A DNA stretch of 64,000 nt from an uncultured Clostridia bacterium (GTDB taxonomy: Bacteria; Bacillota; Clostridia; TANB77; CAG-508): assembly GCA_947590905.1 (NCBI GenBank), contig CANQCU010000002.1, positions 1 through 64,000 of the forward strand. The letters are read 5' to 3'. Of this stretch, positions 1 through 64,000 are shown in pieces. The translations under genes were made by a program, and so were the position numbers. The notes below the pieces were generated by a model, which was not told the DNA's origin, did not search any database, and worked only from the letters and a program-made list of their open reading frames with translations. The first letter of the stretch is position 1; every line of letters starts with the position of its first letter.

Positions 1-504
1 TTGGTCTCTTAAAGGATTTTTTGTTTACTTTTCAATGTACTTTTGCTCTTCTTCGTCACAGAGCTTTTTTATTATACTCTTTTTCAAAACGTTTGTCAAC
101 ACTTTTTTAAAATATTTTTAAAAATTTTTTATTAATTATTTACTTCATTAATTTTCGAATATTAAGTCTTCTAATATTAATGTTTTTTTCTAATTAATAA
201 TGATTTTTTTATATATTTTTCAATGTTGACTTTGAACTTAAAAAAGTATTTTTTATTTTGTCTTTCTTATGTAAAATAACATTTTTAGGGCAAAATAAAA
301 ACCAGTAATTAACTGCTGTTCTTTACTTTTTGTTTACTCGAATATTACTAGTTTGTATATTTATTATTATATACACTTTTTAATATGTTCTTTCGTTTTG
401 CTGAGTGTATTATTATAATAACATAATTAGTTTTCACTGTCAATACTTTTTTTGAAAATTTTTAAGGAATTTTTTGGGATTTTATTACCTGTTAAATTTA
501 TATG
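1..504. other. AT-rich intergenic stretch
   Basis: No open reading frame with a ribosome site, no tRNA and no clear repeat was seen here. The region lies downstream of ftsZ and runs off the window edge. It may hold the promoter region of a gene outside the window, but nothing specific can be supported. Confidence 0.5.
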
Positions 505-541
505 CAAAAAGACTCATTTTATTAACTTAATAAAATGAGTC
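505..541 (-). terminator. Terminator after ftsZ
   Basis: A 13-bp inverted repeat (gactcattttatt / aataaaatgagtc) lies just beyond the ftsZ stop. On the minus strand it is followed by a run of T (aaaaa at 506-510 on plus). This is a typical intrinsic terminator closing the ftsA-ftsZ unit. Confidence 0.85.
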
Positions 542-553
542 TCTTATGTATTC

Positions 554-1678
554 TTATTTTGTTAATCCTTTATTTTTTCTTAGGAAAGATGGTATGTCTA
601 AATCTTGTGAACCTGTATTTGTGCTTTCACTTGAAGTAGGAACTGATGGTATTTTTTTATCCCATGCTTTTGATACTATTTGTTCTACCCCTAGATTAGA
701 ATTTGGTCTATCTTTATCAAATCCAGTTGCAATTACTGTAATAACTATTTCGTCTTCTAAGCTTTCATCTATTGCTGTACCAAAGATAATATTTGCTTCT
801 GGGTCTACACTTCTTTGTACTAATTCTGCAGCTGTGTTTATTTCTTGTAATCCAACACTGCTTGAACCTGTAATGTTAATAATAACTCCTCTAGCACCTT
901 CTATTGATGTTTCTAGTAATGGGCTTTGTATTGCTTGTTTTGCAGCATCTTCTGCTCTATTTTCTCCTGTTGCTCTTCCTATTCCCATGTGTGCCATTCC
1001 TGTATTTAACATTATAGTTTTAACATCTGCAAAATCTAGATTTACAAGTCCTGGGTTTGCAATTAAGTCTGATATTCCTTGTACGCCTTGTCTTAATACA
1101 TCATCTGCCATAATAAATGCATCTATCATTGATGTTTTTCTATCTATTATTTGTAACAATTTATCGTTAGGTATTACAACTAATGCATCTACTTTTCCTT
1201 TTAAACTTTCAACTCCTCTTTCTGCTTGAGCTAGTCTTTTCTTTCCTTCAAATGTAAATGGTTTTGTTACAACTCCTATTGTAAGTATTCCCATTTCTTT
1301 TGCAGCACTTGCTACTATTGGAGCTGCTCCTGTACCAGTTCCTCCGCCCATACCAGCTGTAACAAATACCATGTCTGCTCCTCTTAAACTTTCAGCTATT
1401 TCTGATTTGTTTTCTTCTGCTGATTGTGCTCCTATATCTGGATTAGCTCCTGCTCCTAATCCTCTAGTTATTTTTTCTCCTATTTGGATCTTCGTACTTG
1501 CGTTTGAAGTTTTTAAAGCTTGTCTATCTGTATTAACAGATATAAATTCTACTCCTCTAATTCCAGTTGCTATCATCCTATTTACTGCATTATTTCCGGC
1601 TCCACCAACGCCTATAACTTTAATTATTGCATTTTCATCCATGCTTTTACTATTTTCCATTTCGTCAAACCCTAACAT
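554..1678 (-). CDS. ftsZ: Cell division GTPase FtsZ
   Basis: FtsZ is the tubulin-like GTPase that polymerises into the division ring at midcell. The 374-residue product has the N-terminal nucleotide-binding segment [11 protein letters not shown] (about residues 23-33), the tubulin signature GGGTGTG at 111-117, and the C-terminal conserved peptide DIPSFLR (361-367), which binds FtsA and other membrane tethers. The length is normal. The start is supported by GGGAGG about 8 nt upstream. It follows ftsA by 25 nt and shares its promoter. All CGG trinucleotides inside are out of frame (GGC GGA, GCC GGA) and the frame is intact. Confidence 0.98.
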
Positions 1679-1703
1679 ACTCTTGTTCCTCCCTTAATCT
1701 TTT

Positions 1704-2933
1704 TTAACTATAAAAAAACTCTTTTATTCTTTCAAATATCGTTTTTAAAATACTTTCATCACTTGTTACGTCTATTGTACTTGATACAGATTTTGCAAAA
1801 GGCTTTGAAGCAACATATCTTACCAAGGCATATGCTGTCCTAAAACTTGGTTTTATAGTACTAACTAGTCTTCCTGTTGAAATTTTAACAGGAATATTTA
1901 AAATTATCTTTCCTGCAACATCACTTTTGTTGATATTTGTTATTCCCTGTCCTGTTAATACTACATTGTTTATCCTTTGTTTTATTCCTTGATTTATAAT
2001 GTCTAAATTTATTAACGAAAAGATTTCTTCGATTCTTGCTTCTATTATTTCTATAAGTTCAGAACTCTTTATTGTTTTATTTTTTGTATCGCCTTTATAT
2101 GTATTTAAAAATATATCATTATCGTTGTCAATAAATGATTTTAGAGCTAAACCATATTGTCTTTTTAATTTGTCTGCTTCTTCTTCAGATATATTTAATA
2201 CTATCTCTATATCTCTTTTTATGGAGTCTCCACCTAATGGTATTGTGTTTGTATAAACAAATTTGTTACCTTCAAATACTCCTATTTCGGTGTTTCCTGC
2301 TCCTATGTCAAGAAGCATTATATTGTCATTTAGTTCATTTCTATCTAAGACTAAATTTCTCTCTGCTAGTGTTGTAGGAACCATTCCATCAAGTTCTATT
2401 CCTGCCTTTTTTAATATTGAATTAATCTTTTTCATATAGTCTTTATCGACTAATATTACTTCTGCTTGCAGAGTGAAACTTGAACTTAAGCATCCTACTG
2501 GATCTTGTACCTTCTCACCATTATCTAATATGAAGCATTCAGGGACAATGTCTATTATTGTTTTACCCTCTGGTATCTCTATGTCCTTGATTTGCATTAT
2601 ACTTGCACCAACGTCTTTTACTGATATTCCTGCATATTTATCCTTTACCTCTTTTATACTACTATTTTGTACTATAGTAATATATTTTCCTGGAACGGTA
2701 ACATAAGCAGAGTGTATCTTCAAATTGGCTTCATCTTCAGCATCTTGAATTGTTTTAGCTATTGATAAACTTATATCGTCTTCATCTACTATTTTTCCTT
2801 TTTGTATTCCTCTACATTTGCATTTTGTAGAAGATATTATTTCAATTTGGTTGAAGTTATTTACCTCTCCAACAATAGCAGATACCTTAGAGGTTCCTAT
2901 ATCTAAGCCAACAATTATATCACCTATTGCCAA
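1704..2933 (-). CDS. ftsA: Cell division protein FtsA
   Basis: FtsA is an actin-fold ATPase that tethers FtsZ filaments to the membrane and recruits the divisome. The product carries the phosphate-1 loop DIGTSKVSAIVGE near the N terminus, the phosphate-2 segment LLDIGAGNTEIGVF in the middle, and a C-terminal basic, aromatic stretch (KTIFERIKEFFYS) that fits the amphipathic membrane helix. An ATG at 2948 extends the frame, but GGAGGAG lies inside that extension, 6 nt before a TTG at 2933, so TTG is the better start (409 aa). It is transcribed with ftsZ from the promoter at 2973-3001. Confidence 0.96.
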   Translation of the reverse strand: MAIGDIIVGLDIGTSKVSAIVGEVNNFNQIEIISSTKCKCRGIQKGKIVDEDDISLSIAKTIQDAEDEANLKIHSAYVTVPGKYITIVQNSSIKEVKDKYAGISVKDVGASIMQIKDIEIPEGKTIIDIVPECFILDNGEKVQDPVGCLSSSFTLQAEVILVDKDYMKKINSILKKAGIELDGMVPTTLAERNLVLDRNELNDNIMLLDIGAGNTEIGVFEGNKFVYTNTIPLGGDSIKRDIEIVLNISEEEADKLKRQYGLALKSFIDNDNDIFLNTYKGDTKNKTIKSSELIEIIEARIEEIFSLINLDIINQGIKQRINNVVLTGQGITNINKSDVAGKIILNIPVKISTGRLVSTIKPSFRTAYALVRYVASKPFAKSVSSTIDVTSDESILKTIFERIKEFFYS

Positions 2934-2972
2934 TCTTAACTCCTCCATTTTTTTTATTTTTTCTTGTATTTA

Positions 2973-3001
2973 AGAATATAATATTTTGAATAAAAAGTCA
3001 A
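2973..3001 (-). promoter_or_regulatory. Sigma-A type promoter for ftsA-ftsZ
   Basis: On the minus strand TTGACT (2996-3001) and TATTCT (2973-2978) are separated by exactly 17 nt, about 40 nt upstream of the ftsA start. It lies between the terminator of the sbp operon and ftsA, so ftsA-ftsZ has its own promoter. Confidence 0.8.
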
Positions 3002-3004
3002 TAG

Positions 3005-3047
3005 AATTTGTAATAATTTTGTAATAATTTTGTAATAATTTTGTTAT
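3005..3047. repeat. 11-bp tandem repeat upstream of the ftsA promoter
   Basis: The unit aattttgtaat occurs almost four times in a row directly upstream of the ftsA -35 box. The 11-bp period is close to one helical turn, so on the minus strand it places A/T tracts on one face. It could act as an UP element or protein-binding array; that role is inference. Confidence 0.7.
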
Positions 3048-3054
3048 AGTGTCA

Positions 3055-3097
3055 AAAGCAACAGCTAATGCCTAAAACTTATGGGCATTAGCCGTTT
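3055..3097 (-). terminator. Hairpin terminator after sbp
   Basis: The inverted repeat gctaatgcc / ggcattagc (about 3064-3072 and 3084-3092) follows the sbp stop. On the minus strand it is followed by a short T-rich stretch (gcttttg). It separates the murA-sbp unit from ftsA-ftsZ. Confidence 0.65.
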
Positions 3098-3133
3098 TCT
3101 TAACTTGTTTTTATTCTTTTGTTTCTATTTTTA

Positions 3134-3550
3134 CTAGTCGTTTTTTGTATTATTTTCTTGTTTTTCGTTGTCTTCTGTCTTTAGTAATTCTTGTGCTTTT
3201 TTTAATTTTGACTCAGACCATTTGTCTAAATAAAATCTTCTTATCATTGTTAAGTTATTAAACATTCTTCCTACAAATACTACTATTGCTGCTAAATATA
3301 TATCAACATTTAATTTATTTCCTAAAAATGTAAGTAAAATTGATAGTATTGCATTTCCAAAGAATCCTGTTACAAATATTTTAAAATCAAAATTTTCTTT
3401 TAATGTTGCAGTTATTCCTCCAAATACAGAATCTAGTGCTGCAATAATTGATATTGCAAGATAATCTGAGTATATATATGAAATTACTGGAGCATTTGCT
3501 CCTAAAATTATACCAACTAGGCATCCTATTATTATAGCTAATATTATCAT
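3134..3550 (-). CDS. sbp: Small basic family protein (DUF1290)
   Basis: This 138-residue membrane protein matches the small basic protein family found between ftsQ/DUF881 genes and ftsA in Firmicutes. It begins with a hydrophobic helix (MIILAIIIGCLVGIILG), has two or three further membrane segments, a conserved LDSVFGGI segment, and a charged cytoplasmic tail rich in K and E. GGAGG lies 6 nt before the ATG. Its function is unknown; the position points to envelope or division work. Confidence 0.85.
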   Translation of the reverse strand: MIILAIIIGCLVGIILGANAPVISYIYSDYLAISIIAALDSVFGGITATLKENFDFKIFVTGFFGNAILSILLTFLGNKLNVDIYLAAIVVFVGRMFNNLTMIRRFYLDKWSESKLKKAQELLKTEDNEKQENNTKND

Positions 3551-3582
3551 TTTTTACCTCCTATATTATAAATGAATTATAT

Positions 3583-4326
3583 TTATTTTTTTGTATTAAT
3601 ATTATTTTTTGCATAATTTAGAGTCATTTCTCCCTCATATTTATCTATAGTTATTTCTTCATAAGATTCTATATTTATTATGTAGTCATTATTTGTATAT
3701 GTATCTATAAATCCTTCTTTTATTGTTAAAGCCGCTTCTAGATGTTTCCTATCTCCTATTGCTTTTATTTCATATGGGGAACTTGTTCTTTGTCCATTTA
3801 TACATACAAAATTTCCGACATCAAATACATCACTTTTTGCAACTATTCTCTCGTTGTTAACAGAAATTGCTTCTGCTCCAGCAAGTTTTAATTCATTTAT
3901 TAAGCTTATAATATCAGCACTCTTGATTATAGATGATTCTCTTTCATCATATCTTATATTGTTTTCCATTGTGATGACTATTCCTTCGCCTTTTACTTTA
4001 GTGTTTCCAAGAAGCATATTTGCCTGCTTTACTTCCTCTGCTAATAAGGCTACTGCATCTTCTTCAGATTTGTCTTCTCTTTTATATTCTTCAATTTTTG
4101 CTTTTGTGTCGATTAATTGTTGTTCAGTTTCGTTATATTTTTCTTTATAATTTGCAAGTAATTCTTTAAGTTCTGTTTCTCTTAAAAATTCTACTTCTCC
4201 TCTTTTATCATAATTTACTAAGTTTATTTGTATCAGCATTACATATATCATCATAAAGCTCATTATTCCTATTGTTATTGAAACTGCTATTTTACTTTTA
4301 TTAATTGAAATTTTTCTTTTATCCAA
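3583..4326 (-). CDS. DUF881 family membrane-anchored protein
   Basis: The 247-residue product has one N-terminal membrane helix (about residues 11-33), a coiled-coil stretch rich in E and K (about 45-100), and a DUF881 domain with the conserved AEAISVNNERI and SPYEIKAIG type segments. The start is TTG with AGGAGG about 9 nt upstream. It is a paralogue of the next gene. DUF881 proteins are usually encoded between ftsQ and ftsA/Z in Firmicutes; a role in division is inferred from position. Confidence 0.85.
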   Translation of the reverse strand: MDKRKISINKSKIAVSITIGIMSFMMIYVMLIQINLVNYDKRGEVEFLRETELKELLANYKEKYNETEQQLIDTKAKIEEYKREDKSEEDAVALLAEEVKQANMLLGNTKVKGEGIVITMENNIRYDERESSIIKSADIISLINELKLAGAEAISVNNERIVAKSDVFDVGNFVCINGQRTSSPYEIKAIGDRKHLEAALTIKEGFIDTYTNNDYIINIESYEEITIDKYEGEMTLNYAKNNINTKK

Positions 4327-4339
4327 AGATTATCGCCTC

Positions 4340-5068
4340 CTATTCCGCATTTTGTATATATTTAGGAGACAATGTTCCTGTATACTTTTCAACAGTTACA
4401 TTGTCTGATTTTTTAACTTCGGCAAGTGCTCCTGTATTTCTAATGTATTCAAGTTCTCCACCATTCCTATCTAATGCAAACAAGCTCTCTGGATTTCCTA
4501 TTGCATTTATTACAAATGGTGAGTTTAGCTTTACTCCATTTACTGATATAACTGTACCTTTACATGTTATTGCAGTTGTTGATATTATCCTTTGTCCATT
4601 TATTGATATTGCCTCTGCTCCAGCGTTAAATAGTTCGTTTACTGTATAAATAAGGTTATCATCATGAATTATTAAATCATTCATATCAATTGCTGGAGAA
4701 AGCTCTGATATTGTGGTACTTTTATTGTCCGAAAGTGTTACTATTACTCCTTTTCCTGTAAGCTCTGTAAGTCCTAACAATTTATTAAGTGTTGCAAGAT
4801 TTTCTTCTAATTCTGTTCCTCTTCCATTTTCCTGAGTTACTTCTTGTCTTGCTTTTTCAAGATTTCCTTCTTCTTCTTCTAAGTTTCTATATAGTGCTTC
4901 GTAGTTTTCTTTCCATTTTAATACTTCATCTTTTAAGCTTTGTTCTGCATAAGTACTTCCAACTATAGTTGTAGCTGCTTTTATTGTATTTAACTGTATT
5001 ACTATTGCTGTTGTTAATAATGCACACATAGCACCTATTGCTATTGCTATTTGTTTTTTGTTTTTCAT
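4340..5068 (-). CDS. DUF881 family membrane-anchored protein, paralogue
   Basis: The 242-residue protein has the same plan as its neighbour: an N-terminal membrane helix (about residues 6-31), a coiled coil around 45-90, and a DUF881 domain with AEAISINGQRI and SPFVINAIG. GGAGG stands 9 nt before the ATG. It sits 13 nt upstream of the second copy, so the pair is a tandem duplication, a common arrangement in Clostridia. Probable partners of the division machinery, by position only. Confidence 0.85.
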   Translation of the reverse strand: MKNKKQIAIAIGAMCALLTTAIVIQLNTIKAATTIVGSTYAEQSLKDEVLKWKENYEALYRNLEEEEGNLEKARQEVTQENGRGTELEENLATLNKLLGLTELTGKGVIVTLSDNKSTTISELSPAIDMNDLIIHDDNLIYTVNELFNAGAEAISINGQRIISTTAITCKGTVISVNGVKLNSPFVINAIGNPESLFALDRNGGELEYIRNTGALAEVKKSDNVTVEKYTGTLSPKYIQNAE

Positions 5069-5082
5069 TTTTAGCCTCCCTC

Positions 5083-5979
5083 CTATGAATTTTGATCTCT
5101 TTCTGGTTCAAAATATACATTTTCTATATTTTGTAAATGTATAATACCTTTTCCATCTACATTATTTTCTACAAAATATTTTATCCACAACATTTTTGTA
5201 CTTAAGTTTGATGAATCTCCTAGTAAAACTTTTTTCTTTGTTTCTTCAAATTCTATGATATAATTACTATTATCTGAAATGTCTATGCTTGTAATTTTAG
5301 CTTCTATAGAGTTATTTTTCATTCCATCTATTATTTTTATCAAATCATTAAATTTTGATAAATCATCTTCTACTAACCTTTGTCCTAATTCTATGTTATC
5401 TAGATTAGTATATATTCCTTTTATTATTGGAGCATCTATTGGATCTATGCTTTTTTCTAATATATATCCATTTTTATCTATGTATATATACATGCCATTA
5501 TATTCTAGCATGTACTCTGCTTCTCTCTCTTTAACTGTAAGTATTATCGTTCCTGGATACTCCCTTTTTATTTCTACATCTTCTACATAGCTTTCTGTTT
5601 TGATTTGTTCTCGTATTCTTGACTTACTTATTCTAAATATGTTTTGTCCAAGTTCAACTCCTGATAATACAATATATGTATTCTCACTTATTTTTCCTGC
5701 ATTTTCTACTCTTACATTTGTTATGTTAAATACTGGTGATACAAATAGAAATATTCCTATTCCTGCGATTACTGCAATTAATAATATTATTTTTAGTATG
5801 GTTAATAATACTTTTTTTACTTTGTTCCATTTGCTTTTTTTGTTCTTGTTATTCTTTTTCTTCTTTTTGTTATTATTACTCTTAGTATTTTTTTGTGAAG
5901 GGTTGTCCTTTATGTTTTTTGTGTTATAGCCTATTATTATTTCTTCATCCATATTATATGTTTTTTTCTTTTTCGGCAC
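5083..5979 (-). CDS. ftsQ: Cell division protein FtsQ/DivIB
   Basis: FtsQ/DivIB is a bitopic membrane protein that links FtsL/FtsB with septal peptidoglycan synthesis. The product has a very basic cytoplasmic N terminus, one membrane helix (VLLTILKIILLIAVIAGIGI), a POTRA domain starting FNITNVRVENAGKIS, then the FtsQ beta domain with REYPGTIILTVKERE. An ATG at 6015 is in frame but lies inside a hairpin. A GTG at 5979 has AAGGAGGG 8 nt upstream and is the better start (298 aa). It follows murA in the same operon. Confidence 0.9.
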   Translation of the reverse strand: MPKKKKTYNMDEEIIIGYNTKNIKDNPSQKNTKSNNNKKKKKNNKNKKSKWNKVKKVLLTILKIILLIAVIAGIGIFLFVSPVFNITNVRVENAGKISENTYIVLSGVELGQNIFRISKSRIREQIKTESYVEDVEIKREYPGTIILTVKEREAEYMLEYNGMYIYIDKNGYILEKSIDPIDAPIIKGIYTNLDNIELGQRLVEDDLSKFNDLIKIIDGMKNNSIEAKITSIDISDNSNYIIEFEETKKKVLLGDSSNLSTKMLWIKYFVENNVDGKGIIHLQNIENVYFEPERDQNS

Positions 5980-6002
5980 TTTTTTCCCTCCTTGTTTTTT
6001 CT

Positions 6003-6031
6003 TAGTAGAGGGCATAAGTTCTGCCCTCTAC
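6003..6031. other. Intercistronic hairpin between murA and ftsQ
   Basis: The perfect inverted repeat gtagagggca / tgccctctac brackets the spacer between the murA stop and the ftsQ ribosome site. On the minus strand no T run follows, so it is not a classical terminator. It may set mRNA stability or act as an attenuator between the two genes. Confidence 0.6.
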
Positions 6032-6036
6032 AGTTT

Positions 6037-7292
6037 TTAAATATTCTTTAGTTCTATGTTTGCTCCTAAACTGTTTAGTTTTTTATCTAAATTTTCATAA
6101 CCTCTTAATATATATTTTGCATTGTTTACAATTGTTGTTCCTTTTGCATTTAATCCTGCTATTATTAAACTTGCTCCTCCTCTTAAATCTGTTGCTTCAA
6201 CATTTGCTCCATATAGTCTTCTGGTTCCTTTTATGACACAGATTTTTCCTTCTACTGTAATTTTTGCTCCCATTTTTCTTAGTTCATTTACATATTTATA
6301 TCTATTTTCAAATATATTTTCTATTATTAATGAAGTTCCTTTTGCTGTTGTAAGTATGCTTGCGAATACTGATTGCATATCTGTTGGGAAACCTGGATAT
6401 GGCATTGTTTTTATTTCTATATTTTTTAATTTTTTTGGTGCTTCTAAAATTATATAATTCTTCCCTGTATTAATTGTTGCACCGCTTTCTTCTAATTTAT
6501 GAAGTATCGGTACTAAATGCTCAGGTTCTGCCTTATTTAATTTTACTTTTCCTCCTGTGCTTGCTACTGCACAAAGTATGGTTCCTGCTTCTATTCTATC
6601 TGGCATTACATTATAACTTACGTCTTTAAGCTTTTTTACTCCGTACTATTTTTATTTCATGACTTCCGAGCACCTGTTATCTTGGCTCCCATTTTGTTTA
6701 ACATGTTTTGAAGATCAACTATTTCTGGTTCCATTGCCGCATTTTTGATTACTGTTGTGCCTTCTGCAAGTACTGTTACTAGCATTATATTTTCTGTTGC
6801 TCCAACACTTGGAAAATCAAGGTTTATTTCTGCTTCATTTATTTTATCTGTGTTACATTTTATTATTCCTGATTCTTCTTTAATGTTTATTCCAAGTGCT
6901 TTAAAAGCTTTTAGATGTAAATCGATTGGTCTCGCTCCTATGTCACAGCCTCCTGGATATGAAAATTTTGCTTTTTTCATTCTTCCAATCATTGCTCCAA
7001 CTATAATTACTGATGATCTCATTTGTCTCATTAAGTCATCTGGTATTTCATAATTTTTTATGCCTTTTGAATCAATTACTATTTTACCATTATTCTTACT
7101 TATTTTGCAACCTAATTTTTTAAGTATTTCAAACATCATTTGTGTATCATGAATGTTTGGTACATTATATAGCTTTGTAATACCACCATTTAAGATACTT
7201 GCAGCGATTATTGGAAGTGATGCATTTTTTGAACCTGATACATAAGTTTCTCCTTCTAACTTTGTTCCACCTTTTATTATGTAGCTTAACAT
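6037..7292 (-). CDS. murA: UDP-GlcNAc 1-carboxyvinyltransferase MurA, two CGG frame breaks
   Basis: MurA transfers enolpyruvate from PEP to UDP-GlcNAc, the first committed step of peptidoglycan synthesis. SGSKNAS holds the catalytic-site Lys-Asn pair and PGGCDIGARP the catalytic Cys. The gene is open only if the C of two in-frame CGG codons (6666-6668 and 6641-6643) is skipped. The text between them then reads GAGSHEIKIVGVKKL, the conserved MurA sequence, and the protein is 417 aa, normal for the family. Without skipping it is two truncated frames. The start is ATG at 7292 because AAAGG is too close to the ATG at 7301. It heads the division operon. Confidence 0.93.
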
Positions 7293-7398
7293 TTTTGTCA
7301 TCCTTTCACTTTTTGTTTTTTGCTATATATTATGTTACATTTACATAAAATGTGAATATGCTTGCTATTGACTTCTGCATAAAGGAATTTTCAGTATG

Positions 7399-7427
7399 TT
7401 GAAAATGTTTACATATTATGTTATAAT
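7399..7427 (+). promoter_or_regulatory. Promoter for the 7508 gene
   Basis: TTGAAA (7399-7404) and TATAAT (7422-7427) are 17 nt apart on the plus strand. They imply a leader of about 70 nt before the gene at 7508. Confidence 0.75.
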
Positions 7428-7507
7428 TAGACAAGATCACTAGATAGGTGATTCACTTTTTGCAAAATGCGTTACCCAAAAACTGTCTATTGACAAGGAG
7501 GTAAAAA

Positions 7508-8023
7508 ATGGATGAACGGCAAAGGTTCGTAAAAATTCGTAAGATTTTTTACGAAATAGTAAACGAGGAGGTGACATTCTATTTTTCTACAAGAGGCCTG
7601 TCTCCGTTTGCAAAAACTTTTCCTCGCGAAAGCAAGGTTGTTTTTTGCAACTATAACTGTGAGCTGAGCTTCTTCGACGATAATAGGTATAAGCTCCTTA
7701 GAAACGGTGAAGCAAATGGTCAGCAATTTACAATTATCCCTGTAATGCCGATCACATGGCCCATCACCTTCATCATTCAGCCCTTAGGTAAAGAGCAGTA
7801 TCTCTTTTGGCTTTCTCTCGATAATCCCAAGAGCACTAGTCATGATAAGAGCTACTTTGCCAAAAAACCGCGTAGCATCGGCGAAGCAGAACCTCGTCCG
7901 GAAGTATATCGTTTTGAAGGAAAATCCATGCTCGAAAGTGAAGAGTTCAAGAAGTATTTCCTTCAGATGGTTGAGGACTTTGACCCTGAGAGGCTGGAAG
8001 AGATTCGTTCCTTGCTTGCCTAA
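7508..8023 (+). CDS. Unrecognised 171-residue protein, foreign composition
   Basis: I do not recognise this protein. It is soluble, with no signal peptide or membrane helix, a basic N terminus, a proline-rich middle (PVMPITWPITFIIQP) and an acidic helical C terminus. AAGGAGGT lies 6 nt before the ATG. Codon use is clearly richer in C and G than its neighbours (GCC, CCC, ATC, CTC), pointing to recent transfer. Codon 4 is an in-frame CGG, the only one in the window not accompanied by a frame break. If CGG is shifted here as elsewhere, translation would stop after seven codons. It has its own promoter and terminator. Confidence 0.7.
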   Translation: MDERQRFVKIRKIFYEIVNEEVTFYFSTRGLSPFAKTFPRESKVVFCNYNCELSFFDDNRYKLLRNGEANGQQFTIIPVMPITWPITFIIQPLGKEQYLFWLSLDNPKSTSHDKSYFAKKPRSIGEAEPRPEVYRFEGKSMLESEEFKKYFLQMVEDFDPERLEEIRSLLA

Positions 8024-8033
8024 TTCCAAGCAA

Positions 8034-8072
8034 ATCAAAGACGGATTCCTTTTGGAATCCGTCTTTGATTTA
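8034..8072 (+). terminator. Terminator of the 7508 gene
   Basis: The inverted repeat aaagacggattcc / ggaatccgtcttt lies just after the stop of the 7508 gene, extended by tcaaa/tttga. It is followed by a T-containing tail. Confidence 0.75.
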
Positions 8073-8158
8073 TAGAATAATTCATAATATAATTTAAAAT
8101 TCTTAATCACTCTTCTTATATATATTTAGTAGAAAAAATATTTTTGTAAACATATAAT

Positions 8159-10151
8159 TTATTGTTGTATTACTAATTTATTTATTTTTGACTTTACATA
8201 GGTTTCTAATTTTTCCATAAATTCTTCTGCCTTTATTTCTTTTTTAGCAACCATATCTAATCCCTTTTCCCAACTTGCTGTGAGTTTTGGATTCAACATG
8301 TCTGGCATTGAATTTCTTACAACATCATATATTAACTCTCCTTTTGCAGTTGGAGTTATTATCTGTGTCTTATTATTTATTGCAATATACTGTATCTTTT
8401 CTAACTTTTTCATTATTTCTGCTCTTGTTGCACTTGTTCCTATCCCTGCTCCTTTTATTTGCTCTCTTAATTCTTCGTCTTCTATAAGTTTCCCCGCATT
8501 TTCCATCGCAAGTATCATTGAGCCTGAATTATATCTTGTTGGTGGCGAAGTTTCTGCCATTTTTGTTTCAAAATTATTTATTTCTATGTTTTGTCCTTTT
8601 TTTAATGATAAAAGTATGTCTAAATTTGAGTTATCGCTTTCTTCTTCTATTTCATTTTGATTTTCTTTTTTAGATTTGCTTTCTTCTTTTTCGTCTATAT
8701 TTGTTTCTGTATTTTTCTTTTCTGTTTTATTATCTGATTTTGGTTTTAATATTTCTAAATATCCTTTCTTTGTGCATACTTTTCCACTTGTTGTAAATTC
8801 TTCATTTTCTATCTGTACTGTGACTGTTACTTTACTAAATTCTGCCTGAGGATAGAATATTGCTAAAAATCTTTTTACTATTATTTTATATACTTGTTTT
8901 TGTAAATCCTGTAATTTTTCATAATTTTCATAGCCTTCACCTGTTGGTATTATTGCATAGTGGTCTGTTATCTTGCTGTCATCTACATATTTAGTTTTTG
9001 CAAGATTTGTTGAATATTTTTCTTCTGACATTTTTTTAATGTATCCTTGTACTTCTGCGTCTTTAAAGCCTTTTGCTATTCCATTTAAATTTTTTGTTAT
9101 AACTTTTGCAACAGCACTTGAAAGAACTCTTGCATCTGTTCTCGGATATGTAACTAATTTTTTCTCATATAACTCTTGTATTATAGCTAAGGTTTCATCA
9201 GGCTTTATCTTAAATCTTTTGGTACATTCATTTTGTATTTCTGCTAGATTAAATAAAAGTGGTGGATTTTCTTTCGTTTTTGATTTTTTTACTTCTGAGA
9301 TCTTGGCATTTTTTCCTTCAAATGATTCTATAAATGCTTTTGCATCTTCTTCTTTTTTAAAACCACTGTCGTTATATAGCTTTGGAGACTGGAAATTTTT
9401 TGACTTTTCTGTTACTTTCCATTCTGCTTTGAAAATATTTTCTGTCCCAAATTTTCCCACTATTTTGTAGTATGGTGTTTTTACAAAGTTTCTTATTTCT
9501 CTTTCTCTTGAAACTACCATACCTAGCACGCAAGTCATAACTCTTCCTACTGATATTGATATTTTATCTTCGTTTATTTGCTTTGCAACTCTTCTTCCAT
9601 ATATTATTGAAAGCAATCTTGAAAAATTTATTCCTATTAAATAGTCTTCTTTTGCTCTTAAATAAGCTGAATCTGATAAACTATTGTATTCACTTAAATC
9701 TTTTGCTTCCTTTATTCCTCTTTTTATTTCTTCTTCTGTTTGCGAATCTATCCAGACTCTTTTTCTTATTTTATCTTTTACTCCAACTTCTTGTTCTACA
9801 AGTCTATATATGTATTCTCCTTCACGTCCAGAGTCGGTAGATACATATATCGTATCTACATCTTCTCTTAGTAAAAGACCTTTTATTATATTAAATTGTT
9901 TTTCTACACTTGGTATTACTTCATATTTATATTCTTTTGGTAAAAATGGAAGTGTATCTAGCCTCCAAAATTTTAATCTTTCATCATATTTTTCAGGGTA
10001 TGACATAGTAACCAGGTGTCCTACACACCAGGTTACTATCCATTCTTCTGATTCTAAATATCCATTTTTATTTGCTCCATCTATTCCGAAGTACCTTTGC
10101 AAATTCTCTTGCAACTGATGGTTTCTCTGTTATTAATAATTTCTTTGGCAT
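8159..10151 (-). CDS. topB: DNA topoisomerase III (type IA), one CGG frame break
   Basis: A type IA topoisomerase relaxes negative supercoils and unlinks DNA through a tyrosine-DNA intermediate. The Toprim domain starts TEKPSVA and includes STDSGREGE; the catalytic tyrosine is in VTYPRTDARVLSS. A low-complexity E/K/N linker lies near residues 455-490, and no zinc fingers follow. The frame from the ATG at 10149-10151 runs 21 codons to a CGG at 10086-10088. Skipping its C gives KVLGIDG and continues to the stop, 663 aa in all. Without the skip the protein loses the Toprim glutamate. Confidence 0.92.
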
Positions 10152-10293
10152 TTCTTTTTCCCTGTTTTTCTATTTTAGCAATTACTTTTCTATTTTATAA
10201 TTATCATTTTAATTATAACTTTAATTATAATTTTAACTTTAACTTTATATTTGACAATATCTTGTTATTAATAATTTAGTCTTTTATTTAAAA
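10152..10293. other. Intergenic spacer with AT tandem repeats
   Basis: The spacer between topB and the AI-2E permease holds near-tandem copies of aattataactttaa-like units around 10196-10250. No gene is seen. Confidence 0.4.
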
Positions 10294-11419
10294 TTATTCT
10301 TTTAATTCTTCCTTATATTTTATATAGTCTAATATTAGTAATTTTATAATTGCAACTATTGGTACTGCTAAGAACATTCCTATTATTCCAAAATATGATC
10401 CAAATACTGTTACTGAGAATATTATAAGTATTGGACTTATTTTTAATGAGCTTCCTGTTATTTTTGGATTAATTATATTTGCATCTATTTGTTGTAATAT
10501 TATTACTACTATTGCCATCCAAATTGCTTGTGATATTCCACCTGTTAAAAGTGTTATTATTACTGCAATTATTACTGCAATTATTGCTCCAAAATATGGT
10601 ATTAAGTTAAATATTCCTATCATAAAGCCTAATAGCACAGCATATTTTACGTGTAATATAGACATAGCAATTGATGTTAGTATTCCAACGACTATTCCGT
10701 CTAATAATTGGCTTGATATAAATTTAAAGAAAATTTCATTTGACTCTTTAAAGTATTTTCCTATTGCGTGATAAGCATTTGTATTGAACATTGCACTACA
10801 TAGTTTCTTTGCAAACTTTAGTATTTCTGTTCTTTCTGCAAGTAAATATATTGAAACTATTATTGTTACAAATACATCAAATATTGTTGTTGCTAATCCT
10901 AATATTCCTTTTGCGTATTCTGTTATTGTTTCTAAATTTAAATAATCTTCTATTTTTATATTTTGTAGTCCTGCTACTATTGATTTTAAGCTTTCTTTGT
11001 TAATTACAGAATCTTCTGGAAGTTCATTTAATTTTTCTATTGCTGCATTATAATAATCTGGAAGAGCACCTGCAAGTTCTGTTATTCCATCATATACACT
11101 TGGTATTACAAATTTAAATATTCCGTACTATTAACAATATTGTTATGGCATATACTATAAAAATTGAAAGCCATCTTGCCTTTTTATTTAAAAATTTCAC
11201 TTTTGATTTTTTAAACATTGTTTCAATCTTTTTGCATGGAAGATAGAAAAAATATGCAAGTATTAGTGCTAGTATAAATGGCATTAATATTTTGAATAAT
11301 TCTCCTATCCAATCTGTTATTTCTCCGAAATTATCTAATAGCTTATATACACATATTGCAATTAGTGATAACACAAATATTAACATGTATTTTTTCCATT
11401 CTATTGAATCTCTTTGCAT
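10294..11419 (-). CDS. AI-2E family transporter, one CGG frame break
   Basis: This polytopic membrane protein matches the AI-2E/PerM exporter family: about eight membrane segments, a long soluble segment after the third helix, and the C-terminal GLIPYFGAIIA-type region (here NLIPYFGAIIA). The frame breaks at a CGG (11123-11125). Skipping the C joins ...AITILLIV to GIFKFVIPSVYDG, giving 374 aa, the usual family length. The real substrate is unknown for most members; some export Na+ or signalling molecules. Confidence 0.88.
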
Positions 11420-11479
11420 ATGTAACCTCCTTATTTTTATATTAATTATTAGTGAGTTTTGTGTTTTTTTAATTGTTTT

Positions 11480-12241
11480 TTATTCTATGTTTATATCTAT
11501 TCCGACTGGACAATGATCACTACCTAATATCTTATCATAAATATATGCTTCTTGTATAGTTTTTTCAATCGATTTGGATACTAAAAAATAGTCTATTCTC
11601 CATCCAATATTTCTTTCTCTAGATGAAGCAAAATATGACCACCATGTATAAGCATCTTCTTTATTTGGATATAGATACCTGAATGTATCTGTAAAACCTG
11701 CATCTAGTAATTCCGTCATTTTTTGTCTTTCTTCATCTGTAAAACCTGCATTGCCTCTATTGGTTTTTGGATTTTTTAAGTCTATTTCTTTGTGTGCTAC
11801 ATTTAAATCTCCACAAATCACAACTGGTTTTGTTTCATTTAATTTTAATAGATACTTTCTAAATTCATCTTCCCATATTACTCTATAATCTAATCTTTCT
11901 AGCTCTCTTTTTGAGTTAGGCGTATAACAATTTACTAAATAAAATTTTTCAAATTCTAGTGTTATTACTCTTCCTTCTTTATCGTGCTCTTCTATTCCTA
12001 TTCCATATGTAACTTTTTTTGGTTCTATTTTTGTGAATATTGCTGTCCCTGAATAACCTTTTTTTATTGCACTATTAAAGTAGCTTTTATATCCATCTGC
12101 AAAGTCTATTTCTAGCTGACCTTCTTGCATTTTTGTTTCTTGTATACAAAATATATCTGCATCTATCTCTTTAAAAAATTCCTTAAATCCTTTGTTTATT
12201 GCAGCTCTTAGCCCATTAACATTCCATGAAATTAGTTTCAT
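11480..12241 (-). CDS. xth: Exodeoxyribonuclease III
   Basis: ExoIII/ExoA is an AP endonuclease and 3'-5' exonuclease of base excision repair. Family motifs are complete: [10 protein letters not shown] at the N terminus, CIQETKMQ with the metal-binding Glu, [12 protein letters not shown], and the C-terminal [11 protein letters not shown] with the catalytic Asp-His pair. At 253 residues it is full length. No signal peptide; cytoplasmic. Confidence 0.97.
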
Positions 12242-12325
12242 TTTTTATTTTCCTTGTTTTTAATATATTTAGGTTTTTAATGGAATCTACCTATAAACCA
12301 TTTTTTATTTTTTTTATAATTAAAA

Positions 12326-12357
12326 CAAAGAGCAAGATTAAATTTTCTTGCTCTTAT
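12326..12357 (-). terminator. Terminator after the 3D-domain gene
   Basis: The inverted repeat agagcaaga / tcttgctct is followed on the minus strand by tttgtttt. It lies downstream of the gene at 12429-13436. Confidence 0.7.
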
Positions 12358-12428
12358 TGTGAAACAACAAGGTTCCCGTATACCCGCAAACAATTTTTAA
12401 CTTAAGATGTATGTGGGATTCCTATTTA

Positions 12429-13436
12429 TTAAAATTCGTAAATATAACATTCTAAGTTTCTTCTACCAAATTTTATGCATTCATTATAAGTGCTCATATA
12501 TACGTCTAATTTATTATTAGTTATTGCTCCTCCTCTATCTTGAACAACAAACCATCCACCGTTTGGTTCATTTGCAAAATATGGTATATATATTATTGTT
12601 CCAATTGCATATCCTTTTCCTGCTGCGACTGTGTACCATGCTTTTGCTCGTGCTCCACTTGATGTTATTCCATAAGATGGAGATGTTGGACTTTTTCCAC
12701 AAGTTGATGCCGTATATGCTGATGCATTTAGAGTTTTTTTGGTTGGTGTTATTCCTTTTACTCTACTTGCTAAAGTTGTTCCGCTTGGACTTACATTGGT
12801 TTCTTTTTTTGCATTTGAACTACTTCTTGATGTGACATTTGTAAGTTGTATTATTTTATCTTTTGCTTCTTTTAGTATTTCTTCTTTAACTATAGTTCTT
12901 TCTATTTCTATATCATTTTGATATTTTACTTTATATGTTATTCTCTTTAATCCATTTTTACCATTTTGCAATACTTTGCTTGAATTAGATGAACCTGAAT
13001 TTGTAGCATCTTTTGTTATTGTTTCATAAGGTATTTCTTCTTCTTCTACAATTATTTTTTCTATTACAGTATTATATGCTCCTAATAATTGATCTAAGTA
13101 TATTCCATCTTCTTCTTTTGCAAGTGCAGCAACTACCGCTGGATCTTGTGTTATACCTGTTATTACTATTTTTGAAGAGTTATCCGTTATTTCTGAGTCT
13201 AAGTTTGGAACTACATTTTCTTCTGGTAAAATTACTATATGATTCTCTTCTAATATATCTGACACTACTGTTTTAGTAGTCAAAACTTCTATCTCACAGT
13301 TATCTGAAAGAACAATCTTAACATTTCTCACGTCCACACTTGCTGCTAATACTCCTACGCTTAATGCAAAAATTGTAAGTATCGTTATTACTGCAATTCT
13401 TGTTACGGACAGTGAGGCTTGTTCACTTTTTATCAT
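12429..13436 (-). CDS. YabE-like cell-wall protein (DUF348, G5, 3D domains)
   Basis: The 335-residue protein has an N-terminal signal anchor (about residues 10-32), a DUF348 ubiquitin-like segment (about 35-110), a G5-like domain (about 130-195), and a C-terminal 3D domain beginning LNASAYTAST. The three conserved aspartates are within VQDRGG and LDVYM and nearby. The 3D domain is a double-psi barrel related to MltA, so a peptidoglycan-cleaving role outside the membrane is likely. GGAGGG lies 9 nt before the ATG. It has a strong promoter and a structured 130-nt leader. Confidence 0.9.
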   Translation of the reverse strand: MIKSEQASLSVTRIAVITILTIFALSVGVLAASVDVRNVKIVLSDNCEIEVLTTKTVVSDILEENHIVILPEENVVPNLDSEITDNSSKIVITGITQDPAVVAALAKEEDGIYLDQLLGAYNTVIEKIIVEEEEIPYETITKDATNSGSSNSSKVLQNGKNGLKRITYKVKYQNDIEIERTIVKEEILKEAKDKIIQLTNVTSRSSSNAKKETNVSPSGTTLASRVKGITPTKKTLNASAYTASTCGKSPTSPSYGITSSGARAKAWYTVAAGKGYAIGTIIYIPYFANEPNGGWFVVQDRGGAITNNKLDVYMSTYNECIKFGRRNLECYIYEF

Positions 13437-13569
13437 AAGATTCTGCCCTCCTTATTTTCGTTAGTAAATAATAAAAGTGGTTTCGCCAGATGTTCAGTTT
13501 GTTTTACAAATACATATGGTTCAAGGCGAATTAACCTTCGTTTCAAAATTTCTTTCGAAATTCTTAGAC
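13437..13569 (-). promoter_or_regulatory. Structured leader with a possible pseudoknot
   Basis: The leader contains a stem ggtt/aacc (13518-13521 with 13533-13536). Its loop carries TTCGCC in the minus-strand RNA (plus 13525-13530), perfectly complementary to GGCGAA 37 nt further downstream (plus 13482-13487), so a pseudoknot is possible. The tail runs into the ribosome site of the 3D-domain gene. I could not match it to ydaO, SAM, preQ1 or c-di-GMP consensus elements. A riboswitch or protein-bound leader is inference. Confidence 0.45.
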
Positions 13570-13575
13570 AATGAA

Positions 13576-13604
13576 ATTATACTATTCTTTTCTTTAATTG
13601 TCAA
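13576..13604 (-). promoter_or_regulatory. Consensus promoter of the 3D-domain gene
   Basis: On the minus strand TTGACA (13599-13604) and TATAAT (13576-13581) are separated by 17 nt, a perfect sigma-A promoter. It predicts a leader of about 130 nt. Confidence 0.88.
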
Positions 13605-13756
13605 ATTTTTGTAATATTTTTGAAATCTTCGTGTTCTAGGGAATTAGGGATTTCAGAAAAAAATTGTAAAAATTTTTTATTGTCTTTTACTTAATTATAT
13701 GCGGGCTTGTCTGAATTGAGAACTAAAAATTTTTAAAAAATAAATAAAACGAATGA

Positions 13757-13852
13757 AAAAGGAAATAAATATTATTTCTTGTTCCACAGCTTCGCGGGTC
13801 TTTGCTAGATGGAAACTACTTACACTGCGAAATAATATTTATTTCCTTTTTT
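13757..13852. repeat. Fold-back hairpin, 23-bp perfect arms
   Basis: The left arm, starting aaaaaggaaataaatatt, is perfectly repeated in inverted orientation at 13829-13852. The 49-nt core between them is richer in G+C (ttccacagcttcgcgggtc). No coding potential. It has the same plan as the other fold-back elements in the window, but with its own arms and core. Confidence 0.75.
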
Positions 13853-13863
13853 CTAACATATAG

Positions 13864-13974
13864 AGAAAGTTTAATATATATTTGTTTTCAAGAAAATTCG
13901 TCATGTTTATAGGGTAATCCGTAAGCAGAAGGCTAAACGAACTTTTCTTTCAAAAAATATATATTAAACTTTCT
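13864..13974. repeat. Fold-back hairpin, 20-bp perfect arms extended imperfectly
   Basis: agaaagtttaatatatattt at 13864 is repeated in inverted orientation ending at 13974, with a further imperfect 18-bp extension (...attcgt / acgaac...). The core is about 35 nt (gggtaatccgtaagcag). It lies 12 nt from the preceding fold-back. Confidence 0.7.
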
Positions 13975-14007
13975 TATTTTATAAATATTATAAATATCAA
14001 CATGTTT

Positions 14008-14741
14008 TTAAAACATTTTTTCAAATTTATATGTTTTCTCTAATTTTTCTTCCATATAAACTTTTGAAACTAGCTTTAGCTCTTCTATTGAGCTTTCTGG
14101 TACATTAAATGAAAAAAGTTTTTTAGCTGGTGCCATTATTATGTACTTTATTGCATACAACGTTGCTTCTGATATTCTAATAACGCTTTTATCTAATTTC
14201 GCACAGTTTTCACATTTTAATCCATTTGATTTCATACTAAAATGTGTTAGGCTTTCTTTAGATCCGCAGTTTGTGCATTCTATTACATTTGGTGTAAAAC
14301 CGAATTAGTGACATTAATCTCATTTTGAATATCGAAAGTACTAAGTCTTTATTTAAATCTGTTTCTGATATTGTATATATTGTATTTAATAATAGTTGCA
14401 AAATATTATATGAGGTATCATTTTCATTTGTTATGTCTTCTACTATTTTTGCAATATATACTGCATACTCTAGTTTTTCTAAATCTGTTCTTATATTATA
14501 AAAGACTTCGATAGGCTGGACTGAGTTTATGTGATAAGATTCTCCGCTTCCTTTATATAAAACGTATTCTCCAAAGCACAAAAACTGAGTTCCAGCAAGC
14601 ATACTGCTACTTGGCCTTCTTGCACCTTTTGCTGAACATGATATTTTTCCGAAGGTCAGGAGTTAGCATCGTAAGCATTTTATCAAAGTCTCCCATATTA
14701 CTTTCTCTTAATATAATAGCTTTCGTCTTTATTATCCCCAT
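14008..14741 (-). CDS. recO: DNA repair protein RecO, two CGG frame breaks
   Basis: RecO loads RecA with RecR at gaps and breaks. The product begins with the OB-fold segment (KTKAIILRESNMGDFDKML), includes SCSAKGARRPSSS, and ends with a C-terminal zinc-like region (CTNCG ... CENCAK). Two in-frame CGG codons (14649-14651 and 14300-14302) interrupt it. Skipping each C gives TPDLGKISCSAKG and SLIGFTPNVIECTNCG, both typical RecO sequence, and 243 aa in all. AGAGGAAC precedes the ATG. It overlaps the end of yqzL by 44 nt and follows era in the same direction. Confidence 0.9.
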
Positions 14742-14853
14742 TTTGTTCCTCTAAATCTATATTTTCTTCTATATTTTTTGTTTCGATGAATTCTAAGAAT
14801 GTATTTATATCTCCTGTTTTCTTAAAAGCATTCCATGCCATTTCACTTATCAT
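14698..14853 (-). CDS. YqzL-like small protein
   Basis: A 51-residue frame starts ATG at 14853 with GGAG upstream. Its N terminus reads MISEMAWNAFKKTGDINTFL, which fits the YqzL family pattern (W near residue 7, KTG, then I and a second aromatic segment). In Bacillus yqzL lies between era and recO exactly as here. The C-terminal half is acidic and overlaps the start of recO. Function unknown. Confidence 0.75.
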   Translation of the reverse strand: MISEMAWNAFKKTGDINTFLEFIETKNIEENIDLEEQNGDNKDESYYIKRK

Positions 14854-14930
14854 AAGCTTTCATCTCCATTTTGTCTGCTGTTTTTTATCTAATTTTATTT
14901 TGCTTGTTTTCCAAGTAATTATACTCAAAT

Positions 14931-15836
14931 TTAATTATCAATTTTAAATTTTTTTACAATTTCATCTTCGTCTTGCCAATCTTTTCTTACTTTCACCCAT
15001 GTTTGAAGATTTACTTTTTCTCCTAATGTTTTTTCTATATCTTCTCTTGCATATGTTCCAATTTTTTTGAGCATACTTCCTTTTTTGCCAATAATGATTC
15101 CTTTGTGTGATTCTCTTTCGCAATAGATTGTTGCCTCTATGTTAAATATTGCTTTTCCTTCCATTGTTTTGCCTTTTTTTAGTTTTTGTACTTCTACATA
15201 AATTCCATGTGGGACTTCATCATCTAATAGCTTCAATGCTTTTTCTCTTATTGTTTCTTCTACTATCATTTTTATTGTTTGGTCTGTATATGTTTCTTCA
15301 TCATAATATTTTGGACCATAATCTAAAACTTTTTCTATTTCTTTTAACAATGTTTCTTTATCTTTACTATTTAATGCTGATATTGGAACTACTGATTCAA
15401 AATTGTATTCTTTTGAATACATTTCTATTAGTTTTAGTATTTCTTCTTTTTTTACTAAATCTATTTTGTTTATTACAAGTATTGTTTTTTTGCCTGATTC
15501 TTTTATTTTTTCTAGAATTAATCTATCGCCCTTTCCTATTTCTTTACTTGTTGCTTCTATTATAAATAAAATTAAGTCAACGTCTTTTGCTGTTGTAAAT
15601 GCTGTTTCTACCATTATATTACTTAATTTTGTTTTTGGTTTGTGTATTCCTGGTGTGTCTAAAAATATTATTTGTGAATTTTCTCTATTTACTATTCCTT
15701 TTATTTGCGTTCTAGTTGTTTGGACTTTATTAGTTACTGCTGCTATTTTTTCGCCTATTAAAGAATTTAATAATGTTGATTTTCCAACATTGGTTCTTCC
15801 AAGTATTGCAACAAAACCTGATTTGAATTTTTCCAT
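14931..15836 (-). CDS. era: GTPase Era
   Basis: Era binds the 3' end of 16S rRNA and guides 30S assembly. The 301-residue product has the Walker A GRTNVGKST, switch region TRTQIKG, DTPGIH, the NKID guanine motif, and a C-terminal KH domain containing GIIIGKKGSMLKKIG. It lies directly upstream of yqzL-recO, the usual Firmicutes order. No CGG codon. Confidence 0.97.
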   Translation of the reverse strand: MEKFKSGFVAILGRTNVGKSTLLNSLIGEKIAAVTNKVQTTRTQIKGIVNRENSQIIFLDTPGIHKPKTKLSNIMVETAFTTAKDVDLILFIIEATSKEIGKGDRLILEKIKESGKKTILVINKIDLVKKEEILKLIEMYSKEYNFESVVPISALNSKDKETLLKEIEKVLDYGPKYYDEETYTDQTIKMIVEETIREKALKLLDDEVPHGIYVEVQKLKKGKTMEGKAIFNIEATIYCERESHKGIIIGKKGSMLKKIGTYAREDIEKTLGEKVNLQTWVKVRKDWQDEDEIVKKFKIDN

Positions 15837-15942
15837 AAAGCTTGCTTCTTTCTATATTTTAATATATTTGATTATATCACATGGATATTTAATTGTCTAG
15901 ATAAAAGATTTTGACGAAAAATATGATTTTTTGATTCTAAAT

Positions 15943-16254
15943 TTATTTTAATAAATTGTTCCAATTTCTTCTTGCATACATTACTCTTACTATTTGCACA
16001 GTATGTCCTTTAATTCTATAGAATATAAAATAATTTTCTATTAATAACTTTCGCAGTTTTAGTTTTTCTAAATATTGTTCTTTTATTATTGGATAAATTT
16101 CTGGATTATATTCAAGATTATTAATATTCTTTTGTAACTTATTTATTAATTTTTTAGAAATATTGGGCTCTTTTAATTTGTATTTTATATATTTAGCAAT
16201 ATCTATTAAATCTTCTCTTGATTCTTTTGATAGTTCAACTTTATATTTGGTCAA
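15943..16254 (-). CDS. RelE/ParE-type toxin
   Basis: A 103-residue basic protein with the ParE/RelE-fold pattern: KYKVELSKESREDLIDIAKYI at the start, a helical hairpin, then LIENYFIFYRI and VQIVRVMYARRNW at the C terminus. Toxins of this fold cleave mRNA on the ribosome or poison gyrase; the type cannot be decided here. The TTG start directly follows the antitoxin stop (TAATTG), so the pair is translationally coupled. Confidence 0.8.
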   Translation of the reverse strand: MTKYKVELSKESREDLIDIAKYIKYKLKEPNISKKLINKLQKNINNLEYNPEIYPIIKEQYLEKLKLRKLLIENYFIFYRIKGHTVQIVRVMYARRNWNNLLK

Positions 16255-16530
16255 TTAACCGTTCACATCCTCCTCTAAAATTTTATTTATTTCATCAAAA
16301 ACCTCTTTAGATGAATAGGTCTTCCCCTCTTCAAGAGATTTTATCCCTTCTTCTATTTTCTTATAAAGTTCATATTTATCTGCTAAAACCTCATAATGTT
16401 CAATGCTCATTACTGCTAAATCACCCGTTCCGTTTTTTGTTATATAAACAGGCTTTTTAGTTTTATGGCATAATGTTGATATTTCATTATAATTATTTCT
16501 TAAATCTGAACTTGGTCTAATAATTGGCAT
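16255..16530 (-). CDS. Phd/YefM-type antitoxin
   Basis: The 91-residue protein opens with MPIIRPSSDLRNNYNEIS and continues with KPVYITKNGTGDLAVMS, the Phd/YefM DNA-binding signature; the acidic C-terminal half is the toxin-binding part. A GTG at 16539 is in frame, but AAGGAG overlaps it, so ATG at 16530 (8-nt spacing) is preferred. It is the first gene of the pair, as is usual, and probably represses its own promoter. Confidence 0.85.
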   Translation of the reverse strand: MPIIRPSSDLRNNYNEISTLCHKTKKPVYITKNGTGDLAVMSIEHYEVLADKYELYKKIEEGIKSLEEGKTYSSKEVFDEINKILEEDVNG

Positions 16531-16560
16531 TTCAATCACTCCTTAATATTTTATATGCAT

Positions 16561-16589
16561 ATTCTATCAAAATATTGATAAAATGTCAA
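16561..16589 (-). promoter_or_regulatory. Toxin-antitoxin promoter with overlapping operator
   Basis: TTGACA (16584-16589) and TAGAAT (16561-16566) are 17 nt apart on the minus strand. The inverted repeat TATCAA-aata-TTGATA (16565-16580) occupies the spacer and touches the -10 box, where an autoregulating antitoxin would bind. Confidence 0.75.
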
Positions 16590-16605
16590 TATCTTATATA
16601 TTCCT

Positions 16606-16648
16606 TTTTAAAAATGCGACAAAGAGTTTTTTCTTTATCGCATTTTTT
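16606..16648 (-). terminator. Terminator after the DUF3048 gene
   Basis: aaaaatgcgacaaaga pairs with tctttatcgcattttt around a short loop, with T/A runs on both sides. It ends the minus-strand unit that finishes with the DUF3048 gene. Confidence 0.65.
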
Positions 16649-16650
16649 AT

Positions 16651-17694
16651 TTATTCTATTGTTACTTTCATAGATGGTGGAACTATCTGTATAAATGTAT
16701 TTCCGTCATTTACTTCTATTTCTTTTCCATTTAAATCTTTATATACTGTTCTTGCTTCTCTTGATGACTTATCACATTTTATATTAATTGCTTTTCCATT
16801 TGTTATATAATATCCATCTTTACTTCCTATATTCTCTATTTCTTGTCTTCCATATCCATTATCTTCATCTGTTGTATAATTTTCTGCAAATGTTATTATT
16901 ATATTTTTTGCAGTTATTGTTTCTCCTGTTAACCAATCTTTCCTTATTTTATCTCCTACATATCTTTCATATTTTTCTGTTTCTGCATTATATACAAACT
17001 TAACTTTTGATGTTGAATAAGGAACATTTACTGTATTTGCAACTATTCCTTCTTCTAAATTTACAGGATCTGTTACATAATTTAATACATTTCTTTCTGT
17101 AGTTGTTTTTCTGTATCCTTTCTTGTCTGCATAAGCTAATATATTTGGTGTTCCTGTTAGTGCATTATGTGGTGCTTTTTTCTTTGATGTTCTCCAAAAT
17201 ACATTTGCTGGTGATTCTATTCCATTTGCATTGTCTATTTTGTAGTTCTTTACATCATTTAATCCTCTTTCGCTTCCTCCATAATGTACAAATATGCTAT
17301 CATTTTCTAGTGCATAATCTACGAAACAAGGTCTTGCACTTCTTGTAGGTCCTATTGTGTCTAAGCTTACATTTTTATATATTGCTAAAAATCTTGTAAG
17401 TCCTCCTTCAACATATGCTTCATATACTAGCATTGCTTCGTTTAATCCAGTTTGTGGAACTGCATCCCCAACATTATCTATAACTACTGCTATTGTTCTC
17501 TCATTTCCAGCATATTTGCTTTTAGGTTTATTGTCTTCTTCGTCTTTTAGAACTACATTTATAACACTATTTCCATCTTCTGAAACATTTCCTGATGTTT
17601 GGTTTGTTTGTTCTTGCATAAACTTAATACCTAATAGAACTCCGCAAACTATTATGACTATAAATAATAATGTTACTAAAACTTTAGTTTTCAT
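16651..17694 (-). CDS. DUF3048 (YerB-like) membrane-anchored protein
   Basis: The 347-residue protein starts with a single membrane helix (about residues 5-24), then a Ser/Asn linker and a DUF3048 domain with AVVIDNVGDAVPQTGLN, GGLTRFLAIY, IGPTRSARPCFVDYA and FVHYGGSERGL. B. subtilis YerB is the reference family member; its biochemical role is unknown. There is no lipobox Cys, so it is an N-terminal anchor. It follows ybeY by 20 nt. Confidence 0.88.
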   Translation of the reverse strand: MKTKVLVTLLFIVIIVCGVLLGIKFMQEQTNQTSGNVSEDGNSVINVVLKDEEDNKPKSKYAGNERTIAVVIDNVGDAVPQTGLNEAMLVYEAYVEGGLTRFLAIYKNVSLDTIGPTRSARPCFVDYALENDSIFVHYGGSERGLNDVKNYKIDNANGIESPANVFWRTSKKKAPHNALTGTPNILAYADKKGYRKTTTERNVLNYVTDPVNLEEGIVANTVNVPYSTSKVKFVYNAETEKYERYVGDKIRKDWLTGETITAKNIIITFAENYTTDEDNGYGRQEIENIGSKDGYYITNGKAINIKCDKSSREARTVYKDLNGKEIEVNDGNTFIQIVPPSMKVTIE

Positions 17695-17714
17695 ATACCT
17701 TTCCCCTTTTTTTA

Positions 17715-18179
17715 TTACATTTTTAAACCTAATTTGCTTAATATATTTTCTTCTTTTGCTCTCATCTTTACTTTGTCCTCTTCTTCTATATGGTCATAAC
17801 CCATTAGGTGATAAAATCCATGTACTAGCATATATGCAAATTCCCTATCTTCGCTATGTTCATATTCTATAGCTTGTCTTTTTACAACCGGAATGCATAT
17901 TACTATGTCTCCTAGTACCTCTTCTCTTGCTTTAGCTTCTTCTATTTCGTCTTTTTCAAACATTGGGAATGATAATACATCAGTTACTTTATCTATGTTT
18001 CTATACTCTTTATTTATTTTTTGTATGTTTTCTTCATTAGTAAGAATTACGCTAATATAAATTTTTGAGTCATATAAGTTTTCTTCTTTAAAGCAAATTT
18101 CATATACATCATTTACTATTTTTTCATATTTATCATCTTTTTCATAATCTAAATATGAAATTTCTGCTAATTTTCTCAT
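17715..18179 (-). CDS. ybeY: Endoribonuclease YbeY
   Basis: YbeY is a zinc-dependent RNase needed for 16S rRNA 3' processing and ribosome quality control. The diagnostic HGFYHLMGYDH (three metal-binding His) is near the C terminus, and DVLSFPMFE is the other conserved block. It has 154 residues, full length. Its ATG overlaps the preceding stop by 4 nt (ATGA), so translation is coupled. Confidence 0.95.
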   Translation of the reverse strand: MRKLAEISYLDYEKDDKYEKIVNDVYEICFKEENLYDSKIYISVILTNEENIQKINKEYRNIDKVTDVLSFPMFEKDEIEEAKAREEVLGDIVICIPVVKRQAIEYEHSEDREFAYMLVHGFYHLMGYDHIEEEDKVKMRAKEENILSKLGLKM

Positions 18180-19366
18180 ACTTTTACTACCTTTTTTGTG
18201 TAATTTTTTCCTTTACTAAATGAATTTTTTAAGCTTCTTATTGCTTTATATTCTATTAATTTATCTTTATAAAATCTTATTATGTGCTTATTTTGTACAT
18301 TGTTTTCTATCTTCTTTAATTCATCTTTTATGAATAATATTTCTTTTTTAATTTGTCCTTCTTTTGTAGTTTTATCTATTGCTTTGTATTCTTCCCAGAA
18401 TTTCTTGTAATTTTCTCTTTCTTTTGGTTGCTCCCAATATATTTTTGTAGATAAAAGTCTTATATTATAGTCTTCTATTAATGATATTAATGTCTCATAA
18501 GCTTTATCTTTCTTTTTGTCTACTTTACTGCTTATTATTAAATGTCTTGCCTCTTTTATTAGTTTGTTATAGCATTGTTCTGCTACAACTAATGGGATAC
18601 TATGAGTAAATAGTTTTCTACTCATTGCAAGCAAATACATTCTTTTCTCTACTTGGTCTCTTGCATCTAACTTACCTACTAAAAATGCACTAAATTTTTC
18701 ATACTCTTCTGATATATCTTTATATTTTTCTTTTCCATCTAATTCTATCTTTATAGGTAATATGTTTGCTATATAATCTTCAAGAGTATCAAATATGCTA
18801 TTATATACTCCATCTTTATCTATTATATTTTCTGATATTTTATCTGCAAGCTGTATAGAATAATTCTTTAGTATTCCTTTGTATATGCCTTCCATTTTTG
18901 ATAAATAAAATGGCTTATATCTAGCTAATATTTTTTCTTTATTATCGTTTTTCAATGATAAATAGTCTAAATCTAATAGATATTTTTGTTTTCTATATTT
19001 ATATTCTAAATATTGTGTTTCCTTTAAGTGTATTACTGTGTAATATTTTGAAAGTGCCTCTTCTTCAAATTGTGTTGCAGTTCTAGTTCTTACTTTCTTA
19101 TATATTGAATCCATAACATATTTGTCTATTGATTCTAGGTATAGTATGAAAGCATCTTCATATTTCTTTTGAAGTGCTTCTTCTTTTTCTTGTTCTTTAT
19201 TATTTGTATATATTTCATAATTTTTTAGTACGCTATTTCTTTTTATTGTTATTAGCATACCATTTATGCCTATTTTAGTTGGTATTAATAATTTGCTTAT
19301 TGTTGTAGAGATTTTTGAAAAAAATGCTCCATCTGTTTTTGCTACACGTAATCCTCTTTCTTCCAT
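18176..19366 (-). CDS. Unrecognised helical protein between yqfD and ybeY
   Basis: I do not recognise this 396-residue protein. It has no signal peptide or membrane helix, is very rich in K, E, Y and I, and is predicted to be almost wholly alpha-helical. GGAGG stands 5 nt before the ATG. It occupies the place where Bacillus has phoH and the yqfF/pgpH gene. Translational coupling to ybeY suggests a linked function, perhaps in RNA or envelope processes, but this is only positional. Confidence 0.7.
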   Translation of the reverse strand: MEERGLRVAKTDGAFFSKISTTISKLLIPTKIGINGMLITIKRNSVLKNYEIYTNNKEQEKEEALQKKYEDAFILYLESIDKYVMDSIYKKVRTRTATQFEEEALSKYYTVIHLKETQYLEYKYRKQKYLLDLDYLSLKNDNKEKILARYKPFYLSKMEGIYKGILKNYSIQLADKISENIIDKDGVYNSIFDTLEDYIANILPIKIELDGKEKYKDISEEYEKFSAFLVGKLDARDQVEKRMYLLAMSRKLFTHSIPLVVAEQCYNKLIKEARHLIISSKVDKKKDKAYETLISLIEDYNIRLLSTKIYWEQPKERENYKKFWEEYKAIDKTTKEGQIKKEILFIKDELKKIENNVQNKHIIRFYKDKLIEYKAIRSLKNSFSKGKNYTKKVVKV

Positions 19367-19379
19367 AGTTTCCTCCTTA

Positions 19380-20558
19380 TTAATATATTATTTTTTCTTC
19401 TGTTCCAATACTTTCTTGCACTTCATATACAACTTCTACTTCTATACTATTGTCATATTCTTTAGTATTTATTTGTATATCTTTTATATTGTCTTTGTTT
19501 TCTATTTCTTCGGATAATTCACTTTCAAGCTTTTTTACTAATATTTCTTTTGCTTCTTCAAAAGTTAGGCTTATTTTTTTCTCTTCTAATTCATAATATG
19601 TAGAAATCCCTAAGGTTATTGGTAAATAAAATGAAGAAAATAATTTTATTTTTTTCTCTTCATTTATTGTATCATATTTTTCGAAATTTGGAAGAGTTTT
19701 GTACAAATTTATTTGAAAATTATTTAATTTTATATTATATTTTTTTACTTCTTTTCCTGTTTTGCTTAGGGATACTTGTTCTAGCTCCATTTTTTCTTTT
19801 TTACTATACCATACTTTTGCTTCTACTTCACCTGATGCATGAACATATCTTACTCCTGTATATTTTCCTTCCATCCATCCACCTATTAATATTGTATTTT
19901 CTGTAACTATATCTCCTACTTTGACAAGTGCAGTGCCTGTTTTTGCTGTAATCTTTGTTATTTGTCCTTTTTTGTTTGATACTATGTTGCAATACTCGTT
20001 TTCGTCTATGATTTCTGGTTTTTCTTCTCTTTCTACTATTTTTACGATTACATTTGTTCCTTCTAGATTAATGCTCATCCATGCTATATCATCTCGTTCA
20101 AGCCTTATCTTATTTATAGTTTCTTGTGTATTTATACTTGATTTTAGTTTTCCAACACTTAATCCACTTTGGTTTAATGCTGATAAAATTTCATCTTTTT
20201 TATCTGTTCCCTCTATTTCTATATTCCATACAAACTTTGATGTTACAAACATTGAAATAAGAATTATTACTAATACTGCAAAAAATATTTTTCTTTTTCT
20301 ATATCTATTCATAATAAATGGCAAACCCTTTTTTTCATTCAAGGTTATCTTGCATTTAGTTTTTTTTGCAATACTTTTTAGTCTTTTAAAATCCTGTATT
20401 CCAACATTTGCATCCATATACGTAGTTTTTTCTCTTTTTACGTTCCAAAGCAGGATTCCTTTGCTTATACACGTATTTATAAATCTCTCTATATAATATC
20501 CTTCTGCTGATATATTTACATATCCCAAAATATATTTTAGAAGTATTTTAAATATCAA
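19380..20558 (-). CDS. yqfD: Sporulation protein YqfD
   Basis: The 392-residue product fits YqfD: an N-terminal cytoplasmic part (ILKYILGYVNISAEGYYIERFIN), one membrane helix (about residues 93-110), and a large extracytoplasmic part with IEGTDKKDEIL, INLEGTNVIVKIVERE and the C-terminal VVYEVQESIG. In Bacillus the family is expressed in the mother cell during sporulation. The start is TTG with AGGTGAG upstream. It lies 13 nt after yqfC. Confidence 0.88.
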   Translation of the reverse strand: MIFKILLKYILGYVNISAEGYYIERFINTCISKGILLWNVKREKTTYMDANVGIQDFKRLKSIAKKTKCKITLNEKKGLPFIMNRYRKRKIFFAVLVIILISMFVTSKFVWNIEIEGTDKKDEILSALNQSGLSVGKLKSSINTQETINKIRLERDDIAWMSINLEGTNVIVKIVEREEKPEIIDENEYCNIVSNKKGQITKITAKTGTALVKVGDIVTENTILIGGWMEGKYTGVRYVHASGEVEAKVWYSKKEKMELEQVSLSKTGKEVKKYNIKLNNFQINLYKTLPNFEKYDTINEEKKIKLFSSFYLPITLGISTYYELEEKKISLTFEEAKEILVKKLESELSEEIENKDNIKDIQINTKEYDNSIEVEVVYEVQESIGTEEKIIY

Positions 20559-20571
20559 TTTTTCTCACCTA

Positions 20572-20844
20572 CTATTCATTTGCCTCAAAATCGAGTGAAT
20601 CTATTTTTCCTGTTATCATGATATCTTCTTTGTTCATTTGTATAAGTTTTAGATTAAATCCATTTATGTTTATTGCTCCTATGTATGTGTTTACTTTTAT
20701 AAATATTTCTTCATATTCTAATATATTTTTATAATTTTCAATTACTAATTCTTCAAATCCAAGTATTGTTATTTTAGGTTTATCTGTTGTTATCTCTTCT
20801 GGCATTTCCAAAAACTGATTTATTTTACTAAACCTATTTTTCAT
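20572..20844 (-). CDS. yqfC: Sporulation protein YqfC
   Basis: A 90-residue protein with the YqfC pattern LEMPEEITTDKPKITILG, then VIENYKNILEY and GAININGFNLKL. It is always paired with yqfD, and is its neighbour here. It starts the minus-strand operon yqfC-yqfD-(unknown)-ybeY-DUF3048. Its presence, with yqfD, suggests a sporulation background. Confidence 0.88.
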   Translation of the reverse strand: MKNRFSKINQFLEMPEEITTDKPKITILGFEELVIENYKNILEYEEIFIKVNTYIGAININGFNLKLIQMNKEDIMITGKIDSLDFEANE

Positions 20845-20929
20845 GTTCCATCACTACTTCTTTCTATGTACAAAGCATTATATTTAATTATATTGCATAT
20901 TTTTAATTTAATGCTTGTTATTATAAGAA

Positions 20930-20976
20930 AAGCAAAAAAGACTAGGATTTAACCATCCTAGTCTTTTTTGCTTAAT
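20930..20976. terminator. Hairpin terminator, aaaagactagga stem
   Basis: agcaaaaaagactagga pairs with tcctagtcttttttgct around ttaacca. It has T runs on both strands, so it can work in both directions. The same gactagga/tcctagtc stem recurs at 61896-61930. Confidence 0.75.
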
Positions 20977-21107
20977 ATTTTCTTAAGACTTTTTCTTCCT
21001 AACTTTCACATTGAGTTCACAAAATGGACAAATTCACTTGCTATATTATAAGTACACTAAGAATAATAGTGAAAAACATCCCCTTTTATTTTTTATTTTG
21101 GGAAGCC

Positions 21108-21130
21108 TTGAAGAAAGGTTTCCTTTTTTT
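21108..21130 (+). terminator. Hairpin with T run, plus strand
   Basis: ggaagcctt pairs with aaggtttcc (one G-T wobble), followed by seven T on plus. It abuts the 114-bp repeat. No plus-strand gene is seen upstream. Confidence 0.45.
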
Positions 21131-21238
21131 ATTGCGCCGGCAAATTTCGCAGAAATTTCCGGAGCAAAAAGGTTAAGCTACCTTTATTCGTGCGGTTTGC
21201 AAAGCAAATCCGCACATGTGGCGAAGCCGCTTTTCTTA
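21125..21238 (-). repeat. 114-bp 3'-end repeat, copy 1
   Basis: This sequence is identical, over 114 nt, to 54882-54995 in the same orientation relative to the upstream gene. It contains several nested hairpins: gtgcgg...ccgcac around gatttgctttgcaaa, aaggt...acctt, and ccggaaattt...aaatttgccgg. It starts 7 nt after the stop of the 21245 gene. G+C content is well above the surroundings. Probably a mobile 3'-UTR element or processing site. Confidence 0.85.
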
Positions 21239-21244
21239 TCATTT

Positions 21245-22075
21245 TTATTTTATAATTACTATATCATTTTCAGAAGTTTGATTTGAATTGCCATAAGCAT
21301 ATATTATATATATAGTTCCATTTGGTCCTAGAAAATAGTTGTTAGAATTTTCAATTTCATACATTTTACTATTTATATCTCTTTCATATATATTATATCC
21401 TAAAGCTATTAAATTTTCTGAACGACTTATTCCTTCTTGTACTACTCTTTTTATCTCAGTTTTTACATCATTTTTATTTATACTCTTTAATTCAAGCATT
21501 TCATCAAGTGATATTTGTTTGTTTGTAGATAGGTTATAAGTATAAGCTTGTATTATTAATCTTTGTGCATTTGAACCTTCTTTTAATGTTGATTTAATAA
21601 CTAATGATAATATATTTTCATTAATATATGCTGTATATTCTACGGTATATCTTATTACAACATTATCATTTCTATTTGAATCTGCTACTATACTATCTAA
21701 CTTTTCTTTAAATATAGTATTTATCTCTTTGTTTATATTTCTTACTGTTTCATTATTTATATTTATAGAAGGGATATCTGCTGTTATATTAAATTTTCCT
21801 TCATATATTTGATTTAAAGCATACGAAGTATAAACAATATCTTTATTTTTATCTATTTTATTACTTACGCTAACATTATTATTTTGGTAATTTATATTAT
21901 TATCAAATAATTTTTCCATCTCTTGTGTTAAGCCCTCTTCGTTGGTTTGCTCATTTGAAATAGTGTTTTGTATCTCCTCTTCATTTTTTACAAATACTTG
22001 ATAATATATTCCATATCCTACTGCAAAAATACATATAATTGCTATAACTATAATCACCCATTTTCTTTTGTCCAT
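21245..22075 (-). CDS. DUF3298-like membrane-anchored protein
   Basis: The 276-residue protein has an N-terminal membrane helix (about residues 5-25) and an acidic linker. A C-terminal domain reads EYTAYINENILSLVIKS ... YTYNLSTNKQISLDEML ... YFLGPNGTIYIIYAYG, resembling the DUF3298/RsiV-type sensor domain. No catalytic residues can be named. AGGAGG precedes the ATG. It has its own promoter, divergent from the Clp gene, and the 114-bp repeat follows its stop. Confidence 0.7.
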   Translation of the reverse strand: MDKRKWVIIVIAIICIFAVGYGIYYQVFVKNEEEIQNTISNEQTNEEGLTQEMEKLFDNNINYQNNNVSVSNKIDKNKDIVYTSYALNQIYEGKFNITADIPSININNETVRNINKEINTIFKEKLDSIVADSNRNDNVVIRYTVEYTAYINENILSLVIKSTLKEGSNAQRLIIQAYTYNLSTNKQISLDEMLELKSINKNDVKTEIKRVVQEGISRSENLIALGYNIYERDINSKMYEIENSNNYFLGPNGTIYIIYAYGNSNQTSENDIVIIK

Positions 22076-22106
22076 AGTATATTCCTCCTTAAAGTATATT
22101 TAATTA

Positions 22107-22135
22107 ATTATACCATATTATAAAGCTAGTTTCAA
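22107..22135 (-). promoter_or_regulatory. Promoter for the DUF3298-like gene
   Basis: TTGAAA (22130-22135) and TATAAT (22107-22112), 17 nt apart on the minus strand. Confidence 0.8.
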
Positions 22136-22136
22136 C

Positions 22137-22165
22137 TTGACTTTTTTCAATTTTTAATGTATTAT
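22137..22165 (+). promoter_or_regulatory. Promoter for the ClpE-like gene
   Basis: TTGACT (22137-22142) and TATTAT (22160-22165), 17 nt apart on plus, about 40 nt before the start codon. It is back to back with the divergent minus-strand promoter. I could not find a convincing CtsR box. Confidence 0.78.
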
Positions 22166-22202
22166 TAATAGAATGTATAAAGCAATAAGGAGGACTTAAA
22201 AT

Positions 22203-24482
22203 ATGTTATGTTCAGTTTGTAAAAAAGAACAAGCTATTATCTTCGTAAATGAACCAACAAAGGAAGATCCAAAGCATGTTACAGGATATTGTTTTAACTG
22301 TGCAAAAGAAAAAGGCATTAAACCATTAAATTCAATTTTGAACAATAATAATATCGATTTGAATAATGTTGCAGAACAATTTGAATCTATTTTTAATAAT
22401 ATATCAAATAATATGGACTTACAAAATATGGATTTTGAAGAATCTGAAAATATGGTTCCTATTGGTGCTATATTTGGAAATTTCTTCAATAATAACACAG
22501 AAAGTCAAACTGATGGAAAAAATTCTAATAGTACCAAAAGAGTAAAGGTTGAAAAAAAGCCTAAAGAAAAAAAGAAAAAATTTCTTGATTTATATGGCAC
22601 AAATTTAACAAACAAAGCTAAAAACAACGAATTAGATGCTGTAATTGGAAGAGATAAAGAAATTAGAAGAATTATCCAAATTTTAAATAGACGTTCTAAA
22701 AATAACCCATGCCTAATTGGTGAACCTGGTGTTGGTAAAACTGCAATAGCACAAGGACTTGCAATTTGTATAGCAAATGGTAATGTTCCTGCTAAACTTT
22801 TAAATAAAGAGGTATATCTTTTAGATATGACTTCTGTTATAGCTGGGACTCAATTTAGAGGTCAATTTGAAGCTAGAATGAAGGGTATTATTGATGAATG
22901 TAAATCTTTAAAAAATATTATTTTAGTTATTGATGAAATTCATAATATCATTGGAGCTGGCGAAGGAGAAAGCTCAATGAATGCTGCAAATATTTTAAAA
23001 CCTTCACTTGCAAATGGTGAAATTCAACTTATTGGTACTACTACACTTAGAGAATATAGAAAATATATAGAAAAAGATACAGCATTAGAAAGAAGATTTC
23101 AAACTGTTCTTGTTGAAGAACCAAATATTGATGCAACAACAGATATTATGTGTGGAATTAAAAAATACTATGAAGACTTCCACAAAGTAAAAATTTCTAA
23201 TGATGTAATTCGTCAAACTGTAATTATGTCTGAGAAATATATTCATGATAGATTTTTACCTGATAAAGCAATTGATGTACTTGATGAAGCATGTTCAAGA
23301 ATAAATCTTGATAATAAAGAACTATATCAATTAGAAGTTCTTAAAAACGAATTAAAAGCAGTTCAAGAGGAAAAAAATGAAGCTGTTCAAACTGATTCTA
23401 CTGAAGATTATCAAAAAGCAGCTGATTTAAAAACTCGTGAATGTCAACTTACAGAGCAAATTGAAAATATTACTAAAAATTTAAAATTAAAAGAAGTTAC
23501 AGTTCAAGATATCGCCGAAGTAATTGAGCATTGGACAAAAATTCCAGTAACTAAAATTACTGAAGAAGAAACTGCAAAACTTTTAAACTTAGAAAATAAT
23601 CTTCATAAAAAAATTATTGGTCAAGATACTGCAGTTTCTGCTGTTGCTAAAGCTATTAGAAGAAATAGAGCAGGACTAAAGAGCACTAAAAGACCACCTT
23701 CGTTTATGTTTGTTGGTCCAACTGGTGTTGGTAAAACAGAACTTGCTAAAACTCTTGCTTTTGAAATGTTTGGAGATAAAGATGCCATTATTAGAGTAGA
23801 TATGTCTGAATACATGGAATCTCATTCTACTTCTAAACTTATTGGTTCTCCTCCAGGATATGTAGGATATGATGACGCAGGTCAACTTACTGAAAAAGTT
23901 AAAAGAAAACCATATTCAATTGTACTCTTAGATGAAATAGAAAAAGCACATAGTGATGTATTTAATATTTTACTTCAAGTACTTGATGATGGAAAACTTA
24001 CAGATTCACAAGGAAACACGGTTAGTTTTGAAAATACCATAATTATTATGACATCAAATTCTGGTTCTAATTTAAATAACAATTCTATTGGTTTTGGAAA
24101 ACAAACTGTAGATTCTAACAAAATTATGGATAGCTTAAAAGACACATTTAGACCTGAATTTTTAAACAGAGTTGATGAAATTGTTATTTTTGATAGCTTA
24201 AATAAAGAACAACTATTACAAATTGTTAATTTAATGTTAGAAGATACTAGAACTGCCCTTTCTGATAAAAATATTACAATGGATGTATCAGACAGTGCTA
24301 AAGAATTTTTATTAGAAAAAGGAACAGACTTAAAATATGGTGCTAGACCTTTAAGACGTGCTATTCAAAGATATTTAGAAGATGAATTGTCTGAAAAGAT
24401 TTTAAGATCTGAAATTAAAAATGGTGACCATGTATTAGTGGATATGAAAGATAATGCTTTAGATTTTAGTACAAAGAACTAA
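22203..24482 (+). CDS. clpE: Clp ATPase with N-terminal zinc finger (ClpE-like)
   Basis: A Hsp100 AAA+ unfoldase that feeds proteins to ClpP. The N terminus has two CxxC pairs (CSVC and CFNC), the hallmark of ClpE; there is no classic Clp_N double repeat. AAA-1 has GEPGVGKT and VIDEIHNIIGAGE; a UVR-like coiled segment follows (DYQKAADLKTRE); AAA-2 has GPTGVGKTE, VLLDEIEKAH and the C-terminal KYGARPLRRAI. It is 759 residues long, and AAGGAGG precedes the ATG. It is the only long plus-strand gene in this part. A heat-shock or quality-control role is known for the family. Confidence 0.92.
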   Translation: MLCSVCKKEQAIIFVNEPTKEDPKHVTGYCFNCAKEKGIKPLNSILNNNNIDLNNVAEQFESIFNNISNNMDLQNMDFEESENMVPIGAIFGNFFNNNTESQTDGKNSNSTKRVKVEKKPKEKKKKFLDLYGTNLTNKAKNNELDAVIGRDKEIRRIIQILNRRSKNNPCLIGEPGVGKTAIAQGLAICIANGNVPAKLLNKEVYLLDMTSVIAGTQFRGQFEARMKGIIDECKSLKNIILVIDEIHNIIGAGEGESSMNAANILKPSLANGEIQLIGTTTLREYRKYIEKDTALERRFQTVLVEEPNIDATTDIMCGIKKYYEDFHKVKISNDVIRQTVIMSEKYIHDRFLPDKAIDVLDEACSRINLDNKELYQLEVLKNELKAVQEEKNEAVQTDSTEDYQKAADLKTRECQLTEQIENITKNLKLKEVTVQDIAEVIEHWTKIPVTKITEEETAKLLNLENNLHKKIIGQDTAVSAVAKAIRRNRAGLKSTKRPPSFMFVGPTGVGKTELAKTLAFEMFGDKDAIIRVDMSEYMESHSTSKLIGSPPGYVGYDDAGQLTEKVKRKPYSIVLLDEIEKAHSDVFNILLQVLDDGKLTDSQGNTVSFENTIIIMTSNSGSNLNNNSIGFGKQTVDSNKIMDSLKDTFRPEFLNRVDEIVIFDSLNKEQLLQIVNLMLEDTRTALSDKNITMDVSDSAKEFLLEKGTDLKYGARPLRRAIQRYLEDELSEKILRSEIKNGDHVLVDMKDNALDFSTKN

Positions 24483-24510
24483 TTTTCTATAAGTTATTGT
24501 GGAGGAAATT

Positions 24511-25080
24511 ATGCTAAAAAACATACCAAATATTCTAACAATTATTAGATTTTTATTGATACCACCTATCGTAATAGCTATTGCTTCTGAGTCTTTTATT
24601 GTTGCATTAATATTTCTAGTTTTATCTGCTATTACAGATATTCTAGACGGAGCTATTGCAAGAAAATTTAATTTAATAACAAATTTCGGAAAACTTATTG
24701 ATCCTCTTGCTGATAAAACTACTCAAACTGCAATTTTAGTAACTTTGACTGTAAAAGGAATTGTCCCTTTTTGGGTACTTGCTATTGTAATTATTAAAGA
24801 ATTTGCAATGATTGCGGGTGCTTCTTTCCTTTATGGAAAAGAGCTTGTAGTTTCTAGTAAATGGTATGGAAAGCTTGCAACTGTTCTATTCTACGTTGCA
24901 ATTGCTTTTTCATTAACTATTCGCTACCTAAATGCTCACGTATTATTAGAACCTATTTATGATTTTTCTATTTATTTATATGGTTTAGCTGTTTTCTCTA
25001 CGCTTCTTGCATTAGTGTTATATTTTATAACTTTTAATATGAAAACTTATATCAAGGATGAAGTTAAGAAAAATAGTTAG
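24511..25080 (+). CDS. pgsA: Phosphatidylglycerophosphate synthase PgsA
   Basis: PgsA makes phosphatidylglycerophosphate from CDP-diacylglycerol and glycerol 3-phosphate at the membrane. The CDP-alcohol phosphotransferase motif is complete: DGAIARKFNLITNFGKLIDP with D following at LADK. Five or so membrane helices. A GTG at 24499 is in frame, but GGAGG lies within that extension just before the ATG at 24511, so the product is 189 aa. Confidence 0.94.
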   Translation: MLKNIPNILTIIRFLLIPPIVIAIASESFIVALIFLVLSAITDILDGAIARKFNLITNFGKLIDPLADKTTQTAILVTLTVKGIVPFWVLAIVIIKEFAMIAGASFLYGKELVVSSKWYGKLATVLFYVAIAFSLTIRYLNAHVLLEPIYDFSIYLYGLAVFSTLLALVLYFITFNMKTYIKDEVKKNS

Positions 25081-25116
25081 AATAGGAAATTGAATTTATT
25101 ATAAAAATTTTATTAA

Positions 25117-25158
25117 AATAGTGCAACTCCAGATATTTTTCTAGGGTTGCACTATTTT
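25117..25158. terminator. Bidirectional terminator between pgsA and the BofC-like gene
   Basis: The inverted repeat atagtgcaac / gttgcactat lies between two convergent genes, with A/T-rich flanks on both sides. Confidence 0.75.
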
Positions 25159-25731
25159 CTATTCGAAGTCTTCTATAATTTTATTTAATTCTTCTGTTCC
25201 ATATACTTTAATTCCATTTTTTAATGTTATTTTATCTGTTTCTGTAAGATATTCTATGGACAAGTCTGTTTTTTCTTTTAGAGTTTCTTTTCCGTCTTTG
25301 TTAATTTTGTATATGTTTATATAACCATCCTCTTCTTTTAGTAAAAAATGCTCATCACAGAAGTCGTCTATTTCTTTACATAGTATTACTTCATCTTTTG
25401 AAAATTCCTCTACTATCCATCCTGGGTAAATTTCTTCTATTTCTTCTTCATTTAAATTCACCATATCTTCTGGAATTGCCACAATATCACTAATTATATG
25501 ATCACATATTGTATAATGTTTTTTTAATGTTAACACTGTATTAGGAGTTGTTTTTTCTTCTACTGCACTAGTCTCAGCAATTTCATTTGTATTTGTCCTT
25601 TCTTCTATTGTATTTGTAATATTTATAGCACCTACATTATGCTTTTCTTCTTTATTTGTAGATATTCCAACAAAAAATGCTATTAAAAATATTAAACATA
25701 AGAAACTAATAAAAATGGCTTGTTTTTTCAT
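25159..25731 (-). CDS. BofC C-terminal domain-like membrane-anchored protein
   Basis: The 190-residue protein has an N-terminal signal anchor (residues 5-23), a Thr/Glu-rich linker, and a domain reading LKKHYTICDHIISDIVAIPEDMV then IYPGWIVEEFSKDEVILCKEIDDFC and HFLLKEEDGYINIYKI. This follows the BofC C-terminal domain pattern, where in Bacillus BofC delays the pro-sigma-K protease. Here the role is unproven. It is not obviously in an operon. Confidence 0.72.
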   Translation of the reverse strand: MKKQAIFISFLCLIFLIAFFVGISTNKEEKHNVGAINITNTIEERTNTNEIAETSAVEEKTTPNTVLTLKKHYTICDHIISDIVAIPEDMVNLNEEEIEEIYPGWIVEEFSKDEVILCKEIDDFCDEHFLLKEEDGYINIYKINKDGKETLKEKTDLSIEYLTETDKITLKNGIKVYGTEELNKIIEDFE

Positions 25732-25792
25732 ACTAAAATCACCTTTTCTCGTTTTTAGTATTATTTACAAACATAGCCATTTTTATACATAT

Positions 25793-26944
25793 TTATTTAT
25801 AATTAGTTTCACTTAATGTAGGAAATTTAAATGTTTTTCCATTTGCTGATAATTCACATTTTTCTGTATGGTTTTTAAATAGTTCTTCACTTCCTACTAA
25901 AAAATATTTATGTGCTATTTGATATCCGACTGTTCCTCCTCCATATACAATTGGATCATCCCAAGTTACATCTACGGCGTACCATTTATTATTTAATTTA
26001 ACGTAGTTCCACATGTGATCTTCACTAGAACCATTAGAATTTGTTCCTACGCCAACTGCAAGAATATTTTCTATTTTTAGTTCATCTAATAAATATTTAA
26101 AAGTTCTTGCATATGCTTCACATACGCCTTTTTTCTCTGTTAAGGCTCCATATATTGTTGTTTTATTTATACTCGTTCCTTCATAGCTCATATAATTTAT
26201 TATCCAGTCATGTACTTGTAGTATCCTATCATCATCATTTCCACTAGCAGTACTTATTAGCTGTTTTCTTATACTTTCTAGTTTATTTATTATTTCTTCT
26301 ACTTGTGTTTTGCTAAAAAATCCTTGTGCAAAGAAATTTGAGTTTTCTCCTGAATTTATATATAGTTTATATGTAGTTCCAAATATTGATTTTGTTTGTT
26401 CTATATTTAAAGACATCTTAGAAAAGTCTATATAGAAAAGGTCTGGAACGTCTAAGTTTAGTGCATTTATTGTATCTTTATAATAACCATCTAGTAATGT
26501 TTGACCATTAGATTGATTTAGCAAATCACTAAAATCATAGTCTATATTTATAGTGCAATTTCCAGTTCTTAGATTGTAAATATTTTCTTCGATTGCATCA
26601 TAAATTATTTTTGAATATGTATCTAATTGATTATAGTAGTATTTGTTGTTTTGATTTTTATTTACTATACTTGGAACTTCAACTGAATTTTGAGAAGAAT
26701 TACTCATAGATGGAGGTACTAATATTTCTCCTCCAAGATTATTATTTTTTGGTGTTTCTTCTATTTTGTTTGTTACAGTATTTGATAATTCTCTATCTCC
26801 TTCTATATATGCATTTTGCTGAATATTTTGTTTTTGCATGTTTGATAATTCATTATTGTATATTTTGTATGCATATATTCCACCAAGCACTATTATAATG
26901 ATAAATAATATTATCATTGTTAAATTTGTTTTTCTATATTCCAT
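25793..26944 (-). CDS. Membrane-anchored transglutaminase-like protease
   Basis: The 383-residue protein has an N-terminal membrane helix (about residues 8-26), an Asn-rich linker, and a C-terminal transglutaminase core. The catalytic Cys is in KGVCEAYARTFKYLL, the His in SSEDHMWNYVKL and the Asp in YAVDVTWDDP. Family members act as extracytoplasmic cysteine proteases or cross-linking enzymes, often with spore or wall roles. The active triad is intact. Confidence 0.85.
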   Translation of the reverse strand: MEYRKTNLTMIILFIIIIVLGGIYAYKIYNNELSNMQKQNIQQNAYIEGDRELSNTVTNKIEETPKNNNLGGEILVPPSMSNSSQNSVEVPSIVNKNQNNKYYYNQLDTYSKIIYDAIEENIYNLRTGNCTINIDYDFSDLLNQSNGQTLLDGYYKDTINALNLDVPDLFYIDFSKMSLNIEQTKSIFGTTYKLYINSGENSNFFAQGFFSKTQVEEIINKLESIRKQLISTASGNDDDRILQVHDWIINYMSYEGTSINKTTIYGALTEKKGVCEAYARTFKYLLDELKIENILAVGVGTNSNGSSEDHMWNYVKLNNKWYAVDVTWDDPIVYGGGTVGYQIAHKYFLVGSEELFKNHTEKCELSANGKTFKFPTLSETNYK

Positions 26945-27079
26945 ATTTCACCTTTTTTAATTTATTCTATATTTTTAATATAACACAGTTATAGAGTTTT
27001 TGCAATATGGGCGATAAAAAAGTGCATTTACATTTATAGTCTAATTGCCAATTATATTATACAACCAATAATTTATATT

Positions 27080-27871
27080 TCAAATTACTTTCATATAATC
27101 TTTTTCATATTTATATATTAGTTTTATTCCTATAAAGCACAATAATAATCCTACTATATACCAACAAATTATAATTGGAAAACTAGCAATTTCTCTGTAT
27201 AAAAATATTCCTCTAAAACTATCAATAATATAAGCTATTGGGTTTAATGTTAATAAAATTTTATTAAATGGGCTTGGTATTTTTGTTTTTATATTATAAA
27301 AAATCCCAGAAAAATACAAAAGAAATTTTAATAAAATAGCACTTACGTTATTTAAATCTTCTATGTATGTCCCAAAATGCATTAAAATACAACATATTCC
27401 AAAAGTTATAATATACAAAAGTAAGAAATATGGAATAAATAATAGCAAATATAATGTATAATTAACTTTAAAAAATAACATTAGTATTAATATTATTCCA
27501 AAAGATATAAAAGCTTTAAATGAATATATAAATGACTTTTCTAAAACTAATATATGTTTTGGTAAATATACATTGGTTATAATATTTTTCTTGGCTTTGA
27601 CTAATCTTATACTAGACATTACCATTTTATCAAAATAGTTCCATGTAGTAATACCTATAAATACAAATATTGGAAAATTAGGTTCTTTTGATTTGAACAC
27701 TATTTCTACTACAAAAATATATATAAACATCATGCATATTGGTTCTAATATCCACCATATCCAGTTTAAATATGAATTTGCTACCTCTGCTCTTAACTCA
27801 GCTTTGGCTGAAAACATGGCATATTCAAAATATTTTTTTACATCATTAATAAATCTTTTTATTTTTATCAC
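27080..27871 (-). CDS. ABC-2 type polysaccharide export permease
   Basis: The 263-residue protein has six membrane segments and the ABC-2 permease pattern of TagG/Wzm (ANSYLNWIWWILEPICMMFIY ... ITTWNYFDKMVMSSIRLVKAKKNIITNVYLPK). It should export a lipid-linked polysaccharide together with the ATPase encoded at 39626-40366, at the other end of the same gene block. The GTG start has only a weak ribosome site, so it is less certain. Confidence 0.85.
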   Translation of the reverse strand: MIKIKRFINDVKKYFEYAMFSAKAELRAEVANSYLNWIWWILEPICMMFIYIFVVEIVFKSKEPNFPIFVFIGITTWNYFDKMVMSSIRLVKAKKNIITNVYLPKHILVLEKSFIYSFKAFISFGIILILMLFFKVNYTLYLLLFIPYFLLLYIITFGICCILMHFGTYIEDLNNVSAILLKFLLYFSGIFYNIKTKIPSPFNKILLTLNPIAYIIDSFRGIFLYREIASFPIIICWYIVGLLLCFIGIKLIYKYEKDYMKVI

Positions 27872-27978
27872 CTATCTTATATTAGATTTAAGGATTATGA
27901 ATAAAATATATAAGTATTAATCGAATATTCTAATTCTTGCATTTCTCTCTCCTTATTTTTTCGTTTAAAATTATTATA

Positions 27979-30261
27979 TTATTTAAAATTGCTATTTTCT
28001 AAAAGATATTTAGCCTCATTATATAGCATTTCTTGAATACTTAAATATCTTTCAACATCTCCATCACTTACTCTATCTTTATTAGATATAAATTCAATTG
28101 TTTTCTCATTTTCAGCTAATATAATATCAAGTAGTTTCCTTTTCATTTCTTCATTTTTAGTTGTAGATGCAATTGTAAGAATTAATTCATTTCTATATAA
28201 ATTTTTTTCAAAATTAAATCCAACATGTGTATTTACTATATTTTTATACATATACTCTAAATTTTCATCACTAACATTTGAATAATCTAAATATGCTAAA
28301 CCAAGTGAGTAAAAGATATATTTTTCTTCTTTTTGTTTTGGTTTAATTATATTTATAGCTTCATTACTATCCATATTTTCTATTTGCTCCATTATTTTTC
28401 TTGTATCTATTTTTTCTTTATTATATTGTATAATTCCAAATATATTAGCTCCCAATAATACACATATTAATGCAATAGATACTACTTTATCTGTTAGCTT
28501 CATATTATCAGACATATTATTCTCTTCATCTTTTGCTTCAATAATTGCTAGTAAAGAAAACATTAAAACTAGAGTATAGAAAAATGACATGTCAAAGTCC
28601 ATAAAGCTATGTGCTAAAAGCAATAGCAAAGCAATGATATAGGCACTTTTCTTTTTCAATAATACTAATACTATTATTGAAATAATAGATACAATTCCAA
28701 TTATTCCATAATCCATAAACAATTGAAGTGGATAACTATGAACCTCAGAAGTTGTAAACGTGTAATCTTGTGCATCTTCATATAAATAGTTCCAAGAATT
28801 TCCGCCTTGTCCTACAAATGGACTATTTTTTATTATTCTAAATGCAGCTCTGTAATAAGCTCCTCTTTCTGATACACTTTTATCTTTTATGCTTATGCTC
28901 CTTAACTGTTCTACAATTTTATGTGGAAGATAAATATATTTTAATGGATATACTTTTCCATTTATTGTAAATTTATTTATTATTAATCCGTTTTGATATG
29001 TTGTTCTAACACTTCTAAATTTAAGAGTAACTCTAATTGTATCTTTAGATGTTGTAAAGCTAATTTCTTTAGTTCCTGTAAAATTGTTAAAAGTTACTTG
29101 ATGGCTCGTTATTTCATCAAGATACTTATCTTCTTCAATAACAACTATACTATAATTATCTACATTTTCAGCTTTTGATTTTGCTTCTATATCAAATTTA
29201 AAACTATATTCAGTATTAGGCTTGATATTAGATATTTCGTAATTTATTGCTTTAGTTGGATTTCCCGCTTCAAGTGTTCTTAAAGGTCTTGTCAATTTAG
29301 TACCTATAAAAAATACTGATATTACTATTACTATAATTACACTAATAATAATTACAACTGTTCTTGTTTTTATTTTTGCTATTCTATTATATAAAAACTT
29401 GTCAGATAGCTTTAATATTATAAATGATAAAACAGCTAAGCCAATAGTTGTTCCCCAAAGCTCAGCAAACATGTTTAATTTTTTTATATGCATCCATACG
29501 AAAACATAAATAATACTTAATATTCCAGCAAGTATGATTGAATATAGCATATATAAAGTTTTCTTTTTATCCTTTTGCATTATTAAATTTATAACGAAAA
29601 ATACAAAAAATGCAATCCAGCCTCCTCTTGAGTATGTGAGTATTAAAGTTGATAAATTTAAGAAAAGTGCCAAAGAATAAATAGTTTTTCTTTCATTTAC
29701 CAATTTATCTAATATTAATATTAAAGAAACTCCAAGGATTACTGCAAATGTATTTGTGGTTCCAAAATTAGATGCCATTACCGTAGCAAAATTTGACATA
29801 AATGGCAATCCTAATTTTTCTAAATATTGGAATGAATATCTAGTTGTCATATTATCTATTCCAATTATAGATAATATAACTGAACTAATTATTAATGTAC
29901 TTGTTATTCTATTTATTGATTTTGGATTTGTTTTTGTTACTTGCTTTAAAATTATATATAATGAAAGACATGATAAATACTCCAATAAATATTGAATTGT
30001 GTCATTTAAGCTAATATAAGTTCCAAATATTAATGGGATAATTGGAGATAAGCACAATATAAATATTGCAACATCAAGCTTACTTTCAATTATTTTTTTC
30101 TTTTTAAATATTAAATTGAATAGTAAAAATATTATTCCTATACTTATAATTACTAAATTAAAAGGTACACAATTATAACTTATTAGTGGACCAATTAATA
30201 AAGTTGCTGATAATATGGTTAAAATTATAATTATTTCAAAAATTATATTAAATACTTTCAT
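27979..30261 (-). CDS. O-antigen ligase/polymerase-type (Wzy_C) membrane protein
   Basis: The 760-residue protein has about 12 membrane segments. A soluble beta-rich insert (about residues 325-440, starting LEAGNPTKAINYEISNIKP) resembles a carbohydrate-binding module. It is followed by the Wzy_C signature RAAFRIIKNSPFVGQGGNSW and HSYPLQLFMDYGIIG. A helical C-terminal tail (about 610-760) looks TPR-like. It probably polymerises the repeat unit, or ligates sugar chains, outside the membrane. It lies between the exporter permease and the nucleotide-sugar genes. Confidence 0.82.
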   Translation of the reverse strand: MKVFNIIFEIIIILTILSATLLIGPLISYNCVPFNLVIISIGIIFLLFNLIFKKKKIIESKLDVAIFILCLSPIIPLIFGTYISLNDTIQYLLEYLSCLSLYIILKQVTKTNPKSINRITSTLIISSVILSIIGIDNMTTRYSFQYLEKLGLPFMSNFATVMASNFGTTNTFAVILGVSLILILDKLVNERKTIYSLALFLNLSTLILTYSRGGWIAFFVFFVINLIMQKDKKKTLYMLYSIILAGILSIIYVFVWMHIKKLNMFAELWGTTIGLAVLSFIILKLSDKFLYNRIAKIKTRTVVIIISVIIVIVISVFFIGTKLTRPLRTLEAGNPTKAINYEISNIKPNTEYSFKFDIEAKSKAENVDNYSIVVIEEDKYLDEITSHQVTFNNFTGTKEISFTTSKDTIRVTLKFRSVRTTYQNGLIINKFTINGKVYPLKYIYLPHKIVEQLRSISIKDKSVSERGAYYRAAFRIIKNSPFVGQGGNSWNYLYEDAQDYTFTTSEVHSYPLQLFMDYGIIGIVSIISIIVLVLLKKKSAYIIALLLLLAHSFMDFDMSFFYTLVLMFSLLAIIEAKDEENNMSDNMKLTDKVVSIALICVLLGANIFGIIQYNKEKIDTRKIMEQIENMDSNEAINIIKPKQKEEKYIFYSLGLAYLDYSNVSDENLEYMYKNIVNTHVGFNFEKNLYRNELILTIASTTKNEEMKRKLLDIILAENEKTIEFISNKDRVSDGDVERYLSIQEMLYNEAKYLLENSNFK

Positions 30262-30305
30262 TTTTTATTCCTTTACTTATATAAATTACTTATTATTTTA
30301 TTTTT

Positions 30306-31278
30306 CTATACTTTTTCACTTTCTTTATACCATTTTACAAACTCCTTAATTCCATCATAAAATGGCATATTAGGTTTATAGTCAATTAGTTTTTTGGCTT
30401 TTGATATATCTGCATATGTTGTTATTACATCTCCTACTTGCATGGGTAGTTCTTTTATTTTAGGTTTTACATTTAAAACTTGTCCGGATTATATCTATCA
30501 TTTTTCTTAAAGTTACTGGAAATGAATTTCCTAAATTTAGTATTTCATAAATATTATTATTTTTTATGCAATAATTACTTGCTTTTATTATTCCATCAAC
30601 AATATCACTAATATATGTGTAATCTCTTGAAGTTGTTCCTTTTCCATACATTGGAATTTCTTCATCTGCTAACATTAACTTTGTAAATTTATTTATTGCT
30701 AAGTCTGGTCTTTGTCTTGGCCCATACACTGTAAAAAGCCTAAGCATTATAACATTCATATTATATAACTTATGATAAACATGTGTCATTATCTCATTTG
30801 CTTTTTTAGTTGCTGCATATGGACTAATTGGATAATCTACTATCATATCTTCTTTAAATGGCGTTTTTCTGCAATTTCCATATACACTACTTGATGAAGC
30901 CATAACTAAGTTATTTATATTAAATTCTTTCATTGCCTCTAATATATTCTGTGTTCCCATACAATTTACATCTTGATAAAGAATTGGATTTTCAATAGAT
31001 GATCTTACACCTGCCATTGCTGCTAAATGAATTACTATATCAATATTATTTTCAGCAAAAATTTTTGTTATAGCTTTTTTATCTCTTATGTCATTTCTAT
31101 ATAATTTAAAATTAGGATTTTTAATTAATTCTTTTATATTATTTTCTTTAATTCTTACATCATAGAAATCACAAAAATTATCTATTGCTATAATATGATT
31201 TCCTTCTGATTTCAATAGCTCATCACATAAACTGGAACCTATAAATCCTGCCCCACCTGTTACTAAATAATTTATCAT
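30306..31278 (-). CDS. UDP-glucuronate 4-epimerase-type SDR enzyme, one CGG frame break
   Basis: An extended SDR epimerase: GGAGFIGSSLCDELL at the N terminus binds NAD, and SSSSVYGNCRKTPF with YAATKKANE gives the Ser/Tyr/Lys catalytic set. The first frame ends early at a CGG (30484-30486). Skipping the C continues with GQVLNVKPKIKELPMQVGD and ends at 30306, giving 323 aa, the usual length, with the standard PMQxGDV and YKP C-terminal blocks. It starts 4 nt after ugd, so UDP-glucuronate made by Ugd is probably converted to UDP-galacturonate. Confidence 0.88.
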
Positions 31279-31282
31279 TTTT

Positions 31283-32581
31283 CTACTTTCCTCTTCCTAT
31301 AGAATAATATTTTACTCTACATCTCTTCATATCATTGGGATTATAAATATTTCTTCCATCATAAACTATTGGCTTTTTCATTAATTCTTTATACTCATTC
31401 GGTTTAATATTTTTTATTTCGTCCCATTCTGTAAATATAAAACAAACATCTGCATCTTTTAAAGCTTCTTTAGCTGTACTTGCATATTCGACTTTATAAT
31501 TATACTCTTGCTTAAATTTATCCATTGCTTTTGGATCATATACTTTAATATCTGCTCCTTCTTCTAGCAATATCTCTATATTATCTATTGAAGGAGCATC
31601 TCTTAGGTCATCTGTACCTGGCTTAAAGGCTAGTCCTAATATTGCAACTTTCATATTGTTAAAATTTTTTAATTCTTTTTTTGCTTTTTCAATTAGTATT
31701 ATTTTTTGTCTTTTATTTATTGCAATTGTTGCTTCAATAGATTTTAAGCTATATCCTCCCTGCGTTGCTAGATAATGCAGTGATTTAGTATCCTTTGGGA
31801 AACAGCTTCCTCCATAGCCACAGCCCGGTCTTAAGTATTCATATCCTATTCTTTTATCATATCCCATACCTTTTGTAACATCATCTATATTAGCTCCGAC
31901 AACCTCACACAGATTTGCAATATCGTTTATATAACTTATCTTTAAAGCCAAAAAATCATTTGATGCATATTTTACCATCTCACTACTTTTTCTATCCATA
32001 AATAGAATTGGAGAATCAAACTTCTTATATAATTTTTGCATAATATCTCTTGCCTTTTTACTTTTTACTCCAACTATAATTCTAGATGCCTCCATTGTGT
32101 CTCTTACTGCAGTCCCTTGAGATAAAAATTCTGGATTACTAACTACCTCTATATTGACATCATTTTTTAAATTTTCTCTTATATATTTTTCTATTGCATC
32201 ATTTGTTCCTATTGGTACTGTTGATTTTATAACTATAATACAGTCTTTTTTTAAATTTTCTGCTATTTGTTTTGCAACCTCATAAACATAGTCTAAATTT
32301 GCAGAGCCATCCGCTTTTTCTGGGGTTCCAACTGCAATTATTATGATATCTGCATATTGATATTCTTTTTTATAATCTGACGAATAATTTAAATTTCCTG
32401 CTTTATAATTTTTAACAATTAATTTTTCAAGATTTGGTTCATATATTGGTGATTTTCCTTTTTTTAGAGTATCTATTTTTTTGGTATTCATATCGATACA
32501 TGTTACATCATGTCCTTTATCTGCAAGACATACACCTGTAACTAATCCAACATATCCTGTTCCTGCAACGACTACTTTCAT
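31283..32581 (-). CDS. ugd: UDP-glucose 6-dehydrogenase
   Basis: Ugd oxidises UDP-glucose to UDP-glucuronate with two NAD+. The 432-residue product has the Rossmann motif GTGYVGLVTGVCLA, SNPEFLSQGTAV, the catalytic GYGGSCFPKD (active Cys) and GLAFKPGTDDLRDAPS in the C-terminal domain. It stands directly upstream of the 4-epimerase, so both supply uronic acids for the polysaccharide. Confidence 0.95.
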   Translation of the reverse strand: MKVVVAGTGYVGLVTGVCLADKGHDVTCIDMNTKKIDTLKKGKSPIYEPNLEKLIVKNYKAGNLNYSSDYKKEYQYADIIIIAVGTPEKADGSANLDYVYEVAKQIAENLKKDCIIVIKSTVPIGTNDAIEKYIRENLKNDVNIEVVSNPEFLSQGTAVRDTMEASRIIVGVKSKKARDIMQKLYKKFDSPILFMDRKSSEMVKYASNDFLALKISYINDIANLCEVVGANIDDVTKGMGYDKRIGYEYLRPGCGYGGSCFPKDTKSLHYLATQGGYSLKSIEATIAINKRQKIILIEKAKKELKNFNNMKVAILGLAFKPGTDDLRDAPSIDNIEILLEEGADIKVYDPKAMDKFKQEYNYKVEYASTAKEALKDADVCFIFTEWDEIKNIKPNEYKELMKKPIVYDGRNIYNPNDMKRCRVKYYSIGRGK

Positions 32582-32669
32582 TTATTGTTCCTTTCTTCCA
32601 TATTACCTATTTAATAGTATTCTCACTTTTCATTAAAATTAACTTATCTCCTTTCGTAATATGCATTTA

Positions 32670-34271
32670 TTAATAGTTTTTAATCATATCATCTAATCTA
32701 CTTTCCATTAATGTTGTGCGCTTATGTGACTCAGAACTTAAAGTATTTGTATTAAACTTAATGTTTCCCCCTTGCAATCTTCCTGCTTTATTAGGTACTA
32801 TTTCTTTTACATTTTCTGCATTATCTACTTTATAATCATACATTATGGCTTTGTTTGTATCAAAATTATTATAATTATCTCCTTCTATTGTTTTATAGCT
32901 TGGTGGAACTATATCTTCTCTATTATTTACTAGATATGCATCAAAATCTGTAGAATTGTAAGAAGAATATATTAAACTTTTTATATTTTTATTTATGATG
33001 TTTCCAAATGATTTAATTATTCCTCCTGAATGTTCAGTACTAATTATATCGTATATTTTTTCACTCCCTTGCCCCACAGATATCATAGGATACTTGCAAT
33101 TTTCGAAATAATTACTTTCGGCAAATAATGAAGCCCCCTCTAATACCGCTATACTATATCCAGACATTCTATCATAATAATTGTTATAACAATGAACTGA
33201 TGCAGAATAAGCACGTGGACATCTAGAATCGCAATGATCAAACCAATTGTGATGATAGGTTATAAAATTTACGTCTTTAGCAATTCCACATAATGATGTT
33301 TTTCCATTGTCCCAAAAATGATTATATGAAATTGTTATATATTCACTTTGTTTTATATCTATTGCTCCATCTCCTTTTCCCTTATTATCTTCTTCTCTAT
33401 ATTCACCATAAAAGAAATCGTTATTATGTATCCATATATTAGAATTGTTTTCTTTTATATAAATTGCATCTTCATAATATAACATAAATCCAAGATTTCT
33501 TATTTCTACATTTGATGAAGCTTTAATAATTAATCCAATTCCTTTTAAGGTTGCATCATTTCCTATTCCTTCTATTGTTACTCCTTCGCAGTTATCTATT
33601 AAAATTGACTTAGTCTCCTCTTCTAGTCCTTCTACATCCTTACTTTCTATTTTTCCAATTATTCTAATAACTAAATGTTTTGATATTGTTTCTTTATGCC
33701 AATTTTTTAAGATTTCACATATGCCTTTATATTGATTTATATTTCCTTTTTCATCTGTAATATCTAATTTAATATCATTAATATTTTCTTTTGTTATATA
33801 TAATATTTTTGCATCTTGCGGTATCTCTCCATTCTCTAAGTATCCTCCAGAAGATTTTCCTCCATTTGCAGAATTCTTAGAAAATGAAAAACCTGCTCTA
33901 TCATTTGCTTCCACTTTTATTATAGAGCTTTCCATTGAATTTTCTTTAATTTCATTTTCATCTGCTACTGGCACTATCTTAAACTGGTATTCTCCCTCTT
34001 TTAAGCCTATATCATCTACCCTCCATGTGTTTCCTTTTACTTTTTTTATTTGTTCTTTATCAATTTTTTTATATGTGCCTTCTTCAACATTTTTTATATA
34101 TACATTATAGTTATAAATTCCATACTTTCCTTCCCAAATAGCATATGCTGATTCAAATCCAGAACCAATTATTACTTTTGGCATTATAAAAAATTTATAT
34201 ATTATAGTAGAGACAGAGAAAAATACAATTAATATTATTACTAATTTTATTAAATTATCTATTCTTTTCAT
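32670..34271 (-). CDS. Membrane-anchored PL1-like pectate lyase family protein
   Basis: The 533-residue protein has an N-terminal membrane helix (about residues 8-30), a fibronectin-like region (about 35-130), then a right-handed beta-helix with Pel signatures: IWIHNNDFFYGE, GDGAIDIKQSEYITISYNHFWDNGKTSL, and FITYHHNWFDHCDSRCPRAY. In PL1 pectate lyases these hold the Ca-binding Asp and catalytic Arg. Its position beside ugd and the UDP-glucuronate epimerase suggests it cleaves or edits the cell's own uronic-acid polymer, like AlgL in alginate export. That is inference. Confidence 0.82.
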   Translation of the reverse strand: MKRIDNLIKLVIILIVFFSVSTIIYKFFIMPKVIIGSGFESAYAIWEGKYGIYNYNVYIKNVEEGTYKKIDKEQIKKVKGNTWRVDDIGLKEGEYQFKIVPVADENEIKENSMESSIIKVEANDRAGFSFSKNSANGGKSSGGYLENGEIPQDAKILYITKENINDIKLDITDEKGNINQYKGICEILKNWHKETISKHLVIRIIGKIESKDVEGLEEETKSILIDNCEGVTIEGIGNDATLKGIGLIIKASSNVEIRNLGFMLYYEDAIYIKENNSNIWIHNNDFFYGEYREEDNKGKGDGAIDIKQSEYITISYNHFWDNGKTSLCGIAKDVNFITYHHNWFDHCDSRCPRAYSASVHCYNNYYDRMSGYSIAVLEGASLFAESNYFENCKYPMISVGQGSEKIYDIISTEHSGGIIKSFGNIINKNIKSLIYSSYNSTDFDAYLVNNREDIVPPSYKTIEGDNYNNFDTNKAIMYDYKVDNAENVKEIVPNKAGRLQGGNIKFNTNTLSSESHKRTTLMESRLDDMIKNY

Positions 34272-34294
34272 GTTTATCCTTCATAACAATATAT

Positions 34295-35392
34295 TTAAAT
34301 TTGCATAATTTCTAACATTTTTTTATTTATAATATTTACATCAAAACGTTCTTTAGCATACTCATGGCTAAATTTAGCCATTTTTTCTAATTCATTTTCT
34401 TTTTTTATCATATATTCCATTTTTTCTGATAAATCATAAGAATCTTGTGGTTTAACTAATACTCCGTTTTTTCCATTTTTTACAGTCTCTCTGCACCCTC
34501 GTACATCTGTAGTTATAATTGGTCTTCCTACAGCTAAAGCTTCAAGTAAAGTTCTCGGTATCCCTTCTTTTAAATATGTAGGTAATACAAATACTTTACA
34601 TTCCTGTAAATAAGGAAGTACATCTGGTGTATATTCTTTAAAATTCACAATATTCTTGTACTTTTCTATATCTCTAATCTTAATACCTCTATAATTTTTT
34701 TCTATTTCTCCAATAAATGTAAAAGATACATCTTTATATTTATCTTTAATAATTTTAGATGCTTCGCAAAATTCTTTTACTCCCTTTACATCTAGAGTTC
34801 TTGCAATCATTAAAAAATTAAAATCATTTGGAAGCTTGCAATATTTAAATCTTTCTAGATCCACTCCTGAGCCATCTACTACAAAGGCTTTTGATTTTTC
34901 TATATATTTTTTGCTTACGAAATCTTCTCTATCTTCTTTATTTTGGAAAATTACTCTTGTATTATATTTAAGAATAAATTTATATCCTAAATTACAAAAT
35001 AATCTAATAACTCTTACTCTAAATTTATTAGTTGAATATATATATCCTTGTCCAGTAATCATTGAATAAATTCTTGGCGTATTTGTAATCTTTGCTGCTA
35101 ATGTTCCTATTATACATGGTTTTATAGTATAGTTAAATACAATATCTGGTTTTTCTTGTTTTAAAACTTTTTTTAAGTTAATAAAATATTTTATAACTCC
35201 AAAAATATTTGTTGATATTTGATTATTCTTAACTATTTTTATTATAACTCCCATCTCTTTTAGCTGTTCAGTGTATTCCTCTTTTGGGCATATTCCAACT
35301 ACCTCATAGTTATTATCTATAAAGCTTTGTATCAATTTTTTTCTACTTTTTGCTAAATTTTTTGAATTATTAGTAATAATAGCTATTTTCAT
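34295..35392 (-). CDS. Glycosyltransferase family 4, first of three
   Basis: A GT-B fold transferase. The N-terminal half starts MKIAIITNNSKNLAKSRKKL; the C-terminal half has the nucleotide-binding block FVLPTYLKEGIPRTLLEALAVGRPIITTDVRGC with the EX7E-like glutamates. An upstream ATG at 35425 overlaps the previous gene. The ATG at 35392 has AGAGGA upstream and is preferred (365 aa). Probably adds one sugar to the lipid-linked repeat on the cytoplasmic face. Acceptor unknown. Confidence 0.85.
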   Translation of the reverse strand: MKIAIITNNSKNLAKSRKKLIQSFIDNNYEVVGICPKEEYTEQLKEMGVIIKIVKNNQISTNIFGVIKYFINLKKVLKQEKPDIVFNYTIKPCIIGTLAAKITNTPRIYSMITGQGYIYSTNKFRVRVIRLFCNLGYKFILKYNTRVIFQNKEDREDFVSKKYIEKSKAFVVDGSGVDLERFKYCKLPNDFNFLMIARTLDVKGVKEFCEASKIIKDKYKDVSFTFIGEIEKNYRGIKIRDIEKYKNIVNFKEYTPDVLPYLQECKVFVLPTYLKEGIPRTLLEALAVGRPIITTDVRGCRETVKNGKNGVLVKPQDSYDLSEKMEYMIKKENELEKMAKFSHEYAKERFDVNIINKKMLEIMQI

Positions 35393-35397
35393 ATTAT

Positions 35398-36561
35398 TTA
35401 GTCCTCTTCTATACATTCTACCCAATTATCTAAATTATCTAGATATCTTTTTATTCTCTCTTTAGATTTTTTGCTATAATAGTTTCTTAAATCTTCGTCA
35501 TTCGTTAGTTTTTTTAATGCCTCATATAACTCAATTTCTTCTTTTGTGAGTTTTTCTTTTGCTTTTCTATATTTATTATCTCCAACTGAGACCAAAATAC
35601 CATAACTTTCTTTTTTAATTTTTGAAAAAAGTATTTCTTTATTTCCATATTTACAATCAGTTGCAACTATTGGTAAACCTAAGCTCATTGCTTCTAATAT
35701 TGCGTTAGAGCATCCCTCATATATAGAAGACATTGCAAAAATTTTTGATTTTTTTAAATATTTATATGGATTACTTACATAATCTAATAAAAATATATTC
35801 TCAGTTACATCTAGGTCTTTTACTAATTTTTGTAGCTTCTTTTTTTCTTTTCCTCTTCCAAAAATTACCAATTTATATTTGTTTTCTTCTTTTGCAAGTT
35901 TTGAAAAAGCTCTAATTAACTTGTCCTGTGCCTTTTGTTTTTCATACCTTCCTAAAGAAATTATGATATTTCCATCTTTAAATATATTATTATATTGGTC
36001 TATTTTTTCTTCTGATTTTATAAGTATATCGTTAATATCACATACATTGTGAATTGTTATTATTTTACTAGGAGAAATTTTATCTTTTTTTATATGATAT
36101 TCTCTCATATCTTCAGATACTGTTACTACTTTATCAGCTCTCTTCATAACATATTTATTAACTAAACTTTGTATCTTTCCTTTCTCTTTTATATTATTTC
36201 TAACAGATACAACTGTTTTATCATTTTTTTTTGATAAAATATTTACTAGACTTGGTCCTGTTAAAAAGCTAATAGTACAATCTATTTTATATTTTTCCTT
36301 TATATTTTTTAATAAATATATTCTTTTTTTAAAATTAAATAATTTTTTTATCAAATTTTTAGTTATATTTGTTTTTAGATCTATAACATATACATCTGTT
36401 TCATAATCTCTATTTCTACCATCAAATACAGCTAAATACACATTATATTTTTTAGATAAATTTTTAGAAAGTAATACTGCGGATTTTTCTGCTCCTCCAT
36501 TTGATAATTTAGTTACTAATATTAATATATTTTTTTTAGTTTCTATAAAATCTCTTCCCAT
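35398..36561 (-). CDS. Glycosyltransferase family 4, second
   Basis: The 387-residue GT-B transferase opens with NILILVTKLSNGGAEKSAVLL (glycine-rich acceptor loop) and contains IISLGRYEKQKAQDKLI and AMSSIYEGCSNAILEAMSLGLPIVATDC. The start overlaps the end of the upstream transferase by 19 nt, so the three transferase genes are translationally linked. It is related in sequence to its upstream neighbour (shared GGAE and LGLPIVATDC-type blocks), which suggests duplication. Confidence 0.86.
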   Translation of the reverse strand: MGRDFIETKKNILILVTKLSNGGAEKSAVLLSKNLSKKYNVYLAVFDGRNRDYETDVYVIDLKTNITKNLIKKLFNFKKRIYLLKNIKEKYKIDCTISFLTGPSLVNILSKKNDKTVVSVRNNIKEKGKIQSLVNKYVMKRADKVVTVSEDMREYHIKKDKISPSKIITIHNVCDINDILIKSEEKIDQYNNIFKDGNIIISLGRYEKQKAQDKLIRAFSKLAKEENKYKLVIFGRGKEKKKLQKLVKDLDVTENIFLLDYVSNPYKYLKKSKIFAMSSIYEGCSNAILEAMSLGLPIVATDCKYGNKEILFSKIKKESYGILVSVGDNKYRKAKEKLTKEEIELYEALKKLTNDEDLRNYYSKKSKERIKRYLDNLDNWVECIEED

Positions 36562-37838
36562 TTTTCTATATAACTTTCCTTGTTAAAATCATTAACTCTT
36601 TCTAAAGATTTTTGTCTATAATACTGTGCTAATTTCTCATTTTCTAGCATCTCATTTATTGCATCTGCAAGTAACATTTCTTCTTTTGTAATCTTATCTT
36701 CTGCATTATGATAATTAAAATCAAGTTTTGGTATTAGAATTCCATATTTGCATTTTCTAATACAGTTAATCTTTTCCTCATATCCTGGCTCTATTATTTC
36801 TCTATTACCCCCATGACAATCTGTTGCAATTATAGGTAAACCGCACTCCATTGCTTCTAAAATTACATTAGGCATACCTTCAAATAAACTAGGTAATACA
36901 AATATATCTGAATTTTTCATGTATGTATATATGTTTTTATTCTTATGCCCTAACATATATACATTATTTTCTAGATGCATATCTTTAATTAAATTCTTAA
37001 GATATTCTTCTAATTCTCCTATACCTAATATGACTAATTTTGCGTCTTTGTGCTTTTCTAGTATTTTCTTAAAAGCTATAATTAAATGCCATACTCCCTT
37101 TTGCTTCTTTAACTTTCCAACTGTAAGTATTACTTTTCCATCTTCAAATATTTTTTTATCACATTCATCTATATCATATTTTTGTATGGATTCTTCAATA
37201 TATTCTTTATTGCAATAATTATATATAGTAGTAATTTTTTTTGGATTTATTTTATAAGTCTTTATATAATCTTCTTTTACATCCTCAGAAACGGCTACAA
37301 TATAATCTGATAATTTACTTGCAATTTTATTTCTTATTTTTAGCTCTTTACTACATTCAGCAATTGATATATAGTTTCTAATTGAGATTATTACTTTTTC
37401 ATCTATTCTTGTTATAGCATTTAAATAATTAGGAATTGTTCCAAAGCTTATACAATGAGTAATTTTATTTTCTTTTTTTATTTGTTTTATTTTTTTAATC
37501 CTCTTTATTCTCCAAAATTTTTCTTTGTGAATATGAATATGTCTTACATTGCATTGATAGTCTTCTACTTCTTTTAATATTCTTCCATTATGATATGTTA
37601 CAATAATAACCTCATACTTCTTCGATAACTTTTCTGCTAAGTTTACTACCGCTCTTTCTGCTCCACCTTTTCCTATACTTCCAATTAAAATCATTATTTT
37701 TTTATTTTTATTATCATCATTTGACTTAGTTTTCCTTTTTGCATAATAAAAAAATGAAAAACAAGAAATAAAATAAAGATATATTAAATATATAAAATCA
37801 TTTATATTATTTTTTAATTTATTATATATTTTTCTCAC
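36543..37838 (-). CDS. Glycosyltransferase family 4 with N-terminal hydrophobic segment
   Basis: The 431-residue protein has an N-terminal hydrophobic stretch (about residues 14-32, IYLIYLYFISCFSFFYYA) that could anchor it to the membrane. The GT4 fold follows: IMILIGSIGKGGAERAVVNLA, VILTVGKLKKQKGVWHLI and VLPSLFEGMPNVILEAMECGLPIIATDCHGG. Complete catalytic block. It sits between the AsnB-like enzyme and the second transferase. Confidence 0.86.
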   Translation of the reverse strand: MRKIYNKLKNNINDFIYLIYLYFISCFSFFYYAKRKTKSNDDNKNKKIMILIGSIGKGGAERAVVNLAEKLSKKYEVIIVTYHNGRILKEVEDYQCNVRHIHIHKEKFWRIKRIKKIKQIKKENKITHCISFGTIPNYLNAITRIDEKVIISIRNYISIAECSKELKIRNKIASKLSDYIVAVSEDVKEDYIKTYKINPKKITTIYNYCNKEYIEESIQKYDIDECDKKIFEDGKVILTVGKLKKQKGVWHLIIAFKKILEKHKDAKLVILGIGELEEYLKNLIKDMHLENNVYMLGHKNKNIYTYMKNSDIFVLPSLFEGMPNVILEAMECGLPIIATDCHGGNREIIEPGYEEKINCIRKCKYGILIPKLDFNYHNAEDKITKEEMLLADAINEMLENEKLAQYYRQKSLERVNDFNKESYIEKWEEIL

Positions 37839-37852
37839 CTTCTCGAAATAAG

Positions 37853-39577
37853 TTAGTTCTCAATATATTTTATATACCACAATTGGAACATATAAAAATC
37901 CCATAAAATTTGATATATCTTATGTATCTTATGTTTTTCATTTTCTGTTTTCATTTCTTGAATTAATTTATTTAGCACTTGATAATCAAAAATATTTTGC
38001 TTTTCAATAAATTCTTTATTAGATACTCTTATTAAATCTTCATAAAGATACGTAGTCAGCCATTTTTTTATTGGAATACCAAAACCTTTTTTCTTTTTAT
38101 CTAACAATTCTTTGGGTATATAGTTATATAAAATCTGCTTTAAAATATACTTCTTTTCTTTTTTATAATATTTAAACTTTTGTGGTATCTTAAATGAATA
38201 CTCTATTATTTTATTTGAAAGAAATGGTGATTTTATATAAATTCCATTTGCATTACTTGCTCTATTAGTTTTTGTATTAATTCTATCTGACAAGAATGTA
38301 TTTACATCAAGTATCATTCTCTTTACTTGCCAGCTTTTATTTTCTATTCTGTCTTCAAAATTATACCTTTTTTCTCCTATATCTTTAAAAAGACCTGTGA
38401 GGTAATATTCTTTAAAGATAATATCTGCTTGTATTTGATTTTTTTTATTATTATTTGCATATATGCATTGCATTCTTTTTCCTAATCTTTTTTTATTCTT
38501 TAAATGTATATTAAATGGATTAAACATTTTATATATTTTTTCAAATTGATACACTTTATCATAAATTATAGATCCACAAAACAATTGATCTGCACCATCT
38601 CCGGTAATTGCAATTTTTATATTGTTTTTTCTTGCAAATTCATTTAAAATAACTGTTGGAATCTCTGATGCATCTGAAAATGGCTCATCATAGTATTTTG
38701 GTATTTTTTTTATTGTATTTACTAATTCTCTTTCACTTATATAAATTTCATGGTGATTAGTCCCTAAATATTCTGATATTTTTTTTGCTTTTTCTGCCTC
38801 GTTTCTTTCTTCTTCATAAAATCCTATAGAGAATGTATTAATAGGTTTTTTTGATATCTTACTACAAATAGCAGATACTAAGCTAGAATCTATTCCTCCA
38901 CTTAAATAAATGCCAACATTTTCATTATTTTTAATAGTCTTTTCTAAATATTCTTCTATAAGATTTTCTAATTGTTCTTTTGTTTCATTAAAATTTTTAA
39001 CCGGATCTTTAGAAAGAATATTATATTTTTCAATACTATCCCAATATGTTTTATTTTGTATTTTTCCATCTTTATATACAACATAATGTCCATGTTCTAA
39101 CTTATATGTGTTTTCAAAAATTGTATTTGGCGGATTTATATATGTGTATCTAAAATACATTGATAATGCACTATAATTTACTTTTTTTTCAAAACTTGGA
39201 TAACTCATAATATCTTTAAGCTCTGATGCAAAACAAATAAAATCTCCTTTTATATAAAAATATAATTGTTTAACTCCTATCTTATCTCTTACTAATATTA
39301 ATTTATTTTCTTTTTTGTCATATACTATAATTGCAAAAAATCCTTCGATTTTATAAATAAACTCTTCATTATATTTTTTATATAATTCTTTTAATAAATT
39401 AACATCAGGATCATTATAACTGCTTTCTAAGTTTAAGTTTTTAACTATCTCTTCTTTATTTTCAATTTCTCCGTCTATAAAAATTAGTAAATCTTCTGAA
39501 TCTATAAATTTACAATCTTCATCTTTAAGATTTATTTTAGCAATATTATTACAAACCGTTCCATATATTCTTCCCAT
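37853..39577 (-). CDS. AsnB-like amidotransferase lacking the N-terminal nucleophile Cys
   Basis: The 574-residue protein has the two-domain layout of glutamine-hydrolysing asparagine synthetase: an N-terminal Ntn-like domain and a C-terminal synthetase domain with GIYLSGGIDSSLVSAICSK (SGGxDS ATP loop) and AITGDGADQLFCG. The N terminus reads MGRIYGTVCN, so the catalytic Cys2 of class II amidotransferases is absent and glutamine hydrolysis is unlikely. Similar proteins occur in polysaccharide clusters. It may form an amide with free ammonia or another amine on a uronic acid; this is inference. Confidence 0.8.
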   Translation of the reverse strand: MGRIYGTVCNNIAKINLKDEDCKFIDSEDLLIFIDGEIENKEEIVKNLNLESSYNDPDVNLLKELYKKYNEEFIYKIEGFFAIIVYDKKENKLILVRDKIGVKQLYFYIKGDFICFASELKDIMSYPSFEKKVNYSALSMYFRYTYINPPNTIFENTYKLEHGHYVVYKDGKIQNKTYWDSIEKYNILSKDPVKNFNETKEQLENLIEEYLEKTIKNNENVGIYLSGGIDSSLVSAICSKISKKPINTFSIGFYEEERNEAEKAKKISEYLGTNHHEIYISERELVNTIKKIPKYYDEPFSDASEIPTVILNEFARKNNIKIAITGDGADQLFCGSIIYDKVYQFEKIYKMFNPFNIHLKNKKRLGKRMQCIYANNNKKNQIQADIIFKEYYLTGLFKDIGEKRYNFEDRIENKSWQVKRMILDVNTFLSDRINTKTNRASNANGIYIKSPFLSNKIIEYSFKIPQKFKYYKKEKKYILKQILYNYIPKELLDKKKKGFGIPIKKWLTTYLYEDLIRVSNKEFIEKQNIFDYQVLNKLIQEMKTENEKHKIHKIYQILWDFYMFQLWYIKYIEN

Positions 39578-39625
39578 GACTTACTCCTATAAATCTTTTC
39601 TATCTCTATTTTAACTCATATATCT

Positions 39626-40366
39626 TTAGTTATTCATATTTAAATTATAGTTTTTGTAATCTTCAATTACTTCCTTTGCTTTTCCTATTTTTTTTATTTT
39701 TTTATTATCTATCCATATTACATTATCACAAAGTTCTGATAGTATATTTAAATCATGTGAAACAATTAAAACAGTCTTATTCTCATCCATAATTAATTCT
39801 TTCATTTTGTTATAGCTTTTTTCTTTAAATTTTATATCTCCTACGCTTAAAACTTCATCAATTAATATTATGTCTGGCTCAAAAATAACACTTATAGAAA
39901 ATGCAAGTTTTAGCTTCATTCCAGAAGAATATGTTTTTAGTTGTTTATATATATCTTCTTTTAGCTCTGAAAATTCAATTACTTCGTCTATTCTTTCGTT
40001 TATTATTTTTTTATTTATTCCAAGTAACATTCCAGATAAAAATATATTATCATATCCAGTTAATTCCTCGTTAAACCCTATTCTTAAAGCTAACAATGAA
40101 ACTCTATTATGTTTTGTGTCTATTTCTCCTTTGTCTAAAGATATAATACCTGCAATTGCACGTAACAATGTTGATTTTCCAGAACCATTTTTCCCAATAA
40201 TTCCAAGAATTTCACCTTTCTTCACATGAAAATTAATATTTTCTATAACTTGTTTTGTTTCTTGCTTTTGCCCTTTAAAGAAAAACAAGGATTTAAATGA
40301 TAATTTTTTTATTGTTCTATAAGAAATATATATGTTTTTTACTTCTAATGCTATATCGCTATTCAT
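39626..40366 (-). CDS. Polysaccharide ABC exporter ATPase (TagH/Wzt-like)
   Basis: A 246-residue ATPase with Walker A GKNGSGKSTLLRA, the Q-loop region, signature YSSGMKLKLAFSIS and Walker B DIILIDEVLSVGD, typical of the polysaccharide-export (Tag/Wzt) subfamily, which has VGD after the Walker B. A longer frame begins at 40441, but AGGAGA stands before the ATG at 40366. There is no extra C-terminal carbohydrate-binding domain. It is the first gene of the exopolysaccharide block; the permease is the last, 12 kb away. Confidence 0.88.
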   Translation of the reverse strand: MNSDIALEVKNIYISYRTIKKLSFKSLFFFKGQKQETKQVIENINFHVKKGEILGIIGKNGSGKSTLLRAIAGIISLDKGEIDTKHNRVSLLALRIGFNEELTGYDNIFLSGMLLGINKKIINERIDEVIEFSELKEDIYKQLKTYSSGMKLKLAFSISVIFEPDIILIDEVLSVGDIKFKEKSYNKMKELIMDENKTVLIVSHDLNILSELCDNVIWIDNKKIKKIGKAKEVIEDYKNYNLNMNN

Positions 40367-40390
40367 CAAATCTCCTATCTCTATAATTTT

Positions 40391-40419
40391 TAAAATGGAG
40401 TTATATACATATATAACTC
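40391..40419 (-). terminator. Hairpin between the surface-protein gene and the exopolysaccharide block
   Basis: atggagttatat pairs with atataactccat around a short loop, followed on the minus strand by ttttaaaaatt. It could end the surface-protein transcript or attenuate read-through into the ABC ATPase gene. No strong separate promoter was found for the block. Confidence 0.6.
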
Positions 40420-40547
40420 CATAAAGTATTTGTATACTCAAATTATTATTTCCATTATGTGCTAATAGTATGTCTGTTCTGAATTTTAATTTACATAGAA
40501 TATAGTATGCACTTCTGGACAGGTCATTAGTAAATAAATCATCACCA

Positions 40548-43500
40548 TTATAATATATAAGGGTTATTTAATGAACCGCGAACCGTCTAATTATTTCACT
40601 ACTACCGTCTAATTTGAACACTGGACGGATCGCAGCTGAAGGCGCATACCCTTCACCACCATATGGTATGTTTGTTCTCCCGATCGAACACGAAGAACCC
40701 TCTACTACCATATTTGCCCCATGTTGCAGTTCCCGGCATATCGGGCCACCAGTAACCACCTATACTATTCCCAGACCAATCCTCCCACAATTTGTCTTCT
40801 CCCACGTCGTAGAAAGGATACCAAAAGTGCCCCCAGCATTCATAATATGAGAGACACCTTTCGGTTCCATTTTCGTCGGTGATCCATTCCCAAGTCGCCC
40901 ACATAGCTACTCCCGGGGTCTGCGTGAAGTCACTCGGAGTAATCGTTTCAAATGGAACATTGAGTAGTTGTGTTGTATCCCCAGGATAGCCATTCTCTTT
41001 TAAGTATTTTAAAAACTCATCTGCCAAATTCCAGTGATCTGCAAAGTTTTCTGATGCTGCTTGAGTCCCGTCCGGATTAGTTCCTATACATCTTGATTCT
41101 AAAATATTGGGTCCCGTATACTTTGAAGATTCTTGTATTATATATTTATATGCAGTACTAAACGACCATACAGATCTGAATAATTTATTTAGCTGATTAT
41201 TAGTATCTAATACTCGTAGTTCTTCGGGTGCTTGGCTTGAAATTCTAGGGTCCAAATAACCTAAAGTTAAAGAATCCCCAGCAGAAGTCAGTGTAGCAAC
41301 CTGAATACCGATAGTTCGTACCATGACTTTTATTATATTCCTCATCATATATACACACACATGGTACTAATTTGTCGCAGCCATCCACCTCAACGTCAAC
41401 AAAATCACCTACTTTTATAGTATTTCTAGCTAGCTTTGGAGGGTCTGAAGTCTTTACACTTGTATCAAGAACTTTTTCTCTATATTGACCATTGAAAGCT
41501 GTTTCCTTTGTTTTTATGAAGTAAGTCGTACCAGCTTGTAAATTATTAAATACGAATTTCGCACTAGTGCCTTCAAAATTTTTCATTTCACTTCCGTAAT
41601 ATATTCCGCTAGCAGGTGCAGTTGCCTTCATCCAAGGTCCGTCCTTTGATGTTGAAACTTCAACAGCTATAGAGTACGTACCACACTTTTCAGTAAAAGT
41701 CTGGACATGTAGTGATATTGATTCACTCGTAGTCTCGTCAGTAGTAACAGAAGCGTCTTGAGTAAAGCCAATTTTATCATATTTTATTGTATCTATCTCT
41801 GCCATATCTGATTTATTACCTGCTTTATCAAAACAGTAAGCATAAATTTTAGCAAATCCAGCATTGTGAGAATAGATATCAACTTTAGTACTTTGTTGAT
41901 TTATAGTGTTTGATAAATCATCTTTTTTAAAATCTGTACCAGATTCTGAATAATCTACATGATATTCTATCTTACTTGAACCTGAACCTGGCGTAGGATC
42001 TTCTCCTGCATCTATTTGAACATTTACATCACTACCATACCAGTCATTATGTCCTTTTGTACCTGATATTATTCTTATATTTGGTTTTGCCGGTTTTTGT
42101 GTGTCTTTATACACTTTTAATATTGTGCTTTCTGATACATTTCCTGCTTCATCTTTTGTATATGCTGTTATCGTTGTTTCTCCGTCTCTTGTTATTGTTT
42201 GTTGTACTACATTTCCGTTTGTTGTATTACTTATTCCTCCATTAGTAATTTCATAAATTAACTGTAATTGTCCTGAACTTGGTTCTGGGTCAGTTCCTGT
42301 TGTTATTGTTATTCCTACTTCACTTATATACCATTGTATATCCCCTTGTTTTTCTCCTGGAGTTCCTGTTGTTATTTCTACTTTTGGTTTTGCTGGTTTT
42401 TGTGTGTCTTTATTTATTGTATCTGAATAAACTTGTGTTTTATGTTCTTGTTCGTCTACTCCCCATACTTCTAATCTATGTGTTCCATCTTCTAAATCTA
42501 ATTTTGGTGGATTATTTGGATCATATCTCTGTGGATCTCCTCCATCTATACTCCATTCAAAGTGATCTACTCCTGATGTTCCATCTTTTATTGAATCTTC
42601 TACTGTTAATGTTATATCGCCTTCTGTATACCAATCATTATTTCCTTTATGTGATCCTGTTACTGTTACATTTGGCATCTCTAATCTTCCATATGTTGAT
42701 GCTCCATCTATTGCTTCGCTTCTTACTTTATTTCCTGCTTCATCTTCTACTTCTACATATGCTGTATATGTTTTATTTACCCCTAAACCTGTTGCATCAT
42801 ATATGTTTGTATTTAACTTTTCTTCTTTTTTTATTTCTGTACCCATATCCTGTATATAGTAACTATATTTTAATTTTCCTTCTCTTGCTTCATTTCCTGA
42901 TAACTTGTCTTCTGCTAATACTTGTATTTGGAAACTTCTTGGCATTCTAGATTCTTCTGGTACTTGTGCTGATATTATCGTTGGCTTTTCTGTATCTCTT
43001 CTTACTTCTATCAGTATTGAATCTGATACGTTTCCGGCATTATCTTTTACTCTAAATTCTAATGTTCTTATTCCATCTTTATCTATTACTTTTGGCATAT
43101 TTACTGTATCTACTGCTGTCCATGCACTCTTTCCATCTACTGTCATATCTATTTCTGCATCATAGTCTGGATCCTTTATTGCATATCTCCATTCATATCC
43201 TGATACTAATGAATTTGCATCTGTTGATGTTGCAAGTGATATCTCTACATTGGTTGTGTGCCATTGTTTTCCTTCTATACTTGGTGTTATTGCCCAATGT
43301 AATTCCGGTTTTACATTATCATAATGTACTTCTGGATCTAGTGTTCCTATCTCTGATATGTTTCCTTTCTTATCCATTGTATATGCTGTTACTGTTATTG
43401 TTCCTGCTGTATTTGGTAATGCTATATCCTCTGCTACTTTTCCTTCTACTGTTTTTTCTCCTTGTGATACCCCATTTACTGATACTTCATAACATATTCC

Positions 43501-44334
43501 TGTTGCTGTTTCATTTTCTGTATGGATTCTTACTACTACTTGTCTATTATCTGCTCCATACCATCCATTATTACATACTCCACTTTTACTTTCTACTACT
43601 TCTATTGTTGGTTTTACAACTGTACTTGTTACTCTTACCCATGCATATCTATAGTAACCCTTACTTGATGTTACTTTTACTATATACCATCCCATCTTTT
43701 GAAGAGTTACTGTTTTATTTACTTCTTTCTCTCCGTTAAAATCTAATGATGTCTCTGTCTCGTCTGTTGCATTATCTGTATATATCGTTCCTCTATGTAG
43801 TATCTCAACCTTTGCTACTCCATTTTTATCTTTTACTTTAAAATTTAATCCTGCTGTCTTTTTGTCATACTCTGTTTTTATTTTTGGTAGATTTTCTTCT
43901 TCTCCTTTTCCTACATATTCAATAAATCTTTGACCTGTTAATTCATCATAATATATTTGATACATATATCCGTCTGTTGTTGTTGCTAATATATCATCAT
44001 TTGTATCTGCATCTCCTACATTTGTATATATACTTTTTGTCCATATTGTTTCACTATCTTGCATTAGCTCTGCTAAGTTTTGCATTGTTATGCTTTTTCC
44101 CATCATTGAGTATTCTGCTATTGCATTTTCTCTTAGCTCTAGCAATTGTTCCTTATATTGCTCTATTTTATATTCTTCTGCTGCAACTTGTGTTGTGTCT
44201 ATTATTCCTGTCTCTCCTGTTAATCCTCTTATTGTTACTGCTGCAAGTACTACTAATATTATTATCATTATTATTAGAGCAATTAAAGTAATACCACTTT
44301 CATGGTTGTTGTTTGGTCCCACTTTAGTTTTCAT
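40548..44334 (-). CDS. Giant prepilin-like surface protein with Ig-like repeats, four CGG frame breaks
   Basis: The protein starts MKTKVGPNNNHESGITLIA, and the ESGITLIALIIMIIILVVL segment is a type IV prepilin-like N-terminal helix. A coiled region follows, then repeated Ig/Big-like modules joined by DTQKPAKPK-type linkers, and a C-terminal domain containing YAPSAAIRPVFKLDG. The frame needs four C skips at CGG (41308-41310, 40680-40682, 40583-40585, 40576-40578). The restored end RGSGSLNNPYIL matches the GxGxxxNPYxL ending seen in related proteins. Total about 1260 aa. The ATG at 44334 follows AGGAGG; a GTG at 44379 is upstream of that site. The last 750 nt are clearly richer in G+C. Confidence 0.85.
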
Positions 44335-44437
44335 ATTGTTTGGTTTCCTCCTTAGTATTATTTTTCGTTTGGTTTCCACTTTTTTAAATCTTTTGGGAAT
44401 ATTTATTGTTCATATTTTTCTATATTTTTTAGTCTCT

Positions 44438-44521
44438 TTCCCCTTATGGTTAGAAATTAAAATAGCAAAAGTCAATACCAAACAAAACCAAAACTATTTT
44501 AATTTCCAACCATAAAGGGAA
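44438..44521 (-). repeat. 28-bp fold-back in the surface-protein leader
   Basis: ttccccttatggttag... at 44438-44465 pairs with the inverted copy at 44494-44521, with two differences in 28. Both differences are G-U pairs in the minus-strand RNA but A-C mismatches in the plus-strand RNA. The element lies between the predicted minus promoter (44563-44591) and the start codon, so it would fold in the 5' leader of the surface-protein mRNA. Confidence 0.72.
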
Positions 44522-44534
44522 TTTATCACTTTAT

Positions 44535-44608
44535 ACAACTAAAGTGTTGTGTAAGTAATTTTATTGTACAACTAATTTGTTGTATTGTCAATACAATTAA
44601 TTGGTTGT
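44535..44608. promoter_or_regulatory. Three operator palindromes for the divergent repressor
   Basis: Three near-identical 16-bp palindromes lie in the divergent intergenic region: acaactaaagtgttgt (44535-44550), acaactaatttgttgt (44568-44583) and acaattaattggttgt (44593-44608). They overlap both divergent promoters. They are natural binding sites for the small HTH protein encoded at 44728. Confidence 0.8.
44563..44591 (-). promoter_or_regulatory. Promoter of the giant surface-protein gene
   Basis: TTGACA (44586-44591) and TACAAT (44563-44568), 17 nt apart on minus. The middle operator fills its spacer. Confidence 0.82.
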
Positions 44609-44613
44609 ATTGT
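44585..44613 (+). promoter_or_regulatory. Promoter of the HTH repressor gene
   Basis: TTGTCA (44585-44590) and TATTGT (44608-44613), 17 nt apart on plus. The -35 overlaps the -35 of the divergent promoter, and the third operator fills the spacer. Confidence 0.75.
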
Positions 44614-44727
44614 AAAATTTTTATATAGACATTTTTTGAAATTTATTATAATTTTAGAATTTTGTTGTATTTATTTTTATATTTAATATTAAAAATTACC
44701 TAATTTTGTTTGAAAGGATTTGATAAT

Positions 44728-44949
44728 ATGCAAAAAACTAGATTAAAAGATTTGAGAGAGGATAACGAATTATTACAAAAAAATATTGCTAATATGCTTA
44801 ATATGAAGCAACAGCAATATTCTAGATATGAGACTGATGAAAATGAAATACCTGTTACTTTACTTAAGCAATTAGCATTATTTTATAATACGAGTACAGA
44901 TTATATTCTTAGACTTACTAATAATAAAAAGCCCTATCCTAGGGCATAA
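44728..44949 (+). CDS. Small Cro/C1-type HTH repressor
   Basis: A 73-residue HTH_3 (Xre family) protein. The helix-turn-helix lies in LQKNIANMLNMKQQQYSRYE, and the C-terminal part YNTSTDYILRLT is the usual end of the domain. A TTG at 44710 is in frame, but AAAGGA fits the ATG at 44728 better. It is divergent from the giant surface-protein gene, with three palindromes between them, so it probably represses both its own gene and the surface gene. Confidence 0.88.
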   Translation: MQKTRLKDLREDNELLQKNIANMLNMKQQQYSRYETDENEIPVTLLKQLALFYNTSTDYILRLTNNKKPYPRA

Positions 44950-44958
44950 TTTTATTAT

Positions 44959-45549
44959 TTAATTTGCGTAACCCTTTGATATTAAGCTATTTTCTATTTC
45001 TCCTATTCTTTTTATTACAGATGTTGTAAGTGGCAATAATACATAATTTGATTTTGTTAATATGTTCTTTATATTTAATTTAAATCCCTTTGCTTTTAAA
45101 GAATACTTCAGTTCTTGCACTTCTTTTTGGATAATTGGTACAAATGATACTCCTATAGCTACAATTATTCCTATTTCTTTTGAATCTATTTGTATTATTT
45201 TTAATGGTTTTAATAATATTTCTACTGTATTTTGCAATTTATTTATTGTGAATTTTCTAGTGAAAATATATGTAATATTGCATACAAGTATTAATCTTAT
45301 TCCTATTAATATTCCAAAGCTAAATCCTGTTATTAGCACATTTATTATTGTTGTAAATAGGATAAATGGCATAAGTTTTAAGATTAACATTAATGCATTT
45401 TTTATATTTTCTTTTAGAGCTAACATAAGTAAAATGTTTATAGCTAATACTACTGCTAGTAACTCATAGCTTTTTATAAAGAATATTAAAATTGTATACA
45501 TTATAAATAGTAGGAATTCTAATACCCACAAAAATTTTGTTTTTTTCAT
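44959..45549 (-). CDS. ecfT: ECF transporter transmembrane subunit EcfT
   Basis: The 196-residue protein has five hydrophobic segments and the CbiQ/EcfT coupling region with short-side-chain motifs (SLKAKGFKLN and NSLISKGYAN, equivalent to the two ARG-like motifs that contact the ATPases). It is the last gene of the folT-folC-ecfA-ecfT unit, so it should couple ATP hydrolysis to folate uptake by FolT. Confidence 0.85.
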   Translation of the reverse strand: MKKTKFLWVLEFLLFIMYTILIFFIKSYELLAVVLAINILLMLALKENIKNALMLILKLMPFILFTTIINVLITGFSFGILIGIRLILVCNITYIFTRKFTINKLQNTVEILLKPLKIIQIDSKEIGIIVAIGVSFVPIIQKEVQELKYSLKAKGFKLNIKNILTKSNYVLLPLTTSVIKRIGEIENSLISKGYAN

Positions 45550-45623
45550 TGTTTTTCTCTACCTTATTTTATAAAATTTTTTTATTTTTTATCTATTTAT
45601 ATAGTTATTATTTTTAATGTTAT

Positions 45624-46398
45624 TTAAATTAAGTCTTCTAGTGATACTTCTATTCCTTTTTCTTTTAATTTTTGCATTGTTTGTACTGATTTTGGAATTG
45701 TTATTCCTTTTTCTTTTAGAAAACTAATATTTTCTACAATGTCTTTTGGTAAAAATTCTTTTAATTTTTCCCCATTTTCTAAAACGATTACTCTATCTGA
45801 TATGAAGATTTCATCTATTATATTTGTTATATAAATAATTGTATAACCTAATTTTTTTAGCTCTTTTACGATTTTTCTTATGTTTTCTTTTGCTTCTGGA
45901 TCAAGCATTGCTGTTGGTTCGTCCATTATTATATATTTTGGTTTTAATGCAAGTACACCTGCAATTGCTACTCTTTGCTTTTGTCCAAGTGATAATTCGT
46001 ATGCTTCTTTATTTTTATATTCTTCCATTCCGAACTTGCTTTAATGCTTCTTGTATCCTTGTTTCTTTATCTTCTACTCCAAGATTGTTTAGTGCAAATA
46101 TTATATCATCATGTACGTTATTAAATATTATTTGGTTTTCTGGATTTTGGAAAACTATTCCTATTGTTTTTCTAAGTTGTATAAATTTTTCTTTATCTTT
46201 TGTGTTTATTCCATCTACTAATATTTCTCCACTTGCAGGTTTTGTTATTCCTGAGATTAGTCTTGCAAGTGTTGATTTTCCTGATCCATTTTTCCCTATT
46301 ATACTTACTACTTCTCCCTCGTTTATTGTTAAATTTATGTTTTTTAAAGCATAGTTTCCATTTTTATATTTATAGTTCAAATCTTTTATTTCTATCAT
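45624..46398 (-). CDS. ecfA: ECF transporter ATPase EcfA, one CGG frame break
   Basis: ATP-binding subunit of an energy-coupling-factor importer. Walker A GKNGSGKSTLARLI and Q-loop VFQNPENQI are upstream of the break; signature LSLGQKQRVAIAG, Walker B YIIMDEPTAMLDP are downstream. The join is a CGG at 46030-46032; skipping its C reads ALKQVGMEEYKNKEAYELSLG and gives 257 aa. Unbroken reading is needed to have both halves of the nucleotide site in one protein. Only one ATPase gene is present here, so a homodimer or a partner encoded elsewhere is expected. Confidence 0.92.
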
Positions 46399-46511
46399 TT
46401 TTTAGTCCCTTTCTTCAAGTAAGTTTCATACAGATATTTGTTAATTAAATTATAACTATTTTTATTTTGTTTTTAATTTGTCTAATTTAATGATTTTTTT
46501 ATATCATTTTT

Positions 46512-47783
46512 CTAGCATTTTTCTAGCATGTTAAGTACATCTTTATATACATAAAAGCTTCCGAATTATCATTATAACATCATCTTTATATTTTTCTTTT
46601 GCAATTTTTATTGCATCTTCTAGCTCTTCTTTGTAAATATCTCTACTTAAATATTTTTTTGCTTCATTATACAAGTCTTCCTTACTAACATATCTATTTG
46701 CATCATTTCCTGTTGTAAAGAAAAATATTCCATTTTTATCTTGTGTTAAAATTTTTATAACTGTTTTATAATCTTTTGTTTTTAGTGTTGAAAGAATATA
46801 TACTTTCTTTTTGCTTGGATAATATTGATTTATCGTATTTTTTAAATTATTTATTGCATTTTCGTTGTGTCCGCCATCAAATATTATTTTTGGACTTTTA
46901 TTTAAGACTTCAAATCTTGCTTTATGCACGACTGTTCTTAATCCTTTTTCTATTGCTTCTTTTGGAATTTTGAAACCTTTTTCTTTTAAGACTTCCATAC
47001 ATTCTATGGCTATTGCTGAATTATATATTTGACATTTTCCTTTTAAATTTGTTTTTATGTTTTTGTAATTTTTATAGTCAAATGTTTGATATTCTTCATC
47101 AAAAGAATAATTTGTTATCTCATTTTCATGTATTGTATGTAACTTATTATTTTCTTCTTTACATTTTTTGGCAAGTATATCTGTTATCCTGTCTTGGAAA
47201 AGTGCTATTGTATCATTATTCTTTTTTATTATTCCTGCTTTTTGCTCTGTTATTTCTTCTACTGTATTTCCTAAAATATCCATGTGGTCTAAACCTATAT
47301 TGGTAATTATTGAAATATATCCATCTGCAACATTTGTGCAGTCGTATAAGCCTCCGAAGACCTGTTTCTAATACTACAAAGTCACAGTTTTTTTCTGCAA
47401 AATATATTAGTGCAAGTGTTGTTATTATCTCGAATTCTTTTACTGGTATTTTGTGTGTTTGATTATATTCATCTACTTTTTGAGCTATTTTTTCTAGGAT
47501 ATCACTCATTTCTTTGTCTGTAATTTCTTTATTATTTATTTGGATTCTTTCGTTATATTTAATTAAGTGTGGAGACATATATTTTCCGAACGGTGTATCC
47601 TGCATTTATTAGAATATTATTTATCATTTCGCATACACTGCCTTTTCCGTTTGTTCCAGCAATATGTATGAATTTTGTTTTTTTATGTGGATTTCCAAAT
47701 TTTTCCATAAAATATTCCATTGCTTCTAATGTTGGATCTTTTGTAACTGCATCAAATTGCTTTAAATATTCTTCTATGTTCAT
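46512..47783 (-). CDS. folC: Folylpolyglutamate synthase FolC, three CGG frame breaks
   Basis: FolC adds glutamates to folates, retaining them in the cell. GTNGKGSVCEM is the P-loop; ETGLGGLYDCTNVADG and ITNIGLDHMDILG follow; FDGGHNENAI is in the C domain. Three CGG codons (47586-47588, 47354-47356, 46561-46563) each need the C skipped. The joined regions read TVGKYMSPHL, TGLGGLYD and IIGSFYVYKDV, all family-typical, and the protein is 422 aa, the usual length. Downstream of folT in a folate uptake unit, its role of trapping imported folate fits well. Confidence 0.93.
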
Positions 47784-47813
47784 CTTTACTTTTTCTCCTT
47801 ATCTTTGTTTTTC

Positions 47814-48347
47814 TTAATCAAATAAATATTTTTTTGTTATTGGTTTTAGAGCATTTACTAATACAAACATTGTTATTACTTGTATTGGTATCATTATTAA
47901 TTCTGGAACTAGTCTTGTTCCTAATACTGCTAAAAATGCTTTGTCATACATTATATTTAGCCAAAGTGCATTCATTAAAAGGTTCACTATTAATACTACT
48001 AAAACACAGGCTATTACTAATCTTATGATTAATTGCTTGTTTGTAAGTTTTTCTCCATTTTTATATAGGATAAGTCCGTATATTAATCCTTTAAATATTG
48101 CGCTTATTGTAAAGCCAACAAAATATGTTCCAAATGGGAATAAAAGTGCTCCAATTAGATCTGCAAGTCCACATATTATTGCTGAATATTTTGGTCCTAG
48201 CCATATGCTTGCAAGTATCATTGGCACGAAACTAAATCCTATTGATAATAATTGTGTATTGATTGATAAAAATCTTGAAAGTACTATTGTCATCGCAAGT
48301 AACATTGCTGATAAGATAATTTTTTTTGTTTTTGTAATTGTTTGCAT
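47814..48347 (-). CDS. folT: Folate ECF transporter substrate-binding subunit FolT
   Basis: The 177-residue membrane protein has six hydrophobic segments and the FolT pattern LSRFLSINTQLLSIGFSFVPMILASIWLGP, ADLIGALLFPFGTYF and TISAIFKGLIYGLIL (read here in parts). An ATG at 48365 is in frame, but the AAAGGAG site lies inside that extension, before the ATG at 48347. It is the first gene of the operon and follows a probable tetrahydrofolate riboswitch. Linked to folC, ecfA and ecfT. Confidence 0.88.
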   Translation of the reverse strand: MQTITKTKKIILSAMLLAMTIVLSRFLSINTQLLSIGFSFVPMILASIWLGPKYSAIICGLADLIGALLFPFGTYFVGFTISAIFKGLIYGLILYKNGEKLTNKQLIIRLVIACVLVVLIVNLLMNALWLNIMYDKAFLAVLGTRLVPELIMIPIQVITMFVLVNALKPITKKYLFD

Positions 48348-48410
48348 AAAAAAAACTCCTTTCATTAGAGCTCCCTGAAAGAAGATTTCATAAAAAATAT
48401 TTCTTCTATT

Positions 48411-48484
48411 CTTATAGCGGAATGCAAAAACAGATGAGCAGGTTTTTATACCTTTGCCTTATCATCAACTTCCCGTACGATAAG
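48411..48484 (-). promoter_or_regulatory. Probable tetrahydrofolate riboswitch
   Basis: The leader of folT has a closing stem cttat/ataag, an internal hairpin aggt...acct with its loop, and the conserved-looking 3' strand ttgcattccgct, which resembles the THF riboswitch ending (UUGCAUCCGCU). The gene context, folT followed by folC, is the classic THF riboswitch setting. Downstream, ctttca pairs with tgaaag next to the ribosome site AAAGGAG, so translational control is plausible. The class assignment is from memory of the consensus and was not scored. Confidence 0.6.
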
Positions 48485-48517
48485 TCTTGACTATTTGTTT
48501 TTTACTCTATGAATAAT

Positions 48518-48546
48518 ATAATACACCTTTTTATGTTATTCGTCAA
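48518..48546 (-). promoter_or_regulatory. Promoter of the folate operon
   Basis: TTGACG (48541-48546) and TATTAT (48518-48523), 17 nt apart on minus, just upstream of the riboswitch. Confidence 0.78.
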
Positions 48547-48663
48547 TTATTTTAAGAAAATTGTAGGATTAAAAATATATACGTCAATTGAAAAATTAAA
48601 TGCAAGTCTGTAAAGTAAATACAATTTGTACGATTAAAAATATATATACAAAATATATAATTT
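48547..48663. other. AT-rich spacer with a repeated gattaaaaatatata segment
   Basis: gattaaaaatatata occurs twice, about 64 nt apart (near 48568 and 48632). No gene is seen. Confidence 0.4.
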
Positions 48664-49593
48664 TTATTTTTTTCTTAATATATAAATATGATATCCTAAA
48701 ATAAAGAATATTAACATTCTTATTTTTTCTGGTAGCTTAGCTAAATATTTTTCCATAAATATTTTAGTGCTATCTGGTATGTTTATAAAATTATATATTA
48801 AAAAAAATTTTCTTTTATCTTTTTTTCGACGTGCATTATTTATACATAAAAAATCTGTATATAGACCATATTTTTTAAACATATTAATATTCTCTTTATA
48901 AGTTTGTTCCATAAAATGAAATCCAACAGCTGTTTCACCCATTTTTAAAAATTTTTTTGATATATCACATGGTCCAACATTTTTATTAGGAATTATAAAA
49001 ATAATTTTTCCATTTTTATTTAGTTTTTTATTAATTATACTATATATTACATCTATTTCATCAATAAAAAAATGTTCACAAACATTATCTGCAATTATTA
49101 TATCAATTGAATTATCTTTAAACTTGTTTAATGTATTTAATATAGTATCCTTATATATTGTAATCTTTTTATCAGTTAGATTTCTTTTTGGATGGAGATC
49201 ACAGCCATATATCTTAACATCATTTAAGTTGGAAATTCTCTCAATAAATTGACATTTTCCACATCCAAGTTCTAATACAACTAGTTTTTCTCGTTTCATC
49301 TTTTTTTTTGTATTCATAAATATATTATATAAATAATCTTTTTTTACATCATACGCACTTGCTATGTTCTTTTGATTTTCTAGTTCATTTCTATATGTTT
49401 TTATCTTTTCAATTAAATCATAGCTTTTATTTAAGAAATCATATCGTTCTTTAGAAAATGGTGGCATTTGTTTGAGTAAATTTGCTGCAAATTTCTCCTC
49501 TTCAAAATGCAATTTATATAAGTCTTCTATACTTAATTCTTTTAAATTTATTACTTCATTATTGGAAATTCTAGTAATAATTTCTTCTTTCAT
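48664..49593 (-). CDS. Class I SAM-dependent methyltransferase
   Basis: The 309-residue protein has an N-terminal helical part and a Rossmann methyltransferase domain: VLELGCGKCQFIERI (motif I), IYGCDLHPKR, IDIIIADNVCEHFF (motif IV) and GKIIFIIPNKNVGP. The C-terminal tail ends in hydrophobic and basic residues (IRMLIFFILGYHIYILRKK), perhaps membrane-associated. GGAGG precedes the ATG. Substrate unknown; it could act on a lipid or sugar, but it is separate from the exopolysaccharide block. Confidence 0.82.
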   Translation of the reverse strand: MKEEIITRISNNEVINLKELSIEDLYKLHFEEEKFAANLLKQMPPFSKERYDFLNKSYDLIEKIKTYRNELENQKNIASAYDVKKDYLYNIFMNTKKKMKREKLVVLELGCGKCQFIERISNLNDVKIYGCDLHPKRNLTDKKITIYKDTILNTLNKFKDNSIDIIIADNVCEHFFIDEIDVIYSIINKKLNKNGKIIFIIPNKNVGPCDISKKFLKMGETAVGFHFMEQTYKENINMFKKYGLYTDFLCINNARRKKDKRKFFLIYNFINIPDSTKIFMEKYLAKLPEKIRMLIFFILGYHIYILRKK

Positions 49594-49715
49594 TCTTTTT
49601 CCTCCGAAACAAATAAATAAATTTAATTATTTTTTGAGTATTATTTTCTAATCATCTTTTATTCATATATTTTTATAATATTGTATCATATCTATCAATA
49701 AATTACTATTATTTT

Positions 49716-50073
49716 TTATTCTACTGCTTGTTTTATATGATTTAGTTCATATTTTCCGATTATACAAATATATTTCAATAACGTCTATTCTTGTTTTTGC
49801 ATTTTCTATCTTATTTTTATATAAGTAATATTCTGCTGTTTTATATATATGCTTTTGCTTTTTCTTGTCAACCGCTTCCATTGCTTCTCCATATTCTATT
49901 CCTGTTCTTGTTTTTACTTCAACAAATACTATTTCTTCTTCATCTTTTGCAATAATATCTATTTCTCCTTGCATACATTTAAAGTTTTTACATATTATCG
50001 TACATCCTTGCTCTTTCAAATATTTTATAGCTTCTATTTCTCCAAATTTTCCTTCTATTTGTCTGTTATTCAT
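49716..50073 (-). CDS. yraN: UPF0102 protein YraN, one CGG frame break
   Basis: YraN is a small predicted nuclease-like protein commonly found near dprA and comM. Motifs: GEIEAIKYLKEQG, QGEIDIIAKDEEEIVFVEVKTR and IDVIEIYLY. The frame ends early at a CGG (49756-49758); skipping the C gives NGKYELNHIKQAVE, the usual C terminus, and 118 aa in all. Lies immediately downstream of dprA in the same direction. Confidence 0.9.
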
Positions 50074-50165
50074 GTGTTTCCTTTCTTTATGATTTTATAA
50101 TACTTATTATTGTTTTATTTTATTTAATAGTTGTATATATAAATTTAAATGATTTATCATTATTA

Positions 50166-51161
50166 TTACATCTTAACCATATAACTGTTTCCATTTTTTT
50201 CGATTATTCCTTCTATCTCCATCATAAATAATTTTGAATAAATTTCTGTAATATCCATTTTTGTTTTTTGACTCATTTCATCAATACTCAGTTCTTCTTT
50301 TATTGATATATATATTTCCCTATATTCTTTTTTTATTTGGCTTAAATTACTACTTGTTCTTCTAGATTCTTTTTTGTCTTTTGTTTCATTTATACCTTTT
50401 ATCTCTTCTTCTATGTACTCTATTTTATTTCTCTCATCTATATCTTCTAATTCTGTTTCCTTTTTTAGCTCTAATTCTTCTATTGAGATTTGTTTTATAT
50501 TTTTTACATCATATCTTTCTAATATTTCTCTTGGTTCTAGCACAAGTGTTGCACCTTTTCTAATTTGTATATTTGTACCTATTCCTTTTTTGTTCTCTAT
50601 TGAACTTGGTATACAAAATACGTCTCTTTTCTGCTCTTTAGCATATTTTATAGTTATTGATGTGCCACTTCTATACTTTGCCTCTACTACTAAAACTCCT
50701 AAACTTAATCCACTCACTATTCTATTTCTTGCCCTAAATTTTTCTGATGATGGTTCTGTTCCTGGCGGATACTCACTAATTATCGTGCCTCCTTTATTTA
50801 ATATTTCTTCATATAGTTTGTTGTTTTCTTTTGGATATATGTAATCCACTCCACAACCTAATACTGCTATTGTCTTTCCTTCTACTTCTAATGATCCATT
50901 GTGAGATGCTGAATCAATTCCTTTTGCCATACCGCTAATTACTGTAAAACCTGCATTTGCAATATTAGTTGCAAATAGTCTTGCATTTTTTAGTCCTTCT
51001 TCACTACAGTTTCTAGAACCAATTATTGCTATTCCTTTATCGTTTAATATTTTTTTGTTTCCAAGTACATATATTTTCTTAGGTGCATTTTGTATTTCTT
51101 TTAGTCTTTTAGGATAATCTTCATCTGTTATTTTTATTTCCTCTATTTCTATTTTTCTCAC
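50166..51161 (-). CDS. dprA: DNA processing protein DprA
   Basis: DprA protects incoming single-stranded DNA and loads RecA during transformation. The 331-residue protein has the Rossmann-like core: IAIIGSRNCSEEGL, VISGMAKGIDSASH, IAVLGCGVDYIYPKEN, SEYPPGTEP and FRARNRIVSGLS. A C-terminal winged helix is present (SIDEMSQKTKMDITEIYSKLFMME in parts). The start is GTG. Neighbour of comM; a competence role is implied, but no other competence genes are in the window. Confidence 0.95.
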   Translation of the reverse strand: MRKIEIEEIKITDEDYPKRLKEIQNAPKKIYVLGNKKILNDKGIAIIGSRNCSEEGLKNARLFATNIANAGFTVISGMAKGIDSASHNGSLEVEGKTIAVLGCGVDYIYPKENNKLYEEILNKGGTIISEYPPGTEPSSEKFRARNRIVSGLSLGVLVVEAKYRSGTSITIKYAKEQKRDVFCIPSSIENKKGIGTNIQIRKGATLVLEPREILERYDVKNIKQISIEELELKKETELEDIDERNKIEYIEEEIKGINETKDKKESRRTSSNLSQIKKEYREIYISIKEELSIDEMSQKTKMDITEIYSKLFMMEIEGIIEKNGNSYMVKM

Positions 51162-51234
51162 CTTCTAATATACTTATTTTTCTATTGATTATGTTTTTTG
51201 TTTTATTATTTATGATTTTATTTCATACTTTATA

Positions 51235-52774
51235 TTAGTTTTTCCAATATTTTCTATCTAAATCTCTATATCTTATAGCTTCTGTTATATGTTTTAGTTC
51301 TATATTTTCTTTTTCGTCTAAATCTGCTATTGTTCTTGCTAGTTTCAATATTCTACTATAAGCTCTTGCACTAAATCCTAGTTTTTGAAATGCTTCTTCT
51401 AATATTTTGCTTGTATTTTTGTCCAATTTGCAATACTTTTTTATTAATTCTGGTGTAAGTTCTGCATTTGAATAAATTCCATATTCTCTATATCTTTCAT
51501 ATGCGATTTTTCTTGCTTTATTTACTCTTTGTCTAATAGCTTCTGATGTTTCTTCATCTTCTTCATTTTCTAGATTTTTGTATTCTACTTTTTCTGCTTC
51601 TATATGTATATCTATTCTATCTAATAATGGTCCACTAATTTTATTCATATATTTATCTATTTGATTTTTCGTACAAGTGCATTTTCTATCTTTTGAGCCA
51701 TAGTATCCACAAGGACAAGGATTCATTGATGCCACTAGCATAAAATTGCATGGATATGTAAAATTTCCATTTATTCTACTTATTGATACTTGTTTATCTT
51801 CTAATGGCCCTCTCATGAGTTCTAATGTGTGTTTATTAAATTCTGTAAGTTCATCTAAAAATAGCACTCCATTATGTGCTAGACTTATTTCTCCAGGTTT
51901 TGGAGTTCTTCCGCCTCCCACCAATGATACTCCTGATATTGTATGATGTGGTGCTCTATATGTTCTTTTTGAAATTATAGGAGTGTCTTTTTCTATAAGT
52001 CCTGCAACACTATATATTTTTGTAACTTCAAACGCTTCTTCTATACTTAGATTTGGCAAAATTGAAGGAATGCATTTTGCCATCATCGTCTTTCCGAGAA
52101 CCCGGCGCACCGAATAATTAGTACATTGTGTGCACCTGCAGCAGAAACTTCTAAAGCTCTCTTTACACTTTTTTGACCTTTTACATTTTTAAAGTCCATG
52201 TTATATTTTGTGTTTTGTTCTATTACGCTATTTAGTTCTGTTTGTTCTCCTTTTATTTCTATTTCTTCATTTATATATTTTATTGTTTCTATTAAAGTCT
52301 CTACTCCGATTATTTCTATATTTCCTACAATTCCTGCTTCTTTTGCATTTTCTTTTGGCAAGATTATTTTTTCATAGCCTAATTTTTTCGCTTCTAATGT
52401 TAATGGAAAAACTCCATTTACTTTATTTATTCTTCCGATTTAATGAAAGTTCCCCGATAAATATTGTTTTTTCTAAATTTTTATTTTTTAAGTATCCACT
52501 AGACATTAAAACTCCTATTGCCATTGGCAAATCATACATTGTGCCTTCTTTTTTTGTATCTGCTGGTGATAGGTTTATTATTATTTTTCTGCTTTCTAAT
52601 TTTATTCCACTATTTTTTACTGCTGACTTTATTCTTTCTTTTGATTCTTTTACACTTGTATCTGGAAGTCCAACTATTTCCCATGTAGGAAGTCCACCGA
52701 GATACGTCAACTTCTACTTTTACTTCATTTCCATCTAATCCATGAAGTGACATTGTTTTTATTATTGATAACAT
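51235..52774 (-). CDS. comM: Mg-chelatase-like AAA ATPase ComM, four CGG frame breaks
   Basis: ComM is a branch-migration helicase acting in natural transformation. The restored protein is 511 aa, the family length. It opens with MLSIIKTMSLHGLDG, then an Lon-protease-like N domain (GLPTWEIVGLPDTSVKESK), the AAA core, VLFLDELTEFNKHTLE, CPCGYYG zinc-like motif, and the C domain. CGG codons at 52697-52699, 52435-52437, 52110-52112 and 52094-52096 each need one C skipped. The last two lie five codons apart and together give IIGAPGSGKTMMAKC, the Walker A motif. Confidence 0.94.
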
Positions 52775-53066
52775 TTTTCCCTCTTTTTGATTTTATTAAT
52801 TTTTTGATTTTTGACTTTTAATTAAATTTAAAATCTTTTTTTATTTAATTTTTACTGATTTTTAAATTGATTTAAAAATTAATTTTTTGCCTCTTTATTT
52901 ATGTGATTTTTTAGATTAAAATTTTTTGAATATAATTTTTTTGATTGCAAATACTAAGATTTATAAATTTAATTATTTTATACCTCATTATTTATACTAT
53001 GTCAATAAAAATAATTCGACAATTTTCGACAACTTGAATTTATTTCAATTTTTGTAAATATTTTCA
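52775..53066. other. Very AT-rich intergenic region
   Basis: Nearly 300 nt of A/T-rich sequence between divergent genes with repeats of ttaaatt/aattta type. No gene, hairpin with T run or operator could be supported. Confidence 0.45.
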
Positions 53067-53095
53067 TTGACATTGATGTTAAAATACTATAAAAT
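53067..53095 (+). promoter_or_regulatory. Promoter of the 53148 gene
   Basis: TTGACA (53067-53072) and TAAAAT (53090-53095), 17 nt apart on plus. Confidence 0.8.
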
Positions 53096-53147
53096 ATTTC
53101 TATAATAATTATGAGATTTTTTATATTTAGATAAATTGGAGGTTAAT

Positions 53148-53435
53148 ATGAAAAAAGTTTTAGTATTTTCGATTATTTTTTTTGTAGTTATGCTTTTCGC
53201 AAATAGCTTAGTTTTAGCTTCTGACATTAATATGAATCTTGCAACTGGTTCTACATATCCTACATCTACTCCACCAGCATCTACTAGTTCTATTCCGAGT
53301 CCATCACTACCTGGTTCAACTGCTGCTCTTAGCGAATCAAGCTTAACTTTATCAAATATACTTAACATTATTTTAATTGTACTTGGTATTTTATTAGTAT
53401 TATTTGCAATTGCTATTTTACTTCGTATTCGTTAA
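53148..53435 (+). CDS. Small exported protein with C-terminal membrane helix
   Basis: The 95-residue protein has a signal peptide (MKKVLVFSIIFFVVMLFANS, cleavage probably after LVLAS), a Pro/Ser/Thr-rich spacer, and a C-terminal membrane helix (about residues 70-92) ending RIR. The ATG at 53148 follows GGAGG. I do not recognise a family. It resembles the next gene in layout: signal peptide, low-complexity middle, C-terminal anchor. Single gene with its own promoter and terminator. Confidence 0.7.
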   Translation: MKKVLVFSIIFFVVMLFANSLVLASDINMNLATGSTYPTSTPPASTSSIPSPSLPGSTAALSESSLTLSNILNIILIVLGILLVLFAIAILLRIR

Positions 53436-53459
53436 AAATAGATTTTATTATGGAATATT

Positions 53460-53503
53460 TAAAGCACTAATTTGAATTTTTTTCAAATTTAGTGCTTTTT
53501 TGT
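53460..53503 (+). terminator. Terminator after the 53148 gene
   Basis: aaagcactaaatttgaa-like inverted repeat (aaagcactaa...ttagtgcttt) followed by tttt on plus. Confidence 0.8.
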
Positions 53504-53586
53504 ATGTATATTTTTCCTTATTTTTAACAAACTACATATAGTTAGACAAACTTTTCTTAAATTAATTAATATAAGGAGGAATTGAA

Positions 53587-54087
53587 ATGCTTAAAAAATC
53601 TTTAATTATATTATCAATTTTTTGTCTTATAATTCTTTCTTCTAGTGCAGTATTAGCTGGAAATATTGCAGATAATATTGGTAATGCTACACAAAATACT
53701 GCAAGAGGCATTGGAAATGGAATTCAAGATTTAGTAGATGGTGCTGGAAATGTTATGCAAAATGTTGGTAATGGTATTTCTAATATGATGAGTAATACAG
53801 ATAATGATGTTACAAATATGGATGACAATATGGATAATACAGAAAATACTGATATGTCAGATGATAATTCTAATGGTAATGATGGAATGACAAATGATAA
53901 TTTAGGTGGTACTATGGAAGGTTCTACACCTGACAGCTATACAGCTGCTAGAACTTCTGATGTACAAAATACTCTTAACGTAGATCATACTATTGTATGG
54001 GTTGTACTTGCTGTCGCTGCTGCAATTATAATTGCTTTAGTATGGTATTATGCAACTCAAACAAATGATATTAATAATAATCGTTAA
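53587..54087 (+). CDS. Exported Asn/Gly/Asp-rich repeat protein with C-terminal anchor
   Basis: The 166-residue protein has a signal peptide (MLKKSLIILSIFCLIILSSS), a repeated amphipathic region with units such as GNGIQDLVDGAGN and GNGISNMMS, an acidic Asn/Asp-rich stretch, and a C-terminal membrane helix (IVWVVLAVAAAIIIALVWYY). AAGGAGG precedes the ATG. It is similar in plan to the 53148 product. Family not recognised; likely surface-exposed. Confidence 0.7.
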   Translation: MLKKSLIILSIFCLIILSSSAVLAGNIADNIGNATQNTARGIGNGIQDLVDGAGNVMQNVGNGISNMMSNTDNDVTNMDDNMDNTENTDMSDDNSNGNDGMTNDNLGGTMEGSTPDSYTAARTSDVQNTLNVDHTIVWVVLAVAAAIIIALVWYYATQTNDINNNR

Positions 54088-54116
54088 TTTTCATATGATT
54101 TGAAATATGATTGTTA

Positions 54117-54167
54117 ACACCCAAATTGCTAGACAAAATGTTTAGCAATTTGGGTTATTTTTTATTA
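54117..54167 (+). terminator. Terminator after the 53587 gene
   Basis: cccaaattgct pairs with agcaatttggg, followed by ttattttttatt on plus. Confidence 0.85.
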
Positions 54168-54181
54168 CAATTTATACTTTT

Positions 54182-54321
54182 GTAATATAGTATTTATTTT
54201 TTTAAAACTTTGCTGTCGCAATTTACAAATTAATTTTTTATATGTAAATTGCTCCACATCGTACTTCGCTTACGCTACGTTTGATTGCTTACGCAGTTTA
54301 AAAAAATAAATACTATATTAC
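54182..54321 (+). repeat. Fold-back element, family A copy 1
   Basis: Arms gtaatatagtatttattttt... and its inverted copy (54295-54321) enclose the conserved core gctgtcgcaatttaca ... tgtaaattgctcc followed by cttcgcttacgctacgttt. The core is shared with 59943-60093 and 61132-61283; the arms are not. No coding potential. It lies between a terminator and smpB. Confidence 0.82.
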
Positions 54322-54432
54322 GAATTAAATTATTAAATAATACTTTTGTTCAATGATTATCACATTTTGTTTTTGAGGTCTTTATTTATTTTATTTTAAG
54401 TGCTATAATATTAGTGTTAAGGAGGAAATTTT

Positions 54433-54884
54433 ATGGCAAGCACAAGTTTTAAAAATCCGGTTGCAAGACATAATTATGATATCGTAGATACAATAGAAGC
54501 TCGGTATAGTTTTGACAGGTACTGAGATTAAGTCTATAAGAAATGGTAAAGTTAATTTAAAAGATAGCTATGCTGTAATAAAAAACGGCGAAGCTTTTGT
54601 TTATGGTATTCACATTTCTCCTTATGAACAAGGAAATATTCAAAATAAAGACCCTTTAAGAACAAGGAAACTTTTGCTAAATAGACGTGAAATAAACAGA
54701 TTAATTGGCATGGTTCAGCAAAAAGGTTATTCTTTAGTTCCTATTAGTTTATATTTTAAGAAAAATTATATTAAGTTAGAACTTCGGCATTGGAAAAGGT
54801 AAAAAGCTATATGACAAAAGACGTGATTTGGCAAAAAAAGAGGCTGAAAGAAAGATTGAAAGAGCTATGAAAGAAAGAATATAA
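54433..54884 (+). CDS. smpB: SsrA-binding protein SmpB, two CGG frame breaks
   Basis: SmpB delivers tmRNA to stalled ribosomes (trans-translation). The N terminus is [16 protein letters not shown]; the first CGG (54502-54504) follows, and skipping its C gives [17 protein letters not shown]. The second CGG (54785-54787) is at [16 protein letters not shown]. Both are invariant family segments. The product is 149 aa, normal length, ending in the basic tail. AAGGAGG precedes the ATG. The TAA stop coincides with the first bases of the 114-bp repeat. Confidence 0.94.
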
Positions 54885-54995
54885 GAAAAGCGGCTTCGCC
54901 ACATGTGCGGATTTGCTTTGCAAACCGCACGAATAAAGGTAGCTTAACCTTTTTGCTCCGGAAATTTCTGCGAAATTTGCCGGCGCAATAAAAAA
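54882..54995 (+). repeat. 114-bp 3'-end repeat, copy 2
   Basis: Identical over 114 nt to the inverse of 21125-21238. It begins at the smpB stop codon itself (TAAGAAAAG) and is followed by a terminator. Nested hairpins as in copy 1. Confidence 0.85.
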
Positions 54996-54996
54996 T

Positions 54997-55029
54997 AATG
55001 CACTTTAGAATGAAGTGCACTATTTTTTT
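54997..55029. terminator. Bidirectional terminator between smpB and fba
   Basis: gcactt...aagtgc stem between convergent genes with T-rich tracts on both sides (attttttt on plus, attattttttatt on minus). Confidence 0.75.
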
Positions 55030-55065
55030 GTATTTTTAGTTTATTACTTTTTTATTATTTAGGTT

Positions 55066-55995
55066 TTATGCTTTGCCACTTGAACCAAATACATCTCTCA
55101 TTTTATGTTTTACTGTTTCTTTTATTTTCTCTCTTGCTGGTGTTAAGTATTTTCTAGGATCAAATACTTCTGGCTCTTCTGCAAGTACTCTTCTTATTTC
55201 AGATGTCATTGCTAGTCTTAGGTCTGTATCTACATTTATTTTTGATACTCCTCTTTTACTTGCTTCGTTTAACATTTCATCAGGTACACCTTTTGCTCCT
55301 GGTATATTTCCTCCATATTTATTGCATGTTTCTACAAGTTCTGGTATTACTGTTGATGCTCCATGTAATACTATTGGTGTGTTTGGTAATTTTTCTTTTA
55401 CTCTTTCTAATATATCAAATCTAAGTTTTGCATCTCCTTTAAATTTGTATGCTCCATGACTTGTTCCTATTGCTATTGCAAGTGAGTCACATCCTGTTCT
55501 TTCTACAAATTCTTTTGCTTGGTCTGGGTCTGTGTACATTGCATCAGAAGAAGCTACATTTACATCATCTTCTATTCCTGCAAGTTTTCCAAGCTCTGCT
55601 TCTACTACAACTCCTCTTTCATGTGCGTAGTCTACAACTTTTTTTGTTAGTGCTATATTTTCTTCAAAATCATATTTTGAACCATCTATCATGACTGATG
55701 TAAATCCTGCATCTATACACATTTTACATGTTTCAAAGTCTGGTCCATGATCTAAATGTATTGCTATTGGCACGTCTGTCTCTTCTACTGCTGCTTCTAG
55801 CATTTTCATTAGATAATTTACTCTAGCATACTTTATTGCGCTAGATGATGCTTGTAATATTACTGGCGAATTTTCTTCTTTTGCTGCATCTACTACTGCT
55901 TGCATAATTTCCATATTGTTTACATTAAATGCTCCTACTGCGAAATGCTCTTTCATTGATTTTTCAAACATTTCCTTTGTTGTAACTAATCCCAT
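55066..55995 (-). CDS. fba: Class II fructose-bisphosphate aldolase
   Basis: Glycolytic enzyme that splits fructose 1,6-bisphosphate using Zn. The 309-residue product has MLEAAVEETDVPIAIHLDHG (zinc-binding His), VEAELGKLAG, AIGTSHGAYKF, and HGASTVIP motifs, all complete. No CGG codon at all. It starts a minus-strand gene with no close partner; the polysaccharide deacetylase gene is upstream. Confidence 0.96.
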   Translation of the reverse strand: MGLVTTKEMFEKSMKEHFAVGAFNVNNMEIMQAVVDAAKEENSPVILQASSSAIKYARVNYLMKMLEAAVEETDVPIAIHLDHGPDFETCKMCIDAGFTSVMIDGSKYDFEENIALTKKVVDYAHERGVVVEAELGKLAGIEDDVNVASSDAMYTDPDQAKEFVERTGCDSLAIAIGTSHGAYKFKGDAKLRFDILERVKEKLPNTPIVLHGASTVIPELVETCNKYGGNIPGAKGVPDEMLNEASKRGVSKINVDTDLRLAMTSEIRRVLAEEPEVFDPRKYLTPAREKIKETVKHKMRDVFGSSGKA

Positions 55996-56092
55996 ATTTT
56001 TTCCTCCTCTTTATTTTAAGATCTTTTAATAGTATTTTTCTTTAGTTTTATTAATTAATTTATTTTGATTAGAAAAACCTATCTTACATTTT

Positions 56093-57125
56093 TTAGTACA
56101 TTATATCATAAAAGTTTTTAAAAACATACCCTTCACTTCTTAAATATTCAATTACTTCTGGAAGTGTATCTACTGTTAGTTGTTTTGTTCCTGTATCATG
56201 CATTAAAACTACAATTCTGTTTTTTCCATTTGCTGTTGATTTTAAATCTGCAACTAAACTTTCTTTTGTTGGTTTTCCTACTGCATCATTTGTTAATGCA
56301 TTCCAATTTATATAACAAATATTATTTTGTTCAAGTATTCCTTTTGCTTCGTTTTTTACATTAGCATATTTTCCGCCTTCACTTCCTCCAGGAAATCTAA
56401 AAATATGACTCGAATAGTTTTCGTTTCCTATTGCATTTTGTATTGCTTTTTCTGTGGTATTGTATTCATCAAATACTGAATTTGGTGAAGCATATACACT
56501 CGTGTACACATGAGAATATCCATGATTTGCTATATAGTGTCCTGCTTCGTATTCTTGCTTTACTAGGTCTGGTAAGAGTTCTACTCTACTTCCAAGTACA
56601 AAGAATGTTGCCTTTATATTCTCTCTTTCTAAAATCTCTAGTATTTGTGGTGTTATTTTTGATGATGGTCCGTCATCAAAAGTTAAATAAGCAATTTTTT
56701 CTTCTGAGTCTGCGACATATATATTATCCATTCTATTTTTTGCTTCATCTGAATATACTGGAAGGCGATTTTTTGAGGCTTCATTTTGATTTTCTTCTGC
56801 TTCTCCGTTGATTTTCACCGTTTAATCCATTTGTGTCAATCTCCTGATTTCCGTTTTTTTCACTGCCATTTTGACTTGATTCACCTTGGTCTTTTTCTGA
56901 TTCTCCTTGACCTTCATTTTGACTTTGCTCCGTGTTTTGTGTTAATTCTTTATATTTGTCGTTATGTTTTTTTACAAATTCTATTCCTGCAAATATTGAT
57001 ATTCCTATGACTAAAAAAGCTATCACTCCAAATATTGCAATTCTATCTATTAACTCTCTTCTATGTGTTCTTTCACTAATAAAAAAGTAATCAACTCCAT
57101 TAATTTCTTCTTTATCTTTTTTCAT
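56093..57125 (-). CDS. Membrane-anchored polysaccharide deacetylase, one CGG frame break
   Basis: A carbohydrate esterase family 4 enzyme that removes N-acetyl groups from wall glycans. The N-terminal half has one membrane helix (about residues 24-43) and a Gln/Asn/Glu-rich linker; the catalytic half has YLTFDDGPS (metal-binding Asp), NHGYSHVY (His-x3-His) and FRFPGGSEGG. The CGG at 56805-56807 is in the linker; skipping its C joins GENQ to GEAEENQNEAS, giving 343 aa. Without skipping, the deacetylase would be separated from its membrane anchor. Confidence 0.9.
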
Positions 57126-57140
57126 ACTTTCACCTTATTT

Positions 57141-59843
57141 TTATTCATTTTTTAATGTATTTATTCTAAATAGCTTGAATAGTTCTACTACAATTAAAGG
57201 AGAAAATACTAAAATAATTGTTTCTATTATATTCTCCTTTGGAAGAACTGCTAATTTAAATATATTTCTTAATGTTGGTACAAATAATATTATTAGCACT
57301 AATGCTACAGATATTCCTATTGCAAGTAACAATTTTTTATTATTAAATATTCCTGTTTTAAATACTGATTCCTTATTATTTCTTACGTTAAATACATGTA
57401 CTAGCTCTGAAAGTGATAATACTATGAATGCCATTGTCTGTGCTATCATTATTCTTGTTTCTTCTGGCATTCCTTTGCTTCTAGCAAGTCCAATTACAAA
57501 AGCTATAAGTGTTATAACTCCAATTAATACTCCTTGATATATTACTCTGTATACCATTCCACCACTAAAAATACCTTTTGAGTTATCTCTTGGTTTTCTT
57601 TTCATTATATTTTTTTCAGCTGGATCTACTGCAAGTGCAAGTGCTGGAAGTGAATCTGTAACTAAGTTTACCCAAAGTATATGAATTGCAAGTAGTGGTG
57701 TTATTGCTCCTACATTGCTTATTCCAAACCTATTTGCAAATAATGGTGCTAATATTATTGCAAAGAACAATACTACTATTTCTCCAATATTACTTGATAG
57801 AAGGAATTGTATTGCTTTTAATATGTTATCATATATCCTTCTTCCTTCTTCTACTGCTGTTACTATTGTAGCAAAGTTATCATCTGTTAGTATTACGTCT
57901 GCAGCTTCTTTTGCTACGTCTGTTCCTACTTTTCCCATTGCGCATCCTATGTCTGCTGTTTTCAAAGCTGGTGCATCATTTACACCGATCACCTGTCATG
58001 GCTACTATTTCTCCATTTGCCTTCCAAGCTTTTACTATTCTAACTTTATGTTCTGGAGAAACTCTTGCATATACACTATATTTTCTAATATTTTTTGTAA
58101 GTTCTTCATCTGATATTTTACTTAGTTCTGCTCCTGTTAATGCTTCGTCATCATTTTCTAATATTCCTAATTCTTTTGCTATTGCAACTGCTGTTATTTT
58201 ATGATCTCCTGTAATCATTACTGTCTTTATTCCAGCGCTTTTACATTTTTCTACTGCGATTTTTACTTCTGGTCTTGGTGGATCTATCATTCCACACATT
58301 CCGAACAAATATTAGATTGTTTTCTATTGTTTTCATTTCTTCGTCTGTTGGTTCTTTATCTAATATTTTGTATGCACAAGCTAAAACTCTTAGGGCTGAA
58401 CTTGCCATTTCTTCATTTTTAGCATATATTTCTTTTTTGTATATATTTAAATCTTCTTTTATTCCTTCTTCTGTCTCATATGCTATGCATTTTTCAAGTA
58501 GTTCATCAACTCCACCTTTTGTGTAAGCTATATATTTTCCATCTACTTTGTTTACTGTGGTCATAAGTTTTCTATCTGAATCAAATGGTAATTCTTTTAC
58601 TCTTGGGCTATTTTCTAATATATCTTTTTTATAGTCTAGTTTAAATGCCATATCAATTAGTGCTGTCTCTGTTGGATCTCCGATTTAATTCTCCATTTTC
58701 ATCATTTATTTTTGTATCATTACAAAGCATATTTGCATAAATTATTTTATCTAATAATTCACATTTTTTTGCAGATTCTAAGTCATATAGTTTAGATGAA
58801 TAGAATAATTTTTTTACTGTCATTTTGTTTTGTGTAAGTGTTCCTGTTTTGTCTGAGCATATTACTGTGCTTCCACCTAGTGTTTCAACTGCTGGAAGTC
58901 TTTTTACTATTGCATTTTTCTTTACCATTCTTTGCATACCTATTGCAAGTACTATTGTTGATACTGCTGCAAGTCCTTCTGGGATTGCTGCAACTGCTAG
59001 GCTCACTGCTGTCATGAACATGCTTACTATTTCTTTACCTTCTAAGATACCTACTAAAAATATTATTATACAAATTACAAGGCAAACTATTCCTAAAGTT
59101 TTGCCTAAGTCATTTAATTTCTTTTGAAGTGGTGTTTCTGTTTCTTCTACTTCATTAAGCATTCCTGCAATTTTACCTACTTCTGTTTCCATTCCGGTTG
59201 CTACAACAATTCCTTTTCCTCTACCATATGTTACCATACTAGATGAAAATGCCATATTTACTCTATCACCTATTCCTACATTTTCATCTTGTATTTTTTC
59301 TGATATCTTTTCTATTGGAACTGATTCTCCTGTTAATGCAGATTCTTGAATTTTTAGGTTTACTGCTTCTATTAATCTAATATCTGCTGGAACATAGTCT
59401 CCTGTTTCTAGAATTACTATGTCTCCTGGAACTAGTTCTCTTGCTGGAAGGACTATAACTTGTCCATTTCTTAATACTTTAGAAGCATGTGCACTAAGTT
59501 TTTTCAATGCTTCTAAAGATTTTTCTGCTTTGTTTTCTTGTACTAATCCTATTATTGCATTTACTATTACTACTATTAATATTATTATTGAGTCTGTGAA
59601 TCCTTCTCCTTCACTTACTCCAACTATTGCTGATACTATTGCTGCAATTATTAAAATTATTATCATAAAGTCTTTAAATTGTTTTAAGAATTTTATAAAA
59701 AGACTTTCTTTCTTTTTTTCTTTAAGTTCGTTATATCCAAATTCTTCTATTTTTTTGTCTATTTCGTTTGTGTTTAATCCATTACTTATATCTGTTTTTA
59801 ATTCTTTTTCTACTTCTTTTATTTCTTTGTTAAAATAATTCAT
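57141..59843 (-). CDS. P-type Ca2+-transporting ATPase, three CGG frame breaks
   Basis: A P2-type (SERCA/PMCA-like) cation pump. It has the phosphorylation motif [12 protein letters not shown], the TGESVP actuator motif, TGDHKITA, and the hinge [13 protein letters not shown]. Three CGG codons (58680-58682, 58301-58303, 57985-57987) need the C skipped, giving [25 protein letters not shown] and MTGDGVNDAP. The last is invariant: without skipping, the pump has no Mg-binding hinge. Full length about 899 aa with ten membrane helices. ATG at 59843 is preferred; the ATG at 59855 is too close to GGAG. Its 57-nt-scale linkage to the deacetylase (15-nt gap) suggests one operon. Confidence 0.93.
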
Positions 59844-59942
59844 ATGGCTTTTCATCTCCTATATTACTTCTTTTTTTAACCATTATTATTTTAGCACAGT
59901 TAAATATTTATATCAATAAATTTTTAATAACATTTTTCTTTT

Positions 59943-60093
59943 AAAAAAAGGATATAATGATTTATTTTTTTAACCTTGCTGTCGCACCTTACAAAATTTA
60001 AAATCAAATGTAAGGTGCTCCATATCGCACTTCGCTTACGCTACGTTTGGTCGCTTACGCGGTCAAAAAAAATAAATCATTACATCCTTTTTA
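59943..60093 (+). repeat. Fold-back element, family A copy 2
   Basis: Core gctgtcgcaccttaca ... tgtaaggtgctcc then cttcgcttacgctacgtttgg. Compared with copy 1 the inner stem changed on both sides (aattt/aaatt to acctt/aaggt), keeping it paired. The arms (ggatataatgattta... and its inverse) are unlike those of the other copies; their two differences are G-U pairs in minus-strand RNA. Confidence 0.82.
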
Positions 60094-60111
60094 ATAATAA
60101 TATTATTACAT

Positions 60112-60465
60112 TTACACATCATCTATCATATCAATTATTTCTTTGCATTCTTTCCATGTTGAAACTGTTACATATTCGTTTTCTTTTTTAAAGTTCTTCA
60201 ATTTTTTTAATGTATTGTCTTTTGAATCTAAATCTACTAATATTACTTTTTTTATTTCTTCTTCTTTTCCATACATTATTTTGAAAAGTACTGAGCGAAG
60301 TATTCCTTCTATCTTCTTTTCTTGATTCTTTGACGCTATTATTATGTATATTCCATCTTCGCTTAGGTTTGTATATTCCATTACATACATTATATTTTTT
60401 ATTATTTCTATAAGCCCATATATAGCAAGTACATAGACTAATGCATTGAGTATAAAGTTTAGCAT
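60112..60465 (-). CDS. Small membrane protein of unknown function
   Basis: 117 residues: one N-terminal membrane helix (about residues 3-25), then a soluble domain with VILVDLDSKDNTLKKLKNFK and VSTWKECKEIIDMI, slightly like the start of a family 2 glycosyltransferase fold (DxxSxDxT) but far too short. The ATG at 60465 is preferred because AGGTG overlaps the GTG at 60474. Family not recognised. Confidence 0.65.
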   Translation of the reverse strand: MLNFILNALVYVLAIYGLIEIIKNIMYVMEYTNLSEDGIYIIIASKNQEKKIEGILRSVLFKIMYGKEEEIKKVILVDLDSKDNTLKKLKNFKKENEYVTVSTWKECKEIIDMIDDV

Positions 60466-60530
60466 TTTTTTCACCTCATATACATTAGTCTATTCTTTAT
60501 ATAAGCTTTCTGTGATTACGTAAAATTTTA

Positions 60531-60671
60531 CTACATTATACCCATTTTCTTTGCTACTTGTTTTCCTTTTTTCATTAAATTTTTTCTTGTTCTATTTGTA
60601 GTTTCCATATACATCATAGCTATTCCTGCTGATACCATTGTTCCTATTACCATTCCTTTTACAAATTTCAT
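60531..60671 (-). CDS. 46-residue YtxH-like membrane protein
   Basis: The frame starts ATG at 60671 with GGGAGG upstream. MKFVKGMVIGTMVSAGIAMMY is one membrane helix, followed by a basic tail (TTNRTRKNLMKKGKQVAKK), the plan of YtxH-type small proteins. Function unknown. It lies between the 60112 gene and the TSUP genes. Confidence 0.68.
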   Translation of the reverse strand: MKFVKGMVIGTMVSAGIAMMYMETTNRTRKNLMKKGKQVAKKMGIM

Positions 60672-60735
60672 ATGATTTTCCTCCCTTATATAATATTTAG
60701 TATTATTATTGCTTTTTTAAGTTAAATATATACTT

Positions 60736-61105
60736 TTATTTTGTTTTTTCTTTTTTAAAAAATAGTGAATATATTTCAAATCCAGCAATTAGAAGCAAGA
60801 ATATTCCAAAGTATAGTTTTAGCCTATTTGTATCAAGATTTACGGAAATTTTTGCTCCAATAACAGCTCCAATTACCCCGCATATTGAAACAATTATTCC
60901 GAATTTTCCACTTGACTAGTTTTTGTTTTACATTCATGAATGTTGACACTATGGAAGTTGGAATAAAAAATATTAAATTTGCTCCTTGTGCTATGTGTTG
61001 ATCTTTTCCTAAAAATAGTGCAAGACAAAGTATGAGTATGGTTCCTCCTCCCATTCCCATGCCGCTAACTATTCCTGAAATTAGACCTATTATTATGTTT
61101 AGCAT
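60736..61105 (-). CDS. Half-size TSUP (TauE/SafE) membrane protein, one CGG frame break
   Basis: 122 residues starting MLNIIIGLISGIVSGMGMGGGT, the N-terminal signature of TSUP sulfite/sulfonate exporters, with about four membrane segments. The CGG at 60899-60901 breaks the frame; skipping its C gives KWKIGIIVSICGVIGAVIGAK and a normal end. TSUP proteins are usually about 250 residues, so this is one half; the partner half is the gene upstream. The longer frame from 61249 runs through a fold-back repeat and lacks a ribosome site. Confidence 0.82.
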
Positions 61106-61131
61106 ATTGTGTCCTTTCTTTGTATAGTGCT

Positions 61132-61283
61132 TTTGAGCAATAGAATATATTTTTTTGTTAAGTTGCGTAAGCGACCAAACGTAGCGCAAGCGAAGTGCGA
61201 TGTGGAGCAATTTACATATGAAAAATTGATTTGTAAATTGCGACAGCAAAACTTAACAAAAATAATATATTCTATTGCTAATG
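61132..61283 (-). repeat. Fold-back element, family A copy 3
   Basis: Same core as the copies at 54182 and 59943, in reverse orientation (tgtcgcaatttaca...tgtaaattgctccacatcgc on minus, in parts). Its arms gcaatagaatatatt... and inverse differ from both others. It separates the two half-size TSUP genes. Confidence 0.82.
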
Positions 61284-61297
61284 ATTACTAAAAAATA

Positions 61298-61657
61298 TCA
61301 GCCAATTCCTTGAAGTATTAATCTTATTGCAACATATATTAAAAATGCTGTAAAAAATATTCTTAAACTTTTGTTGGAAAGTTTTTTTAACAGTTTTGCT
61401 CCGGATTATACCTCCGAATTATTCCTCCTATTGCACACAAGATTCCTGTATCTAGTTCTATATATGAAGAGTTAAAGTAAAATACACTACTTGCAATTAC
61501 CATTGGTAAAATACAAAAAATTGATGTTGCTCTTGCTTCTTTTTCTTCAAGTTTTAATATAAAAGTAAATGCTGGAACAAGTATCATTCCGTCCTCCTGA
61601 GCCAAAGAGTCCAGTAACAACTCCAGCAAAAAGTCCGATTAAGATTTTTTTTACCAT
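61298..61657 (-). CDS. Half-size TSUP (TauE/SafE) membrane protein, three CGG frame breaks
   Basis: 118 residues. MVKKILIGLFAGVVTGLFGS opens the TSUP fold; GSGGGMILVPAF follows. Three CGG codons (61589-61591, 61414-61416, 61401-61403) must be skipped; the last two are 4 codons apart, in GGIIGGIIGAKLLKK, the typical TSUP turn. GGAG precedes the ATG. With the gene downstream it probably makes a two-chain exporter. The true substrate is unknown. Confidence 0.82.
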
Positions 61658-61754
61658 TGTTTTCTCCGCTTTTTTATATAGTATTTATTTTTAGAAATAA
61701 TTTTATACTAATTTGCAAAACTTTTATATTTGCAAACATTTTTTCGTATTTTTA

Positions 61755-61783
61755 TTGACAGGAAAGTTACAATATAGTAATAT
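61755..61783 (+). promoter_or_regulatory. Promoter of the 22-residue mini-gene
   Basis: TTGACA (61755-61760) and TAATAT (61778-61783), 17 nt apart on plus. Confidence 0.8.
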
Positions 61784-61791
61784 TAATTTGC

Positions 61792-61813
61792 CTTTCTATG
61801 AAGGTAGAAAGGA
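61792..61813 (+). promoter_or_regulatory. Hairpin covering the mini-gene ribosome site
   Basis: cctttcta pairs perfectly with tagaaagg around tgaagg. The right arm contains the first bases of the AAAGGAGG ribosome site, so the stem would hide it. Confidence 0.75.
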
Positions 61814-61823
61814 GGTTACTTAT

Positions 61824-61892
61824 ATGCGTGATTTTTTGGAAATGCTAAAACTTATTATTATTTACTCAATTGTTAAATATTTAAGTAATTAG
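61824..61892 (+). CDS. 22-residue hydrophobic peptide
   Basis: ATG at 61824 follows AAAGGAGG. The peptide MRDFLEMLKLIIIYSIVKYL plus SN has a charged N terminus and a hydrophobic, helical middle. With a consensus promoter, a ribosome-site hairpin and a terminator right behind it, the unit looks complete. It could be a small membrane toxin of type I kind, a regulatory peptide or a small RNA. I do not recognise it. Confidence 0.6.
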   Translation: MRDFLEMLKLIIIYSIVKYLSN

Positions 61893-61895
61893 CAA

Positions 61896-61931
61896 AAGAA
61901 AAGACTAGGACTGGAACTCCTAGTCTTTTAA
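61896..61931 (+). terminator. Terminator of the mini-gene, aaaagactagga stem
   Basis: aaaagactagga pairs with tcctagtctttt. The same stem sequence is found at 20930-20976. Confidence 0.8.
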
Positions 61932-62003
61932 GTTACTTATGCATGATTTTTTTCGACGTCTTAATGCTATTATAGCATCTATCTTATTATATGTCAAATT
62001 TTT

Positions 62004-63440
62004 TTATTTCATAGCTTCTTTAAACATATTATTTAACATTTGTGGATTTGCTTTTCCTTTTGTTTCTTTCATTGCTTGACCAACTAAAAATCCTAATGCT
62101 TTGTCTTTTCCGTTTTTATAATCTATTATTGACTGAGGATTTGCATCAAGTATTTTTTGTACTACCTCTTTTATTGCTCCCTCATCTGATATTTGTACCC
62201 ATCCATTGTCTTTTATAATTTTATTTGGTTTTTCTTTCGTTTCAAACATTTTCTCTAATACGTCTTTTGCAATTTTTGTGCTTATTGTACCATTTTCTAT
62301 TAAAGCTACAAGTTCTGCTAAATCTTCTGGCATAAATGGGATTTCGTCTGGCTCTTTTTCTTGTTCATTTAATATTCTTGCTACATCTGATAAAAGCCAA
62401 TTACAAATTGCTTTTGGATTATTAGAAATTTCAACTCCTTTTTCAAAGAAATCTGATAGATATTTTGATGATGTTATCATTCTTGCTTCTTTTTCTGTAA
62501 GTTTATATTCTTCTATATATCTTTCTTTTCTACTTTCTGGAAGCTCTGGTAAATTTTTTCTTATATTATCTATATATTCTTTTGAAAGTTTTATTGCAAC
62601 TAAATCCGGCTCTGGGAAGTATCTATAATCTTGTGCATCCTCTTTGTCTCTCATTGAAAATGTTTTTCCTGATACTTCATCCCATCTTAATGTCTCTTGG
62701 TCTATTTTTCCTCCATTTTCTACTACTTCTATTTGTCTTTCTATTTCATATTCTATGGCTCTTGTTATAGACCTAAATGAATTCATGTTTTTCATTTCTG
62801 TTCTTGTACCATATTCCTTTTGTCCTTTTTTTCTTATAGAAACGTTTACGTCTGCTCTTAGTGAACCTTCTTGCATTTTGCAGTCTGATACTTCTATATA
62901 TTCAAGTATTGATTTTAATTTTTTCAAATATACATCAGCTTCTTCTACTGAACGCATATCTGGCTCTGATACTATTTCTATAAGTGGTACTCCAGCTCTG
63001 TTTAAGTCGACTAAACTTCCTCTTCCATATTCATCATGATTAAGCTTTCCTGCATCTTCCTCTATGTGTATTCTTGTTAATCCTATTTTCTTTTTTCCTT
63101 CGCTTGTTTCTATTTCTACATATCCTCTTTCGCAAAGTGGTTTATCAAATTGTGATATTTGATATGATTTTGGAAGGTCTGGATAGAAATAATTTTTTCT
63201 ATCATTTTTGCTATCCATTGATATTTCGCAATTTGTAGCAAGTCCTGCTTTTACTGCATATTCTACTACTTTTTCATTTAAAACTGGAAGTGCTCCTGGC
63301 ATTGCCATACAAACTGGGCAACAATGTGTATTTGGCTTTCCTCCAAATTCTGTTGGGCATGAGCAGAATATCTTTGTTTTAGTTGATAATTCTGCGTGTA
63401 CTTCAAGTCCTATAACTACTTCATAATCTTCTCTTGCCAT
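62004..63440 (-). CDS. gatB: Asp/Glu-tRNA amidotransferase subunit B
   Basis: GatB, with GatA and GatC, converts Glu-tRNA(Gln) and Asp-tRNA(Asn) to the amides. The 478-residue product opens with YEVVIGLEVHAELSTKTKIFC, contains CPVCMAMPGALPVLN, DRKNYFYPDLPKSYQISQ, and a C-terminal YqeY-like tRNA-binding domain. The CxxC zinc pair is present. No in-frame CGG. Its start overlaps the gatA stop (TAATG). Confidence 0.97.
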   Translation of the reverse strand: MAREDYEVVIGLEVHAELSTKTKIFCSCPTEFGGKPNTHCCPVCMAMPGALPVLNEKVVEYAVKAGLATNCEISMDSKNDRKNYFYPDLPKSYQISQFDKPLCERGYVEIETSEGKKKIGLTRIHIEEDAGKLNHDEYGRGSLVDLNRAGVPLIEIVSEPDMRSVEEADVYLKKLKSILEYIEVSDCKMQEGSLRADVNVSIRKKGQKEYGTRTEMKNMNSFRSITRAIEYEIERQIEVVENGGKIDQETLRWDEVSGKTFSMRDKEDAQDYRYFPEPDLVAIKLSKEYIDNIRKNLPELPESRKERYIEEYKLTEKEARMITSSKYLSDFFEKGVEISNNPKAICNWLLSDVARILNEQEKEPDEIPFMPEDLAELVALIENGTISTKIAKDVLEKMFETKEKPNKIIKDNGWVQISDEGAIKEVVQKILDANPQSIIDYKNGKDKALGFLVGQAMKETKGKANPQMLNNMFKEAMK

Positions 63441-64000
63441 TAGTTTGCACCTCCCTTAAATGTTGGTTTGTATTTTTCTCTAAAGTTTGTATTCTTTTCA
63501 TAGGTATAGGCTGTATTTAATATTGTTTCTTCATCAAAATGTTTTCCTATAAGTTGCATTCCTATTGGCATTCCTTCTTTATCTACTCCGCATGGGATTG
63601 AAATTGCTGGAACTCCTGCAATGTTAATTGAAACTGTGCATATATCTGATAAATACATTTCTAATGGATTTTCTGTTTTTTCTCCTATCTTAAAAGCCGT
63701 AATTGGTGATGTTGGTGTAAGAAGTACATCATATTTTTCTAAATTTTTTGCAAATTCATTTTTTACTAATGTTCTTACTTTTTGTGCCTTTTTATAGTAT
63801 GCATCATAGTATCCAGAGCTTAATACATATGTTCCAAGTATTATTCTTCTTTTTACTTCCGCTCCAAAACCTTCACTTCTAGAATTTACAAATATATCTT
63901 TTAATGTCTCACAGTTTTTTGCTCTGTATCCATATCTTATTCCATCGAATCTTCCAAGATTTGAGCTTGCTTCTGCACATGCGATTATATAATAAGCTGC
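63440..64000 (-). CDS. gatA: Asp/Glu-tRNA amidotransferase subunit A, C-terminal part
   Basis: Only the 3' part is inside the window. The frame reads through from the window edge ([19 protein letters not shown]) and contains [35 protein letters not shown] and the C-terminal [22 protein letters not shown], all amidase-signature features of GatA. The amidase catalytic triad lies outside. It overlaps gatB by one base. Confidence 0.93.

Follow-up and report, generated by a model that had tools for sequence, protein, structure and literature searches.

Probable locking of a giant modular type IV prepilin by a private repressor in an uncultured Clostridia bacterium

The window described here, a stretch of 64,000 nucleotides from an uncultured Clostridia bacterium, contains a divergent regulatory region at which a giant modular type IV prepilin, one of a repertoire with a shared leader RNA, is probably locked by a repressor of its own. 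A probability of about 0.78 is assigned to this reading. The sequence evidence comprises the layout of the region, its conservation in relatives, the co-variation of operators with recognition helices, the association of a regulator with each prepilin, the covariation within the leader RNA, and the pilus genes of the genome. From these, we infer DNA binding and repression by a 73-residue helix-turn-helix (HTH) protein. The relevant features, numbered by window position, are as follows.

40568..41360, minus strand: apparent out-of-frame continuation of the prepilin 3' end, read from ORFs 40653-41360 and 40568-40759
41245..44334, minus strand: gene for the giant modular prepilin, 1029 residues as read, with a prepilin N-terminus and Ig-like/OmpL47 repeats
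44347..44351, minus strand: GGAGG ribosome-binding site of the prepilin gene, from sequence
44438..44521, minus strand: hairpin of 84 nt in the leader RNA of the prepilin transcript, with 27 pairs and a conserved GUUUGGU in its loop
44534..44551, no strand: candidate operator O3, TACAACTAAAGTGTTGTG, shortly after the predicted prepilin transcription start
44563..44591, minus strand: prepilin promoter TTGACA-17-TACAAT, 11/12 consensus, -35 at 44591-44586 and -10 at 44568-44563
44567..44584, no strand: candidate operator O2, TACAACTAATTTGTTGTA, perfect 6-bp arms, filling the prepilin promoter spacer
44585..44613, plus strand: HTH-gene promoter TTGTCA-17-TATTGT, 9/12 consensus, -35 at 44585-44590 and -10 at 44608-44613
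44592..44609, no strand: candidate operator O1, TACAATTAATTGGTTGTA, within the HTH-gene promoter spacer
44728..44949, plus strand: gene for the 73-residue XRE-type HTH regulator, Pfam HTH_3, E 1.5e-10
44931..44945, plus strand: small G+C-rich stem-loop where the HTH gene ends, resembling a terminator on either strand by pattern match

The minus-strand prepilin gene starts at position 44334 and the plus-strand HTH gene at position 44728, with the two divergent promoters between them. The first-pass annotation had described overlapping -35 boxes, one palindrome in each spacer, and a third downstream of the surface-gene promoter. Each of these elements is present. As read from the sequence, positions 44586-44590 are common to both -35 boxes; O2 occupies the spacer of the prepilin promoter and O1 that of the HTH-gene promoter, and O3 lies at about +5 to +22 relative to the predicted prepilin start. 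The three sites are 18-bp palindromes of the TACAAC-N6-GTTGTA type, spaced by 25 bp (O1-O2) and 33 bp (O2-O3). A scan of the 1.55-Mb genome allowing up to two mismatches returned O1, O2, and O3 together with just four scattered matches, all of them with two mismatches. Note that a promoter scan on its own gave no excess of promoter-like sites in this A+T-rich region.

The regulator is a single-domain protein, in which the HTH_3 match spans residues 6-60, and the 73-residue HTH repressor gene proposed earlier corresponds to ORF 44728-44949. The protein lacks a cI-like C-terminal domain for oligomerization or cleavage. A profile built from its relatives matches structures that include ICEBs1 ImmR and CylR2 (1utx, E 2.2e-5), and the closest profiles and structures include RstR, ICEBs1 ImmR, and PezA. 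Against the RstR phage repressor family (NF041951), it scores 46.1, which is under the curated cut-off of 80. The next gene, ORF 44959-45549, is convergent and resembles a transporter component.

The N-terminus of the 1029-residue protein, GITLIALIIMIIILVVLAAVTIRGL, is prepilin-like by motif, with a G-I/F-T-L element and a hydrophobic helix. It is followed by Ig-like/OmpL47-type repeats, which constitute a large extra module. No Pfam pilin model reached threshold for the protein. The genome encodes both PilB/PilT-type ATPases (PF00437) and a prepilin peptidase (PF01478), above cut-off, and export of the protein on type IV filaments is thus plausible. On these grounds we infer a modular type IV prepilin, presumably displayed on the cell surface. 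The ORF stops at position 41245, and overlapping ORFs in other frames appear to continue it up to an IRPVFKL-type tail; the pieces at 40653-41360 and 40568-40759 gave no Pfam match. This out-of-frame 3' end may reflect an assembly error or a real lesion or frameshift.

Of 145 genomes from the same bacterial family, 99 encode relatives of the HTH protein, and the DNA upstream of the genes for these relatives displays a recurring plan, operator-TGTCAA-operator, in which the operator words differ. A high-scoring pair of similar palindromes was found upstream of 41 of 146 such relatives, as compared with 2.3% of shuffled sequences. The spacing of these pairs peaks at exactly 25 bp (15 of the 41), and a second group at 30-33 bp resembles the O3-O2 interval. 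Third operator sites also occur in L008-L011, L018, and L023. In close relatives O1 tends to TACAAT-N6-ATTGTA, and its difference from O2 follows a consistent pattern. When 32 relatives were picked on HTH similarity alone, 14 (16 with the hairpin) had a divergent prepilin motif within 1 kb, versus 12 of 801 control ORFs (1.5%). The pairing is rare in a wider contig set drawn from more distant taxa (5/88), and is therefore mainly a family trait. Two close relatives, L010 and L011, carry the same three ACAAC/GTTGT-type operators opposite short genes without a recognized prepilin motif, and the repressor-operator unit can therefore couple to other targets. The genes that flank the window module have no counterparts beside the related modules that were fetched, the exceptions being generic ABC-type or glycosyltransferase-like matches and DprA near L160 and L178.

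Among the HTH relatives, the same recognition helix tends to accompany the same operator. The helix QQQYSRYE is paired with ACAAY-N6-RTTGT, RQQYGLYE with GCATTCATTTGAATGC, and QPQYARYE with ATAACTAATTAGTTAT. Across 40 loci, for which both the operators and the helices were picked by one scoring script, operator similarity correlates with helix identity at r = 0.67. The partial correlation is 0.59 with the rest of the HTH protein held constant, whereas it is 0.19 for the remainder of the protein once the helix is controlled for. In a Mantel test, none of 2000 permutations reached the observed value (p < 0.0005). Such a pattern is that expected of a co-evolving repressor and operator, and it constitutes strong indirect evidence that the HTH protein binds the palindromes. 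Together with the conserved layout, it argues for the central claim of the first-pass annotation, namely that the HTH protein, the three operators, and the divergent promoters would control the giant surface protein.

The leader hairpin, which the first-pass annotation had not mentioned, is a multicopy element of the genus. A total of 82 distinct copies was collected, with 22-27 in one genome. Where enough downstream sequence is available, the hairpin usually reads into a prepilin ORF (38 recognized); for many of the others the contig ends first, and L139, L156, L160, L178, and L193 are exceptions. In an alignment of 45 sequences, 13 of the 27 pairs have changed on both sides, and the observed covariation scores are reached in none of 500 shuffles. 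On the mRNA strand, the stem contains 153 G-U pairs versus 12 A-C mismatches, and this imbalance points to an RNA. Searches of Rfam returned just weak matches below cut-off. Beyond the genus, two weaker matches were found in other genera of the family, and the element is thus nearly confined to the genus. The shared leader probably provides a common post-transcriptional control of the prepilin set.

Two specific roles for the hairpin were considered and rejected. It does not resemble an intrinsic terminator in that no U-run follows the stem, and pairing of its loop with the ribosome-binding site gave p = 0.36 in a genome-level swap test. At the window locus itself, loop and ribosome site match well (inverted repeat I3), and for the 38 hairpin/prepilin pairs the predicted pairing of the loop with the start region is -17.2 kcal/mol as compared with -12.4 kcal/mol for control start regions. 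In one genome (G152; loci L125, L143, and L195-L200) the loop is the variant GUUUGGUCUUUU, and the start region holds its complement, AAAAGACC.

In this genus, most prepilin genes led by the hairpin are accompanied by a small divergent regulator of their own, and many of these regulators are of different types; that the window module belongs to such a set, mostly with differing repressors, had also escaped the first-pass annotation. Of the 51 distinct short divergent proteins encoded within 300 nt of a hairpin, 41 match HTH_3 and two match CopG. The promoters upstream of the hairpins differ; at least 11 of the 12 consensus positions are matched in 44% of them, as opposed to 1.6% of shuffles, and a clear palindrome near the promoter spacer accompanies 24% of hairpin-led prepilins, as opposed to 3% of shuffles. 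For the G152 hairpin-led prepilins, no small divergent regulator was found nearby.

Within the genome of the window, three different regulators accompany three hairpin copies. The first of these is the present 73-residue XRE protein. The second is an 86-residue XRE protein of another kind, opposing an intact 1394-residue prepilin with Big_2 domains, and that module (L148:4046-8835, contig C9) lies near lysS and an L,D-transpeptidase-like gene. The third (L147:434-640, contig C4) is a 67-residue ribbon-helix-helix-like protein of the CopG type; the divergent regulators at L134 and L166 are likewise ribbon-helix-helix (CopG-type)-like rather than XRE. The hairpins of the C2 and C4 copies are 98% identical, and their regulators are XRE and ribbon-helix-helix-like, respectively.

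Prepilin-type genes number up to dozens per genome. At loci L149-L206 (in G138, G146, G150, and other genomes), the contig very often breaks off no more than a few hundred bases from a hairpin copy, which suggests that these positions contain long repeats that are nearly identical, or that they vary in structure. Since many of the relatives are metagenome assemblies with hairpin copies at their contig ends, the counts of complete modules are lower bounds.

In the proposed mechanism, the 73-residue XRE protein, presumably as a dimer, would bind the three TACAAC-N6-GTTGTA palindromes. Bound at O2 and aided by O3, it would block RNA polymerase at the near-consensus prepilin promoter, which would otherwise be on by default, and bound at O1 it would limit its own weaker promoter and thereby regulate itself. 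Because the -35 boxes overlap, polymerase would occupy one promoter at a time, such that the overlap would add mutual exclusion. Most other hairpin-led prepilins of the genus would likewise be governed by private small regulators, often with distinct operator words in the promoter spacer. A broader proposal, put forward tentatively and held to be rather less probable than not, is that giant modular pilins, numbering up to about two dozen, form an addressable repertoire, in which mostly private autoregulated repressors with their own operator words, and a leader RNA common to the hairpin-led copies and acting on the set, would allow cells to display different subsets without DNA rearrangement.

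The first-pass annotation had raised bistable expression, and a switch of the lambda or RcoLS20 kind, in which the HTH protein at O2 would repress the prepilin gene while activating its own weak promoter, to give cells that keep themselves OFF and, rarely, cells that are stably ON, must be weighed against the simple lock. The three operators and the strong promoter opposing a weaker one would suit it, and the consistent difference between O1 and O2 in close relatives could grade affinity. RcoLS20 offers a precedent, in that it activates itself from divergent promoters that overlap and differ in strength, and since such a design can include this feature, a bistable version is still conceivable here. 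It is nevertheless considered unlikely given that a second repressor is absent and the protein is a small single-domain one. In lambda, the distance between OR2 and PRM is about 6 bp. O2 is centered 9.5 bp upstream of the HTH-promoter -35 box, measured to the first base of the box, which is farther than in lambda, and cI-like self-activation is therefore not indicated.

The hairpin might instead mark a recombination site where promoter/regulator cassettes and prepilin genes change partners, the private regulators being by-products of the shuffling. Copies with unrelated upstream promoters and regulators do have the hairpin in common, as in the C2 and C4 pair, and many contigs end near one. Repeated sequence alone also predicts such contig ends, however, and the retention of G-U but seldom A-C on the mRNA strand speaks for an RNA, so that this explanation appears improbable. 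Still less credence is given to the idea that the HTH protein is an immunity repressor from a phage or other element, whose gene happened to settle next to that of the prepilin and which acts chiefly on its own expression. The RstR, ImmR, and PezA matches are in keeping with such an origin, but the association with prepilins in many genera, the many unrelated regulators at the same position, and the location of operators, across many unrelated copies, in the spacer of the prepilin promoter are not. That the palindromes arose by chance is scarcely credible: the region is A+T-rich and the promoter scan by itself shows no excess, but the concentration of the motif at this locus, the conserved spacing, and the co-variation with the recognition helix contradict it. 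The private repressor lock is accordingly preferred.

Bacterial surface variation is generally attributed to DNA inversion, slipped repeats, or gene conversion. If the lock operates as proposed, surface pilins would be varied via transcription factors alone, with each giant surface protein of these gut bacteria separately controllable. The dozens of natural repressor/operator pairs, with proteins of ∼73 residues, would offer material for learning the HTH recognition code, and the new leader RNA has a partner that can be looked for. The class of circuit is already known from CylR2 and RcoLS20; what appears to be new is that it is deployed many times over with giant modular pilins as its targets, the regulators being interchangeable and a structured leader RNA being held in common. 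In the open-access literature searched, private-repressor control of modular pilins with a shared leader was not found.

The first-pass annotation had likened the region to cI/cro control. As in lambda, three operators extend across divergent promoters and one lies in the promoter of the regulator, and this part of the likeness stands. In contrast to lambda, there is no Cro or other second repressor, the opposing gene encodes the 1029-residue prepilin-like protein, the regulator has no cI-like C-terminal domain, and the operator-to-promoter distance differs. Control of the cI/cro type is unsupported because the HTH gene faces a structural gene and 73 residues leave no room for a C-terminal domain; the comparison holds for layout only, and not for family membership.

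A closer parallel in scale is CylR2 of Enterococcus faecalis, a 66-residue XRE repressor of the cytolysin operon, where overlapping divergent promoters separate regulators from target genes (PMC3709268). Induction in that system requires CylR1, a suspected membrane protein whose gene accompanies that of CylR2. The window regulator is likewise a small single-domain HTH protein with overlapping divergent promoters and inverted-repeat operators, but its gene stands alone without a CylR1-like membrane partner, its target is a prepilin, and its module is one of many per genus. RcoLS20, from the Bacillus subtilis plasmid pLS20, is autoregulated from a weaker promoter that is overlapped by the strong divergent target promoter, and, as a tetramer of about 85 kDa, it loops the DNA between two operator clusters (PMC4207663). 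The unequal overlapping promoters recur in the window, whereas RcoLS20 is the larger regulator and its two looped operator clusters are not seen here. ICEBs1 ImmR and RstR-type proteins are the closest profile and structure matches but, unlike the window protein, are encoded on mobile elements. With respect to the target, the modular type IV pilins PilB and PilC of S. sanguinis described by Raynaud et al. combine a prepilin N-terminus with large extra modules (PMC8179133). The window protein is built on the same plan, but is far larger and carries Ig-like repeats.
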